A stretch of 64,000 nt of DNA. Source: an uncultured Lewinella sp. GTDB lineage: Bacteria; Bacteroidota; Bacteroidia; Chitinophagales; Saprospiraceae. This document shows positions 1 to 64,000 of this stretch, piece by piece (the stretch's first letter is position 1; every line of letters begins with the position of its first letter). A program made the position numbers and the translations under genes. The notes beneath the pieces were generated by a model, which saw only the letters and a list, made by a program, of their open reading frames with translations, had not been told where the DNA came from and made no database searches. The stretch covers positions 1-64,000 of the forward strand of contig CAJXOS010000003.1 of assembly GCA_913057725.1 (NCBI GenBank). Direction: 5' to 3'.

Positions 1-124
1 TTTGGCAACGACGTTTGTGGCAAAAAGACCAAGACTTGGGTGTCAAGGATTTATGTAACTGACCACTAGGATTCGTAAAGTCTGGCCAATGTTACGGGAA
101 TGGCGCGGCCAGCAAATCCAACAC

Positions 125-156
125 AAGCCGCAGTGCCTCTGGTGCTGCGGCTTTGT
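125..156 (+). terminator. Rho-independent terminator-like hairpin
   Basis: AAGCCGCAG (125-133) pairs with CTGCGGCTT (145-153), followed by a T-rich stretch. Confidence 0.7.
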
Positions 157-242
157 TGCTTACTCATGAACATGAAGTAATCCTACCGCCATTACGAGTC
201 CGTTTCAACTACCTTGAGCCTTAGAAGAAAATACATCCTACA

Positions 243-298
243 CACCTTCTACCCTCTACCTTGTACTTTCCACCTTCCACCTTCTACTCTTTACACAC
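243..298. repeat. Imperfect 7-bp tandem repeat (CACCTTC/TACYYTC)
   Basis: Reads CACCTTC TACCCTC TACCTTG TACTTTC CACCTTC CACCTTC TACTCTT TACACAC in strict 7-nt register. Confidence 0.75.
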
Positions 299-1114
299 TG
301 CGTTGATGCCCAAAACGTACTTCTCTACCACGCCTATTGCCGTAGCTACCTCCGAGCCCTCAAAACCATCTATCTCTTGATCGCTCAGCGCTGTTCGGGC
401 CAGCTCGGTCAGTTGGCGGGCGGCAGGTAAGTAACTCCAATGCCACTTTTCTTCATTGTAGCCATGTGGTCGGTCTTCTCCTTTAGGCGAGTACGGCTGG
501 CAGAAGCCAAAACTAGCCGCGTTGGCGGTCATCCACTCATACACTTTTAGCCCCTCTCCACTTTCGAAGTAATCATTGGTCAAGCGGTTAATATCCATAT
601 CCGTACCCCAATGGTGGCGGCTAGTTCCTGGCATGGAACTCCAGCGCAAGATGGCCAGTGCGCGGTCTACGGGTTCTGGGTATGCCTCCGGAGCACTTTC
701 GCGTCCTTCTAACAGTCGTGAGCCAAACCACTTGGCCTCCCAGATACTCTTCTGCCGGTTAAAGTTTCGTGTAGCCGAAATGATCGTCAGACGCACCGTG
801 TCAGCAGCAGCGGCAGCGTGCATTTTTTTAAATGCCTCGTAAGTGTCTTTTCTTAGATAGTAGGTTCCGTCACCATCCGTGTATTTGCCGTCCACGGCCG
901 TAAAATCTGGATGAGTAGCTGGATTGAAGCGACCTCTCACATAGTCAAGCGTGAAGGAGCTATCAATTACAATGGGTTCCGCTTCCTTTTCTACAGGCGC
1001 GTCTACTACGTCATCCGTGGTGGGCTCGTCATTGGAAGGGGTGCCTGTACAGGCCAGAAAAATCAGAAATAGCGTACCAACAGTCAGTTTCACCAGTAGG
1101 GATGGGCGATTCAT
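284..1114 (-). CDS. M15 family (VanY/D-Ala-D-Ala carboxypeptidase-like) lipoprotein
   Basis: SMPGTSRHHWGTDMDIN and EKWHWSYLP zinc-peptidase motifs. Start placed at MNRPSLLVKLTVGTLFLIFLACTG (lipobox-like) rather than the upstream ORF start. Confidence 0.8.
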   Translation of the reverse strand: MNRPSLLVKLTVGTLFLIFLACTGTPSNDEPTTDDVVDAPVEKEAEPIVIDSSFTLDYVRGRFNPATHPDFTAVDGKYTDGDGTYYLRKDTYEAFKKMHAAAAADTVRLTIISATRNFNRQKSIWEAKWFGSRLLEGRESAPEAYPEPVDRALAILRWSSMPGTSRHHWGTDMDINRLTNDYFESGEGLKVYEWMTANAASFGFCQPYSPKGEDRPHGYNEEKWHWSYLPAARQLTELARTALSDQEIDGFEGSEVATAIGVVEKYVLGINAVCKE

Positions 1115-1409
1115 ATATCTATTTTTTGAGGGATTGCAAGATACACGAATTTGTTGGGGGCTCCGCTTTACGGTCCTTCGGCCTGGCGGCCTATGGCCAC
1201 TAGCGTCGGGCTCTCCAGCACGCATCCGCGTACCTACTATCCCTAGCCCTTGCGCACTACCGTGCCCCGAGCTCACCTAGTCGGCTCGCATCTGTTCCAT
1301 CGCGTTCGTTCCTGAGCGTCCCCCATGTTCCTGAGCGTCCCCCGACGCGAAGGGAGTCCTCCGCCCCTTCATGCTATATTGGGTCCCCCGACGCGAAGAA
1401 AATCACCCC

Positions 1410-4400
1410 TTACTCCTTAATCCTAAACAACAACTTATACATCACCGGCACAAAAAGCAAGGTGATCACGGTGGCAAAGAGTAAGCCAATCATAATAGCT
1501 ACCGCCATCGGCTCCCACATCAAACCACCGCCAAGGTAGAGCGGAATCATACCCAGTGTAGTGGTGAAGGTGGTGAGCAAGATGGGCCGGAAGCGTTGTT
1601 GGGCAGCATCCAAAATAGCCTGGTAAGGCGGCTTGCCTTCTTCTTGCTCAATCTGTATTCGGTCAATGAGTACAATGGCGTTGTTGATTACAATTCCCGC
1701 TAAGGAGATAATACCGAGGAAGGCCATGAATCCAAAGTAAGACTGGAATGCCAATAGCCCTAGAATTACACCAATAATACCCAGTGGGATGGTGCTGAGT
1801 ACAATACTCGTTTTCCGGAAGGAGTTGAACTGAGAAATTAGTAGTAAAAGAATAATGAAGCCCGCTAGTGGCAATTTGCTCACTACTGCTCCCATGGCCT
1901 CCGCACTTTGCTCACTTTCACCACCAAGGGTATAGGTATAGCCTGGTTTCCATTCTTGAGAGGCTTCCTCCAGCCAAGGCAGGATATCGTCGGTAATATC
2001 ACTAGCTGTAACACCGCTGGCTGCATCGCTACTTACTACCAAAGTCCGATAGAGATTACGGCGCTTGATCTTAGCAAACTGCCATTCATTTTCAATCTCT
2101 GCTACCTGAGCTAGCGGCACGTTCTGGCCATTGCCTTGAGCAAAAATCGGTAAAGACTCCAACTCAGTAGCCGACAGTTCCTGACTGCGCACATTACGCA
2201 TCATGATGGGGATGTTATCTTCTCCGTCTCGAAATGCGCCGGCGTCAAAACCGGTGAGAGAAGTGCTCAATGAGATGGCAATGTCTTGGTTGGTTACCCC
2301 TGCTCGACTGGCTTTGTCTTGGTCAATATTGATCACAAACTTCTTGATCAGCGGCCCCCAGTCGTCTTTGATATTCTTAGTGGTAGGCAGGCTGTTTAGC
2401 TTCTGACGGATTTGCTCACTAATGCGAAATAGCTCTGCTGGGTCCTGACCCGACAAGCGAATCTCAACATCAGCTCCGCCGCCACCACCGCCGGCCAATG
2501 GCCCGACATTTACTTCGGCATTGGGCAGGTTCTGAAATGCAAAGGCATCTAGTGCGTCTACCACTGTTTGGTTGTCCTCAAAACTGCTGGTATTTATGAG
2601 CATATGGGCATAACCAGAGTTGGCCTCACCTGGCTGATAACCGAGGTCATAACTTTCAGGGCCCTCACTAATGAAGGTGGTATAGTCTACAATACCATTA
2701 GTGCGTTCTTCATTCACCAGTAGCTCTTCATTTATGAAGGCTTCTAGTTGTTGCATCACCTCAGCGGTACGTTCTACTTTGGTACCTAGCGGTAGGTTTA
2801 GGTCAAGCGTTACGAGGTTTCGGTCGCTATCCGGGAAGAAGATAAAAGGTAGTGCACCAAATAGGCTCAAGGAGAAGACAAAAGCTGCAACGATGATCCC
2901 CACAAATAACCAGGATCTTCGTAGTACCCAACCAAGAAGGCGTTTGTAGTATACACCAAGTCGATCAAAAATACTGGTGCTTTCTTCTTCCTTATCGGTA
3001 TCCACCCGGATTATACTAATGGCCAGCATCGGGATAATCGTCATGGCCATGAGCCAACTTGATAGGAGTGCCATGGTGATTACGACAAAGAGTGGCCCCA
3101 TCATTTCACCCATGGTATTCTCTGCCAGGAAGAAAGCCAGGAAGGCCGCGGAGGTAGTGAGCGAAGACACCAATAGCGGTATCATCAATTCACTACAGGC
3201 ACTTATGGCTGCCTCTTTGGCCGGGAGCCCTTCTTCCATTTTTACCATCATAGCTTCGGAGACCACAATGGCATTGTCCACCAGCATACCCAGGGCCATA
3301 ATTAAGGCAGCTAGACTTACCTGGTTAAGACCAATGTCAAAGAGGTCCATCAACCACAAGGTCATGATCAGTGCAGCAGGAATAAGGCTGGCTACAACCA
3401 TTCCGGTGCGTAAACCTAGAAATAGTAGCATGACGGCCAATACAATACCTACCGATTGGATCACATTGGATACAAAGTCCTGAATCTTTACATCGACATA
3501 GAGATCGCTAGAGGAAATTCGATGAAGCTCCAGACCTACTGGTAGGTTCGCCCTGTAGCCAACCAGCTTCGCATCTACTTGCTCACCAAGTTGAATAAGG
3601 TTGGCTCCGTCCTTCAAGGCAGCCGCTATTACCAGAGCAGGTTCTCCATCATAGCGTACAATCCGATCGGTTGGGTTTTTATAAGCTCTCCGTATACGGG
3701 TTACTTCGCCCAGTTTCACCGTCTCGCCGGTAGCAGGGCTGGTGATAATGGCGTTTTCCAAATCAGTAAGTGATTCGAAATTACCAGTTGGCTCCAATAC
3801 AATACGCTCATCTTCCATGCTGACCTGGCCACCCGGGAATACGATATTGGTACCCGAAATGATGTTCTACAACATGCCTGCGGTTAATCCTACTTTCGCC
3901 AGCGTAGAATTATCGAACTCCACATAAATTTGCTCTTCCTGAATACCACTAATTGCGACCTCTGAGGCATCATCCAGCTTGATGAGATCATCTCTGATGT
4001 CATCCGCGTACTGCTTCATTTCATAGAAGGAAAACCCATCACCCGTCAAAGCCAATTGAATGCCATAAACCACACCAATACCATCATCCCGCACATTCGG
4101 GCCTCTTATCCCTTCGGGAAGGTCTTCTTGGATACTCTCAATTTTGCGTCGTAGGCGATCCCAGACGGGTTGGAGATCGGCTTGATTGATGTCATCGCGC
4201 AAACTCACATTTACGATCGAGAGCCCCGTTCTGCTTTCACTGGTTACCTCTTTGAGTTCAGGGAGTTCTTGCACCACCTTCTCAATCTTATCCGTAATCA
4301 GCTCTTCCACGCGTTCGGGAGAGGCACCGGGAAAGTTTGTCACTACGCTACACACCCTGATGGTGAAGGGAGGCATAGAATCGCGCGATAGATTATTGTA

Positions 4401-4484
4401 TCCAATCAGGCCCATGACTACAATGACCGCAAGGATCATGTAGGTTACCCGATTATTCTCGATGGCGAATTTTGTTAAGTTCAT
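1410..4484 (-). pseudogene. RND efflux transporter permease (AcrB/MMPL type) interrupted by an in-frame TAG at 3867-3869
   Basis: ORFs 3867..4484 and 1410..3818 are in the same frame (4484-3818=666=3x222). Reading through gives ...LAKVGLTAGML*NIISGTNIVFPGGQVSMEDERIV..., a continuous RND protein of about 1024 aa. Confidence 0.85.
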
Positions 4485-5164
4485 ACTTCGCTGGATTCGT
4501 TTTGCCCAGCCTCACCGGCCAGGTATTTTCCAATGATGATCGCAACAACAAAGGTGATATATAGCTGCCCGCTAATGCTGAGCATCATGGCCAAGCCCTT
4601 GGCCAAATCATTAGTAGGAGTAATGTCACCAAAACCGACAGAGGTGATGGTGATGTAACAGAAGTACACCATATCATAGTAGGTGTAGCCTTCTGGGAAG
4701 CTGAATGCTTGCGGGTAGTAGTGTTCTATAGCGTTGCAAATAGGTACACCAATAATGCCCAAAATCAGATAAGCGGAAATACAGGCAAATAGGCTATTTG
4801 CATCCACTTGATCTGTGCGGAGGATATAGTTGATGAGCTTCCAGAAGAGAAAGCCAAAAAACAGAAGGTTCGTGAAAACACTCACTACGCTAAAGGATGG
4901 GTTAGCCATACCTTCCAGAAAACTGAGAAATAAAATCCCGCCAAGGCCAAGTGTCATTACGAGCTCTTTAAAACTCGTCGTGACAAAAAACGCTCCCATC
5001 AATATCACCAGCCCAAATAGTATCTCAATGACCAATCGGCCATTGATTGAGATCATAGCCAAAGGAGGCGCAATGATCAACAGTACCAAGCTGATCAGGA
5101 AGTACCGATAGTTTGGATGGTGGAAATGATAGGCCAGGCGTTGCCTTATTCTTTCATTTAGCAT
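4481..5164 (-). CDS. Potassium channel family protein (two-TM pore domain plus extra N-terminal helices)
   Basis: Selectivity-filter-like TITSVGFGDITP followed by a TM helix. Overlaps the RND gene start by 4 nt. Confidence 0.8.
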   Translation of the reverse strand: MLNERIRQRLAYHFHHPNYRYFLISLVLLIIAPPLAMISINGRLVIEILFGLVILMGAFFVTTSFKELVMTLGLGGILFLSFLEGMANPSFSVVSVFTNLLFFGFLFWKLINYILRTDQVDANSLFACISAYLILGIIGVPICNAIEHYYPQAFSFPEGYTYYDMVYFCYITITSVGFGDITPTNDLAKGLAMMLSISGQLYITFVVAIIIGKYLAGEAGQNESSEV

Positions 5165-5176
5165 AGTGGTACTCCT

Positions 5177-6304
5177 TTATTCCATTAGGCGCACTTGCAT
5201 GCCGTCCAGCAGGCTCTTCAGGCCGGCGGTAGCTACGAGCTGTTCTTGCTCCAGGCCTCCTTTGATGGCAAAACCTTGAGGCAATAGTTCTCCCACCTCT
5301 ACCGACTGTCGTTTGACGGTGTAGGCCTCCGTTGCCCCTTTTTCGAGGACAAAAACGTAGGTCCCATTCATGTCACTGGCCAAGGCTTTGACTGGACAAA
5401 TAATAGCGTTCTCACCTTCTCCTTCGTCCGTGCTGCTAAAGGATACGGTAGCTGCCATACCGGGGCGAATTTCATCACTAGGGTTGTCAATGCGAATGAT
5501 AGCTGGATAGGTTGGTGAATTTCCGGCCGCATAACTAACTTCCACTACTTGCCCCATGAATTCCTGCCCTTCCAGTACAGAAAAGCGGATACCTACCTTC
5601 TGGCCATTTTTGATATTGGAGATGTAGTTTTCCGGAATGCCTACACGTACCTCCGGGCGAGCCTCCGAACTAATTTCTGCAATAGGAGAACCTGATCCGG
5701 TAATTTCGTTTACCTCAACATTGATGCCGGTGATCACCCCGTCAAAGGGTGCTGTCAAGCGGGTGTATCCAACTTGGTTACGAGCAGACTGGCTCTGCTT
5801 CTGTGCAGAGGTGACTTGAGTCTGGGCTGCTTCGTAGCTAGACTGCGCACTTTCATAGGCGGATTTTGCTTGCTCAAAATCGCTTAAAGGCACACTGTTG
5901 TTTTCATACAGTCGCTCAATTCGCAGATAAGTTGAACGAGCATTGATGAGCTGTGTTTCGGCACTTTGCAGGTTGGCTTCAGCTCCTTTCTCCGAAGCGA
6001 ATGCCTGATCTGCCTGAATGCTGTAATCGCTAGGGTCAATCGTTGCAATCAGTTGCCCACGGCGGACGCGTTGGCCAAGTTTTACATCAATGCTACGAAT
6101 GGTTCCGGCAACCCGAAAACTGAGTCGACTCAGCTGATCAGCTTGAGCAACGCCGGTATAAGTATGTTGACTGCCATCTTGGGCAAGGCCGATTTTCTGG
6201 TAGCGTACCGGTCGTAAGCTAGGCTCGCTATTAGCGTCCATATACTCACCACCACCGCAAGCCGACAAGGAGGCCAGGAGGAGAAGTAGAAGCAATCGAT
6301 TCAT
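5177..6304 (-). CDS. RND efflux periplasmic adaptor (membrane fusion protein)
   Basis: Lipoprotein signal; GTIRSIDVKLGQRVRRGQLIATIDPSDY; coiled coil; YTRLTAPFDGVITGINVEVNE. Confidence 0.9.
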   Translation of the reverse strand: MNRLLLLLLLASLSACGGGEYMDANSEPSLRPVRYQKIGLAQDGSQHTYTGVAQADQLSRLSFRVAGTIRSIDVKLGQRVRRGQLIATIDPSDYSIQADQAFASEKGAEANLQSAETQLINARSTYLRIERLYENNSVPLSDFEQAKSAYESAQSSYEAAQTQVTSAQKQSQSARNQVGYTRLTAPFDGVITGINVEVNEITGSGSPIAEISSEARPEVRVGIPENYISNIKNGQKVGIRFSVLEGQEFMGQVVEVSYAAGNSPTYPAIIRIDNPSDEIRPGMAATVSFSSTDEGEGENAIICPVKALASDMNGTYVFVLEKGATEAYTVKRQSVEVGELLPQGFAIKGGLEQEQLVATAGLKSLLDGMQVRLME

Positions 6305-8694
6305 TAGTCTTGGTTTGTGATAAACTGTACAAATCTTTGTAGGAAAGCGTCCTGTTCCTGCGGGAATGCCAGGCTATGGTAATAGCCAATGGAGCGCTCC
6401 ACAGCTAGGAAGTCGCTAATGAAAGTGTATTCTGCATTAATGGCATTAATCTCAGCCTGCAGCAGCGCATTTTGCGCATCGATCAAGGAAGTGATGTTCA
6501 GTAGTCCTTGTTGATAATTATTCTGTGCCAGTTCAAAGTTTTTCCGCGAAGCATCCACAGATATTTGGGTCAATGCCAAATTACTGAAGGAGGCTCCAGC
6601 TGTTTCCATATTGGAGCGCACCTGGAATTCCAGACCGTTGCGCAGATTAGCCATTTGATCTTCCAGCTGTAGTGCTCCTACCTTCAACTGTTCGCGTTCG
6701 TAGCGGCGGGCATTGCCTTGAAAGATCGGGAACTGTACTGCTACGGCAGCATTATAGGTATTGACGCCCTCAATAGGCATAACACCCTCAGGATAGTTGA
6801 ACTGATCAATCGGATAATTATACTCTCCCGTAAGTATTACGCTCGGTAGATAGAAAGAACGACTCTTGGAAAGAAGGCTACGCTCCTGGGCCGCCAGTGC
6901 CGCTTCAATTTGCTTGATTTCTGGGAGGTTGTTGAACGCTTCTGACACTAAAAAGTCGGAGAAGAGCTCGAGATCTCCTGGATTATCGATCAGGGCGAAA
7001 AGACGTTGATCTGTAGCTAGTAGAATGCTATCGCTAATAGCTATGTCGGCAAGCTGAAAGTTCTCTTTTATGGGCCGGTTCAAAAGGTTGTTCAAGAAGA
7101 AACGAGCTTGACGCAATTGTGCTTGGGCCAAATTCAAGTCTGTATTATTACGAGCCAACTCACTTTGAAAACGGTAGATATCCGCTGTTCCACTAAATCC
7201 GACCTGCTCCTTTGCTTCGGCTATATCCAGGTTCTTTCTAGTTACTGCTACGTTCTCATTACGGAGCTCTACCAGGGCATTAGCTTGCAGTATGCCTAAA
7301 TAGGAATCGGCCACATCAAGCACCACGTCGAGCTGGTTTTCGCGAAGGCTTTCTTCGGTGCTAGCGAGTAAAAATTTCTGGATGGCAATGTTTGCCATAG
7401 CAGGCTCAGAAAGGATCAATTGACTCAAACTGGCTTGCGCCGAAATGTTGTACTGTCCCAAGGTGCCAAAACCAGTACGGGCAGTGTTTTCGTCGAGAAA
7501 AGAAGCGGATCCTACAGCCTCTAGTTGAGGTAGGTAGTTGCTGCGCGCTAGCGAAACATCCTGTTGACTGATTAGGACTTCCTTTTCCGCCACTTTAATG
7601 CCCAAGTTGTTGGCTAGGCCTTCGGTGATCGCTGATTGAAAACTCAAAACCCGGCCGGTTTCATCCGACTTAGCCACATTAACCAAAATAGCCTCAGACA
7701 TAATCTCCCAACTGGGGTAATGACGAGTATCTTTTGCCGTCTTAAAGTTGATGATTAAGTTTTCTGTGAAATGATCCATCTCCACGGGCAAGGTCTCTGC
7801 TGCTTGCCCTTCCAGGATTTTCATCGCATTGATTGCCAGGCGACGGGGGATGCGCTGGAAATTACTTTCCGTATCATAGGCGGCATAAGCTCCAAGTTCA
7901 ATGGCGGGGTCGCTGAGGATACTGAAGGTTGGGATTCCACGAGTTGCCATTCCGTTTAATACCTGCTCCAATACAGGAAGCATCTCAGGTTCAAATACCG
8001 GGAATAGCATGGCGGCATCTGTGTCTGGAGAGAGTCGGTTGAGGAGGTCGTCAGCCTGTTCTGTGAACGTTATTACCTCATAACTTGCTTCTGAGAAAGC
8101 CACCATTTTATCCAGATAAGCAGCAAAATCAAAATCACTTTGAGCTACCAGTGGATTTATGAGTATAGCTATTTGGTCATACGGTTTGATCTCATACAAG
8201 ACTTCAAAATCGCGTGCGATATCGAAGGGTGATTGGATATAGGTGAAGTTGGTTATTCCGGAGGCACCGTCAACCGGATCGGGTAATCCTTGCAACTCAT
8301 TGTCTAGCATGAACGCTGCAATAGTCGGTTTCGGATAAGTGCCTAGGCCTGCCATAAGGTTGCAGGCGTTAAATCCCAAGCTGATAATGATGTCACTCTC
8401 GCTTTGGTAAAGATCTTGTGCCAAAGCATCAAAATCTGCACTTGGATCGAGATAGGTGCGTTCGATACTTACGCTATACTTGCCGCTTAGAAGAGCGTCC
8501 AACTCTTCTTCGATTTGTTGTTCCGTTTGTGCGTTTCCAGGATCGCCATTATCACTAAGGAGAGTGATATTCACAGGCGTTTGAGCAGATAGCCAGAAGA
8601 AAGCGAGAAAGGGAATGACAAAGCTCAGGAATGATCTAGTCATAGCCATAGGTGTGGTTGATTGTGGATTGTTCAAGCTGGTGATAGACACCAT
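6304..8694 (-). CDS. Fusion of ABC-transporter substrate-binding-like domain with TolC-like outer membrane efflux protein
   Basis: N-terminal ~330 aa resembles ABC_sub_bind (PNILISDNG-type periplasmic fold); C-terminal ~430 aa has OEP/TolC repeats (DVSLARSNYLPQL, NNYQQGLLNITSLIDAQNALLQAEINAINAEYTF). Start may be a few codons downstream (MAMTRSFLSF). Confidence 0.8.
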   Translation of the reverse strand: MVSITSLNNPQSTTPMAMTRSFLSFVIPFLAFFWLSAQTPVNITLLSDNGDPGNAQTEQQIEEELDALLSGKYSVSIERTYLDPSADFDALAQDLYQSESDIIISLGFNACNLMAGLGTYPKPTIAAFMLDNELQGLPDPVDGASGITNFTYIQSPFDIARDFEVLYEIKPYDQIAILINPLVAQSDFDFAAYLDKMVAFSEASYEVITFTEQADDLLNRLSPDTDAAMLFPVFEPEMLPVLEQVLNGMATRGIPTFSILSDPAIELGAYAAYDTESNFQRIPRRLAINAMKILEGQAAETLPVEMDHFTENLIINFKTAKDTRHYPSWEIMSEAILVNVAKSDETGRVLSFQSAITEGLANNLGIKVAEKEVLISQQDVSLARSNYLPQLEAVGSASFLDENTARTGFGTLGQYNISAQASLSQLILSEPAMANIAIQKFLLASTEESLRENQLDVVLDVADSYLGILQANALVELRNENVAVTRKNLDIAEAKEQVGFSGTADIYRFQSELARNNTDLNLAQAQLRQARFFLNNLLNRPIKENFQLADIAISDSILLATDQRLFALIDNPGDLELFSDFLVSEAFNNLPEIKQIEAALAAQERSLLSKSRSFYLPSVILTGEYNYPIDQFNYPEGVMPIEGVNTYNAAVAVQFPIFQGNARRYEREQLKVGALQLEDQMANLRNGLEFQVRSNMETAGASFSNLALTQISVDASRKNFELAQNNYQQGLLNITSLIDAQNALLQAEINAINAEYTFISDFLAVERSIGYYHSLAFPQEQDAFLQRFVQFITNQD

Positions 8695-8810
8695 TCATCT
8701 CAATGATAAGCTTTTTCCAGCGGATATACAGGGAATGTGGTGCCTAGATCGGTCAATATTACGAAGGGCAACGGCAAAGAAACCTAGTCTAGAAGGGTAT
8801 TTGCTAAAGC

Positions 8811-9677
8811 CTATTTAACCAACCACCCGGAGTCGTTAGCTTGTAAGCTCAGTTTTTGGCCAGGCTCCAGTCCGGCTGCCTGTTTAGTTGATACCCAAAC
8901 TTTCAGCCGTTGTGTTCCGACTACTAGTTCCACCCAGGCACCATCAGATACCTGTTCAATTTGAGCAATCGTTCCTTGAAATTGCTGCGTAGGAGTATTG
9001 TTAGGAAAAATGCTCTCAGGGGATCCTATTTGCTTCACTTTTCCAGCATCCAATACAACAACCTGGTCAGCCATTTGCTTGAGCTCATCTTGATCGTGGC
9101 TGATCAAAATTGTAGTAAGGTCAAACTGGCGATGAAGTGCTATGATATGCTGACGTAGCTTCTTGCGCATTTCCTGGTCCACTGCAGACAGTGGCTCGTC
9201 TAGCAATAGCAATTGCGGGCGTTGTACCAGTGAGCGAGCCAATGCGACCCGTTGTTGTTGTCCACCAGATAGCGTAGTTGGGTATTGATCTTGTAGCTGT
9301 CCAAGTTCGCTGATATCGATTAATTCATCAACAAACTTGCTGTCTTGTCCTTGCTTCAGTGCGAATTCTAAATTTTGGCGGACCGTCATGTTAGGGAAGA
9401 GCGCATAATCCTGGAAAACGAAACCAATTTTACGTTGCTGTGGTCGCAGGTGGATTCGTCGATTACTATCTACCCATACTTGATCATCAAACTGGATAAG
9501 TGCTTGGTCAGGCGCAAAAAGACCAGCGATAATGCGCAGCAATGATGTTTTTCCAGCTCCGGATCTACCTGATAGGCCAATAACCTGCCCTCGTTCAAAC
9601 TCAAGGTTCACATCCAAGAGCATTTCTCCCGTGGGAGAGTTAAGCCGCTTTTGTACCGCTAGCTTCATCATAGCCAA
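8811..9677 (-). CDS. modC: Molybdate ABC transporter ATP-binding protein
   Basis: Walker A GRSGAGKTSL, signature LSGGQQQRVALARSL, Walker B LLLLDEPLSAVD. Directly follows modB and modA. Confidence 0.88.
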   Translation of the reverse strand: MAMMKLAVQKRLNSPTGEMLLDVNLEFERGQVIGLSGRSGAGKTSLLRIIAGLFAPDQALIQFDDQVWVDSNRRIHLRPQQRKIGFVFQDYALFPNMTVRQNLEFALKQGQDSKFVDELIDISELGQLQDQYPTTLSGGQQQRVALARSLVQRPQLLLLDEPLSAVDQEMRKKLRQHIIALHRQFDLTTILISHDQDELKQMADQVVVLDAGKVKQIGSPESIFPNNTPTQQFQGTIAQIEQVSDGAWVELVVGTQRLKVWVSTKQAAGLEPGQKLSLQANDSGWLVK

Positions 9678-10342
9678 AATCTTTTGAGATGGCCTCCATT
9701 AAATAGGTACACCAGGAGTAAAATGATGAATGAGATAACGAAGAGAACAAGCGAGTATTGATTGGCCGCCGCGTAGTTTAATGACTCGACCTCATCGTAG
9801 ACGGCTATTGCGGCTACCTTGGTCAGGCCTGGTATATTGCCGCCAATCATAAGTACCACGCCAAATTCACCTATCGTATGTGCAAAAGCCAATACAATGC
9901 CGGTGAGTAAGGAAGGTTTGATGTTGGGCAGCAATACGCGACGAAGCGTAGTCCAACGCGATTTCCCTAAAATATAAGCGGCTTCCTTTAGGGAAGGAGA
10001 GAGGTTTGCCAGGCCGGATTGAATGGGGTGAACCATGAATGGCAGACTATAAATCATGGAGGCAAACACTAGTCCCTCAAAGGAGAACACCAGTCTCAGG
10101 CCTAAATTAGCCTCCAGCCATTGCCCGAAAGCATTATTAGGGCTAAACGCCAGTAAGAGATAAAAACCCAAGACAGTAGGCGGCAATACCAGTGGCATAC
10201 TGACTAAGGCCTCCACAACCGCCTTGAACCTGGCCTTGGAATATGCTAACCAATACGCTAGCGGTAAGGACACCACAAATAATAACACGGTGGTGATCAA
10301 CGCCAAGCGAAAGGTTAACAGTAGTGGAGACCAGTCGATCAT
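9668..10342 (-). CDS. modB: Molybdate ABC transporter permease
   Basis: Binding-protein-dependent permease motif EAAYILGKSRWTTLRRVLLPNIKPSLLTGIVLAFAHTIGEFG. Overlaps modC. Confidence 0.9.
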   Translation of the reverse strand: MIDWSPLLLTFRLALITTVLLFVVSLPLAYWLAYSKARFKAVVEALVSMPLVLPPTVLGFYLLLAFSPNNAFGQWLEANLGLRLVFSFEGLVFASMIYSLPFMVHPIQSGLANLSPSLKEAAYILGKSRWTTLRRVLLPNIKPSLLTGIVLAFAHTIGEFGVVLMIGGNIPGLTKVAAIAVYDEVESLNYAAANQYSLVLFVISFIILLLVYLFNGGHLKRFWL

Positions 10343-11122
10343 TTAAAGGTCAGTTAAGTAGCCAAATGTATCTAAAATTTCCTTGGCTTGAGCGGATAAA
10401 AGAAAGTCGGCAAAAGCTTGAGCATCCGCTTTACTGGCATCATCTTGTTGGAGGACTACTACACCTTGTTCAATAGGATGATATTGCTCTGGTGGAATAA
10501 GCGTCCAATGGCCACTGTCTTTAAGTATCGGAGATTGTACTACCGCTAAGGCCGTGAAACCAACCTCCGCCGCACCGCTGATGATGAACTGATTGGTTTG
10601 TGCAATGCTCTCTCCGTACACCAATTTTTTCTCGAGAGGCCCTGTCAGTTGATTTGCGGCTAAAACTTGTGCGGCTGCATGGCCGTATGGTGCTGTCTTG
10701 GGGTTGGCCATGGCAATATGGGCTACCGCTCCATCCGTAAGTTGATCCAAGTGGGGCGGCCCTGTGTTGGAGGTGCTCCAAAGTACGAGTTGCCCATGTG
10801 CATAAACTGCGGGTGGGCCAGATGTGAGGCCAGCTTGGTGTAAGCTTTCAGGATATTTGAGATCCGCTGAAACAAAAACATCAAAGGGTGCGCCAGCTTG
10901 AATTTGAGCAGTTAGCTTGCCGGAGGAGCTAATCACGATTTCGCACTTGATGCCAGTCTCTTTGGTGAAGGCTGAGACCAAGTCTTCCATAGCAAACTGC
11001 ATGTTAGCTGCTGTCGCGATCACTAGTTTAGGTTCGCTTTCCTGTTGCCCGCATCCGAAGAATAGGAACAGGGTGATCAGGAGCAGGGATGATTGAGTCT
11101 TGGTCAGCGAGGACAAATGCAT
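10343..11122 (-). CDS. modA: Molybdate ABC transporter substrate-binding lipoprotein
   Basis: VIATAANMQFAMEDLVSAF..TGIKCEIVISSSGKLTAQIQAGAPFDVFVSAD, typical of ModA. Confidence 0.9.
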   Translation of the reverse strand: MHLSSLTKTQSSLLLITLFLFFGCGQQESEPKLVIATAANMQFAMEDLVSAFTKETGIKCEIVISSSGKLTAQIQAGAPFDVFVSADLKYPESLHQAGLTSGPPAVYAHGQLVLWSTSNTGPPHLDQLTDGAVAHIAMANPKTAPYGHAAAQVLAANQLTGPLEKKLVYGESIAQTNQFIISGAAEVGFTALAVVQSPILKDSGHWTLIPPEQYHPIEQGVVVLQQDDASKADAQAFADFLLSAQAKEILDTFGYLTDL

Positions 11123-11167
11123 GCGTAAATGTAGTATTTGATGCTGGTAACCAATGGTGTGGGTTGA

Positions 11168-11278
11168 TTACGCTTGTTCGAAATCATAAACCATTTTTCT
11201 GGGATTTTGCTTAGGTTTAGCTTTAACTTTTTTGGAAACGGCGGCTTTTTGGCCCGTGTCATTGTTCACCATAGACAT
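11168..11278 (-). CDS. Small lysine-rich ORF (36 aa), putative
   Basis: Manual translation: MSMVNNDTGQKAAVSKKVKAKPKQNPRKMVYDFEQA*. Below the length cutoff of the supplied ORF track; lies in the modA / M20 peptidase intergenic region. Confidence 0.45.
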   Translation of the reverse strand: MSMVNNDTGQKAAVSKKVKAKPKQNPRKMVYDFEQA

Positions 11279-11286
11279 TATTTTCT

Positions 11287-12795
11287 ATGCGAATCTGGTA
11301 TACTTTTCTTCTAACATTAGCGGGTTTTTCATTTTTGGCGGCTCAGCCTGATTATGTAACTCGACAGGCTGCTCTTGATATGCTACCTGCTTTTTGCGAT
11401 TTTTTGCGGATGCCTTGCGATGCAAATACGCCATCAGAGTTGGACGCAAATATTGAGTGGTGTGATCAACAATTTACGCAGCGTGGTTTCGAGGTAAAAC
11501 ACATACCTACTGCTGGCATTGAGGTACTGCTGGCCGAGTATGAAGTAGATGAAAGACTGCCGGTTGTTCTATTTTATGTACAAGTGGATGGACAACCTGT
11601 TGATGCTTCCAAGTGGGCAAATGGAGCGCCCTATACTCCGATGCTAGGCAAGCCCACCGCTGATGGTTATACCTTCCTAGACGAATTGCCAACAGATTTC
11701 TCTGCGGTTGACCCGTCCTATCGAATTTTTAGTAGAGCTACCTCGGATGCTAAAGGTCCTATTGCTATGTTTTTAGCAGCCTGGGATTATATGCTGCAAC
11801 AAGAAGAAGAACCGGCCTTCAATGTTAAGGTTATAATGGATACGGAAGAGGAGCTAGGGTCTCCGAATCTACCGCCTGTAGTTGTAGCGGAGCGGGAAGC
11901 TTTAGCCGCGGATCATTTTGTGATTTTGGACGGCCCGCCGCATATCACTAATCCTCCTACTTTGGTCTTTGGAGCACGTGGTATCGCTACGGCCCGAGTA
12001 ACCATTTACGGCCCACGCGTGCCACTACACAGTGGACACTATGGCAACTATGCACCTAATCCAGCTTTGCGAATTGCGCAGTTGTTGGCTTCGATGAAAA
12101 ATGATGCTGGTTTGGTGACTATCCCTTATTGGTATGAGGGGATTACGCTTAGCGAAGAAGTCAAAAAAACGCTTGCTGAGGTGCCGGATGATCTGGCAAG
12201 TATTAATCATAAACTCGGCTTTGCTGCCCCAGATCAGGTAGGTGGAAGCCTGCAAGAAGCCATTCAATACCCAAGTCTTAATGTGCGAGGTCTTTCCTCG
12301 GGTTGGGTTGGGGCTGCGGCTCGGACGATTATCCCCGCCAATGCAGTGGCTAACTTGGATATTCGCCTAGTCAAGGAAAGCGATCCCGAACGTTTGATGG
12401 ACTTGCTTCAGGCACACATCCGCGCCCAGGGCTATTTCCTGATCACTGATGGTCGTGAGCCTACGGATGCAGAAAGAGACCAATATCCTCGAATCGCTTC
12501 GTTTGGTTATAAGGTGGCTTACGGGGCATTTCGGACGCCATTAGATGCGCCAACTGGGCAGTGGTTGGAGAACGCGCTCCGAGAGACATTGAAAGAAGAT
12601 GTGGTGAAAATCCGTACACATGGAGGCTCCATTCCGATTGCGCCTTTTGTTGAAACATTGGGAGTGCCAGCTGTCATTGTGCCATTGGTAAATCCAGATA
12701 ACAACCAGCACAGTCCAAACGAAAATTTAATGTTGAGTAACTATTTCCGCGGTGTGGAAACCTGCTATGGAATCTTACGGACATCGATACCTTAG
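11287..12795 (+). CDS. M20 family metallopeptidase (secreted)
   Basis: VVLFYVQVDGQPVDASKW, VIMDTEEELGSPNLP, HGGSIPIAPFVETLGVPAVIVPLVNPDNNQHSPNENL. Confidence 0.85.
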   Translation: MRIWYTFLLTLAGFSFLAAQPDYVTRQAALDMLPAFCDFLRMPCDANTPSELDANIEWCDQQFTQRGFEVKHIPTAGIEVLLAEYEVDERLPVVLFYVQVDGQPVDASKWANGAPYTPMLGKPTADGYTFLDELPTDFSAVDPSYRIFSRATSDAKGPIAMFLAAWDYMLQQEEEPAFNVKVIMDTEEELGSPNLPPVVVAEREALAADHFVILDGPPHITNPPTLVFGARGIATARVTIYGPRVPLHSGHYGNYAPNPALRIAQLLASMKNDAGLVTIPYWYEGITLSEEVKKTLAEVPDDLASINHKLGFAAPDQVGGSLQEAIQYPSLNVRGLSSGWVGAAARTIIPANAVANLDIRLVKESDPERLMDLLQAHIRAQGYFLITDGREPTDAERDQYPRIASFGYKVAYGAFRTPLDAPTGQWLENALRETLKEDVVKIRTHGGSIPIAPFVETLGVPAVIVPLVNPDNNQHSPNENLMLSNYFRGVETCYGILRTSIP

Positions 12796-12883
12796 AAAGG
12801 GGCTAGTGTTTAAGTTGGAAAGTGTAACTTTAGCCCAGCGCTGCTCGTAAGCGGTATAGATTGGAAAGAATTAAATCACCTTC

Positions 12884-13864
12884 ATGCGGTTAGGGTTTCT
12901 ATTTAGTTTGCTGCTATTTATTGCTGCCTCCTTGGCGGCTCAGGATAGTAGTAATCCATTTGAGTTGGTACCGCGTTTAGACCCTGAAAAACAGGAAGTC
13001 GAAGCAGCGGTAGAACTTGTCGAGGAGGCAGCTCCAGTCAATCCTTTTGACATCGGGACGCCCACAACATCTACCGCACCTGCCGCCAGTGAATCGGTAA
13101 ATACAAACAATAATCCTTTTGAGTTAAATGCTGATGAGGATGCAGTTAGTGAAAAACCAGTTGATACCAGGCCTGAGGAACAACCGTCAGCAGAATTAGG
13201 AGCGGAAGAGGAAGTTGTTTCTGCTACCGGGACATTGTTAATCTTAGCATTGGTAGTTCTGGTTTTTGCTACGATCAGCCTTTTGTTTTTTCGCAGTATT
13301 TATGCCAGATGTTATCGAGCACTATTCAATGATAATCTGTTATCCCAGTTATATAGGGAGCGTGAAGCAGGTGCATTAGGTAGCTTCTTGATCATGTATG
13401 GTGTCTTTTTCGTGGCTGCAGGCTTCTTTATCGCCCTTGCAGGCCAGTATTTTGATCTTTTTCCTTCAGGTCAACTATGGCGTACCACTTGGTACTCTTC
13501 TGTAGGTCTATTCTCCTTGCTACTGCTTAAGCACTTAATACTTGCTATTCTGGGGTACGTTTTCCCAATTGGTAAAGAGACTCGGCGATACAGTTTTGCC
13601 ATTATGGTCTTCTGGATCATTGGTGGACTCATCCTAAGCCTCGGAGCTTTGCTATTGGCTTACGCACCAGAGGGCGCCGAGAAGGTGCTAATATGGGGTA
13701 CGATCGGTCTTTTGGTTTTGCTCTATCTATTACGTAGCCTGCGCGGCTTTTTCATCGCTAATCGCTTTATATTCAGTTATCAGTTTCACTTTTTGTCGTA
13801 TATTTGCGCCGTTGAAATCGGGCCTGCCCTATGTTTTATTAAAGTATTAACCGATTTCCAGTAG
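12884..13864 (+). CDS. DUF4271-type multi-pass membrane protein
   Basis: Signal peptide, low-complexity segment with NPF motifs, then several TM helices. Located just upstream of a uroporphyrinogen-III synthase-like gene, as often seen in Bacteroidota. Confidence 0.65.
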   Translation: MRLGFLFSLLLFIAASLAAQDSSNPFELVPRLDPEKQEVEAAVELVEEAAPVNPFDIGTPTTSTAPAASESVNTNNNPFELNADEDAVSEKPVDTRPEEQPSAELGAEEEVVSATGTLLILALVVLVFATISLLFFRSIYARCYRALFNDNLLSQLYREREAGALGSFLIMYGVFFVAAGFFIALAGQYFDLFPSGQLWRTTWYSSVGLFSLLLLKHLILAILGYVFPIGKETRRYSFAIMVFWIIGGLILSLGALLLAYAPEGAEKVLIWGTIGLLVLLYLLRSLRGFFIANRFIFSYQFHFLSYICAVEIGPALCFIKVLTDFQ

Positions 13865-13926
13865 CGTAAAGCGGTGCTGATTTCGCGTTGATGGTTGGCC
13901 TTTTCCCTAAAAAAAGAAATTCGTGC

Positions 13927-14706
13927 ATGGCAGCAAACGGCAAAGTCATGGAGGAGACGTTTGAGCGCGTCAAGAGTATACTCGTTTCTCAGCCTAAACC
14001 GGAGCGTTCTCCCTATTATGAGCTAGAGGAACGGTATGGCTTACAAATTGATTGGCGCCCGTTTATTCAGGTAGAAGGAGTGCCAACTAAGGAGTTTCGC
14101 AAGCAGCGCATTCGTCCAGATGAGTATACGGCTATCATCTTTACAGCAAAGAATGCTGTTGATCATTTCTTCCGCATCTGCGAGGACATGCGAATCACGA
14201 TGCCTCAAGAAACGAAGTACTTCTGTTTGACGGAGGCTATCGCTAACTACCTTCAGAAGTTTATCGTTTATCGTAAGCGTAAGGTGTCTGTAGGTAAGCG
14301 CACTATTCAAGATTTAAGCACACAGCTTAAGAAGAATAAAGACGAGAAGTTCTTACTTCCATGTAGCAACTTGGGAGCCAAAAAGGTGGTAACCTACCTA
14401 GATGAACTTGCACTGGACTGGACTGATGCCATGATGTATCGGACTGTAAGCAGTGACCTCTCTGATTTGAGCGATGTGACTTACGATATCCTAGTGTTCT
14501 TCAGCCCTCTGGGTATTACCTCACTTTACGAGAACTTCCCAGACTTCAAGCAGAATGATACTCGCCTAGCAGTGTTTGGCTCTAGTACTACTAACGCAGT
14601 AGAGGAGCGTGGCCTACAGGTAAATATTCGGGTGAAGCCACCAGAGGTGCCTTCTATGACTAAGGCGCTAGAGATTTATCTAAAGCAATCGAATCCGGAC
14701 GTATAG
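13927..14706 (+). CDS. hemD: Uroporphyrinogen-III synthase
   Basis: Two-domain HemD pattern: TAIIFTAKNAVDHFF ... FLLPCSNLGAKKV ... YDILVFFSPLGITSLYENFP ... LAVFGSSTTNAVEERGL. Start at 13927 is more plausible than 13888. Confidence 0.75.
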   Translation: MAANGKVMEETFERVKSILVSQPKPERSPYYELEERYGLQIDWRPFIQVEGVPTKEFRKQRIRPDEYTAIIFTAKNAVDHFFRICEDMRITMPQETKYFCLTEAIANYLQKFIVYRKRKVSVGKRTIQDLSTQLKKNKDEKFLLPCSNLGAKKVVTYLDELALDWTDAMMYRTVSSDLSDLSDVTYDILVFFSPLGITSLYENFPDFKQNDTRLAVFGSSTTNAVEERGLQVNIRVKPPEVPSMTKALEIYLKQSNPDV

Positions 14707-14735
14707 TAGGGTAATCTACTTGCGGTTCAAATAAT

Positions 14736-14772
14736 AAAATCCCGAGTGCCATTACAGGTGCTCGGGATTTTT
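14736..14772 (+). terminator. Rho-independent terminator downstream of hemD
   Basis: AAAATCCCGAG (14736-14746) pairs with CTCGGGATTTT (14761-14771). Confidence 0.85.
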
Positions 14773-14828
14773 AGTTCAACTATCCTAATTGCTGACTGTT
14801 TTAATGACTTAAGTATCATAACTGTCGG

Positions 14829-15455
14829 ATGACTCAGAACCTTATTTCCCGCCTGGAGGATAGACTCCGTCGCCCACTACCTGGGCGTGCTGCACAATAT
14901 CAGATGGCACATGCTGTGCGACAAGATACGCCGCCCCCACCTCCTGATGCGCGCGAAGCGGGTGTGTTGGCATTACTCTTTCCTAAGGAGCAAGACTGGC
15001 ACCTAACATTAATCTTACGTCAGAATAATAAACCTAATGATAGGCACGGCGGGCAGGTGAGTTTTCCTGGGGGGAAGCGAGAGCAATCGGATGCAGATTT
15101 ACAAGCGACGGCTCTCAGAGAAGCGGAAGAAGAGGTAGGAATAGATCGAACGGCAGTACGATTATTAGGAGGTTTGTCCGAATTGTACATTCCTGTGAGC
15201 AATTTTCGGGTGCAGCCTTACGTAGGTTTTATTGATCATCAACCTACGTTTAATCCTCAACCTGAAGAAGTGCAAGAAATTCTGGAGGTGCCATTCCGGC
15301 AATTCCTAGATAACCAAACCCGCAGAAAGAAAGATCTGCATTTGTATCCGCAACTGGTGCTGCGCGATGTACCTTATTTTGATGTACATGACCAGACGGT
15401 ATGGGGCGCAACTGCAATGATGATTAGTGAGTTAGTTGCTGTTTTGGAAGATTAG
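14829..15455 (+). CDS. NUDIX hydrolase (CoA pyrophosphatase-like)
   Basis: Nudix box: GGKREQSDADLQATALREAEEEVGID. Confidence 0.9.
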   Translation: MTQNLISRLEDRLRRPLPGRAAQYQMAHAVRQDTPPPPPDAREAGVLALLFPKEQDWHLTLILRQNNKPNDRHGGQVSFPGGKREQSDADLQATALREAEEEVGIDRTAVRLLGGLSELYIPVSNFRVQPYVGFIDHQPTFNPQPEEVQEILEVPFRQFLDNQTRRKKDLHLYPQLVLRDVPYFDVHDQTVWGATAMMISELVAVLED

Positions 15456-16054
15456 TCTTCTAACAAAATAACCATCAAGTCTTTGAAATCCTGCACCGGC
15501 AGGAAGTTAAAGTCTTGATAATGGGTTGCTCTCAACCGCAGGTGATGGACTACCTCATCCCGGATCTCCAATTCGATCGTGATGTTACCATACTGTTGAT
15601 TCATTTTCTCTCCTTCGATGATTTCAAAGCGAGGCTTGAGGTAATGCCGCTCAACTGTTTCTATCCAGCTGGATCTGCTATAGGTGCGGGTATCGGATAT
15701 TTGGGTTCGGTAGTTGAGCGTTTTTACCCTTTCCTTGAGAAAGTCGAAGAAAAAAGTGGCTTCCTGACGACTGTAGTTTGTCTGGCGAAAATGAGCAATA
15801 AAACCTTGTGAAGAAGGGATTTTGAGAAAGTCAACATTACCACTGGCGCGCGATTTACCGTTCTGCAGGTAATGGTGATATTCATCCCGGACCCATTGTC
15901 TCAATTGTTTGAGTACATACGAATTTCGCCACTCCTCATATGCTGCTTGTTCTTCCTCACTACGCTGGATGAGTTCATGAATGGCCGGTACAGCAGGAGA
16001 ACTATTCTCTACTGCTTGCTGCAAATTGAAGAGGCGTTGCCAAAAACCGGACAT
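15452..16054 (-). CDS. Hypothetical protein (~200 aa)
   Basis: Full-length ORF ending tail-to-tail with the NUDIX gene; no family recognised. Confidence 0.6.
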   Translation of the reverse strand: MSGFWQRLFNLQQAVENSSPAVPAIHELIQRSEEEQAAYEEWRNSYVLKQLRQWVRDEYHHYLQNGKSRASGNVDFLKIPSSQGFIAHFRQTNYSRQEATFFFDFLKERVKTLNYRTQISDTRTYSRSSWIETVERHYLKPRFEIIEGEKMNQQYGNITIELEIRDEVVHHLRLRATHYQDFNFLPVQDFKDLMVILLED

Positions 16055-16221
16055 AGATGATCAATCAATTTGTGAACGATCCGGATAGATTTTCTATCCA
16101 TGCTTCGTGGATTTAATAACAGCAGGAAAATCAGATAGTTCTTAGGGGGTGGTAGTAAGAAGAGGGTTGATGCATTTATCCGATTATCGTTATTTTTGAC
16201 CACGCACCAGAAAGCGCTAAC

Positions 16222-17007
16222 ATGTCCTGGGACGCCCCTCATTCATTGTTGTATTATCTACTCTTGCTGACCCTTGGGGGAGGAGTGCTACTAAGCTTCT
16301 GCATTGGAGGTCTGTTTTTTCTTAAACGGACTGGGGTTAAGCGAGCGAATATGTTTTATGGCTTACTTCTGATTTGTATCGGTGCAACGCTGCTTCACAA
16401 CATCATTTATGTAGTTGGTTTCTATGACGATTATCCTCGGTGGAAGTTTTTCCCAATTTACTTCACCTTATTGGTGCCTACGTTGCTGTTCTACCACGTT
16501 AAATTAAGCCTTTACCCAAAGTATCGCTTGCGCTTATCTGATGCAAAGCACTTCCTGTTGCCGTTGTCTCAATGGCTTTTCTTTTGGTCTATTTTTCTGA
16601 GGCCATTGGCAGATAAATTGGATGCCGGACGACAGTTTTACAACCCCTTCTACGGAGGCCTTGAACAGGCTATCTATCTCGTTTCATTTTTCGCCTACAT
16701 TTATTTCTCCTATCGCTATGTATATCATCGTAGAAGCGGTAAACGGCTCACTATAGCAGAAGGCCGTAAAGTGTGGTATTTAAGTAAACTGCTAAAGGGA
16801 TTATTCCTTTTGTTTGGGATCCATACGGCTTTTGTTTTGACGGATTTTTTCGTCTATCAATTTTTCTACATTAATCTACGTTCTGTACGGGTGTACGCAG
16901 GCCTTGGTGCGCTGTCTTTTGCAGCTTTAGTTTACTTCCTCAGTATATACGGCTTCCAAGTGTTGTTTTGGGGGCGTAGGTTATTTGGTAATCAAAGAAA
17001 ATGGTAA
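16222..17007 (+). CDS. Seven-TM-like membrane protein (resembles the N-terminal half of AraC or histidine-kinase membrane regulators)
   Basis: Hydrophobic multi-helix protein; GLLLICIGATLLHNIIYVVGFYDDYPRWKFFPIYFTLLVPTLLFYHVKL. No output domain. Confidence 0.6.
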   Translation: MSWDAPHSLLYYLLLLTLGGGVLLSFCIGGLFFLKRTGVKRANMFYGLLLICIGATLLHNIIYVVGFYDDYPRWKFFPIYFTLLVPTLLFYHVKLSLYPKYRLRLSDAKHFLLPLSQWLFFWSIFLRPLADKLDAGRQFYNPFYGGLEQAIYLVSFFAYIYFSYRYVYHRRSGKRLTIAEGRKVWYLSKLLKGLFLLFGIHTAFVLTDFFVYQFFYINLRSVRVYAGLGALSFAALVYFLSIYGFQVLFWGRRLFGNQRKW

Positions 17008-18044
17008 ACATGAATCGGAGGTCTTTCACTCAACGAGCCCTAATTGGATTATCCGCTCTCAGTGCTTTGTCCTGGACTTCATCCTCTAACAGAACGATGA
17101 TCCGGCCAGCTCGTTTGCGCAAAGGAGATCAGGTAGGATTGATAACTCCAGCTTCCTATATTGATGATAGTGGTCTGGAAAAAGCTATCAATAATCTAGA
17201 AAAGCTCGGGCTAAAAGTGGTGAGAGGGCAACATCTGAGAGCAGAGTACGGTAGTATGGCCGGCACAGATGCAGAGCGCTTGGCTGATCTTCACAGCATG
17301 TTTGCAAACCCGGATATAAAAGGTATCTGGTGCGCTCGTGGGGGCTACGGTGCTGCCCGCTTGCTCGATGATATCGATTATGAATTGATTAGACAGAATC
17401 CTAAGGTATTGGTGGGATACAGCGATATTACCGCGCTGCACTGTGCTATCTGGGAGAAAACGGGTCTAGTGACTTTTCATGGCCCAGTAGGTAATTCCAC
17501 ACTCACAGATTACACCCTGGAACAAGTCCAGTCCATTTTATTTAATCCGCAGGAAAGACATAAGATCACCATTTCAGCGGCACAGCTAACAGAGGCTTTA
17601 AGCGATGATGTTTATAAGCCTGGATCTATCGTACCTGGGCAGGCAGAGGGGGAGCTCATAGGAGGGAACCTCAGTTTATTGGCCTCATTGGCAGGGACTG
17701 CTTATTTGCCTGATGTAAAGGGTAAACTGGTATTCATTGAGGATATCGGTGAAAAGCCCTACCGGATTGACCGTATGCTCACAACGCTTCGTCAGGCTTG
17801 GCCTTTAAAAGATGCTGCAGGAATTGCACTAGGTGTCTTTGCAGGTTGTGAGGCCAGTTCAGGAAGCAGGTCGCTATCGCTACAGGAAACACTTAGAGAT
17901 CGTCTAGGCGACCTAGGAATACCAGTCTACTACGGCATTTCCTTTGGACATGTAGACAATATGACCACCCTACCAGTAGGGGTGCGTGCGCAATTAGATG
18001 CAACAGAAGGTGTGCTGACGCTGATGAGTCCAGGAGTGCAATAA
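17001..18044 (+). CDS. LD-carboxypeptidase (peptidase S66)
   Basis: IKGIWCARGGYGAARLLDDIDYELIRQNPKVLVGYSDITALHCAIWEKTGLVTFHGPV; FIEDIGEKPYRIDRMLTTL. Confidence 0.88.
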   Translation: MVNMNRRSFTQRALIGLSALSALSWTSSSNRTMIRPARLRKGDQVGLITPASYIDDSGLEKAINNLEKLGLKVVRGQHLRAEYGSMAGTDAERLADLHSMFANPDIKGIWCARGGYGAARLLDDIDYELIRQNPKVLVGYSDITALHCAIWEKTGLVTFHGPVGNSTLTDYTLEQVQSILFNPQERHKITISAAQLTEALSDDVYKPGSIVPGQAEGELIGGNLSLLASLAGTAYLPDVKGKLVFIEDIGEKPYRIDRMLTTLRQAWPLKDAAGIALGVFAGCEASSGSRSLSLQETLRDRLGDLGIPVYYGISFGHVDNMTTLPVGVRAQLDATEGVLTLMSPGVQ

Positions 18045-18071
18045 ATCTCTCATTTCATAGAAGACATAAAA

Positions 18072-18109
18072 AAGTGGGTGTGAAGAAACTGTACTCTTCA
18101 CACCCACTT
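18072..18109. terminator. Bidirectional terminator between convergent genes
   Basis: 15-bp perfect stem AAGTGGGTGTGAAGA / TCTTCACACCCACTT between the S66 peptidase and pyk. Confidence 0.85.
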
Positions 18110-18131
18110 AATATAGTATCCGGAGGGAGTT

Positions 18132-19565
18132 TTACTCCACTACCGTAATCTTCATCATGTTTGTTCGGTGACGGCGGTGTAGCGGCATGCTTCCAGTGTT
18201 GACAATGATTTCGCCAGGCTTTACGCGGCCATTGCCTTTTAAGATTTCTACCACGTCTTCAATGGTTTCATCAGTGGTGGTGAAACGGTCGTAGTAGAAG
18301 CAGCGTACTCCCCAGCTGAGGTTCAGCGTGGACAGCATATGCATGCGATCCGAGAAGATGTACACCTTAGCGTTAGGGCGATAGCTGGATACTTTAAAGG
18401 CCGTATAACCAGAGCTGGTCATACCAATAATCGCTTTCGCTTTTACCTCCTCCGCAGTACGAGCTGCATTGAAGCACACGACATCAGAAAGGAATGTCCG
18501 CGACTTCTTCGATGGAACGGGGCGCCGTCCTTCTAGGGAATAGTGCTTTTCCGCTTCTTCAATGATCTTGTTCATGGCCTCTACCACCTTAACGGGGTGG
18601 CGCCCTACAGAGGTTTCACCACTCAACATTACGGCGTCAGTACCATCTAGTACCGCATTAGCCACGTCGGTGATTTCCGCTCGGGTTGGGCTTGGATTAG
18701 TGATCATACTATCCATCATCTGTGTGGCAACAATCACCGGGCGAGCCCGCTGAATACACTTTTGAATGATAGCTTTTTGAATCAATGGTAGTTGCTCCAT
18801 AGGAACCTCAATACCCAAATCACCGCGAGCAACCATAATACCATTCGAGGCCTTGATGATTTTGTCAATGCGTTCTACAGCTTCTGGCTTTTCGATCTTG
18901 GCAATGATCTTAGCTGGGTGATCTACCTCATCTAAACGCTTACGTAGGTCCTTGATGTCCTTTGCTGAACGTACAAAGGATAGTGCAATCCAGTTGACCG
19001 GCTGAGTAAGGATGTACTCCAGGTCTCGCTCATCTTTTTCAGTAAGTGAGGGTAGTGAGATTTTTGTGTTTGGAAGGTTTACTCCTTTATTAGAAGATAA
19101 GGTGCCTCCGAAAAGCGTCTTTAGTTTTACGGTATCTACTCCGTTGGTCTCAATAACCTCAAAGACTAGCTTACCGTCGTCAATCAGTACTCGTTCGCCC
19201 ACCTGAACATCGGTTGGGAACTGCTGATAACTCATGTAGATCTTTTCACGGTTGCCAATGCAAGGCTCATTCACAAAGGTGATAACATCTCCCTCTTCTA
19301 GCTCCAGGGCATTATCTTCGATTTTACCTACACGTAGCTTAGGGCCCTGAAGGTCGGCCAAAATGCCAATGTGAGTGCCGTACTTCTCATTTATATAGGT
19401 GATTCGACTAATGATTTCACCGTGTACCTCATGTTCTCCGTGGGAGAAATTAAGGCGGAAAGTATCCACTCCTGCCTGCACTAAACTCAGGAGATTCTCA
19501 TAAGAACTACTCGCTGGGCCAACAGTGGCTACAATCTTAGTGTTCTGGTGGTCGGTTATATTCAT
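18132..19565 (-). CDS. pyk: Pyruvate kinase
   Basis: TKIVATVGPASS, IIAKIEKPEAVERID, GIMVARGDLGIEVPMEQLPLIQK, MLSGETSVGRHPVKVVEAM. Confidence 0.97.
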   Translation of the reverse strand: MNITDHQNTKIVATVGPASSSYENLLSLVQAGVDTFRLNFSHGEHEVHGEIISRITYINEKYGTHIGILADLQGPKLRVGKIEDNALELEEGDVITFVNEPCIGNREKIYMSYQQFPTDVQVGERVLIDDGKLVFEVIETNGVDTVKLKTLFGGTLSSNKGVNLPNTKISLPSLTEKDERDLEYILTQPVNWIALSFVRSAKDIKDLRKRLDEVDHPAKIIAKIEKPEAVERIDKIIKASNGIMVARGDLGIEVPMEQLPLIQKAIIQKCIQRARPVIVATQMMDSMITNPSPTRAEITDVANAVLDGTDAVMLSGETSVGRHPVKVVEAMNKIIEEAEKHYSLEGRRPVPSKKSRTFLSDVVCFNAARTAEEVKAKAIIGMTSSGYTAFKVSSYRPNAKVYIFSDRMHMLSTLNLSWGVRCFYYDRFTTTDETIEDVVEILKGNGRVKPGEIIVNTGSMPLHRRHRTNMMKITVVE

Positions 19566-19861
19566 ATAGTAGGTACTTTCTGATCTTGAGACACTTAGTG
19601 GTAAGTGTATTTTTTACAATAATTACTGTAAAAGTACATTGATCTAGGAATTTCAACAACTTTGCCCTGGCAATTATCGGGCTTAATTTGGAAGAAGGGG
19701 GTGTTTGCCAGTGTTCAATAGGGCAGATAACTGAATGGCGAGGCGATAGATTTTCCGAATAAAAGATAGTTAGCTGCTGGGCTGGCAGAATAAAAGGCGT
19801 TGATAATTAGGCAGTAAGCTCGGCTGGTAGGGTGTCGTGACTGAAAAATTTGAGTCAAAAC

Positions 19862-19893
19862 TTTGGTTATACAGGCTGTTCTATCTTTCTTTG
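19862..19893 (+). promoter_or_regulatory. Candidate Bacteroidota-type promoter for acpP
   Basis: TTTG (19862-19865), then 20 nt, then TTTCTTTG (19886-19893), close to TTTG-N19-TAnnTTTG; 36 nt before the acpP start. Confidence 0.45.
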
Positions 19894-19928
19894 CACCCAC
19901 ATTCGTATATCATAAAAGCGAATTGACC

Positions 19929-20168
19929 ATGTCTAATATTGCAGAAAAAGTAAAAGCGATCATCGTTGACAAATTGGGTGTTGACGAGTCTGAGATCGAA
20001 ATGACTTCAAGTTTTACTAATGATCTAGGAGCTGACTCTCTAGATACTGTAGAACTTATTATGGAATTCGAAAAAACTTTCGACATTTCTATTCCTGACG
20101 AGCACGCTGAAAACATCACAACTGTTGGTGAAGCGGTTAAGTATCTTACCTCTCAGGTAGAAGGATAA
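19929..20168 (+). CDS. acpP: Acyl carrier protein
   Basis: [54 protein letters not shown] phosphopantetheine site. Confidence 0.97.
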
Positions 20169-20183
20169 ATTCCATACACTGCG

Positions 20184-20253
20184 ACCGTCCGGTAAGTCTA
20201 CCTTTTGCGTCATAGTTGCGTTTTAAGGTGTTTTCCGGACGGTTTCTTTTTTT
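20184..20253 (+). terminator. Long-loop hairpin with T-tract between acpP and fabF (terminator/attenuator candidate)
   Basis: ACCGTCCGG (20184-20192) pairs with CCGGACGGT (20235-20243), followed by TTCTTTTTTT; inner ACCTT/AAGGT pairing possible. Confidence 0.65.
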
Positions 20254-20300
20254 GATCACTTTCCACTATTGCTACGGTAAACGCTCAAAATGCCGAACTT

Positions 20301-21545
20301 ATGAGAAGAGTGGTTATCACGGGCTTGGGTGCCCTTACTCCGATAGGAAATACCATTGATACCTATTTGAAAGGCCTGCAGAACGGCGTAAGCGGTGCAG
20401 GTAAAATCACCCATTTTGATCCCGAGAAGTTTAAGACCCAGATTGCTTGTGAAGTAAAGGACTTCAACCCTACGGACTTTATTGATCGTCGGGAGGTCCG
20501 TCGTCTTGACCGCTATGCTGTTTATGCATTGGTAGCGGCTGATGAGGCTATTCAACATGCAGGTCTGGAACCTGATCAACTCGATCTTGATCGCATTGGT
20601 GTAATTTGGGCCAGTGGAATTGGCGGCTTGCGTTCTTTGGAAGAAGAAATCGCATATAATGCCGACAAGGAAACGCCACGTTACAATCCCTTCATGATTC
20701 CGAAGATGATTGCTAACATGGGAGCAGGGCATATTTCTATGAAGTATGGCTTCCGCGGACCAAGTTATGCTACTGTATCAGCCTGTGCTTCGACTGGCCA
20801 TGCACTGAGTGCGGCAGCGGATGATATCCGTCTTGGACGAACTGACGTAATGGTTGTAGGAGGTTCAGAAGCAGCAGTAGTAGAAGTGGGTATCGGTGGA
20901 TTTAGTGCTATGAAGGCCATGTCTACCCGCAATGAGGATCCTGCTACGGCTTCTCGCCCTTATGACGCAGAGCGTGATGGCTTTGTTTTGGGTGAAGGCG
21001 CTGGCGGTTTTATCCTTGAGGAACTTGAGCACGCAAAAGCACGCGGGGCTACTATATATGCCGAATTAGCCGGCTATGCAGCTAGTTCTGATGCTTACCA
21101 TATCACTGCTCCTCATCCAGAGGGATTAGGAGCTAGCGCTTGTATGCGCAATGCTTTGGCTTTTGCCGGCGTAAACACAGATGAAGTAGATTACATCAAC
21201 ACACACGGTACTTCCACTCCATTAGGAGACATTGCTGAGCTTAAGGCTATTCAGAGTGTTTTTGGGGAAGCAGCCTACGGCTTAAACATCAGCTCGACGA
21301 AGTCTATGACTGGGCACCTTCTCGGTGCTGCTGGTGCTATTGAGGCTATTGCTTGTGTGTTGGCGATTCAGCATAATTTCGTGCCCCCTACGATCAATCA
21401 TTTCAATGATGATCCAGAGATTGATAGCCGCCTAAACCTGACCTTTAACGAGGCACAGGAAAAGGATATCAAAGTGGCACTTAGCAATACTTTTGGCTTC
21501 GGCGGTCATAACTCCGCTGCAGTCTTTAAGCGCTTCGAAGGATAG
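20301..21545 (+). CDS. fabF: Beta-ketoacyl-ACP synthase II
   Basis: MRRVVITGLGALTPIGNT, VSACASTGHAL, NTHGTSTPLGD, STKSMTGHLLGAAGA. Confidence 0.97.
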   Translation: MRRVVITGLGALTPIGNTIDTYLKGLQNGVSGAGKITHFDPEKFKTQIACEVKDFNPTDFIDRREVRRLDRYAVYALVAADEAIQHAGLEPDQLDLDRIGVIWASGIGGLRSLEEEIAYNADKETPRYNPFMIPKMIANMGAGHISMKYGFRGPSYATVSACASTGHALSAAADDIRLGRTDVMVVGGSEAAVVEVGIGGFSAMKAMSTRNEDPATASRPYDAERDGFVLGEGAGGFILEELEHAKARGATIYAELAGYAASSDAYHITAPHPEGLGASACMRNALAFAGVNTDEVDYINTHGTSTPLGDIAELKAIQSVFGEAAYGLNISSTKSMTGHLLGAAGAIEAIACVLAIQHNFVPPTINHFNDDPEIDSRLNLTFNEAQEKDIKVALSNTFGFGGHNSAAVFKRFEG

Positions 21546-21832
21546 ACCAGGAGGGTCGACACTTTGGATGCATTTGGATTTCGCGTTTGGTCGTGAGTAG
21601 AGGTAATCTTTGTTCATGATTTTTTGGCTGGCTCTTTCTAAGAGGCCTCCAAAAAACCATGCTTACCTCTAACGACCCGCAATCTTGGGTATCTAAACAG
21701 CTTTCCGGTCCGTCTGCCGTCGGGCAAACGAACGATAATAATGCACCTGTTGCACTATTATTGATTGGATAACGGCTGGAAATTCCTTGGCATAGGACCA
21801 TCTAGTAGCTTCCGGCCTAAATACGGTGTGCT

Positions 21833-22573
21833 GTGTTTAGAACTATCAAGCGAATCTACAATGCCTACTTTTCTCCCGAGCGGGATGTTGCTCGGCGATT
21901 AAAGCAGATTATTGGGTTCACGCCTTCCAATTTGCGCATTTTTAAGCAAGCTTTTTTCCACAAGTCTACGCAGTCGGAAAAGGACTATGCTATCCAGAAT
22001 AATGAACGCTTGGAATACTTGGGCGATGCTGTTCTGGGTACTATCGTAGCAGAGTACTTATTCCAGAAGTACCCCAATGCTGATGAGGGTTTTCTCACTA
22101 AAATGCGGTCGAAGATTGTTAAGCGTAAGTCACTCAATAAGATTGGTGATAGCATGGGAGTAGATATGCTACTCAACGAGTTTAATAACACTCGTATCAG
22201 TCGTTCGATGCTCGGTAATGCTGTAGAAGCTTTGGTGGGAGCAGTTTACCTTGAAAAGGGATATGATGGTACTAAGCGATTCATTGTTCGACGGATGCTA
22301 CGTAAGTTTGTTGATGTACATGAACTAGAGCGTTTCGACGATAACTACAAGAGCCAACTTCTAGAGTACTGTCAGAAGAAAGGACAAAACGTCTCTTACC
22401 GCCTATTGACTCGCTATAAGATGGATAAGCGCGACCGCTTCAAGGTTGCAGTTATTATCGATGGAAAGAAAATAGCTGTAGCAGACGACTTCAATAAGAA
22501 GAGTGCCGAACAGCAAGCGTCTGAAAAAGCACTACAAAAACTGGAGATTCCAGTTAACGAGAAAGCCGAATAA
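21833..22573 (+). CDS. rnc: Ribonuclease III
   Basis: NERLEYLGDAVLGTIVAEYLF signature, NAVEALVGAVYLEKGYDGTK, C-terminal dsRBD. Confidence 0.95.
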   Translation: MFRTIKRIYNAYFSPERDVARRLKQIIGFTPSNLRIFKQAFFHKSTQSEKDYAIQNNERLEYLGDAVLGTIVAEYLFQKYPNADEGFLTKMRSKIVKRKSLNKIGDSMGVDMLLNEFNNTRISRSMLGNAVEALVGAVYLEKGYDGTKRFIVRRMLRKFVDVHELERFDDNYKSQLLEYCQKKGQNVSYRLLTRYKMDKRDRFKVAVIIDGKKIAVADDFNKKSAEQQASEKALQKLEIPVNEKAE

Positions 22574-22575
22574 GT

Positions 22576-23874
22576 GTGGATCGCCCGGTTCCTGCCTGGT
22601 CTTATGAACGATTACTCCAGCTAGCTCCTGATACGGCTACGCTAGAGCAAGCACGTAAACTTTTCTTTGCCAAAAGATGGTTGGTTCTCGAAGGGAATGG
22701 AGATTTCCTTTGGGGAGTGTATGAAACGGCCTACGGACAACGTATCGAAGCGGTAGTTCGGCTAGAGCCACCTTTGTTGCGGTGTTCATGTAAGAGCCGT
22801 CGTCGTCCGTGTAAGCATGCCTTGGCTCTTATATTACTGTTTCTAAACCGGAATGAAGCTTGGCGCGTCAAGGAAGAGTTGCCGGACTGGGCCCGAGATC
22901 TTTTGGGGAAACAGGGTCCCAATACTAAATCTACTCCAGCTTCAGCTCCTGATCAACAAAAACAGGCCGAGCGAGTACGCTTGATGGATAGCGGTGTGGC
23001 AGAGTTGGACAAATGGCTGCGCACAGTAGCTCGTTTGGGTTTAGCGCAAATGGTACAAGCTCCAGAAGAATGGGAAAACCTGGCTGCCAGAATGGTTGAT
23101 TGTAAGCTGGGTAGTATTGCTCGTCGCATTCGACTGTGCCAGCAGTGGTTGCAGCAAGAAAACTGGGAGGATGCCGTAACAGCAGAATTGGGCTTACTCC
23201 ACCTCTTTGTTTTGGCTTGGCAGCGTAAAGAAAGTTTGCAACCCGCCCAAAAAAGGGAATTGTTGCAAGTGGCAGGTTGGAATGTCCGAAAAGATCAATT
23301 AGGGACGCAGCAAGGAGTGGAAGACAGTTGGTTGGTATTGGGAGTTAGTACCGGATCAGAAGAAAAGCTCAAGTTTCGTCGGACCTGGATGCGTGGAGAG
23401 AAAAGTGGTCGCTATGCACTACTCTTGGATTTCGCTTTTGGCAACCGTGGCTTTGAAGATCATTGGGTAACAGGTAGTGTTTTGCGAGGGCGTTTAGCAT
23501 TTTATCCTGGTCAGCCGTCACTACGTGCGGCGTTTCAACATTACCAGGTTTCCCGAGAGGCCTATGAAGCAGTGGCAGCCTATGCCGATTTGGAAGAAGT
23601 TCGGGTCAACTACGCCAAATTCCTCGGTCTTTCTCCGTGGTTGATGGTGTTACCGGCACTAGTTGACGAAGTGCGCCCAGTTTATGATCAAAGCGAAAAG
23701 CAATTCTTTCTATTGGATCGAGAGCAGCGTCAATTAAAGATGCCAGATTCGGAGCCAAGTTGGAAGCTTTTAGCGATCAGTGGGGGCGAACCTATTAGTT
23801 GTTTTGGAGAGTATAATGGTCGGATTTTTCAACCGATTTCTGTAATTCACGACGGTCGAGTGATTTTATTATAA
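22576..23874 (+). CDS. SWIM zinc-finger domain protein
   Basis: LRCSCKSRRRPCKHALALILLFL (CxC...CxH SWIM motif); uncharacterised C-terminal region. Confidence 0.75.
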   Translation: MDRPVPAWSYERLLQLAPDTATLEQARKLFFAKRWLVLEGNGDFLWGVYETAYGQRIEAVVRLEPPLLRCSCKSRRRPCKHALALILLFLNRNEAWRVKEELPDWARDLLGKQGPNTKSTPASAPDQQKQAERVRLMDSGVAELDKWLRTVARLGLAQMVQAPEEWENLAARMVDCKLGSIARRIRLCQQWLQQENWEDAVTAELGLLHLFVLAWQRKESLQPAQKRELLQVAGWNVRKDQLGTQQGVEDSWLVLGVSTGSEEKLKFRRTWMRGEKSGRYALLLDFAFGNRGFEDHWVTGSVLRGRLAFYPGQPSLRAAFQHYQVSREAYEAVAAYADLEEVRVNYAKFLGLSPWLMVLPALVDEVRPVYDQSEKQFFLLDREQRQLKMPDSEPSWKLLAISGGEPISCFGEYNGRIFQPISVIHDGRVILL

Positions 23875-23987
23875 GTTTCCGTCTTATTGCTATACGACAA
23901 GTGCCGGGTTTACCGTTTGAAAAACGCCACGGCTGCGGCATTATCCTTACCTTTGCCGGCCGAAAAGACTAGATTAAATCGCGAATA

Positions 23988-24872
23988 ATGAGGAGGGTAT
24001 CATTTTGTTGCACTTTTGTACTACTGGCTATGCTTATGGCCTCACAGACAGTATTTGGGCAAGCCCAAATGCGAGGATGGGAATTAGGGCCTTGGGCTGG
24101 TGTGTCGTACTACTTTGGTGATCTCAATACCAACTACCGCTTGGATCGGCCGAACGCTGCGGGTGGAATAATGGCCCGCTACAACTTCAACGAGCGCCTG
24201 TCTTTTTCCCTGAGTGGTAATTACGGTAAGATTGAAGCCTACGATACTGATTCTCGTAATGCTTTTGAGCTTAATCGAAACCTCAGCTTTGAATCTGAAA
24301 TCTGGGATGCCTCAGCCCTCTTTGAATTCAACTTCCTGCCGTACTTCCACGGTAGTCGCGATTACTTCTTTACGCCTTATCTTTTTGGTGGTCTGTCGGT
24401 ATTTAACTTCAACCCAATGGCGGAGTACACCGGAACAACTCCATTGGACGGTGTTCAACCAGGTGAACTTGTAGAGCTTCGTCCACTGGGCACGGAAGGG
24501 CAGTTCAAAGGGGAGGAGTACTTCACTGTTACTGCAGCACTTACCTACGGTATGGGTTTCAAGTGGGATCTTAACTACGATTGGAGTATGAATATCCACA
24601 TTGGTGCCCGTTCAACCTACACCGACTACTTAGATGATGTGAGTGGTGTTTATCCAGATCTTTCGGACCTGGAAAAAGACCGCGGTGCTTTGGCAGCTTA
24701 TATGTCCTCTGGTACCGCTCTTGATAATGATGGTGGGAGTGTGTTAGGCCTAAGTGGCCGCCAACGTGGTGATAGTAACGAGCGAGATATCTATCTGTTT
24801 GCAGGTATTGGATTGCTCTATTACTTCGGAGATGTTCGTTGCCCGAACTACGGGAGTGGCACTCGCCGATAA
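23988..24872 (+). CDS. Outer membrane beta-barrel protein, PorG/DUF6089-like
   Basis: Signal peptide; RGWELGPWAGVSYYFGDLNTNYRLDRPNAAGGIMARYNFNERLSF...; terminal barrel strand. Confidence 0.7.
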   Translation: MRRVSFCCTFVLLAMLMASQTVFGQAQMRGWELGPWAGVSYYFGDLNTNYRLDRPNAAGGIMARYNFNERLSFSLSGNYGKIEAYDTDSRNAFELNRNLSFESEIWDASALFEFNFLPYFHGSRDYFFTPYLFGGLSVFNFNPMAEYTGTTPLDGVQPGELVELRPLGTEGQFKGEEYFTVTAALTYGMGFKWDLNYDWSMNIHIGARSTYTDYLDDVSGVYPDLSDLEKDRGALAAYMSSGTALDNDGGSVLGLSGRQRGDSNERDIYLFAGIGLLYYFGDVRCPNYGSGTRR

Positions 24873-24881
24873 GCATTTCTC

Positions 24882-25292
24882 ATGATCCAGCAAGTTGAGT
24901 TTAGCCTGCGGGCTTATCCACGTGGTTATCACTTGATCACTGCTGACCTTCTTCGACAGCTACCTCCTTTGCCGGAGCAAGGGCTACTTTCGGTCTTTAT
25001 TAAGCACACTTCTGCTGCATTGACCATCAATGAGAATGCAGATCCATCGGTTCGTGACGACTTCGAGCAGATCGTGAACCACGTCGTTCCAGAAAATCTT
25101 CCTTTCCTCACCCATACGCTAGAGGGTCCTGACGATATGCCGGCTCATATCAAGGCAAGCTTTATGGGGAGTAGTGTAACGATACCCATCACGGACCATC
25201 AGCTCAACCTCGGAATCTGGCAAGGTGTTTATCTTTGTGAGTTTCGTAACCGCGGTGGCCAACGACAGCTCGTAGCCACTATTTATAGCTAG
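24882..25292 (+). CDS. Secondary thiamine-phosphate synthase-like YjbQ/UPF0047 family
   Basis: GLLSVFIKHTSAALTINENADPSVRDDFE; HIKASFMGSSVTIPI; LGIWQGVYLCEFRNRGGQRQL. Confidence 0.9.
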   Translation: MIQQVEFSLRAYPRGYHLITADLLRQLPPLPEQGLLSVFIKHTSAALTINENADPSVRDDFEQIVNHVVPENLPFLTHTLEGPDDMPAHIKASFMGSSVTIPITDHQLNLGIWQGVYLCEFRNRGGQRQLVATIYS

Positions 25293-25300
25293 CAGTCCTT

Positions 25301-25927
25301 ATGTCCATTTTTACAGAGGGGATATATTGGGGGGTATTACTGGCCATCTTGGTCGGCCCCTTATTGGTCGCCCTGATTCAGGCTAGTTTGGAGCAAGGAA
25401 CGAAGGCCGGAGTAATGGTAGGTCTGGGCATTTGGATAAGTGATTTACTCTTCATTTTTACGGTTTACTTTGGCATTCGCTATGTCAACCAATGGGTAGC
25501 CTGGGATGGTTTTGAGTTGACCCTTGGCTTGGTTGGTGCATTGGTGCTTCTCGTAACGGGCATTGGTACTTTACTTACGCCTCCTCCTCGTCTGGATGAT
25601 CCAGATCACCTGCTCAAGAATACACGCGGACCATTGGCACTATGGACCAAAGGCTTTTTGATTAATACCATCAATCCATTCACTGTTTTCTTTTGGGCCT
25701 CAGTTATGACGGGGGTAGTGCTGAAAAAAGAATATGATGGGCAGGAAGCGTCCCTGTTTTTCGCTGGCATTCTTGGTACGATTGTGTTTACGGATTCTTT
25801 GAAGGTGTTTCTGGCGAAGAAGATTCGACACAAGCTTACCGCACGCCACCTCTGGTGGATTCGGCGAGTAGCAGGCATTGCGCTTGTTGTTTTTGCGGGA
25901 GTGTTGGCAGTACGCGTATTGATTTGA
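25301..25927 (+). CDS. LysE family translocator
   Basis: GVLLAILVGPLLVALIQASLEQGTKAGVMVGLGIWISDLLFI; FLINTINPFTVFFW. Confidence 0.82.
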   Translation: MSIFTEGIYWGVLLAILVGPLLVALIQASLEQGTKAGVMVGLGIWISDLLFIFTVYFGIRYVNQWVAWDGFELTLGLVGALVLLVTGIGTLLTPPPRLDDPDHLLKNTRGPLALWTKGFLINTINPFTVFFWASVMTGVVLKKEYDGQEASLFFAGILGTIVFTDSLKVFLAKKIRHKLTARHLWWIRRVAGIALVVFAGVLAVRVLI

Positions 25928-25937
25928 TTCCCTACTT

Positions 25938-27038
25938 TTGCAGCAAATAGCTCTTCCATTGAAAAAGGCTCTAACGAACTTCCTCAAGTTTCTTTTATTT
26001 CTGAGTGTAGGACTCGTGATTTTGTACTGGGTATACCAGAAGCAAAATGCGGCGTATCAGGCAGAATGTGAACTAAAGGGAATTGCAGCAGCAGATTGTA
26101 GTTTGCTGCAAAAGGTACTTACTGATTTTGCGTCAGCAGATTATTTCTGGCTGTTTATGGTTTTGGTTTGCTTTGCGATAAGCAATGTTTCGCGTGGTAT
26201 TCGCTGGAACATGTTGCTGCAGCAATTAGGATTCCAACCTCGACTTCTTAATGCCTTTTTAACCATTATTTTGGGCTACTTCGCTAATCTTGGTTTGCCA
26301 CGTGTAGGCGAGGTAGTGCGAGCGGGTACCATGTCTCGCTATGAGCAAATTCCAGTGGAAAAGGTAATGGGTACAGTAGTTGTAGATCGGATCATTGATG
26401 TCATCAGTATTCTGATCGTCACGGCACTGGCGCTAGCCTTAGAATTCGATACCCTTTGGGCCTTTCTACAAGAGAATAGTACGCTTGGAGAGAAGTTGAG
26501 TGCTAATACCCCATTGCTTATCGGTTTAGGTTTAGCTGGTGTATTGGGTTTGCTGCTATTATACCTATTTCGAGAGCGCATGATGCGTACAGCACTATAC
26601 CAAAAGATTAGTGGAATACTGATGGGCTTTGTAGAAGGCTTGCAGACTATACGTAAGTTGGATCGACCTTTCCTTTTTGTACTGCATAGTATCAACATTT
26701 GGCTCATGTACTTCCTCATGACCTACGTGTGCTTCTTCGCTTTTGAGCCTACTGCTGAACTCTCTGCTACAATTGCTTTGGTGGTCTTTGTCTTTGGTGG
26801 CTGGGGTATAGTCATACCTTCTCCTGGTGGGATGGGCACCTACCACTTCTTGGCTACAACGGCGCTAGGTTTCTACGGCATTGCAGGAGATGATGGCTTC
26901 TCCTGGTCCAATATCTCCTTCTTTACTATCCAGATTGGTTGTAATATTTCGATTGGCTTGTTGGCACTAATCTTACTGCCCATCATCAATCGAGGATCAG
27001 ATGATGGGACAGCCGAAAAGATAGTACCAGAAGAATAG
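25938..27038 (+). CDS. Flippase-like / lysylphosphatidylglycerol synthase TM family protein
   Basis: SNVSRGIRWNMLLQQLG, ANLGLPRVGEVVRAGTMSRYEQIPVEKVMGTVVVDRIIDV, IVIPSPGGMGTYH. Confidence 0.85.
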   Translation: MQQIALPLKKALTNFLKFLLFLSVGLVILYWVYQKQNAAYQAECELKGIAAADCSLLQKVLTDFASADYFWLFMVLVCFAISNVSRGIRWNMLLQQLGFQPRLLNAFLTIILGYFANLGLPRVGEVVRAGTMSRYEQIPVEKVMGTVVVDRIIDVISILIVTALALALEFDTLWAFLQENSTLGEKLSANTPLLIGLGLAGVLGLLLLYLFRERMMRTALYQKISGILMGFVEGLQTIRKLDRPFLFVLHSINIWLMYFLMTYVCFFAFEPTAELSATIALVVFVFGGWGIVIPSPGGMGTYHFLATTALGFYGIAGDDGFSWSNISFFTIQIGCNISIGLLALILLPIINRGSDDGTAEKIVPEE

Positions 27039-27057
27039 AAGCTACCTACGCTTTGCC

Positions 27058-27360
27058 CTATTCAAAGTTCGCTTGCCATGCTAGCATGCCGCCAGTCAGG
27101 TTACGTACATTCTTGAAACCTGCCTGCTGCAAGAAGCCCTGGGCCATACCGCTACGGGCACCGGAGCGACAGTATACGATAACCTCTTTTTCACGATGCT
27201 CTTCCAAGTCATCTAAGGCACCAGCGATAGTACCCACGGGGATAAGCGTTCCACCAATATTGTAGGCGTCGTGCTCACCTGGTTCTCGTACATCAATGAG
27301 GACAAAATCAGTATCGCCGCTATCCATGCGGTTTTTAAGGTCAGTTACGCTGATATCCAT
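27058..27360 (-). CDS. Rhodanese-like domain protein
   Basis: LIDVREPGEHDAYNIGGT; VIVYCRSGARSGMAQGFLQQAGFKNVRNLTGGMLAW. Confidence 0.93.
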   Translation of the reverse strand: MDISVTDLKNRMDSGDTDFVLIDVREPGEHDAYNIGGTLIPVGTIAGALDDLEEHREKEVIVYCRSGARSGMAQGFLQQAGFKNVRNLTGGMLAWQANFE

Positions 27361-27365
27361 GTGGC

Positions 27366-29885
27366 TTATTTTATTACAATTAACCGCTCAGGCATCGTAT
27401 AGTTGCCTCTTGGGTCTTGTAGGCGTACAAAATAGACTCCAGCGGGTAAGTTACTGATATTTACTTTTTCTGAATAGGCTTGCTGTTGTAGGAGCTGGCC
27501 CGTATTACTGAAAATCTCCACAGTTGCCTCGTTCGCCCAAGTTGGCCCTTGTAGGAATACAAAATCGCGACTTGGGTTAGGATAAATTCGAAGCTCTTCT
27601 GCGGCAGGCGCCTCTGATGTAGAGGTGGTCCCTACAGGTTCACCACCACTCATTACCGGGCGAAGCATCAATGCACCAAAGGTCACACCACTGAGTGGCT
27701 CCCAACCTCCGCCTGGATTGACGAAGATGCTGTTCAAACCTTGTGGACGGTTACGGTCATAGCCTACAGCAATACAACGTCCAAACTGGCAAGTGCTTAT
27801 TTGCTCCCAGCCTACGTAAAATGTTCCAGCAGGAATTGCTAGAGGAGCCGGATCTCCATTCGCATCGATCAATTGGTAAGAAGTGAATCCTTGCAATGTA
27901 TCGAAGAAGGTGCTAGCGTAGGCCGGCTGATATTTTAGGCTATACTCTGGCTCGTCATCTAAGTCGCCGATCCAGATATTGATTCGCATTTCCTGATCGG
28001 TAAAGTCCTCTGCGGTGTGCGGGAAGTGGAAGCGGACGCCTTGAATGGTGTCGGACACTGAAGCTTCATAACCTACGGCTACTTGTTGCCCTGCACTGGT
28101 TTCAATCGAGCTTTCCGCAGTACCATCATCGTATGCAAAGTAGTTGCTAAAACGTGTAGTGCGACTTACCTCGTCGTTGCGACTCACAAATTCCTCACCC
28201 TCTTGAGAAGTGTTTTGCAAGGTGTAAGTCATAGTGAAATCCAGTACGTCCTCACCGTCAAAGTCGGTGCTTCCCATGCTGGTGGTATATGGATCCCAGA
28301 CATCACTAAAGCCTGTAGGATCTCCCATCAGGCTGTATGCTCGGTTGATAGTTACACCATTTTGCACGTTCACTTCTAAGCCATTAAATAGCGTGGGTAC
28401 GCTTCCAAATGGCGTAATCCCGGTTACCTGCTCTTGTAATAAAACACTCGATGGGCTGGCGTTCTGCGCGGTAGCAAAGTGGTTGTAAATTCCCACGTCT
28501 ACACTATCGGATAACACTCCACCCAACTGAGGTTGGAAGTGCCGCCAAGGCATACTGGTGTACGTAGAGAGAATGAAATCTGGTTCTCGAGTGAATGCAA
28601 TGTCATTAAAAATGGCACTAGCGCTTGGGTTATTATCAAGTCGTAGATAATCTAGGTGCCAGGCATCGCGGAAGCCAGTGCGGTCATTATAATTGACGAA
28701 ACGAAACTGGAAGCGATCATGCTGGTAGTCTTCCGTTATCGTCTCTACATAGAAGTTGAAAGTATCTTGAATAAAGAAAGGCTGATTCGCAGGAATACCA
28801 GTGAACTCTCGCACAGAGATCCACTCATCTTCGGTATTTCTAAATTGTAGGACAAGGCTGTCCTGAATTTCCGGGCGGTCACTCAGACCTCCACGTTGTA
28901 TCCAGAAGGATAGTGTCCAATCGCCACTACTGGTGTTCAGGTAAGTTGATGTAAGACGATCGGCATCACCGTAGCCAATACCATAGGGGCGCCCACGATT
29001 ACTCAATCCATCAAAAGTAGCTACACCAACAGAACGTGGGTCGATTGCTAATTCGTTGTTTACGTAAACTTCCTGGTCCAGCCAAAGCTCGGGCGTTGGA
29101 ACGGGACCTTCATAGGAAAAGTCATCGTAGATAGGCGGAGTAATACTGGCAACATTTATGCGGAAGGAATAGTGAGTTGTATCGCAAATGCCAAACTCAT
29201 CGCAGAGTACGAGACATAGTGAGTCTAAGCCATCAAATCGGCTAGCGCGATAGATAAACTCGTCTGTTGGGCCACTATAATCAGTGAAATACGCCAACTG
29301 ATCCCGGCCTTCATAGTTGTCTTCACAGTCGACGAAGAAATTACAGCGAAGTGCTCCAGGGAGATCGTTAGGTGCGGTAAGTTGCAAAGTCTCTCCTTGG
29401 TCTACAGCTATTGTGGCAGGGAAGATGTTGGTGCCAGCTCGGCGTACTAAGAAGGTATATGTGGTCGCATTGGTACATGTTGCGCCCGAGGCGTCACAAT
29501 AGTCGATTTGTACGGTCTCTACCTCGGCGTCGACACCAGGGTTAGCCATATAAAAGAGGGTGTCGCCACTAATGGTTACCGTTCCAAAATTCAAAATACC
29601 ACAGTTGAGGCAGGAAAAAAATCCGTCAGAACCCAAGCCAACAGTGTCAATATCAATCTCCAGTGTATAGGTCTGTCCGGAAGTTACAGGCAAAGCACTT
29701 TCTACAGGGCTGGTACAGTCTTCCTTTTCAGCTGCACTTAGCGTAGTGATGCCCGCTGGAAGTTGTTGGTGATCCTGTTGGTAATGAGCCTCCAACTTAG
29801 GGTTAGTTGAAATTGGCACCTCACGTTGGCCAAAAATAGGCAGGGTAAAGAGCACGCACCAGATCGTAGTAGCTATTATTCTCAT
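27366..29885 (-). CDS. Large secreted protein with T9SS type A C-terminal sorting domain
   Basis: Signal peptide; C-terminus LRIYPNPSRDFVFLQGP...LPAGVYFVRLQDPRGNYTMPERLIVIK. Confidence 0.85.
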   Translation of the reverse strand: MRIIATTIWCVLFTLPIFGQREVPISTNPKLEAHYQQDHQQLPAGITTLSAAEKEDCTSPVESALPVTSGQTYTLEIDIDTVGLGSDGFFSCLNCGILNFGTVTISGDTLFYMANPGVDAEVETVQIDYCDASGATCTNATTYTFLVRRAGTNIFPATIAVDQGETLQLTAPNDLPGALRCNFFVDCEDNYEGRDQLAYFTDYSGPTDEFIYRASRFDGLDSLCLVLCDEFGICDTTHYSFRINVASITPPIYDDFSYEGPVPTPELWLDQEVYVNNELAIDPRSVGVATFDGLSNRGRPYGIGYGDADRLTSTYLNTSSGDWTLSFWIQRGGLSDRPEIQDSLVLQFRNTEDEWISVREFTGIPANQPFFIQDTFNFYVETITEDYQHDRFQFRFVNYNDRTGFRDAWHLDYLRLDNNPSASAIFNDIAFTREPDFILSTYTSMPWRHFQPQLGGVLSDSVDVGIYNHFATAQNASPSSVLLQEQVTGITPFGSVPTLFNGLEVNVQNGVTINRAYSLMGDPTGFSDVWDPYTTSMGSTDFDGEDVLDFTMTYTLQNTSQEGEEFVSRNDEVSRTTRFSNYFAYDDGTAESSIETSAGQQVAVGYEASVSDTIQGVRFHFPHTAEDFTDQEMRINIWIGDLDDEPEYSLKYQPAYASTFFDTLQGFTSYQLIDANGDPAPLAIPAGTFYVGWEQISTCQFGRCIAVGYDRNRPQGLNSIFVNPGGGWEPLSGVTFGALMLRPVMSGGEPVGTTSTSEAPAAEELRIYPNPSRDFVFLQGPTWANEATVEIFSNTGQLLQQQAYSEKVNISNLPAGVYFVRLQDPRGNYTMPERLIVIK

Positions 29886-30084
29886 CTTATTAAACTAGTT
29901 GTCGTCGTTCCTTGAGGGAACGTTAAAGCCAAGCTTTTAGTGTAATCATAACGGTTTTAGGGTTTACCTAAATAACAGTATCGCAAGCCTACCGACTTGC
30001 GATCTGATTAATGGAATAATCCATCTATTTTGACCTTATTCCTACTTCATAGTTGATCCATAGGATGGCCTATGTCTTTGCTGG

Positions 30085-33000
30085 CTAGAAATCGCCAGTG
30101 CTGTCAATAGGTGCTGTAGTGCCATTTTGGTCAGCAGGTAGCCCACCAGCGTCACTTGGCGGAGCATCGATCTCTATTTCTGCCGGACAACCGCTTGGGC
30201 GATCATTCTGCAGATATACTTTTATTTCAGAACCACGCAAGATTTTTGCACCCGGACTGAAGGCCGGCTCCTGACGGTAAACGAAGGCATCTGCAGGGAT
30301 GGCTACATCACCCACCGTTTCACCCAGTCGTAAGTCTAGTCCTGGTAAGAGGAAGCGCACCTCACTCAGTCGTTTGCATCGCAAAGATGGCGTACGCACA
30401 TAATCATCCTTTGACTTGCTGACCACAAACTCTAAGGTGCTACCCTGCATCACTTTTACCCCACGCTTCACGTCTGAAGGAAGGTATTTTCTACCCTGAT
30501 AGTAGAAATGCAAAATGGTGCTATCGGCCAGCTTTGCATCAAAAACAGTCTCACGTACGCTTGTTTTTACTTGCAAGCTCTTAAGCATGCGTCGGTAGCG
30601 AGTTAGCTCGTCGGCAGCTTCTTCGAAAGAAGGAATAGGCACTTCACGTGGCTGACCAATGGTGGTCAGGTAAATAGTCCGATTTTTTTTAACGCGTCGT
30701 AGCGCCTCTGGCTCCTGATCAATAACCAAGCCTATGGTGCTGTTCATATCATAAGGCGCCTCCGTCATACTAACGCTAAAGCCTCGGCTACGTGCTTTTT
30801 GCGTAGCATTTTCAATGCTCATACCCTCATAGTTCTCTACTTGCACAGAGCTTCCATGGCTGGTATATACATGTAGGAAGCCATTAAGTAGGAAGAAGCA
30901 AAGGAGAAGCAAGACGAACATCGCCCCTAGGTTGCGAAGGAAATACCGAGTCTGTAAAAAGTCAAGTATTCGGCGCCACCACTGGGCTTTTACGGCAGAG
31001 GGTTTGCTACCACTATTTTCTGTCATGTTATTGGTTGTGTCGTCAATTAGTGTCAAAGGTGTAGGTGTTGAAGATGGGGCTTCAACGATAGGTTCTTGTT
31101 CTACAGGGGCTTCTACCGGAATAGGAGTTATGGTTTCTTCCACCACCGCTGGCCGCTTAGCGGCTACGCGAGCAAAACCATATTCCAAGATCTTTTGAAT
31201 AAAGGCAGCGGGCTTATAGCCAGCTAATGCCGCTTGGTGGAAGATGGCAGTAGCAGGCGTCATTCCTGGCAAGGAGTTTACCTCAATAACTTGAGTTTCC
31301 GCTTTGCCATCGGGTAGAACCCGTACAAAAGCATCAATGCGGCAGTAGCCTTCTACTTCTAACAGGCGTGCTACTCGTTCCAGGGTTTGCTGTACTTGTG
31401 GAAGGATGTCTTTATAGCCAAAACCATTCACGGCCAAGCGGGCAGGTGTAAGGTTTTGACCTTCTCCTGCGAGAAATTTTTCTTCCAATGAGAGTACCTC
31501 ACCACTTGCTAAGGTTTCGCTAGGCTCAAAAATCTCATAACGGATTTTGCCGTGCTCATTCAAATGAGTGAGCATACCCCCTGTGATTTCTAGGAAGTGG
31601 ATACCGTTGTCCTGCTGAACCAACTGCTCAAAGAGGATTTCACTCTTGAACGAAAACTCCTCCTTGGCCCGTAGTTTCAGGCGGCGGCGATGCTCGCTGT
31701 CTTGCTCGGTGTTCAGTTGGAAAATCAGCTGAATGTAGGCTTCTAGTTGTTGGCGGTCATGGATGACCTTTACCGCAGAGCTGCAGCCATCATCAACTGG
31801 TTTTGCAATCAATGGATAACCAAATGCCTCTTCTACGCGCGAACAGAAGCGTTCTGCATCAACGATATAGTCGTCTTTAGGTAGTAGCAACTGGTTAGCT
31901 ACCGGCAGACCGTGCTTGCTGAGTAAGCGAAGCGTCCGATATTTATCAATCGTAGTACTGGAAGACTTGATGCCAGAACCATTGTAAGGCAGCTGGCGTG
32001 CTTCAAGCTCCATTTGTATTTGACCATCCTCGCCTGGACGTCCATGTAAAGCGATGAAAACGCCATCTACGTTTTTCGCCAGCTTGTCGTAATTCAGTTT
32101 TTCTGGAGAGAATACGACATTGGCGGAGGCGTACTTATCAGTAAGTGCGACAAACTCCTTACGGATCTGCTCTAACAAAGGATGCTTCTTCCAATTCAGG
32201 ATTTTATCCTTGATGTCGTCGGCATTGTCCTTCAGTAGCAAGTTGATCGGCAGCTGGTAAAGTTGATGTTGACGATCTGCGCCGGTTAGGAATACCGGTA
32301 CAGGCTCATAATCAATCGAGCTGGCAAGCTTCTCAAAAATATTCCGTCCGCTTTCCACAGAGATGTGCCGCTCAAAGGAGTAGCCACCAAGGACAACGGC
32401 AATGCGTTTTTTGCGATTAGCCTCGGCTTGAAGGGCCGCAATATTACTGTCCAACTGCTGGAGTAGTGTTCTCCAATTTTCTTGTTCCGGTTGCTGAGTT
32501 AGTCTCTCTTGTATGGATATCCGAATGATCAAACTCAGGAACTGGCTTGGGTTGAGCCCAATTTCTGCTGCCTGGTGGAAGAAGAATGAACTTGGCAACA
32601 TACCCGATGTCGTATTCGGGTCATTTAGGAAAATGGTACCTGTTGGGGTATAGAAACCATCAATCCGAGCATAGACCTGAAAACCAAGCTTATTGAACAG
32701 CTTCTCGCACTCCCGGCGGATTGACTCTATCGCTTCATTAGGAAGGTCAATTGGTGTTTCCTTCCGCGATAGGCCGGGCATGTATTTTGAGCGATAGTCA
32801 AAAACTTCACCTCCCTTAATGATCTCAGTAGGTGGAAGCGCGGTCACTGAATTATCCTCTGTACGCAGTACGATACAAGAGAACTCCTTTCCGGAAATGA
32901 AAGACTCAAGAATGACAGTCTCTTCTGTCTGTGCGGCCTCTAACTCGAAAAGTTGGCCGAGGTGCTCCGCTTTTGCGGTTTCCTCATTGAGGAATGCAAG

Positions 33001-33858
33001 GAGCCGCTCCGGGTGGTGAATCGTTTCAGTTTTGGAGCCAAGTTTTGCCTGTAATGGAAAACCAAGTCCATCACGTATGTCGCCTAATACTTTTACGTAC
33101 TCTACGCGATCATAATCTGAACGGTCGTGCCATTCCTCCAGTGGGATTAGCTCTCGGAAGAAGGCCCGATTGACGGCCATTTCAAAACCTTCTAACCCTT
33201 CTTTTTCTTCGATAATACTTACACCGATGGAAGAGCCTTGGTTGGCAGGACGAATGACCAATGGGAACCCAATCTCTTTACCAGCTTGCTGATACAATTG
33301 GTGCACATTGGCGACCAGCCATTCATCTCTCGTAAGTTTGCTCACCGTTGGGCAAGCGAAACCGCGTTCCTGCATCAATTCTTTCTGCAGGGCCTTGTCC
33401 ATCCCAATCTCACTGGCACGTACCCCACTACCTGTATACGGGATTTGTAGTTCTTCTAGTTGGCGTTGAATAGCACCATCTTCACCGTAGATGCCGTGTA
33501 GTGCCAGGAAGGCGACATCGATATGTTGAGTGATATCTTCCGGAGTAATAGGCTTGCCAATAGTGCGAAGCATATCTACTTGCTCCGTTGAAGACTTCTC
33601 ACCTAAGCTTTCGCTATAAATCTGGAAGCCATTCGGCGAATCAGGTAACTTATCTACCGGAGGGTAAAAATCGCGTATACTTCCTTTATAAATGTAATGC
33701 CAATCCAGTAGCACCCAATTGCGGTGACTGTCGACAAAAATCGGAACCGGGGTAAACAGACTTTGGTTGAGATTGTCGTAAACGGTACGCCCGCCCGCAA
33801 AGGATATTTCTCGCTCTCGAGAAGGGCCTCCGAAAAAAATTCCGACTCTGATTTTCAT
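30085..33858 (-). CDS. Tandem D-alanine--D-alanine ligase modules fused to TM helix and PASTA-like repeats
   Basis: Module 1: VGIFFGGPSREREISFAGG, ALHGIYGEDGAIQ, GFPLVIRPANQGSSIGVS. Module 2: IAVVLGGYSFERHISVESG, ALHGRPGEDGQIQ, VIEVNSLPGMTPATAIF. Then TM NLGAMFVLLLLCFFLLNGFLHVY and three PASTA-like segments. Confidence 0.85.
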   Translation of the reverse strand: MKIRVGIFFGGPSREREISFAGGRTVYDNLNQSLFTPVPIFVDSHRNWVLLDWHYIYKGSIRDFYPPVDKLPDSPNGFQIYSESLGEKSSTEQVDMLRTIGKPITPEDITQHIDVAFLALHGIYGEDGAIQRQLEELQIPYTGSGVRASEIGMDKALQKELMQERGFACPTVSKLTRDEWLVANVHQLYQQAGKEIGFPLVIRPANQGSSIGVSIIEEKEGLEGFEMAVNRAFFRELIPLEEWHDRSDYDRVEYVKVLGDIRDGLGFPLQAKLGSKTETIHHPERLLAFLNEETAKAEHLGQLFELEAAQTEETVILESFISGKEFSCIVLRTEDNSVTALPPTEIIKGGEVFDYRSKYMPGLSRKETPIDLPNEAIESIRRECEKLFNKLGFQVYARIDGFYTPTGTIFLNDPNTTSGMLPSSFFFHQAAEIGLNPSQFLSLIIRISIQERLTQQPEQENWRTLLQQLDSNIAALQAEANRKKRIAVVLGGYSFERHISVESGRNIFEKLASSIDYEPVPVFLTGADRQHQLYQLPINLLLKDNADDIKDKILNWKKHPLLEQIRKEFVALTDKYASANVVFSPEKLNYDKLAKNVDGVFIALHGRPGEDGQIQMELEARQLPYNGSGIKSSSTTIDKYRTLRLLSKHGLPVANQLLLPKDDYIVDAERFCSRVEEAFGYPLIAKPVDDGCSSAVKVIHDRQQLEAYIQLIFQLNTEQDSEHRRRLKLRAKEEFSFKSEILFEQLVQQDNGIHFLEITGGMLTHLNEHGKIRYEIFEPSETLASGEVLSLEEKFLAGEGQNLTPARLAVNGFGYKDILPQVQQTLERVARLLEVEGYCRIDAFVRVLPDGKAETQVIEVNSLPGMTPATAIFHQAALAGYKPAAFIQKILEYGFARVAAKRPAVVEETITPIPVEAPVEQEPIVEAPSSTPTPLTLIDDTTNNMTENSGSKPSAVKAQWWRRILDFLQTRYFLRNLGAMFVLLLLCFFLLNGFLHVYTSHGSSVQVENYEGMSIENATQKARSRGFSVSMTEAPYDMNSTIGLVIDQEPEALRRVKKNRTIYLTTIGQPREVPIPSFEEAADELTRYRRMLKSLQVKTSVRETVFDAKLADSTILHFYYQGRKYLPSDVKRGVKVMQGSTLEFVVSKSKDDYVRTPSLRCKRLSEVRFLLPGLDLRLGETVGDVAIPADAFVYRQEPAFSPGAKILRGSEIKVYLQNDRPSGCPAEIEIDAPPSDAGGLPADQNGTTAPIDSTGDF

Positions 33859-34152
33859 AGGTAGTTATCGCTTAACTTACAACTAATTGGAGCTGGTTAG
33901 CGTTTGTAGACTTTGGGAGCCAAATGCTGTCCAGCGAAGGAATTGCTGCGCCGAATTTACAAGTGGCAAAGTTAGCTAATTTATACTTTCAGCGTGGGCT
34001 CTTGATTATACGTTAAGTGTGGTATCTTAATTGTTGGGATAGAACTATTATTCGAAAGTTGAATTTTCTTACATTCACCCAATATTTTTTGAATTCGCTG
34101 CGATTTAGCGATTTAAATCAAGGTAATAGTGGAATTAAACCGAATTTAATTT

Positions 34153-34182
34153 TTTGATTTTCGGTTTTTTTAGACACTTTTG
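34153..34182 (+). promoter_or_regulatory. Candidate Bacteroidota-type promoter for the DksA-like gene
   Basis: TTTG (34153-34156), 18 nt, CACTTTTG (34175-34182): one mismatch to TAnnTTTG. Confidence 0.45.
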
Positions 34183-34211
34183 CGCCGATTAAACTTAAAA
34201 GCCTGACGACT

Positions 34212-34676
34212 ATGGCAAATAAAGATCAAATTACACGTTATTCTGACGATGAACTGGCAGAATTCCAGGAGATCATTGAGAAAAAGATTGCACAGACTCA
34301 GGAGCAGTTGGAAAGTTTGCAGGGCCAGATTATTGAGATTTCCGAGAATACTAGCGATGAGCATGGTGGTGATTGGGTAGACGATAGCTCTATTAATAGT
34401 GATATGGAGATGCTAAATAACATGGCAATCCGTCAACGTAAATATCTACAAGATCTTAACAATGCGATGCTACGCATTAGGAATAAGGTATATGGTGTTT
34501 GTGTGGTTACGGGTGAGCTAATTGATAAGCGTCGCCTACTTGCGGTTCCCACTACTACAAAGAGCCTTACAGCCAAAACCGATATGCGCCGTAAAGAGGA
34601 GGAACGGATGACACACCGGATTACCGATAATCCATACGTGAAGCAAGCTAAAACGGCTCCGAAGAAGAAAAAGTAA
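34212..34676 (+). CDS. TraR/DksA family protein with degenerate zinc finger
   Basis: DDSSINSDMEMLNNMAIRQRKYLQDLNNAMLRIRNKVYGVCVVTGELIDKRRLLAVPTTTKSL. Confidence 0.8.
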   Translation: MANKDQITRYSDDELAEFQEIIEKKIAQTQEQLESLQGQIIEISENTSDEHGGDWVDDSSINSDMEMLNNMAIRQRKYLQDLNNAMLRIRNKVYGVCVVTGELIDKRRLLAVPTTTKSLTAKTDMRRKEEERMTHRITDNPYVKQAKTAPKKKK

Positions 34677-34681
34677 TTCGT

Positions 34682-34700
34682 CTGGCATTAGCCAGTCTTT
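34682..34700 (+). terminator. Terminator hairpin 1 downstream of the DksA-like gene
   Basis: CTGGC-ATTA-GCCAG followed by TCTTTTTT. Confidence 0.75.
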
Positions 34701-34714
34701 TTTGATGATATAAC

Positions 34715-34761
34715 AATCCCTTGCCGGGTGAGCATAGACTGCTCGGCAGGGGATTCTTTTT
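34715..34761 (+). terminator. Terminator hairpin 2 downstream of the DksA-like gene
   Basis: AATCCCTTGCCGGGTGAGCA pairs with TGCTCGGCAGGGGATT, followed by CTTTTT. Confidence 0.8.
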
Positions 34762-34943
34762 GCTAAGCCTTAGCATACGGTAGGTCAGTTGAATCATATC
34801 CCACCTGCGTAAAGCCTCAGTGGTTAAAAGACATTGAAGAGTATGTAAAAAAGCTTCAACTAACACCATTAATCTAACTAATTGAACCACCCAAGACACC
34901 TTAGTGCACCGAAGTTGGAATCATATAAGGACATAGGAGATTG

Positions 34944-34978
34944 TCTATCCTCCACCAAACCATCAACCATCTAACCAA
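34944..34978. repeat. Short 7-bp periodic repeat (AACCATC-like)
   Basis: TCTATCC TCCACCA AACCATC AACCATC TAACCAA in 7-nt register, overlapping the stop codon of the 34971..35546 CDS. Confidence 0.5.
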
Positions 34979-35546
34979 TTTCCATTCCTTTCAACGGTTG
35001 AGTGCCATACTGTTTCCCCTGTCCTGTCATTTTGATTAAGTAATCCAGCCGTTTTTGTGCTACCTCCAATCTTGTTCGGGCCTCCGTAATCCAGCTAATT
35101 TTGAGCCTCTTGTAGAAATTAGGAAAAGACTGAAAAGTCTCCCAAACTTGATCGTCTGCTTGTAGCGCTTTGGCTACCCAATCAGGTATTTGCAGCGTGT
35201 CAGAAGGATGGCCGATCTGATCCACGATGGCTGGAGTATAGCCAGCAGGAGTCATAAGGCCTAAATGCTGCAGTTTCCAAAAACGTTGCCGGTTAAGCTC
35301 TGATAAGAAACTCTTCTTGGGGCGGCGAGGTGTGATGCGTTGCACACGGCCTCCCTCGCCGTGTTTTTTCACCACGCCATCTATCCAACCGAAGCACATG
35401 CATTCTTCCACTAAGTCGTCGTAGGGCAAAGTGGGCTTGCCGGTGTCCTTGCGCCATATTTCAGGTTTAGACTGATGGTTCGCCTGTAGCCAGTGGCGCC
35501 ACTCGGCTCGGTTTTGTGGGTAGAAAACTTCGGTAATCTCAGGCAT
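34971..35546 (-). CDS. YdeI/OmpD-associated family protein
   Basis: RAEWRHWLQANHQSKPEIWR; PYDDLVEECMCFGWIDGVVKKHGEGGRVQRITPRRPKKSFLSELNRQRF. Confidence 0.85.
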   Translation of the reverse strand: MPEITEVFYPQNRAEWRHWLQANHQSKPEIWRKDTGKPTLPYDDLVEECMCFGWIDGVVKKHGEGGRVQRITPRRPKKSFLSELNRQRFWKLQHLGLMTPAGYTPAIVDQIGHPSDTLQIPDWVAKALQADDQVWETFQSFPNFYKRLKISWITEARTRLEVAQKRLDYLIKMTGQGKQYGTQPLKGMEIG

Positions 35547-35597
35547 GTTCGCTTATACTTTTCACTTATGAAGTTAAGGAATTGCCTGAAAAAGGAA

Positions 35598-35633
35598 AGG
35601 CCGAAACCAATCGTTAAAACGTTGATTTCGGCC
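35598..35633 (-). terminator. Terminator downstream of the lipoprotein gene (minus strand)
   Basis: AGGCCGAAAcCAA / TTGaTTTCGGCCT stem; minus-strand T-rich tail TTTCCTTTTTC. Confidence 0.75.
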
Positions 35634-35679
35634 TGACCGTGAGCTTACTGACTGGAGTAAGCATTATATCATACGATAC

Positions 35680-36636
35680 TTAGAACTTGATAGAAACTTC
35701 GTAGTTGTCACCGTTGTCGGTATCATTTTCGTTGATAGCGTCAATCTGGATCATGTAGTAGTTGCCGTTAGCGAATACTACGAAGACATCATCTACTGCC
35801 ACAGCAGAGCTGTTTGGTACAGTAGTTTCTGCACCGTTAGCACAGTTGGTAGAAGTACCATCTGTAAGCGCAATAGCGGCATTATTATATGCGTCCTGAA
35901 TTGGCTCCTTCTTATCGATGTTAGCAAAGCTGAAGTTCTCGATAGCAGACTGATCGACTTTTACCATCTCAGCACCATTCACAGTACCGATCTGCTTCAA
36001 CCAGTTGAGAGTGCCAGGGTTCATGGTACAATCCAAACCTAGGTCGCGGATTTCTGCATCAGCATCAGCAGAACCAGTACCATTACCAGTATCCAAATCA
36101 AGGCCACCTGTTCCGGCAGGACCAGCTTGGTTGAAAAGTACACCGTCAATGCTTGAAGTCAAGTCTGTACCAGGCTCAGCAGCAGTAGTGATTACGATAT
36201 CAGTAGATGCTGTTTCGCCATCAGTAGAAGTCACAGTGAAGGTGAAAGTTGTTAGGTCACCAACTTGCTCAGCACCACTTGGAGTGATATCGATAGAGTA
36301 AGTAACACCGTCTGCGTCAGCACCAGTGATCAATAGCGGGTTGTTAGCGATTACAGCACCACTGTTGATGGTGAAACGAGTAGTTTCCAGTTTGTTGCTG
36401 CCTTCGTCGATTGCAAGGCTCTGTAGTTGAGCGTCTCCAGTAGTTAGGCGAACCTTAACGGAAAAGCCTTGGTTGATGATTACTTCGCTGTCAGTGCTTA
36501 GAAAACCAGGATCAGGTACTAGCGTGATATCAGGACCAAGAGGGTCAACCACCACAGGGTCATCTCCACAAGCAGTAAAGAATAGGGCGGTCATGATTAG
36601 GCCAAGTCCAGCTAGTTTCAGTGCAAACTTTTGCAT
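35680..36636 (-). CDS. Hypothetical lipoprotein with Ig-like region
   Basis: Lipobox LGLIMTALFFTACGDDP; Ser/Thr/Asp-rich beta region; C-terminal segment FVVFANGNYYMIQIDAINENDTDNGDNYEVSIKF. Confidence 0.75.
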   Translation of the reverse strand: MQKFALKLAGLGLIMTALFFTACGDDPVVVDPLGPDITLVPDPGFLSTDSEVIINQGFSVKVRLTTGDAQLQSLAIDEGSNKLETTRFTINSGAVIANNPLLITGADADGVTYSIDITPSGAEQVGDLTTFTFTVTSTDGETASTDIVITTAAEPGTDLTSSIDGVLFNQAGPAGTGGLDLDTGNGTGSADADAEIRDLGLDCTMNPGTLNWLKQIGTVNGAEMVKVDQSAIENFSFANIDKKEPIQDAYNNAAIALTDGTSTNCANGAETTVPNSSAVAVDDVFVVFANGNYYMIQIDAINENDTDNGDNYEVSIKF

Positions 36637-36991
36637 CTTGTATATTGGTTTTATGAGAAAAATACGGTCGGAAATCCGACTATGAAGTAGTTGTAAAATA
36701 TGTTCAAAGACGTTTAAATGTCCTCAGATGTTGTGTTTCACGGAACAAATTATGTGCTTTTTGGTGAAACCGTCAACCGAGCCTCCGCTGTTTAATATTA
36801 CGGTAACATTGTAAGCCGTTTCTTTAGACATTCCTTAAGACGGCGCAAATTTAGCTTTGTCACCTTAAATATTTGCTAAGCGATCAGATTATCCTGACAA
36901 AATGTTGACTCAGCCTTTTTAGCATACCAAGCATCGCCTTCATTTTATCCTTAGCTTTGCCCGTTCAAACATCAACGCCCCAGCTACGGCC

Positions 36992-37948
36992 ATGAAAGTA
37001 ACGGAGTATTTTAAGCAAGCTAATGATCAAACGCTGATTTCCTTCGAAGTGCTGCCCCCTCTAAAAGGTGGTCAAATGCAAGACATCTTCAATGCGCTAG
37101 ATCCACTTATGGAATTTAAGCCACCATTCATTGATGTCACCTACCATCGCGAAGAGTTTATCTATAAAAAGCGCAAGAGTGGTTACTACGAAAAAACAGC
37201 AATCCGCAAGCGGCCAGGTACAGTAGGTATCTGTGCTTCTATCATGCACCGTTATGGGGTAGATGCGGTGCCACACCTTATATGTGGTGGTTTTACCAAA
37301 GAGGATACCGAGAATGCGCTGATCGATTTACATTTCCTGAATGTAGATAATGTCTTGGCCTTGCGTGGAGACGCCCGCAAGTTTGAAGGCAAGTTCATTC
37401 CAGAGGAGGGAGGGCATGAATACGCACTCGACCTGGTCAAGCAGGTTTCTGATATGAATAGCGGCAAATACCTCGATTCTAATATCGAAAATGGAGCGGC
37501 TACTGACTTCTGCATCGGAATTGCCGGTTATCCAGAAAAGCATTTCGAGGCGCCAAATTTGGAGTTGGATCTGGCATTTACTAAAGCCAAGATTGATGCT
37601 GGTGCAGACTATATCGTCACTCAGATGTTCTTTGATAATCAGAAGTACTTTGATTATGTGAAGGCTTGTCGTGCAGCAGGAATCAATGTGCCAATTGTAC
37701 CGGGACTAAAACCAATTACCAAGAAGTATCAACTAAATAGTATCCCCCGATTGTTTCATGTAGACATGCCGGGTGATCTAGTGAAAGCGGTTACTGAGGC
37801 CAGTACACCAGAAGCACGCACGCAAGCGGGAGTGGAATGGTGTATTGCTCAGAGCCAGGAATTGAAGGCGGCCGGTGCACCCTGCTTACATTATTATACC
37901 ATGGGGGACTCCTCTACGATCCGTAAGATTGCGGAAGCAGTATACTAG
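36992..37948 (+). CDS. metF: Methylenetetrahydrofolate reductase
   Basis: ISFEVLPPLKGG, PPFIDVTYH, HLICGGFTKEDTENALIDLHFLNVDNVLALRGD, DAGADYIVTQMFFDNQKYF. Confidence 0.95.
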   Translation: MKVTEYFKQANDQTLISFEVLPPLKGGQMQDIFNALDPLMEFKPPFIDVTYHREEFIYKKRKSGYYEKTAIRKRPGTVGICASIMHRYGVDAVPHLICGGFTKEDTENALIDLHFLNVDNVLALRGDARKFEGKFIPEEGGHEYALDLVKQVSDMNSGKYLDSNIENGAATDFCIGIAGYPEKHFEAPNLELDLAFTKAKIDAGADYIVTQMFFDNQKYFDYVKACRAAGINVPIVPGLKPITKKYQLNSIPRLFHVDMPGDLVKAVTEASTPEARTQAGVEWCIAQSQELKAAGAPCLHYYTMGDSSTIRKIAEAVY

Positions 37949-37972
37949 CGGAGTCCACTTAAAACGACTGTT

Positions 37973-38515
37973 ATGGCTAAATTTTTTGACAAGCTGAGTA
38001 CTGCACTTACGGGTTTTATCCAGGAGCAACAGATGTTCTTCGTTGCCACGGCAGACGTTGATGGGAGAGTTAACTTATCACCCAAAGGCTTAGATTCTCT
38101 ACGAGTGCTTTCACCCAATCGAATTATTTGGCTCAACCTCACGGGGAGTGGGAACGAGACGGCAGCTCATATCTTGGGAGTCAATCGGATGACGCTCATG
38201 TTCTGCTCATTTATGGGGAATCCGCTTATCTTGAGGGTATACGGATCTGCCGAAGCGGTATACCCTGGTGATCCGGAGTGGGAAGAGCTGAAAAACGAAT
38301 TCCCGGATATGGCTGGGGCTCGACAGATATTTGATGTAGCCATAGAGTCGGTGCAAACATCTTGTGGATACGCTGTACCATTGTACGAATATGTAGAGCA
38401 ACGCAGTCGCTTACTGGAATCAGCTGAGCAAAAAGGAGAAGCCGGTATTAAGCAATACTGGGCAGATAAGAATACAGAAAGCATAGATGGTAAACCAACT
38501 GGTATACCTGTTTAG
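37973..38515 (+). CDS. Pyridoxamine 5'-phosphate oxidase family protein
   Basis: FVATADVDGRVNLSPKGLDSLRVLSPNRIIWLNLTGSGNETAAHI; SCGYAVPLYEY. Confidence 0.85.
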   Translation: MAKFFDKLSTALTGFIQEQQMFFVATADVDGRVNLSPKGLDSLRVLSPNRIIWLNLTGSGNETAAHILGVNRMTLMFCSFMGNPLILRVYGSAEAVYPGDPEWEELKNEFPDMAGARQIFDVAIESVQTSCGYAVPLYEYVEQRSRLLESAEQKGEAGIKQYWADKNTESIDGKPTGIPV

Positions 38516-38527
38516 ATAAAAGAACCC

Positions 38528-38737
38528 ATGCCAGATAAGAAGGATCATTTGACGAGTTTGTTAGAAGATTACCCGGAGTTGGGCTCTGGGTTAGGCGAGT
38601 TTGTAGGAGAAGAAGATGATCAACTTGTTGGTCTTGTAGGCATATTCTCAGTCTTACAGTTGCGCCTACGTTCAGTTCTGTCCTTGTTGCCTCAGGTAGC
38701 ACCATCAGAGGATGACCGACCGGGTCCAGCACATTAA
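38528..38737 (+). CDS. Small hypothetical protein (69 aa)
   Basis: ORF filling the gap between two co-directional genes; no homology recognised. Confidence 0.4.
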   Translation: MPDKKDHLTSLLEDYPELGSGLGEFVGEEDDQLVGLVGIFSVLQLRLRSVLSLLPQVAPSEDDRPGPAH

Positions 38738-38752
38738 CATCAATTACTTGCC

Positions 38753-39769
38753 TTGGATAAAGCGCTTCCCATATTAGTCACAGGAGCCACGGGGTTCACG
38801 GGTTCTTACATTGTTCGCCGACTCTTGGCTGCAGGATATACCAATATTCACGGCCTACGCCGGAATAGTAGCTCGATGGATTTGTTGGAAAAGGAAAGTG
38901 CGCAAGTAAACTGGCGGACCGCTGACATTGCGGACTACTTTGCCGTTGAAGATGCGCTGGAGGGAATAAAAGTGGTCATTCATTGTGCCGCCTTGGTTTC
39001 GTTTAAACCTGCCGACAAGGATCGCCTCCTAAAGATTAATCGTGGCGGAACTCGAAATATAGTCAACGCAGCGCTCCATCATAAGATAGATCACTTTCTG
39101 CATTTAAGTTCAGTTGCAGCGCTGGGGCGCAATGTGCCCGGTCAGTTGATTTCGGAACAGAGCAAATGGGAAGATGGGGACTCGGTCACCCAATACTCCC
39201 GAAGCAAGTTTTTAGCGGAACTCGAAGTCTGGAGAGGGCAAGCAGAAGGCTTGTCAGTTGGCTTTCTTTATCCGAGCATTATTCTAGGTGCTGGTCGTTG
39301 GCAAGAAGGCAGTGTTCGTCTAATCGATTATGCCTCGAATGGTCCTACCTTCTATCCGGATGGTTGTACAGGAGTAGTTGATGTACGTGATGTTGCCGAA
39401 GCGATGCTGTTATTACTCGAAAGAGAACATGATGGTGATCGTTTTTTGCTCAATGGCAGTAATGTTTCCTATCATGATTTATTGAGTCAAATGGCAATCG
39501 CCTTTGGAATTGCACCTCCGTCTAAGAAACTAGCCTTTCCCCTGGCTAGATGGTTAGCACGCCTGGAGGCCGTTCGAGCTTTCATAACGCGTCAAGGTCC
39601 ATTGCTGACCCGAGAGACAGTCCATGCTACCTACCAGCAGCTAGTGTACGATAGTCGTGCATCCGAAGAGGTCCTGGGCCTAAAATACCGCAGCCTGGAG
39701 GAAACAATTCAAGATAGCGTAGCTTGCCATCAAGCAACACATGAACAGGGCTTTGGTACACTAGATTAA
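38753..39769 (+). CDS. NAD-dependent epimerase/dehydratase
   Basis: ILVTGATGFTGSYIVRRLLAAGY Rossmann motif; HLSSVAALG; YSRSKFLAELEVW; apparent TTG start. Confidence 0.9.
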   Translation: MDKALPILVTGATGFTGSYIVRRLLAAGYTNIHGLRRNSSSMDLLEKESAQVNWRTADIADYFAVEDALEGIKVVIHCAALVSFKPADKDRLLKINRGGTRNIVNAALHHKIDHFLHLSSVAALGRNVPGQLISEQSKWEDGDSVTQYSRSKFLAELEVWRGQAEGLSVGFLYPSIILGAGRWQEGSVRLIDYASNGPTFYPDGCTGVVDVRDVAEAMLLLLEREHDGDRFLLNGSNVSYHDLLSQMAIAFGIAPPSKKLAFPLARWLARLEAVRAFITRQGPLLTRETVHATYQQLVYDSRASEEVLGLKYRSLEETIQDSVACHQATHEQGFGTLD

Positions 39770-40065
39770 CCTGCCTTTGCCTATTTCTTCTATAGGCTAA
39801 TACTTTATTTCACTTGCCCCAAGTTCCTCTAACCATATCCCGCCTACGCCAAGCTTAGGCGGATAAAAAGGAATATTTACAGATAAGATGGGCAGCCTCC
39901 CTTACTCCACTATCTTCCACCTAACCACCTCGCTCCAAAGCGTCCACCGACGCGATGGCACCACCAAACCAATCCCCCCATAACGTTAAAATTCTCCTAA
40001 ATCTCGAGCTTCCAATAAACGCAGGCTTAATCTTCTCGTCCAAAAGAAAAAACGCAGCGAATACT

Positions 40066-41427
40066 ATGCTGATAAAGATTAAGCACCTGTACCAACGTGC
40101 TGGCTTCGGAGCTACACCTGCCCAGTGGCGCCAAATGAAAGGCCAAGGTTTTGATAGTGCGTTGGAGCAACTATTTGTGGAAGCTAAACAAGCTCCCCCA
40201 CTCACCGTAATTTCCTTTGAAGAAACTGTTGAAGCTACGATGGCTGATCGGCGTAAAGCCGGACGATTACTTACGCAGCAATATGTGTTGGAGTGGTTGG
40301 ATCGTATGGCTGATCCGACGGAGAGTGCCCTGCTGGAGCGATTGACCTTATTCTGGCACGATCATTTCGCCTGTCGTTCGCTTTTTGGTCACCTGGCTAT
40401 CCAGCAGCTGAATACTTTACGAGAACATGCTTTAGGGTCTTTTCGAGACCTCTGTCTGGCAGTAGCTAAGGATCCGTCAATGATCCGCTACTTGAATAAT
40501 CAGCAGAACAAAAAGAATAGTCCAAACGAAAACTTTGCACGAGAGCTACTAGAACTCTTTACCATTGGTAGAGGGCATTATACCGAGCAGGATATTAAAG
40601 AAGCTGCTCGGGCATTTACGGGCTGGGGTAGTACCTACAAAGGCAAATATCGATTCCGTGCCCGCGAGCATGACTACGGACAGAAGACGTTCTTGGGACA
40701 GAGTGGTCGGTTCAATGGAGAAGATATAATCCGCATCATCTTAGACAAAAGAGAATCGGCTGAGTTTCTCGTTCGGAAATTTTGGAATTACTACGTGAGT
40801 GCTCCGGAAAATGAGGCTATTATTCAAGACCTCACTACCGTCTATTTCGAAAGTGATTATAACACAGAAGTCTTACTGCGCACCATGTTTGGTGCTGATT
40901 GGTTTTATGAGGAACGTTTCCGCGGCGGGCAAATTAAGTCACCTGTAGTACTGGTAGCTGGGCTTCGTCGTAGTCTTGGAATCACTTTTGGTCAGCCTCA
41001 AGCTCAGTTACGTTTGTTAAGGGCCTTGGGGCAGGTTTTATTTGATCCTCCTAATGTGGCCGGTTGGCCTGGAGGGCGCCACTGGATAGATAATGCTACG
41101 CTAATGCTTCGATTGAATATCGGTGCTGGCTTGCTCAGTAAACGAGAGATTGATTTACGCTTTCGAGATATGCCAGAGCTTGAAATTGTCTCTGATCCCA
41201 AGACTAGAAGGCTAGAGGCCACCTTGGATCTTGCTCCGATACAGGAGATGACTACCGGTACTGACTTGGCGGCGGATTGGGAAAACTTGGCAGAATATCT
41301 ATTGCCAGGTTCAAGTCGCCTAGAGTTGGATCGTCTCTCTGCACTCGTAGATGACACTACCGGTGATGAGCGTCTCCGGCGATTATTGCTGGTGCTGTTC
41401 TCAATGCCTGAATTTCAAACCTGTTAA
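40066..41427 (+). CDS. DUF1800 family protein
   Basis: HLYQRAGFGATPAQWRQ; LTLFWHDHFA; NQQNKKNSPNENFARELLELFTIGRGHYTEQDIKEAARAFTGW; FDPPNVAGWPGGRHWID. Start at 40066. Confidence 0.92.
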   Translation: MLIKIKHLYQRAGFGATPAQWRQMKGQGFDSALEQLFVEAKQAPPLTVISFEETVEATMADRRKAGRLLTQQYVLEWLDRMADPTESALLERLTLFWHDHFACRSLFGHLAIQQLNTLREHALGSFRDLCLAVAKDPSMIRYLNNQQNKKNSPNENFARELLELFTIGRGHYTEQDIKEAARAFTGWGSTYKGKYRFRAREHDYGQKTFLGQSGRFNGEDIIRIILDKRESAEFLVRKFWNYYVSAPENEAIIQDLTTVYFESDYNTEVLLRTMFGADWFYEERFRGGQIKSPVVLVAGLRRSLGITFGQPQAQLRLLRALGQVLFDPPNVAGWPGGRHWIDNATLMLRLNIGAGLLSKREIDLRFRDMPELEIVSDPKTRRLEATLDLAPIQEMTTGTDLAADWENLAEYLLPGSSRLELDRLSALVDDTTGDERLRRLLLVLFSMPEFQTC

Positions 41428-41450
41428 CTGATCAAAGAATTTCTAGCGTT

Positions 41451-42632
41451 ATGAAAAGGAGAACTTTTCTTAAAAATACAGGCCTTGCCTCGGCCGCAAT
41501 GTGGGCCCCTTCATTTTTGCAAAGCATCCCAAATCGTACCAATGGTAAGATCTTAATCGTCGTTCAGTTATCCGGTGGTAATGATGGGCTCAATACGATT
41601 GTACCCTACCGGAATGATAAGTACTATGAGTTGCGTCCGGACATTGCCATCAAGGAAAATGAGGTACTGCGCGTCTCGGACGAACTAGGATTTAATCCTG
41701 CCATGGGAGATGTACAAGCACTGTTTGACGAAGGTTATGTAAGCATCTTAAATAATGTTGGTTATCCCAACCCGAATCGATCGCACTTTCGAAGTATGGA
41801 TATCTGGCAAACTGCTTCCGATAGCAATGAGTACCTAACTACAGGTTGGCTTGGCCGATATCTCGATAGCCAGTGTGCTGGTTGCGATTCGCCTCATGCA
41901 GCTTTGGAATTTGGCCAAGGATTGAGTCTTGCCTTGAAGGGCCATGAGAAACAGGGTTTTGCCATCAATGATTTGCAACAAATGGAGCGGACCAGCAAGA
42001 ATCCCCTGCTGAGATACTTAGGGCAGCAAGATCAGCATAGCCATGAGCACGAGGAAGCTGCTTATCTGTATAAAACCTTGCTTGAAACGCAGGAGTCCAC
42101 AAATTACCTGTTGGAGCAATCCAGTGGCCGACGCACAAGGGCGAATTTTCCAGCCACACGCTTTGGTAAGGATCTCCGTCAGGTCGTTGAGTTGATTTTA
42201 GCAGGCAATAACAGTAAGATCTACTATGTGTCGCTAGGGGGCTTCGATACCCATGCGAACCAAAATGGGCCTCAAGGGCGTCTCCTTTCGATTTATGCCG
42301 AAGGAATGAAGGCACTGGCTGATGAACTCAGTAAGCATGGACTTTGGCAAGACACCCTAGTCATGACTTTTTCTGAGTTTGGCCGACGAGTAGCTCAAAA
42401 TGGCTCACGCGGTACTGATCATGGAGCTGCTAGCAATCTGTACTTGATGGGGGGCAACCTGAAAAGGGCAGGCTTTTATAACAATGGTCCAAACCTCACA
42501 GACCTAGACAAGGGCGATTTGAAATACGAACTAGATTTCCGCCAGGTTTATGCCAATGTCTTGAATAACTGGCTTGATGCCGAACGGACAGATATTCTGG
42601 GAGGGCGCTTTGCTGACCTTGGTATTATCTAG
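41451..42632 (+). CDS. DUF1501 family protein (Tat-like signal)
   Basis: MKRRTFLKNTGLASAAMWAPS; VVQLSGGNDGLNTIVPY; FGRRVAQNGSRGTDHGAASNLYLMG. Confidence 0.93.
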   Translation: MKRRTFLKNTGLASAAMWAPSFLQSIPNRTNGKILIVVQLSGGNDGLNTIVPYRNDKYYELRPDIAIKENEVLRVSDELGFNPAMGDVQALFDEGYVSILNNVGYPNPNRSHFRSMDIWQTASDSNEYLTTGWLGRYLDSQCAGCDSPHAALEFGQGLSLALKGHEKQGFAINDLQQMERTSKNPLLRYLGQQDQHSHEHEEAAYLYKTLLETQESTNYLLEQSSGRRTRANFPATRFGKDLRQVVELILAGNNSKIYYVSLGGFDTHANQNGPQGRLLSIYAEGMKALADELSKHGLWQDTLVMTFSEFGRRVAQNGSRGTDHGAASNLYLMGGNLKRAGFYNNGPNLTDLDKGDLKYELDFRQVYANVLNNWLDAERTDILGGRFADLGII

Positions 42633-42738
42633 TCGAAGAAGTAGGCGTTCTCGCCGATAAAAAGTTTCGCTGTGCGCTTGAAATCCAGTACATTGGATAA
42701 GAACTCTATTAGGAGAGTTTTACAACCAAAATCCAGTA

Positions 42739-43545
42739 ATGAACGCACACGAGATCGATTATCGCATTTATGGCGAGGAAATGCAATTTGTTGAAGTTGA
42801 GCTAGACCCCTATGAAACAGTAGTGGCCGAAAGCGGAAGCTTTATGATGATGGACGACGACATTGAGTTGTCTACGCTATTCGGAGATGGGAGCCATCAG
42901 GAAGAAAACAAAGGTTTGTGGGGAAAGGTACTAAGTGCTGGAAAGCGAATTATTACCGGCGAAAGCCTGTTTATGACTGCTTTTACGCACCAAGGCATTG
43001 GTAAAAAAACGGTAAGCTTTGCTTCACCTTATCCCGGGAAGATTATTCCGATGGATTTAAGCGAATTAGAGGGTAAAGTTATCTGCCAAAAGGACGCATT
43101 TCTATGTGCTGCCAAGGGCGTGAGCATTGGCATCGAATTCAGTAAAAAACTTGGTCGAGGATTCTTCGGCGGAGAAGGCTTCATCATGCAGAAGCTAGAA
43201 GGCGACGGTATGGCCTTTGTACACGCTGGAGGTCATGTTGTAGAACGTCGACTGGAAGTAGGAGAATCGCTTCGTGTAGATACAGGATGTCTGGTTGCTT
43301 TCACCAAGGATGTACACTACGATATTGAAATGATCAAAGGAATTAAGAATATCCTATTCGCTGGCGAAGGATTATTCTATGCGCACCTTCAAGGTCCTGG
43401 AAGGGTTTGGGTGCAGACTTTGCCCTTTAGCCGTTTGAGTGACCGTATTATGGCTGCTTCACGTCGTTACGGTACCGGAGGAAGTAAGGGAGAAGGGAGT
43501 ATCCTCGGTACGCTGGGAGATATAGTTGATGGAGACGGTTGGTAG
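42739..43545 (+). CDS. AIM24/TIGR00266 family protein
   Basis: MQFVEVELDPYETVVAESGSFMMMDDDIELST; FASPYPGKIIPMDLSE; GEGFIMQKLEGDGMAFVHAGGHVVER. Confidence 0.88.
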   Translation: MNAHEIDYRIYGEEMQFVEVELDPYETVVAESGSFMMMDDDIELSTLFGDGSHQEENKGLWGKVLSAGKRIITGESLFMTAFTHQGIGKKTVSFASPYPGKIIPMDLSELEGKVICQKDAFLCAAKGVSIGIEFSKKLGRGFFGGEGFIMQKLEGDGMAFVHAGGHVVERRLEVGESLRVDTGCLVAFTKDVHYDIEMIKGIKNILFAGEGLFYAHLQGPGRVWVQTLPFSRLSDRIMAASRRYGTGGSKGEGSILGTLGDIVDGDGW

Positions 43546-43613
43546 TCTCCATCAACTAATAGCACTAGTACTTGGTACCAATTTTCTTAGGTGTTAAGTA
43601 CTGGTTGCTTTTA

Positions 43614-44267
43614 TTACATCGGCGTTGCCACAAGGCTAACCTGAAGACCAATCTCGTCTTGGATGGCCTTGTCTTTAAGGGCGCCAGCTGCTGTTGAGCC
43701 GTACATCACATTCCATTCTGTACGATCAATAACAAACTTTGTACTTAGTGATTTAACTACATCATCCCGAACTGAAAGTTTGGTAGGGATAGTAATGCTC
43801 TTGGTGATGTCCTTCATAGTGAAGTTACCAGTAACATTATGAGAGTAATTAGGGTCGCCTGAAACAGCAGATACCTCTACGATCTCAAATGTTGCAGTAG
43901 GGAATTTTTCTACCTCAAAGAAATCACCACTGGTGAGGTGTCCTACCAGGTCACCTTGCTTATCTTCTGGAAGATCAGTGTTCTTGATGGAGTTCATGTC
44001 AATTACAAAAGAACCGCCAACTAGCTCGCTGCCTTCAGCCATTAGTTTACCTTCTGTGATGTTGATAGTACCAGTATGCTGATCGCCGGTGAATTTCGCA
44101 CCAGTCCAGTTGATGATGCTATTGCCAGTATCGACAGCATATGTTGCGGAAGCAGCTACTGTTTCAGTAGTTTCAACTGCCTCTTGTGCTTCTACTTTTT
44201 CTCCTTCTGGAGCACCGCCACAGGCAACAAGGAATAGTGCGAGGGCCAAGAACAAAACATTTTTCAT
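43614..44267 (-). CDS. YceI family lipoprotein
   Basis: YAVDTGNSIINWTGAKFTGDQHTGTINITEGKL; NVTGNFTMKDITKSITIPTKLSV; DRTEWNVMYGS. Confidence 0.92.
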   Translation of the reverse strand: MKNVLFLALALFLVACGGAPEGEKVEAQEAVETTETVAASATYAVDTGNSIINWTGAKFTGDQHTGTINITEGKLMAEGSELVGGSFVIDMNSIKNTDLPEDKQGDLVGHLTSGDFFEVEKFPTATFEIVEVSAVSGDPNYSHNVTGNFTMKDITKSITIPTKLSVRDDVVKSLSTKFVIDRTEWNVMYGSTAAGALKDKAIQDEIGLQVSLVATPM

Positions 44268-44404
44268 AGTTGTAGTTGAAGTTTTTTAGTCAAAGAACAA
44301 GCTGTTAACAACAGCGATTCTCCTATTGTTGTAGCAACAATAAAAATTAAGAAACGGCTAATACGTGCGTAAATTGTTAGACTGCCTGAAAAATAAAAGC
44401 GTTC

Positions 44405-45289
44405 CTAACGCTTAATGAAGTTCAGCATTTGTTCGAGGCTGCGGAGAATGGTAATGTGAGATGGGGTCTCCACTTCTTGTGCGACTACCTGATAACCAGA
44501 CAAGAGAATTTGTGTATCAGGGAAAGCATCTGCTAGACGATCTACATAGTCTTGAACAGGTTCCTGAGCAAAAGTCTCCGTAATCATTGTGAAGATATAG
44601 TCCGCATTGTGGATACGGTTGGCATCTAATAAATCAGTAAGACTGATATCCTGCCCTAAATAGATGACATACTTCTTTCGCGACTTGAGCAAGTAGTGCA
44701 TGAACAGCAGTGATAATTCTTGCCGTTCGCCCTCTGGGAGGTAAAGAATGATTTTAAAATCGTCGCGCTCTCCAGTAAGTGGTGTGCTATTGATCGCGCT
44801 AATAATCTTCTGACGAATCAGATAACTGATGAAGTTCTCCTGTACCGGATTAATCGAGCCCGTAAGCCACAAAAGGCTTAGTTTATCTAGGAAAGGATAG
44901 ATAACCTCCATCATTGTCCGCTCGAAACCTATCTGCTCAATATTGGTATTAACGATACGGTCAAACTTACCTTCATCCATTTCAATCATTGAAATGGTTA
45001 GCGCATCTAGTTGAGTACCGTCTTCAAAATTGATCTCAGAGATAGCGGCAACTTTCTCGGCTAATTCCTGATTGCCCATTTTGGCAATCTTCGAAATCTT
45101 GATACCATTCTTGTTCAGCAGTGCAACATTGAGAAGCAGCTTCAGATCTTCATCTTGGTAATAGCGGATATTAGTCTTGGTCCGCTGGGGTTCCAAGATC
45201 CCGTATCGCTGTTCCCAGATACGAATGGTGTGGGCCTTTATGCCCGACAGTTTTTCCAGATCCTTGATGGAGTATACTGCCACCGCCAA
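44405..45289 (-). CDS. MerR family regulator with CarH/LitR-like C-terminal region
   Basis: YSIKDLEKLSGIKAHTIRIWEQRYGILEPQRTKTNIRYY; C-terminal B12-binding-like fold with degenerate ligands. Confidence 0.88.
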   Translation of the reverse strand: MAVAVYSIKDLEKLSGIKAHTIRIWEQRYGILEPQRTKTNIRYYQDEDLKLLLNVALLNKNGIKISKIAKMGNQELAEKVAAISEINFEDGTQLDALTISMIEMDEGKFDRIVNTNIEQIGFERTMMEVIYPFLDKLSLLWLTGSINPVQENFISYLIRQKIISAINSTPLTGERDDFKIILYLPEGERQELSLLFMHYLLKSRKKYVIYLGQDISLTDLLDANRIHNADYIFTMITETFAQEPVQDYVDRLADAFPDTQILLSGYQVVAQEVETPSHITILRSLEQMLNFIKR

Positions 45290-45746
45290 TAAGATTTTAC
45301 TTTCTTATTATTCCAACACTCGAATATCTCCTAAAGCACTTAGTCTTAAGCGGATAACGGTGCATTTGGGACTTAACAGGCGTAAGTCCGAAATGTTTAT
45401 AGGAATTGCAGAATGATGTTATACTAAGCCTTGAATTTAGAGGATTTCCGCAAAACAGCCAAAAAAGCTGTCCCAAATAGGTTTCTTGTCTTTGTCAGCG
45501 ATTGGCTACACTATGACTTTAAAATGAGGTTTTCTGTATTTTTGGCTAATTTTAGCACGCTTTAGCAGCGGTGAAAAAATAGACTTTCATTTTCCGATTA
45601 GTCTGCCAAAATCAGCAGATCATTTTGATTGCTTTCAGCATCTTCATCGGAACCATTATCGGACGTTTATTTTGACCCTGTAGTTAACAACATGAATAAG
45701 GCAAGCAAAATTCATTAGCAACCTTCTGCCAAAAAAGAATAGCTTC

Positions 45747-48700
45747 ATGAGCTGGAAATCTACCCTTTCTTTATTTGCCACCGTCATCCTTAGTGTTTTC
45801 CAATTAAATAGCCAGACTTGTGGAGACACCTTTTTTGATTCTGGAGGACCCAATGGTAATTACAGTAACGATGAAACCCAAGAGTGGACCATCTGTCCAG
45901 ATAACCCAGGTGACCTGGTTACCCTAAACTTCGTCTTTGTGGATGTTGAGGGTTGTTGTGATGACTTGGGCGTGTATAATGGTTCAGGATTTGGTGATCC
46001 GATCAACCTTGATGTTGAAAACCCAGAAATCTTTACCTCTTCGGCGGCTGATGGTTGCCTTACCGTTACCTGGGATTCAGATTTCTCGGTTACTAATGGC
46101 GGTTGGGAGGCTATTATCAGTTGTGACCCACCACCACCATGCCCTAACCCGACAGTTCCAGCGGTAAGTGATGTAACTTCTTCGGGAGCTACTTTTTCTT
46201 GGAATCAAGTAGGTGATGTAACAGCCTGGGATGTAGAAATCGTGGTTGCTGGCACACCAGCTACAGGTTCTCCTACGATCAGTGACCTTAGCGAGACTAC
46301 CTTCACCTGGAATGAGGGCGAAAGTGGTACTGCATATGAACTATACGTCCGTGGCCAGTGTGCTGAGGATGGTTTGTTCACCAACTGGATAGGACCAGTT
46401 CAGTTTACTACTGTTCCCGGTTGTGGCGACACATTCTACGATAGTGGTGGCCCTAATGGTCAATACCAAAACGTTGAATTTCAAGTCTGGACTTTCTGTC
46501 CGGATACCCCAGGAGACCTGGTGGTACTGGATTTCACTTTTGTGGATGTGGAAGGTTGTTGTGATGATTTGATGATCTATGCAGGTACAGGGACCGATGT
46601 ACTTCTAGAAGGCGATCTTGAAGGGCCAGGTACCTTTACCTCTACGGCAGCTGATGGTTGCTTAACCGTACTTTTTGATTCAGATTTCTCAGTAACCAAT
46701 GAAGGATGGGAAGCAACGATCGACTGTATCGCTCCTCCTCCTTGTGCAGATCCGATCAACTTGGCGATCACTGAAGTGACGTCTATTTCTGCAGTTTTGA
46801 GCTGGGGACAAATCGGATTGGTTAATACTTGGGATATCGAAATCGTACCAGCCGGCACACCTCCTACTGGTACGCCTACTATAGCTGGTGTTACAGAAAA
46901 CCCATACACTTTCACCAACCTAGATAGTGGAACGGAGTACGATGTGTATCTACGCGGCCAGTGTGAGGGTGATGAGCCTTTTACTGCTTGGGTAGGTCCA
47001 GTAAACTTCACTACAGTACCAGGATGTGGCGACTCTTTCTTTGATAGTGGTGGCCCAGATGCTGGATATGATGTCAACGAATTTGAAATCTGGACCTTCT
47101 GCCCGGATAACCCAGGTGATCTGGTGAGTATAGATTTCACATTTGTTAGTGTGGATAATGATTTCTTGCAGGTTTCTAGTGGAGCGGATGGTAGCGTGTT
47201 ACTTGGTCAAGTACAAGAGCCAGTTTCCTTTACCTCTGTTTCTGAGGATGGCTGTATTTCCGTTCTTTTCGATTCTGATTTCTTCGGAAACGGTGAAGGT
47301 TGGGCTGCTGATATTACTTGTGCAGAGCCACCTGAGTGTGGTGAGCCACTTCTAGTGGACGTGTCAACTATTACTTCTTCTTCTGCGATTCTAAGTTGGA
47401 CCCAGTTAGGGCCAGTAATGGAATGGGAAATTGAAGTGGTACCAGCAGGCACTATGCCAACTGGCGTACCAACTACTACCGGAATAACAGAAAATCCATA
47501 CACCCTCACTGGACTAGAGAGTGGAACAGATTACGAATATTATGTTCGTGGCGTATGTGCAGGTGATGATGAGTTCACACCTTGGGCTGGTCCGGTCTTC
47601 TTCCGTACAGTGCCAGGATGTGGAGATTCTTTCTTCGATCCAGGTGGGCCAGATGGTGATTATGAAAACAACATCTTTGAAAGCTATACTTTCTGTCCGG
47701 ATAACCTCGGAGATGTAGTAATCATTGAGTTCAGTTTTGTAGATCTAGAACTCTGCTGTGACGTTCTGCAGGTCTTCAACGGCATTGGTACTGACGATCC
47801 GATCAATCTGGATGTAGAGGAGCCAGGTTTGTTCTTCTCTACGACTGATGACGGCTGTCTAACGGTGACCTTTGATTCTGACTTCTCCGTTACGGATCCA
47901 GGTTGGGAAGCATCTGTTTCTTGTGCCTCTTGTATTCCTGACGACGTGATCTTGTCTGAAGCAGTGAACGTAGACTTCTTCGGTGCAAGTACTGCGGAAA
48001 TTTCAGTAGATCTAGGTACTGCTACGCAATACCTTATCGAATATGATACACTTGGCTTTACGCCAGGAATGGGTACCATCATCATGGGTACGGAAGAGTT
48101 GATTACTATTGAAGGATTGGAGGAGAACACTGATTATGAGTTCTACCTCATCAATCAGTGTGATGATGGGACAGAAAGTATCCGAATTGGACCATTCACC
48201 TTCTCTACCATCTTCAGTAATGATATTGGTATCACTGGCCTGCTGGAGCCGATTGAAGATTGTGGTCTTGGCCAAGGTGAGCCGATCCGCGTGGAGATCA
48301 CCAACTTTGGTGCTAATCCACAAACGCTCTTCCCGCTTAACTTTAGCGTGAACGGAATACCCTCAGGGGTAAATCAGCCGGTTGATGGATTCTTTACCGG
48401 AATTATTAGCCGCGATAGTACAGAGGAGTTCTTATTCGACCTCAACTACGACTTTAACGAGCCTGGTGAATACGTTATTCAGCTGTGGACAGAAATGCAG
48501 AATGACAGCGACTTAAGTAATGATACCATTACGGTAGTCCTCAATCGTTTTGCGCCACCATTGTATGAGGACTTCGAAAACGGCTTGCCTGATTACTTCT
48601 CAATTGCTGGTAGTACCTTCTTTGCTCCGGCATTTGACCACGGTAATGAGACGAACGTTATGACGGCGAATCTCTTCAATGATTTCAATGAATTTATTCT

Positions 48701-49541
48701 TGATCTACCAGTCCTTGGGCCGATTGAGGAAACCGATACACTTTTCTTCGATTACCGCTATGTAGATTGGCCTGGTGGTACAGTGGCTACCACGAACCTC
48801 ACGGCTACGGATATACTTTCTGTATTGGTGTCGGTTGATTGTGGTGAGACCTTTGGAATTGCTTTCATACAGCCAGGCACGAGTCACGAGCCAAGTTCGG
48901 ATTTCCGAACGGTTGCGGTGCCGCTAGAAGATCTTGCTGGCGAAAATGTGCTCATTCGCATTTCTGGAACCTATGGTCCTTCCACTTCATTTGCTGATTA
49001 TTGGCTCGATGTGGACAACATTAATCTACCTCGCTGTAGTGAGTTTGGCGCGAATGCAGAAGTACAGGATGCGAATCCTGGAATGGATGATGGCCAAATC
49101 GTTGTAGTTCCTGAAGGTGGAGTTGGACCGTTTGAGTTCATGTGGGATACTGGAGACATGACCGATACGCTAACAAATCTAGCACCAGGTACCTATAACG
49201 TTACTGTAACCGACCGCGGAGGTTGCTCATTTGAAGGATCATATACGGTACAGGTTGTCGTTAGTACGGATGACCTAAGCGCAGTAATCGGAGATATGCA
49301 GCTCAGCCCTAACCCAACACCAAATCAAGCTATGCTTCGTGCCAACTTTGCTCAAGCAGTAGATGCACAGTTAGATGTTGTGAATGCACTTGGACAGAGC
49401 ATGTGGCGAAGCCCAGTTTATCGAAATGTGAATAGCTTGAATGAACAGATTGACTTGACCGGCGTGCCGGCCGGTATTTACTTTGTTCGAGTTCAAGCTG
49501 CTGGGCAGACTAAGACAATTCGACTGGTTAAGACTCAATAA
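45747..49541 (+). CDS. Large secreted adhesin-like protein: four CUB-FN3 repeats, CARDB/MAM-like region, SprB repeat, T9SS type A sorting domain
   Basis: Four repeats starting CGD(T/S)FFDSGGPxGxY...FCPDNPGDLV...DGCLTVxFDSDFSVT, each followed by an FN3-like segment; SprB-like NPGMDDGQIVVVPEGGVGPFEFMWDTG; C-terminal LSPNPTPNQAML...GIYFVRVQAAGQTKTIRLVKTQ. Confidence 0.88.
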   Translation: MSWKSTLSLFATVILSVFQLNSQTCGDTFFDSGGPNGNYSNDETQEWTICPDNPGDLVTLNFVFVDVEGCCDDLGVYNGSGFGDPINLDVENPEIFTSSAADGCLTVTWDSDFSVTNGGWEAIISCDPPPPCPNPTVPAVSDVTSSGATFSWNQVGDVTAWDVEIVVAGTPATGSPTISDLSETTFTWNEGESGTAYELYVRGQCAEDGLFTNWIGPVQFTTVPGCGDTFYDSGGPNGQYQNVEFQVWTFCPDTPGDLVVLDFTFVDVEGCCDDLMIYAGTGTDVLLEGDLEGPGTFTSTAADGCLTVLFDSDFSVTNEGWEATIDCIAPPPCADPINLAITEVTSISAVLSWGQIGLVNTWDIEIVPAGTPPTGTPTIAGVTENPYTFTNLDSGTEYDVYLRGQCEGDEPFTAWVGPVNFTTVPGCGDSFFDSGGPDAGYDVNEFEIWTFCPDNPGDLVSIDFTFVSVDNDFLQVSSGADGSVLLGQVQEPVSFTSVSEDGCISVLFDSDFFGNGEGWAADITCAEPPECGEPLLVDVSTITSSSAILSWTQLGPVMEWEIEVVPAGTMPTGVPTTTGITENPYTLTGLESGTDYEYYVRGVCAGDDEFTPWAGPVFFRTVPGCGDSFFDPGGPDGDYENNIFESYTFCPDNLGDVVIIEFSFVDLELCCDVLQVFNGIGTDDPINLDVEEPGLFFSTTDDGCLTVTFDSDFSVTDPGWEASVSCASCIPDDVILSEAVNVDFFGASTAEISVDLGTATQYLIEYDTLGFTPGMGTIIMGTEELITIEGLEENTDYEFYLINQCDDGTESIRIGPFTFSTIFSNDIGITGLLEPIEDCGLGQGEPIRVEITNFGANPQTLFPLNFSVNGIPSGVNQPVDGFFTGIISRDSTEEFLFDLNYDFNEPGEYVIQLWTEMQNDSDLSNDTITVVLNRFAPPLYEDFENGLPDYFSIAGSTFFAPAFDHGNETNVMTANLFNDFNEFILDLPVLGPIEETDTLFFDYRYVDWPGGTVATTNLTATDILSVLVSVDCGETFGIAFIQPGTSHEPSSDFRTVAVPLEDLAGENVLIRISGTYGPSTSFADYWLDVDNINLPRCSEFGANAEVQDANPGMDDGQIVVVPEGGVGPFEFMWDTGDMTDTLTNLAPGTYNVTVTDRGGCSFEGSYTVQVVVSTDDLSAVIGDMQLSPNPTPNQAMLRANFAQAVDAQLDVVNALGQSMWRSPVYRNVNSLNEQIDLTGVPAGIYFVRVQAAGQTKTIRLVKTQ
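45819..48000 (+). repeat. Four tandem CUB-FN3 coding repeats, period ~600 nt
   Basis: Repeat starts (TGT of CGD) at 45819, 46422, 47025 and 47619: spacing 603, 603, 594 nt. The last unit lacks an obvious canonical FN3. Confidence 0.8.
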
Positions 49542-49729
49542 CGCTAGCCAGCCGGAAGATAAATAAGGGGAAATGTCGTCGTAGTTGGTGCTGCGACGGC
49601 ATTTTTCTTTTTGGTCTGGTTCTATGAATTTGACTGCGCAGAGACTACTGCTCGCATACTTAGACCATAGATCTGACAACTATTTTCGTATTGTTGCCAT
49701 TATAAGAGTTAAATCTATCCAATACTTGC

Positions 49730-50890
49730 ATGAAGATAGGTATCGTATGCTATCCGACTTATGGGGGAAGTGGTGTTTTGGCCACTGAGCTTGGCCTTGG
49801 CCTGGCTGGACGCGGACATGAAATACACTTTATCACTTACCGACCACCTGCACGCTTAGTTCATTTTCATGAAAACGTGTACTACCATGAGGTAGGTACC
49901 GAAGATTATCCACTCTTCGAGTACACACCTTACGACACAGCATTAGCTAGTAAATTGGTAGATGTAGTGAAATATGAGAACCTGGATCTACTCCATGTTC
50001 ACTATGCCATTCCACACGCAGCGGTGGCCTATATGGCAAAAAAAATACTGCTGACAGAAGGCCGCTACGTGCCAGTAGTGACAACCCTACACGGTACAGA
50101 TATTACCCTGGTGGGGAATAACAAGGCATTCCGACCTGTTGTGGCGTTTTCAATTAATAAGTCAGATGGAGTCACGGCTGTTTCAGAGAGCCTGAGGCAG
50201 CAGACCTTTGATTCTTTTGACATCACGCGAGACATAGAAGTCATTCACAACTTTATTGACTTCAAGCGTTTCCGTCGCGTGAATAAGGATCACTTCCGAA
50301 AGGCCATTGCCCCAGACGGGGAAAAAATACTTGTTCACACGAGTAATTTCCGAAAGGTTAAGCGAGTAGAGGATGTGATTCGGGTTTTCCAGAAGGTGCA
50401 GGAGGTTATGCCTAGTAAGCTGCTCCTTATTGGAGATGGACCAGAGCGCCGTAACATGGAAACCCTGTGCCGTAAGCTCAAGCTATGTGATGAGATTCGC
50501 TTCTTGGGTAAGCAAGATGCGATCGAGGAGTTACTCTCATTAACAGATCTCTTCTTAATGCCTTCGGCCAGTGAGAGTTTTGGTCTGGCAGCTCTTGAAG
50601 CCATGGCTTGTGAGGTGCCGGTAGTTTCTTCTAATGTAGGTGGCTTGCCAGAAGTAAATATCCACGGTAAGACGGGATACCTGGCTGATGTTGGTGACGT
50701 TGACGCTATGGCGAAATACGCCATCAGCATTTTGAAAGATGAGGAGACCTTGAAGCAGTTTCGAACAAACGCTTTGGAGCAAGCTCGCCGCTTTGACCTC
50801 GACATCATTTTGCCGCAATATGAGTCTTACTACGAGGAAGTGCTGCGTACGGCAGTATATCCAGTGGATAGTGAAATAGAAAAAACCTGA
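49730..50890 (+). CDS. bshA: N-acetyl-alpha-D-glucosaminyl L-malate synthase (bacillithiol biosynthesis)
   Basis: MKIGIVCYPTYGGSGVLATELGLGLAGRGHEIHFITYRPPARL; LHVHYAIPHAAVAYMAK; TLHGTDITLVG; MPSASESFGLAALEAMACEVPVV. Confidence 0.94.
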   Translation: MKIGIVCYPTYGGSGVLATELGLGLAGRGHEIHFITYRPPARLVHFHENVYYHEVGTEDYPLFEYTPYDTALASKLVDVVKYENLDLLHVHYAIPHAAVAYMAKKILLTEGRYVPVVTTLHGTDITLVGNNKAFRPVVAFSINKSDGVTAVSESLRQQTFDSFDITRDIEVIHNFIDFKRFRRVNKDHFRKAIAPDGEKILVHTSNFRKVKRVEDVIRVFQKVQEVMPSKLLLIGDGPERRNMETLCRKLKLCDEIRFLGKQDAIEELLSLTDLFLMPSASESFGLAALEAMACEVPVVSSNVGGLPEVNIHGKTGYLADVGDVDAMAKYAISILKDEETLKQFRTNALEQARRFDLDIILPQYESYYEEVLRTAVYPVDSEIEKT

Positions 50891-50909
50891 TCCGGTCTCC
50901 CGAATCAGG
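50886..50909 (-). terminator. Terminator for the small membrane protein gene (minus strand)
   Basis: CCTGATTCGG GAGA CCGGATCAGG with one mismatch, followed by TTTTTT on the minus strand. Confidence 0.7.
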
Positions 50910-50962
50910 CCACGACAATAATACTACACTATCTGATTTATTACTAACTCGTTGGTACGTCC

Positions 50963-51229
50963 TTAGAATAATCCCACTATAGCTAGGAAAAGAGCGGCAC
51001 TGACGCCGGTGATGGCAATCAATAGAAGACCCATGGTCATCTCTCCCCGCTTCACTTCACGCTCCAATTGATTTTGGAAGCGCTGAGCCACGATGGGCGA
51101 AACTGGCTCCAGGATTTCCCCGCTGCGTTTAGCTAGCGGTAGGCCCACTTTAGTAAGACCGGAATTACCTTTTCTTTGTAGGCGACGGTTCTGATTTATC
51201 ATCAGACTAGCAGACATCATGAAGCTCAT
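50963..51229 (-). CDS. Small membrane protein, hypothetical
   Basis: 88 aa with C-terminal TM (GLLLIAITGVSAALFLAIVGLF); flanked by a terminator. Confidence 0.6.
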   Translation of the reverse strand: MSFMMSASLMINQNRRLQRKGNSGLTKVGLPLAKRSGEILEPVSPIVAQRFQNQLEREVKRGEMTMGLLLIAITGVSAALFLAIVGLF

Positions 51230-51463
51230 TGTTTCAGATTATGGGTTATGGAATATAGGCTGTTGCCTCGTTACAATTCAAAGGTGTGGAAATAGGGCGC
51301 AGAATGCCTCTTATTTCGGCTAGCGAACGGAAAATATCGACGAAAGAAAATAGAAGAAAAAGTAGAATTCCTATTGAAGTTTGTTTGTAAGTGTTTGATA
51401 TTCAGCTAATTGAAAGTGATTTCAATTGCAGTGTTAAGTGTTGAAACTCAAGCGGATAGTCTT

Positions 51464-52420
51464 TTAGGGGGCCAGAAAGTGCAATGCAAGTGGCACAATC
51501 GTTATCTGAGAAGGACTCTCTCCGAGGAATTCACCATCCGCCTCAATGAGTAATTCTTGCCCGGGCAATGGTTCAATTTCAATGCTTGTCGTATGTGTTA
51601 GGTGGGCTTTATGATAACTGGCAATTCGTCCTTTGTAAAAACGAAAGGAATTAAGCAAAACAGCTAGTCGGCTTATCTTTCCTACATAGGTGAGCGCCAT
51701 GTTATCACCATTCGCTTCTGCGTGTGGTACTAACTGCATTCCTCCACCAGAGTACTTACCGATTCCTAAATTGATGGTGTAGAAAGGACTATCTACTTCT
51801 TGCTGATTGAACTTGAGTAATCCTCTCTGTGGTTGATATTGAAATAAGCAACGGAAGGTAGCCCAGAAGTAAAATAACTTAGCTGGCAAAAGGCTGGTCT
51901 TTCCCTCCAGAAAACGCACTACGAATGCATCATAGGCTAAACCGGCTACATTTAGGAAAAACCGCTTAGCCACTTTCTTTTCTGAAGTGTGATATTGTAT
52001 GAGACCTAAATTTTGACGCTGTACCTGTGCATTGCGAAAGTAATGGGTCCAGTCCTTCCAAGCGCTGGGGATGTTATGGGTTTTTACCCAGTCATTACCC
52101 GTTCCAACAGGAAGTAAGGCGAAGATCAACTCACTGGAGGGCACCTCTTTTTGAGCCATGATACCATTGACTACCTGATGTGCCATACCGTCGCCGCCGA
52201 CAGCTAGAATATGCCGCAAACCGCTTTGTACACCCATTGCTACGATTTGGGTTGCATCACCGGGGGCACTACTGATATACACTTCCATATTTGGTATGAC
52301 AGTTGCTAAGCGCTCCTGCCATACCGGCCACTCTTTCACCAAACGGCCATTGGCAGATTGAGGGTTGACGATAACGAGCCAGGTGGCCTCTAGATGTGAT
52401 CTTTCAGTATTTTGTATCAT
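51464..52420 (-). CDS. Diacylglycerol/lipid kinase family protein
   Basis: WLVIVNPQSANGRL; ILAVGGDGMAHQVVNGIM; LLPVGTGNDWVKTHNIP. Start at MIQNTERSH (52420). Confidence 0.9.
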   Translation of the reverse strand: MIQNTERSHLEATWLVIVNPQSANGRLVKEWPVWQERLATVIPNMEVYISSAPGDATQIVAMGVQSGLRHILAVGGDGMAHQVVNGIMAQKEVPSSELIFALLPVGTGNDWVKTHNIPSAWKDWTHYFRNAQVQRQNLGLIQYHTSEKKVAKRFFLNVAGLAYDAFVVRFLEGKTSLLPAKLFYFWATFRCLFQYQPQRGLLKFNQQEVDSPFYTINLGIGKYSGGGMQLVPHAEANGDNMALTYVGKISRLAVLLNSFRFYKGRIASYHKAHLTHTTSIEIEPLPGQELLIEADGEFLGESPSQITIVPLALHFLAP

Positions 52421-52465
52421 TGTGGCGGCATCCAAGTCAAAGCAATATCTATATTCCTTCGAGCA

Positions 52466-53383
52466 GTGGCAAATATTCTGGAAATAAAAGAGGTGAGTAA
52501 ACGCTACGGTAGTAAAGTGGCCGTTGATGCAGTCTCGCTTGAAATTCCACAAGGGCGCATTTTTGGTCTCTTAGGACCGAATGGGGCTGGTAAGACTTCT
52601 CTCATACGGATGATTACCACAATAACTCGTCCAGATGAAGGGACCATTTTATTGAATGGCGAACCTTTGCATGCTAATCATCCTCGCCAAATTGGGTATC
52701 TACCAGAAGAACGAGGCCTCTACAAGAAAATGAAGGTAGGTGAGCATCTTATTTACTTAGGCCAGCTGAAAGGCCTTAGTAAGAAAGGTGCAGAAGACGC
52801 AGCTCGTCACTGGTTGGAAAAGCTAGACCTGATGGATCGTTGGGATCAGGCAGTGGAGACCCTGTCAAAAGGGCTACAACAGCAGGTGCAGTTTGTGGCT
52901 ACTGTTATTCATGAACCTAGCCTACTCATCCTGGATGAGCCGTTCTCAGGTTTAGACCCAGTGAACACGAATCGATTGAAGGCAGAGATTAGACAACTGC
53001 ACGAAGCGGGGACCAGTATTATCTTTTCTACCCACCGGATGGAACAGGTAGAAGAGATATGTGAGCACATTGCATTGATCAATGCTGGTCAGAATGTTTT
53101 AAATGGGCGAGTGAGTGAAATCAGAGAACAGTACAAAGAGAACCACTTTCAACTCAGTTACGAAGGAGAACTGCCGAGTAACTTTACGGAAAATTTTACA
53201 GTAGTAAGTCAGCAAAATCAGGAGGTCACTATAGCAGTGCCAGAACAACTTACAGGCAATCAACTGCTCCGTACACTGCTCAATAAGGGCGTACAGATCA
53301 GGGCATTCAATGAGGTACTGCCAAGCTTGAACGAGATATTTATTAGGATTGTCGGCGAGGCAAAACCAGTACAAACTGATTAA
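52466..53383 (+). CDS. ABC transporter ATP-binding protein (NatA-like)
   Basis: Walker A GLLGPNGAGKTSL; LSKGLQQQVQFVATVIHEPSLLILDEPFSGLDP. GTG start at 52466 preferred. Confidence 0.9.
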   Translation: MANILEIKEVSKRYGSKVAVDAVSLEIPQGRIFGLLGPNGAGKTSLIRMITTITRPDEGTILLNGEPLHANHPRQIGYLPEERGLYKKMKVGEHLIYLGQLKGLSKKGAEDAARHWLEKLDLMDRWDQAVETLSKGLQQQVQFVATVIHEPSLLILDEPFSGLDPVNTNRLKAEIRQLHEAGTSIIFSTHRMEQVEEICEHIALINAGQNVLNGRVSEIREQYKENHFQLSYEGELPSNFTENFTVVSQQNQEVTIAVPEQLTGNQLLRTLLNKGVQIRAFNEVLPSLNEIFIRIVGEAKPVQTD

Positions 53384-53387
53384 GACC

Positions 53388-54698
53388 ATGCAGCAGCTAC
53401 GCCTCATCATCAAACGAGAATACTGGACCCGCGTAAGAAGGCGGTCTTTTATCATCGCTACGCTGATCACGCCCTTAGCCTTTGGCTTATTTGTAGTAAT
53501 TGTCAATTACATACTGCAGTATAAGAGTGATGAGGTAATCCGCATTGCAGTGGTCGATCAGGGGGAGCTTTTTTCTGGCGGAATTGCTGACGAAGAGAAT
53601 ATCTTCTTCAAGCAACTGGATGTGGATTTAGAGACGGTTCAGGAAAATTTCTCTGAGTTTGATTATCACGGCATACTGGTCACGCCGCCAGCTGGAAGTG
53701 TACAGCAACAGAAATATACCGCTAAGTACTACACAGATCAAAAACTGACCCTAGAGCTGGAACCCGTCTTAATAGACCGGTTAAAATTTGCTTTGCGCAA
53801 ACATAAAATTGAAGAGCTCGAGCTAGATGAAAAAACGCTCTCTGCGCTCAATAGTCAGGTTGATATTAAACCAACACCAGTAACGCCAGAGGCGGTAGTG
53901 GGTACTTCGCTAGCCGGAAAGATTGCCGCTGTTATTGGCATGGTGATGGCTTTTCTGATGTATACCACCGTCTTTATCTACGGCATGATGGTGATGCGAA
54001 GTGTGATGGAAGAAAAGACTAACCGTATCGTGGAGGTGATGATTTCTTCTGTGCGGCCGTTTCCGCTGATGCTGGGTAAGATTATCGGTGTAGGGTTCGT
54101 AGGGTTAACACAGATAACAGCATGGGCTATCCTGGTGCCCTTGATGTTGATTGGAGTGAACCTTTTCTTCGGTTTCGAAGTAGGAGCAACTAATCTTCCA
54201 GAAGCACCACCCGAGCTTAATGGTATGAACCCAGAACTACTGGCTAATCAAATAATGACAGAGCTCGGCTCATTTAATTGGTGGTTGATACTTCCGCTAT
54301 TCCTGCTGTATTTCCTTGGTGGTTATTTCATGTACGCTGCCTTGTTTGCGGCAGTAGGTTCAGCAATGAGCGATGATCTGGGAGAGAGCCAGTCACTCAC
54401 TATACCGATTACTATTCCCGTCATTTTGGCTTTTTATATTACCATCGCGGCTATTCAATCACCCAACTCTGGCTTGGCGGTGTGGGCATCGATGTTCCCA
54501 TTGTTTTCGCCCATCGTAATGCCAGCGCGCTTGCCTTTTGATCCACCCTGGTGGCAGGTAGCCAGTTCGATTCTCTTGCTCGTACTCGCTTGTATGGCAT
54601 TGGTTTGGTTGTCAGGGCGTATATATCGAGTGGGGATATTGCTCTATGGTAAAAAAGTGAGTCTCTTGGAAATGGGGCGATGGATCTTCAGAAAATAG
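53388..54698 (+). CDS. ABC transporter permease (NatB-like, ABC-2 type)
   Basis: IIKREYWTRVRRRSFIIATLITP; MEEKTNRIVEVMISSVRPFPLMLGKIIGVGFVGLTQ. Confidence 0.92.
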   Translation: MQQLRLIIKREYWTRVRRRSFIIATLITPLAFGLFVVIVNYILQYKSDEVIRIAVVDQGELFSGGIADEENIFFKQLDVDLETVQENFSEFDYHGILVTPPAGSVQQQKYTAKYYTDQKLTLELEPVLIDRLKFALRKHKIEELELDEKTLSALNSQVDIKPTPVTPEAVVGTSLAGKIAAVIGMVMAFLMYTTVFIYGMMVMRSVMEEKTNRIVEVMISSVRPFPLMLGKIIGVGFVGLTQITAWAILVPLMLIGVNLFFGFEVGATNLPEAPPELNGMNPELLANQIMTELGSFNWWLILPLFLLYFLGGYFMYAALFAAVGSAMSDDLGESQSLTIPITIPVILAFYITIAAIQSPNSGLAVWASMFPLFSPIVMPARLPFDPPWWQVASSILLLVLACMALVWLSGRIYRVGILLYGKKVSLLEMGRWIFRK

Positions 54699-54713
54699 CA
54701 AAACCTCTATTCT

Positions 54714-55253
54714 ATGCCGCACCTTGTTGTAGCATCCCGAAACCCAGTAAAAATACAAGCCGCTCTCCAGGGGTTTGAAGAGATGTTTCCACAGCAAACT
54801 TTTACTACTGAAGGTATAAGTGTGCCATCTGGTGTAAATGATCAGCCGATGGGCGATGAGGAAACTTATCAAGGTGCCTGGAACCGTGTGCAAGCGGTCA
54901 AAGCTCAGCAGCCCGAAGCCGATTATTGGATTGGCATTGAGGGAGGGAATATTCGGAAAGGCAAGGAAATGGAGGTAATGGCCTGGATTATTGTTCTTTC
55001 TAATGATCGCATGGGCAAGGCGCGCACCGCGGGCTTTTATCTACCACCCAAAGTTATGGACTTGATTGATCAAGGCTATGAGCTGGGCCATGCGGATGAT
55101 ATTGTCTTCGGTGTGAACAACTCGAAACAAACGGGTGGTTCATCTGGTTTGCTTACTAATGGGGTCATGGACCGGTTGCGCTTTTACGTGCCTGCTGTGG
55201 TTCTGGCCTTAATCCCTTTTTTGAAACCGGATCTCTACCATGAAGCTCAATAA
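54714..55253 (+). CDS. Inosine/xanthosine triphosphatase (YjjX/DUF84 family)
   Basis: VVASRNPVKIQAALQGFEEMFP; GVNDQPMGDEETYQGAWNRVQ; YWIGIEGGN. Confidence 0.9.
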   Translation: MPHLVVASRNPVKIQAALQGFEEMFPQQTFTTEGISVPSGVNDQPMGDEETYQGAWNRVQAVKAQQPEADYWIGIEGGNIRKGKEMEVMAWIIVLSNDRMGKARTAGFYLPPKVMDLIDQGYELGHADDIVFGVNNSKQTGGSSGLLTNGVMDRLRFYVPAVVLALIPFLKPDLYHEAQ

Positions 55254-55602
55254 GATTCTCTACTGGGTGGCTACTGCCATCATGTGTCTAATTTTTCTCT
55301 TTTCTGCCTGGATGTACCTGACCAAATACGATATGGTCAAAGGCTTTTATGAAGCACTAGGATTTCCATATTGGGTCATTTACCCATTAGCGGTAGCTAA
55401 AATATTAGGCGTCGTTGCAATTATCAGCCGTATGTCGAACTTGCTCAAAGAATGGGCCTATGCAGGGTTTTTCTTTGATGCACTCCTGGCTACTGCTGCG
55501 CATTATTATGCCGGACACGGTATTGTTGGTTTGTCCTTGTTGGCGCTTGTGGTGATAGTCCTTTCGCGCTTTTTTGAAGACAGAGCATTCGCTGAAAGTT
55601 GA
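55240..55602 (+). CDS. DoxX-like family protein
   Basis: ~120 aa, four TM; YLTKYDMVKGFYEALGFPYWVIYPLAVAKILGVVAI. Confidence 0.8.
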   Translation: MKLNKILYWVATAIMCLIFLFSAWMYLTKYDMVKGFYEALGFPYWVIYPLAVAKILGVVAIISRMSNLLKEWAYAGFFFDALLATAAHYYAGHGIVGLSLLALVVIVLSRFFEDRAFAES

Positions 55603-55649
55603 GGCGATAAGGCTGTGGTCAACAATTCTCAGGCTACCCCGTTCTTTAT

Positions 55650-55665
55650 TCGTATCATGATACGA
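55650..55665. promoter_or_regulatory. Perfect 16-bp palindrome upstream of the APC permease gene (putative operator)
   Basis: TCGTATCATGATACGA equals its own reverse complement; ends 60 nt before the ATG at 55726. Confidence 0.45.
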
Positions 55666-55725
55666 TAAACAATCCTTTTACCAGCTCACCGTCGTGCCTT
55701 CTTGTGCTGACACCACCATATTTGT

Positions 55726-57933
55726 ATGAAGAAACTTGAACGTCGTCTTTCCCTCTCTTATGTCGTTGCGATCGGTATTGGCGGGATGCTTGGTAGCGGT
55801 ATTTTCGTGCTTCCAGGTATTGCTGCCGCTAAGACGGGCCCTTCTATCTGGTTGGCTTATTTATTGGCGGGTATCTGTGTTTTGCCAGCGGCTCTGTCGA
55901 AGTCGGAATTGGCTACTGCAATGCCAACATCCGGTGGTACCTATGTATATATCGAACGGGCTTTTGGTCCAATGATGGGTACCATTTCTGGTATCGGACT
56001 CTGGCTGTCTCTTCTCCTTAAAAGTTCTTTCGCCCTGGTGGGCTTTGGTGCCTATCTGGCGGTTTTGGCTCATTTGCCACTCAAGCCCGTTGCCTTGGTC
56101 AGTCTGGTGTTGATTTTGTTACTCAACATAATGGGGGTAAAAAAGGTGGGTAAAGCTCAACTCATTATCGTGACAGTGAGCCTTATTGGTTTAGCTGCTT
56201 TGATTTTTGGAGGAGTATGGTCAGTGGAACCTGCCAATTTAGAACCGGCCTTTTTGCATGGGAATATGGGACTCTATGCAGCTACGGCTTTCGTCTTTGT
56301 TTCTTACGCTGGTGTAACAAAAGTGGCCGCTATTGCGGAAGAGATTAAAAATCCTGGGCGTAATCTGCCGATAGCTATGTTGCTGGCATTGGTCTTAGTT
56401 ACTGCACTATACACCCTGATGAGTTTTGCGATGGTAGGAAATATCCCTATCGAAGAATTTAGTAAAGACTTACACCCGGTCTATACGCTTGCTGATAAGG
56501 TGATGGGACATTGGGCTGGAATAGCAGCTGCTGTTTTAGGTGTGGTAACGCTCATTTCCATGGCGAATAGTGGTGTGCTAGCGGCTTCCCGCTTTCCGTT
56601 TGCTATGAGTAGGGATAAGCTTGCGCCAGAACAATTAGGCAAAGTCCACCAAAAGTTTCTGACTCCTATTCTCGCCATTATCTTGACTTGTGGGATGATG
56701 GCCTTGGTCATTATTTTTCTCGAAGTAGAGAAGATTGCCAAGTTGGCGAGTTCATTCAAAGTGATGATGTTCATTTTGGTGAATCTATGTGTAATCGTAC
56801 TCCGTGAGACATCGGTGGCCTGGTATCAGCCAAAGTATCGCTCACCACTTTACCCTTGGATGCAGATATTCGGTATCCTTTCGGGGTTAGGCTTGCTCTA
56901 TGTACTGGGTGCTACTGCACTCTTAGGAGCTTTAGTAATCATCATTCTAGGACTCCTAACGTTCTATCTCTACGGCAAAGCACGTGTACAGCGCAGCGGT
57001 GTACTAAAGGTTTATGGTCATCGTCCGGCGGCTTTTCTATTATATCGTCGACGTCAAAATGCGGCTCGTGCTGCAGGCCAACACGCATTAGAAACACCCG
57101 CAGACCAGAGTAACCTAGATGGAGCGCTGGCTGCGAATGCCCAGGCCGTAACCCCGCTTTTTGGAGCGGAGCGATCACCGGAAATGCTGGTTGAGATGTC
57201 GGCAGCATTAGCTAGGGGTAATAAGGTACAGGTAGTACACTTGCGGGAAGTTCCTGACCAGACGCGTCTGGCAGATGTGCTCGACGATGATCCGCTGGTT
57301 AATGCGCTTAATCGCCGGATTGGCGTCATGGCTGAGGAGCGAAAAGTAGATGTAGATTTTGATGCGGCAGTGACCCATGATTTGGTACAAACCGTGCAAG
57401 AGATTAGTGAGGAGACGCATTGCCGTTGGTTGGTTGCTGGCTGGAACGGTCGACAGACCGCAAATAGCATTTTTGTGCGCAACCCTATGGGCTGGCTCGT
57501 AACACATATCGATAGTAATTTTGCCCTATTCTTAGATAATGGTGTTCGCTATATTCGGCAGATCGTAGTGGCGATACGCCCTGGGCGGCAAAACCCAGCC
57601 TTTATCGAAGCTTGTGATCGTATTGCCTTGTTCTATGGTGCTCAGCTAACACTCATGCGAGTAGTATCACCGAAAGCAAGTGAGGACGAGATTCGGGAAG
57701 TTGAGCAAGAATCAAAAGCATTGCTCGAATCGTGTGAAGCACCAGTTCAGTTGCGCATTGAACCTTCTACAGATCCAGTACAATCAATCTCTGAAGCTTC
57801 GGCCGAGTATGACCTCCTTATTATCGGTACACCAAGTAAGGAGAATTGGTTAGACGTACTGGTAGGTGTGAATAAAGATCGCTTTGCGAAGGACGCAGCC
57901 TGCTCAGTATTGCGGTTGACGTTTAAGGAGTAG
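55726..57933 (+). CDS. APC family amino acid permease with C-terminal universal-stress-protein-like domains
   Basis: IGIGGMLGSGIFVLPGIAAAKTGPSIWLAYLLAG; C-terminal IVVAIRPGRQNPAFIEACDRIALFYGAQLTLMRVV...YDLLIIGTPSKENW. Confidence 0.9.
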   Translation: MKKLERRLSLSYVVAIGIGGMLGSGIFVLPGIAAAKTGPSIWLAYLLAGICVLPAALSKSELATAMPTSGGTYVYIERAFGPMMGTISGIGLWLSLLLKSSFALVGFGAYLAVLAHLPLKPVALVSLVLILLLNIMGVKKVGKAQLIIVTVSLIGLAALIFGGVWSVEPANLEPAFLHGNMGLYAATAFVFVSYAGVTKVAAIAEEIKNPGRNLPIAMLLALVLVTALYTLMSFAMVGNIPIEEFSKDLHPVYTLADKVMGHWAGIAAAVLGVVTLISMANSGVLAASRFPFAMSRDKLAPEQLGKVHQKFLTPILAIILTCGMMALVIIFLEVEKIAKLASSFKVMMFILVNLCVIVLRETSVAWYQPKYRSPLYPWMQIFGILSGLGLLYVLGATALLGALVIIILGLLTFYLYGKARVQRSGVLKVYGHRPAAFLLYRRRQNAARAAGQHALETPADQSNLDGALAANAQAVTPLFGAERSPEMLVEMSAALARGNKVQVVHLREVPDQTRLADVLDDDPLVNALNRRIGVMAEERKVDVDFDAAVTHDLVQTVQEISEETHCRWLVAGWNGRQTANSIFVRNPMGWLVTHIDSNFALFLDNGVRYIRQIVVAIRPGRQNPAFIEACDRIALFYGAQLTLMRVVSPKASEDEIREVEQESKALLESCEAPVQLRIEPSTDPVQSISEASAEYDLLIIGTPSKENWLDVLVGVNKDRFAKDAACSVLRLTFKE

Positions 57934-57985
57934 TAGGTCACATTTGAGGAACTGCTTCCTTGACGAATTTGCCGCACTGAGAATA

Positions 57986-60900
57986 CTACCGCCCCCGAAC
58001 TAATCTAAAACCGAGATAGATTTCCGTCACGGAGGGGGCGCGGTATTGTCGGGTACTTACCCTGCAGTCATAGTCCTGCTGGATCCAGGCACCTCCACGG
58101 ATGACACGGTAGGAGCCATATTCGGGGCCAATCGGATTCCGTTGCGATTGTGCAGAGTAATCGCTATACCAATCGTAACACCATTCCCAAACGTTGCCAC
58201 TCATATCAAAGGTGCCTGCGTTGTTAGGCCTCAACTGGCCCACAGGGTGCGTCTGATCTTTGCTGTTGCGGTCGTACCAGCCCAAGGTGTTCATATCGGT
58301 ACCACCGGCGTAGATGTGACTCTTATTGAGCATAATTCCTCCCCGGGCTGCATATTCCCATTCCGCCTCCGTAGGTAGTCGATAGCCGTTTGTCGTTCCT
58401 CCCCGGGTGCTATTTAAATCTGCAAAACCTGTTTTTAGATTTATAGTGTAGGCTGGTTGATAGCCATGCTGCTCACTTAGCCAGTTGCAGTACTCCACAG
58501 CGTCCAACCAACTCACGTTGATTACCGGACGATTACTGCGCCCCCAACCATTATCATCAGGTTTTGGACGACCGGTAGATTCACAGAAGAGATCATATTC
58601 TGCAAAGGTTACCTCGTAGATGCCCATGTAGAAATTATCAATCGAGACTTCGTGTACCGGGCGTTCATCCTCGGCATATTCTCCGGTCTCGTCTCCCATT
58701 AAAAAGCCGCCACCGCTGATGAGTTCCATGCGTGGCCGCGGAATATCTCTCAATAATCGAACGGGGTTTGATAGCACAAATGGATTTGTGCGGAGTAGAT
58801 CTTTTTGTGTAGAAATTTCGCGCTCAAATCGCTTGTAGCCAGGTGCATCAATGATGAGGTCAAATACCTCAACATCCTGGTTCGTTAGCTCTCCTTCAAT
58901 GTAGAAGTCTCCATACTTACCCAGTTGCCCGTTGAACTGCAAAAGCGATTGCGTCACGCGGTTTGGCTTTTGTTGAAGTGTAACAACAAAGTTCGATACA
59001 GGGCCCCGTGTAGTCGCATCGATGACCTCCCCTTCAAGCCGGAAGGCCTGTGCTCGAGTTTGCTGTGGGGGTGGACTCTGCGGTCTGCTTGAAGGTTGTT
59101 TCCAGCTGTGTGCAAATTCTTGCTCGAATGTCTGAAGGAGGTGTTCAGATGCAGGGTCAACGAGCGTTATTGTTAGCTGTTCTAATTCTCCCGGACTACG
59201 CCTTGGAGGTTCCATGCGCAAGTCTACCGATGAACGTCCAGCTGCAATCACTTGGCTCACTTCCGTTGGTTGGGTGCCGGCACCCTGAGCGCTCATAATG
59301 AGTTCTCCTCCATCCGGGTATATAGCAGGATCTACGTAGTAATTCACCGACACTGTTAGTACGCGATCACCAATGTGTACTGGAGTGATATCAACAATTC
59401 TAGAGCGTTCACGTCCAATTAATGTCTCAAGGTTAGGGCTGAAGTTGATGGACTGGAAGTAATCTAGAGAATCAAGCAAATCATAGTAATACAAACTTGA
59501 GTCTTCGGGGCTACCAGCATAATAATGAATCACGCCTCGGGTGTGCCAGATATCGAGAAGTGTACTATCTGATCGTTCTGCTGCATCGAGTAGTTCGAGG
59601 GCTTCTGGTAGTACTGCTTGCCCAAGGCTGTCACTCAGATAACCATTGAGTTCCTGCACGGCGGCATTGAGGTATAGCTTACTTAGATTAGCATTGGCCA
59701 GGGAGTAGGTAATTGCCGTACCATTGAACGATTCACCATTGCTATGGAGGAAACTAGAGGCGGTCCGTAGGGCATTTCTAAAGGCTACGCTAGCGCTTGT
59801 GTCTCCCAAAGTAGCAACTGATGCTTGTTCTACGCCCAGATTATTGTAGATAATAGCACTGTCAATAATCTCAGTTTCTTGAACGAAGAAGTAATCCCGC
59901 AATGGCGGCTCCTCATTTCCAAGGGTTTGGTTTTGCGGCTCCGAGAAAACCAACTTGTAGAGCTGGTCAGACCCACCGAGATGCCATCCTACTAGCAAGA
60001 GAACAAGATAAGCGGCAGTGAGCCAAAGTGCACGCTTGAGGTCGGTACGGTCTTCTTCCTGAGGAGCCAGGTCTTCCTCTTCTATTTCTTCAATCCAGTT
60101 GTCTTCAAGCCATTCTCGTAAAGACTTGACCGGGGGGCTCATCTTCTGAGCCATCTTTTGAGCAGGTTGACTGGAAGCTTGATTTACAATTCGCTCTAGG
60201 TCTGCTTCTTGAGCCGGAGTTAACAATTCATGCTGTAGCATGAAGCGCATGGTCTGCTGATGGTTTTCGTCCATCGGAGCCAAGGCGAAATCTTGTACCG
60301 CTAGCGCTGACTCCAGGTCGCGATGAGCATGGGAGCCTTCACTAATTAACCGTACGGCGACCAATTCTTCTTGCACTGCCGCTCGGGCCAAGCGTTCATC
60401 GGACGGGCTAAGGCTAGCGATCATTTCTCGTCGCAGACGTTCGTCAAATCGATCTCCCTGCAAAGTCGGGATACGAGCAAGGCGTAGAAGATTATCATAG
60501 GTGATATCAGCACCCAGCGCTCTTCCTATGGCGATTGTCATTTCCCAACTTGGAATCGGGAAGACTGCTAGGGCCTTAAACCAACGCACCAGCATTGGAT
60601 CATAAGTTTGCAAGTACTCTTCTATAAAGCGCCAACGCCGCCAATTACGATGTTCTGTATCACTATCCTGTCGCGCACTAATCTGAGCGGCCTGCCAGCG
60701 ATCATAGGCGTTACCGTCAGGTAGCAGTTCGCCGTCGTTTTCAATGTGGAGAGCGGCCCCTGCTAGCCCTGCGCTGTCGGCTGGGAAAACATTGAAAATT
60801 CGCGACAGTAGTTTTTCACGGTAACTCCAACTGGCTGGCGGCACTGGTGTTAGAAGCAGGCGCAACTCCCATTGCCGAAGTACATTCGCGTAGGCAGATC

Positions 60901-62524
60901 GAAGATTTGGACTTTTTTGAGCATAGGGATTAATCAGATCATGCAAATCACCCATGACCAGCAAGCGATGCGAACCATAAGCCCGCTGGAGTTGATCCAA
61001 TGTTCGGCCTTGCGGATAGTAATGGTTCCAGAATCGATTGAAGTGCTGGCGATAGTAGTACACTTCCATGTGTACATCCTGCTCCTTTAAGCTATCTGCT
61101 AGATAAGAAAAAAGGTGCCCCAGATGGCTGGCCCGACTTTGCTCATCGATCAGGCAGAGGTATTCGCTCGGCTGTGTGGCGTATTGATATTGGATAGCAG
61201 GGTACCCTCCCTTTTCAATCGTCGTATGCAGGGTTCCTTCCAGGTCAAGTTCCCTACGTAAGCCTTCTTGCCGGAGTCGTAGCGCATCCGCCAGACGAAG
61301 TTGAATATTCGCTTTGACGATATAGCTGTTCTGATCACGTAAGGGGATGAAATATGGTGCCTTGTCTGAATGTGCAAAGCGCGCACTGATTTCGTCTTGC
61401 TTTTTCTGCTGCAGCTGTTCCGCCAAAGGCCTACGCTTTTTACGCGTCAACCATCTTAACCAATAGTAAAGTAAACCTAAGCCTAGGGCCGCAAGTAGAA
61501 TGTAAAAGCCCCAACCCCATGTGGCCAGTAGGGATAGACGGTCTGGTTGTAATGTAGCAGTTGGCAAAAATGCTTGTTCACGACCTACTTTTACCTCTAG
61601 TGTATGAGTAGTACTACAAAAACCGTTGGCAGTAGTATCGGTAACCGTCAGGCGAACGGTATACTGACCATTTTGAGAATAGGCATGGCTAGTCTCGGCG
61701 CCGCCGTCATCTTGCAAACCATCACCGAAGTCCCATTCGTAGTACCAGTTTTTTGAGACATCAAGTGCCGTTTCTGGAATAATGGCTTGGAAGGATTCTT
61801 CCTGATCCGCTTCTAATTCTGTATTTGCGTTGATGGCATCAATCGCAGGAGCGTTGAGGCAGAATACTGCGAACGACTTTTGAGTGTCGTAGATGGTGTC
61901 TGTATCGGGTGGCCAAACCTGTAGCCGAACTTCCCGCAAATAAGCGCCGCTATCAATGCCAGGAACAACAAACTCCCAATTCAGTGAGCTGGTATCAAAT
62001 GCTTCTTCGCTTTGACTCGCTACATCAATATAGCTCCACCGCCATCGCCAATCGCCACGTTCATCCGGGAAGCTAGTCTTGTTTTCAAAGCGCACTGTAT
62101 CTCCGGGAATACCGTAATCAGGGCCTTCTATGTATACGGTTAGTTGCTCCTGTCCGACCTCATGTTGGGTAAGGGCATAGTAAGCGTAAAATAGTATGGC
62201 TAATGCAGGAATGACGAAGAGCCATTTCCACCACTCTATAGGATCAGATTCTAACTCAGGTGGTGTCCATGGGCTGCTAACTTCCAGGTAGTACTGATCA
62301 AATATCTCGTAGAACTTCAGCTGCTCCGATTCACTACGCACCAGTACCGGTGCAAGTAGTTGCTTAAGACGTGCGGGCTCATTGAGATAAGCCTTGGCCG
62401 GACCTCCTAATATTCGTAGAGCACGCAGACGATCTGCAGGGCTAAGCTGAAAGCCTGCCAACTCGAGTCGCCGAAACAGGTGTTCCAGCGGAAAGGTATC
62501 TATATGCTTACTGAATTCCGGCAT
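57986..62524 (-). CDS. Large multi-domain membrane protein: PKD domain, degenerate vWA-like region, C-terminal SUMF1/FGE-like domain
   Basis: TM WWKWLFVIPALAILFYAYYAL; PKD NWYYEWDFGDGLQDDGGAETSHAYSQNGQYTVRLTVTD; TM WGWGFYILLAALGLGLLYYWL; TM LWLTAAYLVLLLVGWHL; C-terminal MELISGGGFLMGDE...YRLPTEAEWEYAARGG...GTFDMSGNVWEWCYDWY...YRVIRGGAW...LGFRLVRGR. Confidence 0.88.
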   Translation of the reverse strand: MPEFSKHIDTFPLEHLFRRLELAGFQLSPADRLRALRILGGPAKAYLNEPARLKQLLAPVLVRSESEQLKFYEIFDQYYLEVSSPWTPPELESDPIEWWKWLFVIPALAILFYAYYALTQHEVGQEQLTVYIEGPDYGIPGDTVRFENKTSFPDERGDWRWRWSYIDVASQSEEAFDTSSLNWEFVVPGIDSGAYLREVRLQVWPPDTDTIYDTQKSFAVFCLNAPAIDAINANTELEADQEESFQAIIPETALDVSKNWYYEWDFGDGLQDDGGAETSHAYSQNGQYTVRLTVTDTTANGFCSTTHTLEVKVGREQAFLPTATLQPDRLSLLATWGWGFYILLAALGLGLLYYWLRWLTRKKRRPLAEQLQQKKQDEISARFAHSDKAPYFIPLRDQNSYIVKANIQLRLADALRLRQEGLRRELDLEGTLHTTIEKGGYPAIQYQYATQPSEYLCLIDEQSRASHLGHLFSYLADSLKEQDVHMEVYYYRQHFNRFWNHYYPQGRTLDQLQRAYGSHRLLVMGDLHDLINPYAQKSPNLRSAYANVLRQWELRLLLTPVPPASWSYREKLLSRIFNVFPADSAGLAGAALHIENDGELLPDGNAYDRWQAAQISARQDSDTEHRNWRRWRFIEEYLQTYDPMLVRWFKALAVFPIPSWEMTIAIGRALGADITYDNLLRLARIPTLQGDRFDERLRREMIASLSPSDERLARAAVQEELVAVRLISEGSHAHRDLESALAVQDFALAPMDENHQQTMRFMLQHELLTPAQEADLERIVNQASSQPAQKMAQKMSPPVKSLREWLEDNWIEEIEEEDLAPQEEDRTDLKRALWLTAAYLVLLLVGWHLGGSDQLYKLVFSEPQNQTLGNEEPPLRDYFFVQETEIIDSAIIYNNLGVEQASVATLGDTSASVAFRNALRTASSFLHSNGESFNGTAITYSLANANLSKLYLNAAVQELNGYLSDSLGQAVLPEALELLDAAERSDSTLLDIWHTRGVIHYYAGSPEDSSLYYYDLLDSLDYFQSINFSPNLETLIGRERSRIVDITPVHIGDRVLTVSVNYYVDPAIYPDGGELIMSAQGAGTQPTEVSQVIAAGRSSVDLRMEPPRRSPGELEQLTITLVDPASEHLLQTFEQEFAHSWKQPSSRPQSPPPQQTRAQAFRLEGEVIDATTRGPVSNFVVTLQQKPNRVTQSLLQFNGQLGKYGDFYIEGELTNQDVEVFDLIIDAPGYKRFEREISTQKDLLRTNPFVLSNPVRLLRDIPRPRMELISGGGFLMGDETGEYAEDERPVHEVSIDNFYMGIYEVTFAEYDLFCESTGRPKPDDNGWGRSNRPVINVSWLDAVEYCNWLSEQHGYQPAYTINLKTGFADLNSTRGGTTNGYRLPTEAEWEYAARGGIMLNKSHIYAGGTDMNTLGWYDRNSKDQTHPVGQLRPNNAGTFDMSGNVWEWCYDWYSDYSAQSQRNPIGPEYGSYRVIRGGAWIQQDYDCRVSTRQYRAPSVTEIYLGFRLVRGR

Positions 62525-62545
62525 TTACAAATGGACGTACTGAGA

Positions 62546-63481
62546 CTAGAAAATTCCTGATACGGCTTCCAGGTCTTCTTTGGTCTTCACCAAAACCGAG
62601 AGGTGATCTCTCAAGAATTTACTCTGTTCGTCAGCTGCCTTATCCATGATGTCGCGCATTTCGAGGATGCGTAGCCAGGCGATGAGTTCAGCTGTAGCAG
62701 GGGGCTTTCGGATAGCCTGCTGGCGTACTTGTCCGAACTTAGCGATTAGCATTTGCAGCACGTCGTCTGTATAGCTAGTAGCATCACCTAATTGCGTTTT
62801 GGCAATTGCTAGTAATTGATCCTGCTCAGGGAAAGGAATATGATAGAACACGCAACGGCGTAGGAAGGCATCCGGCAAGTTCTTTTCTGAATTACTGGTC
62901 ATGATCACAACGACACGTTGCCCATGGGCACGTTCCACTGTGAAGTTATCCTGCTCCTTGATTTGAAATTCATATCGCTCGATTTCCGCCAGGATATCAT
63001 TGGGGAAATCGCGTGGCGCTTTATCGATTTCATCAATTAATACCACACTACTTCTGGCTTCATCTCCCAGGCCTGCTCTAAAAGCTTGACCTTGCCCACT
63101 GGCAGGGTTGGTGAGCGCGATGGCTCTGCCCAAAGCTTGGAGTTCGATAAACTCAGCGGTGTCTGCACCTTTTTTGCTGATATTGGCAGCTTGGAAGTGT
63201 GCCAAGGCATCGTAGGTGTAGAATAAGTCTCGGGCGGTGGAAGTGGTCTTGGTATTGAAGATTAAAGGCTCAGATGAAAACTTGAGATCGCCATCCAGGC
63301 GAGCAAGCTCTGCTGCAACCTTAAATGCCAGTCGGGTCTTTCCTGTACCTGGTTCTCCGGTGAGTAAGAGCGGTTGTTCCAGGGCGATGGCTACTTCAAC
63401 CGCATTGCGGAGGGCATCGCTCATAATGTACTTATCCGCGCTAGGAGTAATGGCGGAGGAGGTGTGGACACGTATGCTCAT
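62546..63481 (-). CDS. MoxR family AAA+ ATPase
   Basis: Walker A LLTGEPGTGKTRLAFKVA; Walker B VVLIDEIDKAPRDFPNDILAEIE; sensor MTSNSEKNLPDAFLRRCVFYHIPFP. Confidence 0.93.
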   Translation of the reverse strand: MSIRVHTSSAITPSADKYIMSDALRNAVEVAIALEQPLLLTGEPGTGKTRLAFKVAAELARLDGDLKFSSEPLIFNTKTTSTARDLFYTYDALAHFQAANISKKGADTAEFIELQALGRAIALTNPASGQGQAFRAGLGDEARSSVVLIDEIDKAPRDFPNDILAEIERYEFQIKEQDNFTVERAHGQRVVVIMTSNSEKNLPDAFLRRCVFYHIPFPEQDQLLAIAKTQLGDATSYTDDVLQMLIAKFGQVRQQAIRKPPATAELIAWLRILEMRDIMDKAADEQSKFLRDHLSVLVKTKEDLEAVSGIF

Positions 63482-63957
63482 TGTACGATATTGTTATTGT
63501 ACTGATCGATTATTTTCTTGAGTTCCAGTTCTACATCTTCCATGTAGTGCTCGGTAGCGCTGCCAAAGACGTTGCGCAGCAGCTCCCGGCGGGAACGAGA
63601 ATTTGGTGATGTTTGCTTGTAACGCTCCAACCAACGACCAATATCACGTTGGTGAACCATGCCGAGTTCTGGCAAAGGACGTAAAGACTCGGCAGCATCA
63701 AGGGCTTCTACTACCTGCTTGCGGATCTCCTCGTCGGTTTCGTCATATTCAATAGCCAGGAAGAAGAGTACAGTGGTAGCACTCTGGATTTGGCCTTTGT
63801 GGCAAAACTCGTTGATGAACCAACTAGCAGCAGCAGGGGTGAGGGCAGCGTCCCAGTCATACTGACTAATGTGCAGGTAGGTGCACACAAAATCTGTCGG
63901 CTTTAAATTGAGCAACCTGGGGCTGCGTTCAAGTACGTAGGTTAAATCCTTCTCCAT
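63478..63957 (-). CDS. Hypothetical helical protein translationally coupled to MoxR
   Basis: 159 aa ORF, end overlaps MoxR start by 4 nt (63478-63481); no family recognised. Confidence 0.7.
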   Translation of the reverse strand: MEKDLTYVLERSPRLLNLKPTDFVCTYLHISQYDWDAALTPAAASWFINEFCHKGQIQSATTVLFFLAIEYDETDEEIRKQVVEALDAAESLRPLPELGMVHQRDIGRWLERYKQTSPNSRSRRELLRNVFGSATEHYMEDVELELKKIIDQYNNNIVQ

Positions 63958-64000
63958 TAGAGGCTCGTGCTCATTCGGCGGAAGGCCTACCGTTGAAAAG

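What the first reader, a model, noticed from the sequence alone, without database searches (positions are those of the whole stretch)
57986..64000. MoxR AAA+ / giant PKD-SUMF1 membrane protein locus, truncated by the window edge
Seen: three tightly packed minus-strand genes (63478..63957, 62546..63481, 57986..62524), with a 4-nt overlap and a 21-nt gap. A MoxR ATPase precedes a 1512-aa protein with a helical N-terminus, TM, PKD, TM, a long cytoplasm-predicted region, TM, and a SUMF1/FGE-like C-terminus. Knowledge: MoxR ATPases usually partner with vWA proteins, and MoxR-vWA modules together with SUMF1-like domains have been described in multi-component NTP-dependent bacterial systems. Inference: an energised membrane assembly in which the ATPase acts on the intracellular part of the giant protein and relays to PKD/SUMF1 parts outside the cytoplasm. 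This is the best candidate for an uncharacterised system in the window.
Basis: partly seen in the sequence, partly recalled or inferred. Interest (0 to 1): 0.8.

Follow-up and report, generated by a model that had tools for sequence, protein, structure and literature searches.

The report
Membrane-spanning iSTAND–MoxR–vWA conflict system
Three neighbouring genes of a Lewinella-type marine bacterium form a membrane-spanning version of a predicted but untested bacterial self-defence machine, in which parts outside the cell's inner membrane are wired by an ATP-driven switch to intracellular suicide-type proteins.

Summary
The three genes are real. The third continues past the window edge; its full 363-aa product carries EAD11 and iSTAND domains. 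The locus is therefore an iSTAND–MoxR–vWA 'ternary conflict system' (Kaur et al. 2020), not an unknown system. The 'missing' vWA partner is hidden in the 1512-aa protein. Its N-terminus and residues ~423–594 align in order with the two halves of compact CoxE-type vWA proteins from sister iSTAND loci (hhalign 87% and 92%). A TM–PKD–TM segment is inserted between the halves, and TM3, TPR/Ig-like repeats and an FGE-fold domain follow. Across 25 relatives, positive-inside charges and a near-constant ectodomain cysteine pair support N-in / PKD-out / vWA-in / C-terminus-out. The order iSTAND–MoxR–giant holds at 23 distinct loci. In one same-genus copy a Cys-rich region replaces the FGE domain, which lacks the catalytic cysteine pair and is probably a ligand-binding lectin fold. 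Seventeen other genes of this genome carry EAD11, several fused to TIR, SIR2, CHAT or NB-ARC. Best reading: an envelope-facing sensor coupled by MoxR–vWA remodelling to EAD11-recruited cytoplasmic effectors. Identity is firm, topology well supported, mechanism and anti-phage role inferred. It is an architectural variant of a known, experimentally uncharacterised kind.

The parts
63478..64000 (-). iSTAND hub gene, C-terminal part only; the gene runs on to contig position 64569 (363 aa): EAD11 (res 4-79) + iSTAND (res 102-272)
   Evidence: Open 5' frame at the window edge; full gene on the contig; Pfam iSTAND 6.2e-17, EAD11 9.8e-5, below its cut-off here but 6.2e-6 and above it in the Lewinella cohaerens orthologue
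62546..63481 (-). MoxR-type AAA+ ATPase, 311 aa; Walker A GEPGTGKT, Walker B LIDEID, conserved TSN-E and FLRRC motifs
   Evidence: Pfam AAA_5 1.2e-10; best NCBIfam MadB-type AAA ATPase 1.3e-21 but far below that model's cut-off; motifs invariant or nearly so in A7
57986..62524 (-). vWA-effector 'giant', 1512 aa
   Evidence: Single uninterrupted ORF; full-length homologues in same-genus genomes, 57-58% identity
62240..62524 (-). Cytoplasmic N-terminal helical domain, res 1-95, homologous to the N-terminus of compact CoxE-type vWA proteins
   Evidence: hhalign A6 vs A5 87%, E 3.8e-6
62168..62224 (-). TM1, res 101-119
   Evidence: Hydropathy; positive-inside N-in in 16 of 20 untied relatives
61532..62167 (-). 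Extracytoplasmic insert, res 120-331, with PKD domain (res 225-313) and a cysteine pair C222/C303
   Evidence: Pfam PKD_4 4e-15, PKD in 12 of 25 relatives; near-constant Cys pair
61475..61531 (-). TM2, res 332-350, followed by a K/R-rich cytoplasmic stop
   Evidence: Positive-inside C-in in 22 of 22 untied relatives
60743..61258 (-). Divergent vWA domain, res 423-594; MIDAS Asp positions D460 and D526 kept, DxSxS serines lost
   Evidence: hhalign A2 vs A5 92%, E 7.4e-7; control vs MoxR 2.4%; column counts
60125..60724 (-). Conserved helical region after the vWA, res 601-800
   Evidence: Conserved columns in A2; 60-68% identity within the genus; no family assigned
59975..60031 (-). TM3, res 832-850
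   Evidence: Positive-inside C-out in 19 of 22 untied relatives
59420..59857 (-). Helical TPR-like region, res ~890-1035, predicted extracytoplasmic
   Evidence: Helices in a low-confidence model; reading as TPR is inference
58745..59401 (-). Two beta-sandwich (Ig-like / carboxypeptidase-regulatory-like) domains, res ~1042-1260, fast-diverging (29-30% identity within the genus)
   Evidence: pLDDT ~70 in this part of the model; Foldseek hits to surface Ig-like domains with low TM-scores; region identities
57995..58735 (-). SUMF1/FGE-fold (C-type-lectin-like) domain, res 1264-1510, no catalytic Cys pair
   Evidence: Pfam FGE-sulfatase 4.8e-53; best solved relative is Treponema denticola TvpA (2y3c), ahead of true FGEs

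Best explanation
The locus is an iSTAND-type MoxR–vWA ternary system in which the vWA component is a three-pass inner-membrane protein. Its N-terminal helical domain and vWA domain are cytoplasmic. A disulfide-linked PKD ectodomain between TM1 and TM2, and a swappable C-terminal module (here an FGE/lectin-fold domain on TPR and Ig-like stalks) after TM3, face the periplasm or exterior. Proposed action (inferred): the outside modules bind a surface-borne signal such as an adsorbing phage, a foreign cell or envelope damage. Binding reorients the cytoplasmic CoxE-N/vWA halves, which sit next to the membrane helices. MoxR ATP hydrolysis remodels the vWA–iSTAND complex. The iSTAND hub, through its N-terminal EAD11, then recruits EAD11-tagged effectors in the cytoplasm (TIR, SIR2, CHAT and NB-ARC proteins encoded elsewhere), giving NAD+ depletion or death of the infected cell. 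Shown: gene identities, conserved order, hidden vWA homology, effector swapping, EAD11 partner set. Well supported: topology. Inferred: signal, direction, interactions and phenotype.
For: iSTAND and EAD11 in gene 1. Order iSTAND–MoxR–giant on one strand at 23 distinct loci. iSTAND is found in 29 of 299 genomes of the order and in none of 14 controls. Two independent colinear matches of the giant to compact CoxE-type vWA proteins of sister iSTAND loci, control negative. Topology: charge bias TM1 16:4, TM2 22:0, TM3 19:3 in 25 relatives; ectodomain Cys pair near-constant. Same-genus copy L166: core 60-67% identical but FGE replaced by a Cys-rich region (9% identity). Relatives carry FGE in 15 of 25 and WD40 propellers in 3. 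FGE domain closest to the ligand-binding variable protein TvpA, catalytic Cys pair not kept. 17 partner genes with EAD11 in the same genome, including TIR, SIR2 with an adjacent nSTAND1 gene, CHAT and NB-ARC. EAD11 in 23 of 29 iSTAND+ versus 37 of 270 iSTAND− genomes. An outside-in role for lectin-fold sensors in related MoxR–vWA loci was already proposed (PMC10907252).
Against: No phenotype or interaction data exist for this class in the papers I could find. EAD11 of this hub scores below Pfam's cut-off (22.7 vs 26 bits), and the EAD11 partners are not adjacent to the locus. EAD11 also occurs in 37 genomes without iSTAND, so other hubs use it; the association test ignores phylogeny and genome size. 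The AlphaFold model of the vWA region is poor (pLDDT 50) and Foldseek gave no significant match, so the vWA rests on profile comparison and its MIDAS is degenerate. Kaur et al. place sensing in the iSTAND/VMAP component, not in the vWA protein's C-terminus.
Confidence: 0.55

Rival explanations
1. Inside-out deployment (the model of Kaur et al.): iSTAND senses an invader inside the cell, MoxR ATPase rearranges the vWA protein, and the C-terminal FGE/repeat module is the effector that acts at the membrane or cell wall.
For: This is the published model for the class, with FGS the commonest effector and membrane/peptidoglycan-linked variants noted (PMC7159879). The C-terminus is the swapped part, as expected of effectors.
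Against: The FGE domain looks catalytically dead and lectin-like. It lies outside the cytoplasm, away from intracellular invaders. The giant has a second extracytoplasmic domain (PKD) that an inside-out model does not need.
Confidence: 0.27
2. A non-immune membrane assembly chaperone like RavA–ViaA, NorQD or CoxD–CoxE: MoxR–vWA remodels a membrane or surface client for maturation.
For: All well-studied MoxR–vWA pairs work this way (PMC7159879 section 8), and RavA–ViaA acts at the inner membrane (PMC9489729).
Against: No client or metalloenzyme genes are linked: flanks are a GNAT gene and a permease here and differ in relatives. iSTAND and EAD domains are not part of those systems. The C-terminus is exchanged between near relatives, and the system is patchily distributed and plasmid-borne in Haliscomenobacter.
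Confidence: 0.13
3. The SUMF1 domain is an active formylglycine-generating (sulfatase-maturing) or EgtB/PvdO-like enzyme.
For: Family-level match to PF03781.
Against: Catalytic Cys pair of FGE not retained: the first Cys aligns to Gln and only one Cys remains. Closest solved relative is a non-enzymatic variable protein. Scores are far below NCBIfam cut-offs for EgtB, PvdO, SenA and GldK.
Confidence: 0.02
4. Chance neighbourhood or assembly artefact of unrelated genes.
For: The window cuts the third gene.
Against: Same order and strand at 23 distinct loci in independent genomes, including single-contig assemblies.
Confidence: 0.01

Closest known systems
iSTAND ternary systems (MoxR–vWA subsystem 2; Kaur, Burroughs, Iyer & Aravind 2020, PMC7159879)
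   Same: Same three components; EAD on the iSTAND N-terminus; CoxE-type 4-helical N-terminus on the vWA; FGS (SUMF1) the commonest effector; N-terminal TM segments in ~28% of cases; membrane and cell-wall proximity proposed.
   Different: Here a whole TM–PKD–TM ectodomain splits the CoxE-N and vWA halves, the FGE module is put outside by TM3, and the DxSxS MIDAS motif is lost (0 of 26). PKD, EAD11 and Lewinella are not mentioned in the paper's main text; its supplementary tables were not available to me.
DGR-diversified lectin sensors on MoxR ternary systems (Thiohalocapsa PB-PSB1; PMC10907252)
   Same: C-terminal FGE/CLec domain on the MoxR-partner protein; some targets have TM regions placing CLec in the periplasm; proposed outside-in sensor role.
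   Different: No reverse transcriptase in this genome and no template-like repeat of the FGE 3' end, so no DGR; the third component is iSTAND, not VMAP.
RavA–ViaA / CoxD–CoxE / NorQD MoxR–vWA chaperones
   Same: MoxR plus CoxE-type vWA logic; membrane association known for RavA–ViaA (PMC9489729).
   Different: No iSTAND/EAD, no swapped effector, no linked client genes here.
Treponema denticola TvpA (PDB 2y3c)
   Same: Best solved relative of the FGE domain, E 5.9e-31.
   Different: TvpA is a DGR target lipoprotein; here the domain is tethered to a MoxR–vWA core.

Membership tests
iSTAND ternary system | iSTAND protein adjacent to MoxR | tested here: met
   Pfam PF19995 6.2e-17, 62.9 bits vs cut-off 24; genes overlap by 4 nt
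iSTAND ternary system | MoxR without the VMAP-type extensions | tested here: inconclusive
   311-aa compact AAA+ protein; no VMAP-type MoxR set was aligned for comparison
iSTAND ternary system | vWA component with CoxE-like 4-helical N-terminal domain | tested here: met
   hhalign 92% (vWA) and 87% (N-domain) to compact VWA_CoxE proteins of sister iSTAND loci; negative control 2.4%
iSTAND ternary system | Variable effector domain at the vWA C-terminus, FGS commonest | tested here: met
   FGE in 15/25, WD40 propellers 3/25, Cys-rich replacement in a same-genus copy
iSTAND ternary system | EAD, peptidase or TIR domain fused to the iSTAND N-terminus | tested here: met
   EAD11 at res 4-79; sub-threshold here (22.7 bits), above threshold in the Lewinella cohaerens orthologue (26.5 bits)
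iSTAND ternary system | Role in conflict with phages or other invaders | not testable with these tools
   Predicted only, also in the source papers
vWA domain with canonical MIDAS | DxSxS motif plus second Asp | tested here: not met
   First Asp 19/26, Asp at the aligned second site 16/26, DxSxS 0/26; so 'vWA fold by homology', not 'canonical MIDAS vWA'
VMAP ternary system | VMAP component | tested here: not met
   Third component matches iSTAND, no VMAP family hit
DGR-diversified system | Reverse transcriptase and template repeat | tested here: not met
   No RVT_1 in the genome although controls ring; no template-like copy
Formylglycine-generating enzyme | Catalytic Cys pair | tested here: not met
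   RGGAWIQQDYDCRV: first Cys aligned to Gln, one Cys left
MadB-type ATPase | Equivalog score for MadB_ATPase (NF047784) | tested here: not met
   77 bits vs cut-off 475

The most novel reading that the evidence does not exclude
A bacterial trans-envelope immune receptor: PKD and exchangeable lectin/FGE, propeller or Cys-rich modules outside the inner membrane sense a phage or foreign cell at the surface, before genome entry. A split CoxE-N/vWA domain read by a MoxR AAA+ motor passes the signal inward to an iSTAND–EAD11 hub that recruits TIR/SIR2/CHAT effectors, functionally analogous to eukaryotic surface immune receptors.
Probability: 0.3. Interest if true: 0.72.

Novelty: new variant of a known kind. 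Interest (0 to 1): 0.42.

Why it matters
Most bacterial immune systems are thought to sense invaders inside the cell. A MoxR–vWA conflict core built around a three-pass protein with exchangeable outside modules would be a concrete, testable candidate for surface sensing wired to intracellular suicide effectors. It also gives the iSTAND class, which has no experimental characterisation that I could find, a compact three-gene target in a cultured species (Lewinella cohaerens DSM 23179 carries the same triad).

Tried and rejected
Profile search of the giant's core against PDB sequences: no significant hit. AlphaFold of the core with only 3 admissible sequences: pLDDT 50; Foldseek top hits at E >= 0.26 (HGPRTs), not usable either way. 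AlphaFold of res 851-1512 with 2 sequences: only the two beta-sandwiches were modelled at pLDDT ~70; Foldseek gave Ig-like surface proteins at low TM-score. Idea that the post-vWA region is the N-terminal domain of the separate effector genes in sister systems: visually similar motifs, but hhalign 0.7%, dropped. First attempt to build a CoxE profile from Pfam-hit loci picked wrong ORFs; it was replaced by the four compact vWA genes of sister iSTAND loci. DGR hypothesis: rejected. Phage carriage: no match among 50,697 phage records. Promoter/terminator scan: not above shuffles. Alignment A1 was mis-specified and not used.
Full report
WHAT IS THERE. The three ORFs are at the stated coordinates with the stated spacing. 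The window is the first 64 kb of a 107-kb contig, so I read on. The 159-aa 'gene' is the C-terminal part of a 363-aa protein, contig C3 63478..64569. It matches Pfam iSTAND (PF19995, 6.2e-17) at residues 102-272 and, weakly, EAD11 at 4-79. The Lewinella cohaerens orthologue matches iSTAND at 3.7e-15 and EAD11 just over the cut-off. Beyond the triad there is a GNAT-like gene 150 nt upstream and a convergent permease gene downstream, so the unit is three genes.

KNOWN KIND. An inactive STAND protein with an N-terminal EAD, a compact MoxR ATPase and a third protein ending in a SUMF1/FGS domain is the published description of the 'iSTAND ternary systems', subsystem 2 of the MoxR–vWA conflict systems (Kaur et al. 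2020, PMC7159879). That paper reports FGS as the commonest effector (~22%), N-terminal TM segments in ~28%, and a CoxE-like four-helical domain at the vWA N-terminus. The one piece missing from the window was the vWA.

THE HIDDEN vWA. No Pfam model finds a vWA in the giant. I collected iSTAND loci from 299 genomes of the order (29 positive, 0 of 14 control genomes), took out the neighbourhoods and called genes. The giant's residues 381-800 are conserved in 26 proteins. At four other iSTAND loci the gene after MoxR is a compact 379-406-aa protein that Pfam recognises as VWA_CoxE. Profile-profile comparison aligns giant residues 423-594 with the vWA half of those proteins (92%, E 7.4e-7) and giant residues 1-80 with their N-terminal half (87%, E 3.8e-6). 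A control comparison with MoxR gives 2.4%. The two matches are colinear, and the TM1–PKD–TM2 segment sits where the compact proteins have only a linker. So the giant is a CoxE-type vWA protein split by a membrane-crossing ectodomain. Its MIDAS is degenerate: the first Asp is kept in 19 of 26, an Asp at the second site in 16 of 26, and the DxSxS motif in none. Structure prediction could not add to this, because only three sequences were admissible (pLDDT 50; no significant Foldseek match).

TOPOLOGY. In 25 relatives I located the three hydrophobic segments and counted K+R in 15 residues on each side. TM1 favours N-in (16:4), TM2 C-in (22:0, sign test 5e-7) and TM3 C-out (19:3, 9e-4). These counts ignore relatedness among the sequences. 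Nearly every relative with a full ectodomain has a pair of cysteines there, mostly ~75-105 residues apart (C222/C303 here), as expected of a disulfide outside the cytoplasm. PKD is recognised in 12 of 25. The replacement C-terminus of the same-genus copy L166 is Cys-rich, again fitting an outside location.

CONSTANT CORE, SWAPPED TIP. Same order and strand occur at 23 distinct loci (24 rows, one duplicated), often with overlapping or nearly touching genes. In three of them the MoxR-to-giant gap exceeds 600 nt. Within the genus, CoxE-N, vWA and iSTAND stay 62-74% identical, while the Ig-like stalk falls to 18-30% and in L166 the FGE domain is gone (9%). Other relatives end in WD40 propellers, carboxypeptidase-regulatory-like domains or unassigned sequence. 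Outside the phylum the core occurs on cyanobacterial plasmids next to MoxR, in one case with a caspase gene upstream and in another with a GUN4 domain, and in Haliscomenobacter hydrossis on a plasmid with CHAT and caspase genes. No phage record carries it.

THE FGE DOMAIN IS PROBABLY NOT AN ENZYME. Its best solved relative is the diversity-generating retroelement target TvpA (5.9e-31), ahead of true FGEs. The catalytic Cys pair of FGE is not retained. There is no reverse transcriptase and no template-like repeat in the genome, so it is not under DGR diversification.

THE EAD11 NETWORK. Nineteen EAD11 matches in 18 genes occur in this genome, one of them the hub. Partners include TIR–EAD11 next to an FRG-domain gene, two SIR2–EAD11 genes each followed by an nSTAND1 gene (one of the two EAD11 matches is marginal), a CHAT–EAD11, an NB-ARC–EAD11 and multi-TM EAD11 proteins. 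Across the order EAD11 is in 23 of 29 iSTAND+ genomes and 37 of 270 iSTAND− genomes (Fisher p 3e-13). This ignores phylogeny and genome size, and EAD11 clearly also serves other hubs. Homotypic EAD coupling is a published proposal, not something shown here.

MECHANISM. Shown: identities, order, hidden vWA homology, swapping, partner set. Well supported: topology. Inferred: (i) outside modules sense; (ii) the signal reaches the cytoplasmic CoxE-N/vWA halves through TM1–TM3; (iii) MoxR ATP hydrolysis remodels the vWA–iSTAND complex; (iv) EAD11 recruits TIR/SIR2/CHAT effectors. I prefer outside-in signalling because a catalytically dead lectin fold outside the membrane cannot attack an intracellular invader, and the same direction has been proposed for lectin-bearing MoxR loci (PMC10907252). 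The inside-out model of Kaur et al. remains the main rival. I give ~0.95 to the class assignment, ~0.85 to the topology and ~0.4 to the outside-in mechanism; the 0.55 in the best explanation is for the whole statement with its inferred steps marked.

VERDICT. A real, conserved locus of a known but experimentally uncharacterised kind, in an architectural variant (membrane-split vWA with PKD ectodomain, external FGE, lost MIDAS serines) that the main text of the founding paper does not describe.

Noticed in passing
window 30085-33858 (-): A 1257-aa protein with two D-Ala-D-Ala ligase units in tandem plus a PASTA domain, an unusual fusion.
   Followed up: partly
window 45747-49541 (+): 1264-aa protein with CUB-like and fibronectin III repeats, SprB repeat and a T9SS C-terminal sorting domain: a probable secreted or surface protein.
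   Followed up: partly
L176:4096-6875 and L190:3647-6593 (own genome, contigs C141 and C102): Two SIR2–EAD11 genes, each overlapping a following nSTAND1 ATPase gene; look like EAD-linked defence modules.
   Followed up: partly
L185:56-1114 and L186:3766-4869 (contigs C254 and C83): Multi-TM proteins ending in EAD11: possible further membrane entry points to the same network.
   Followed up: partly
L166:2968-7053 (same-genus genome, G207 C68): Giant homologue whose FGE domain is replaced by a Cys-rich repeat region of unknown family.
   Followed up: partly
L168, L169, L148, L170: iSTAND loci with compact vWA genes followed by separate genes, in L168 and L170 with CHAT/NB-ARC or caspase domains; useful soluble counterparts of the membrane form.
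   Followed up: partly
L194-L202 (other families in the phylum): Shorter relatives (about 720-970 aa) of the giant core, up to four copies per genome.
   Followed up: no
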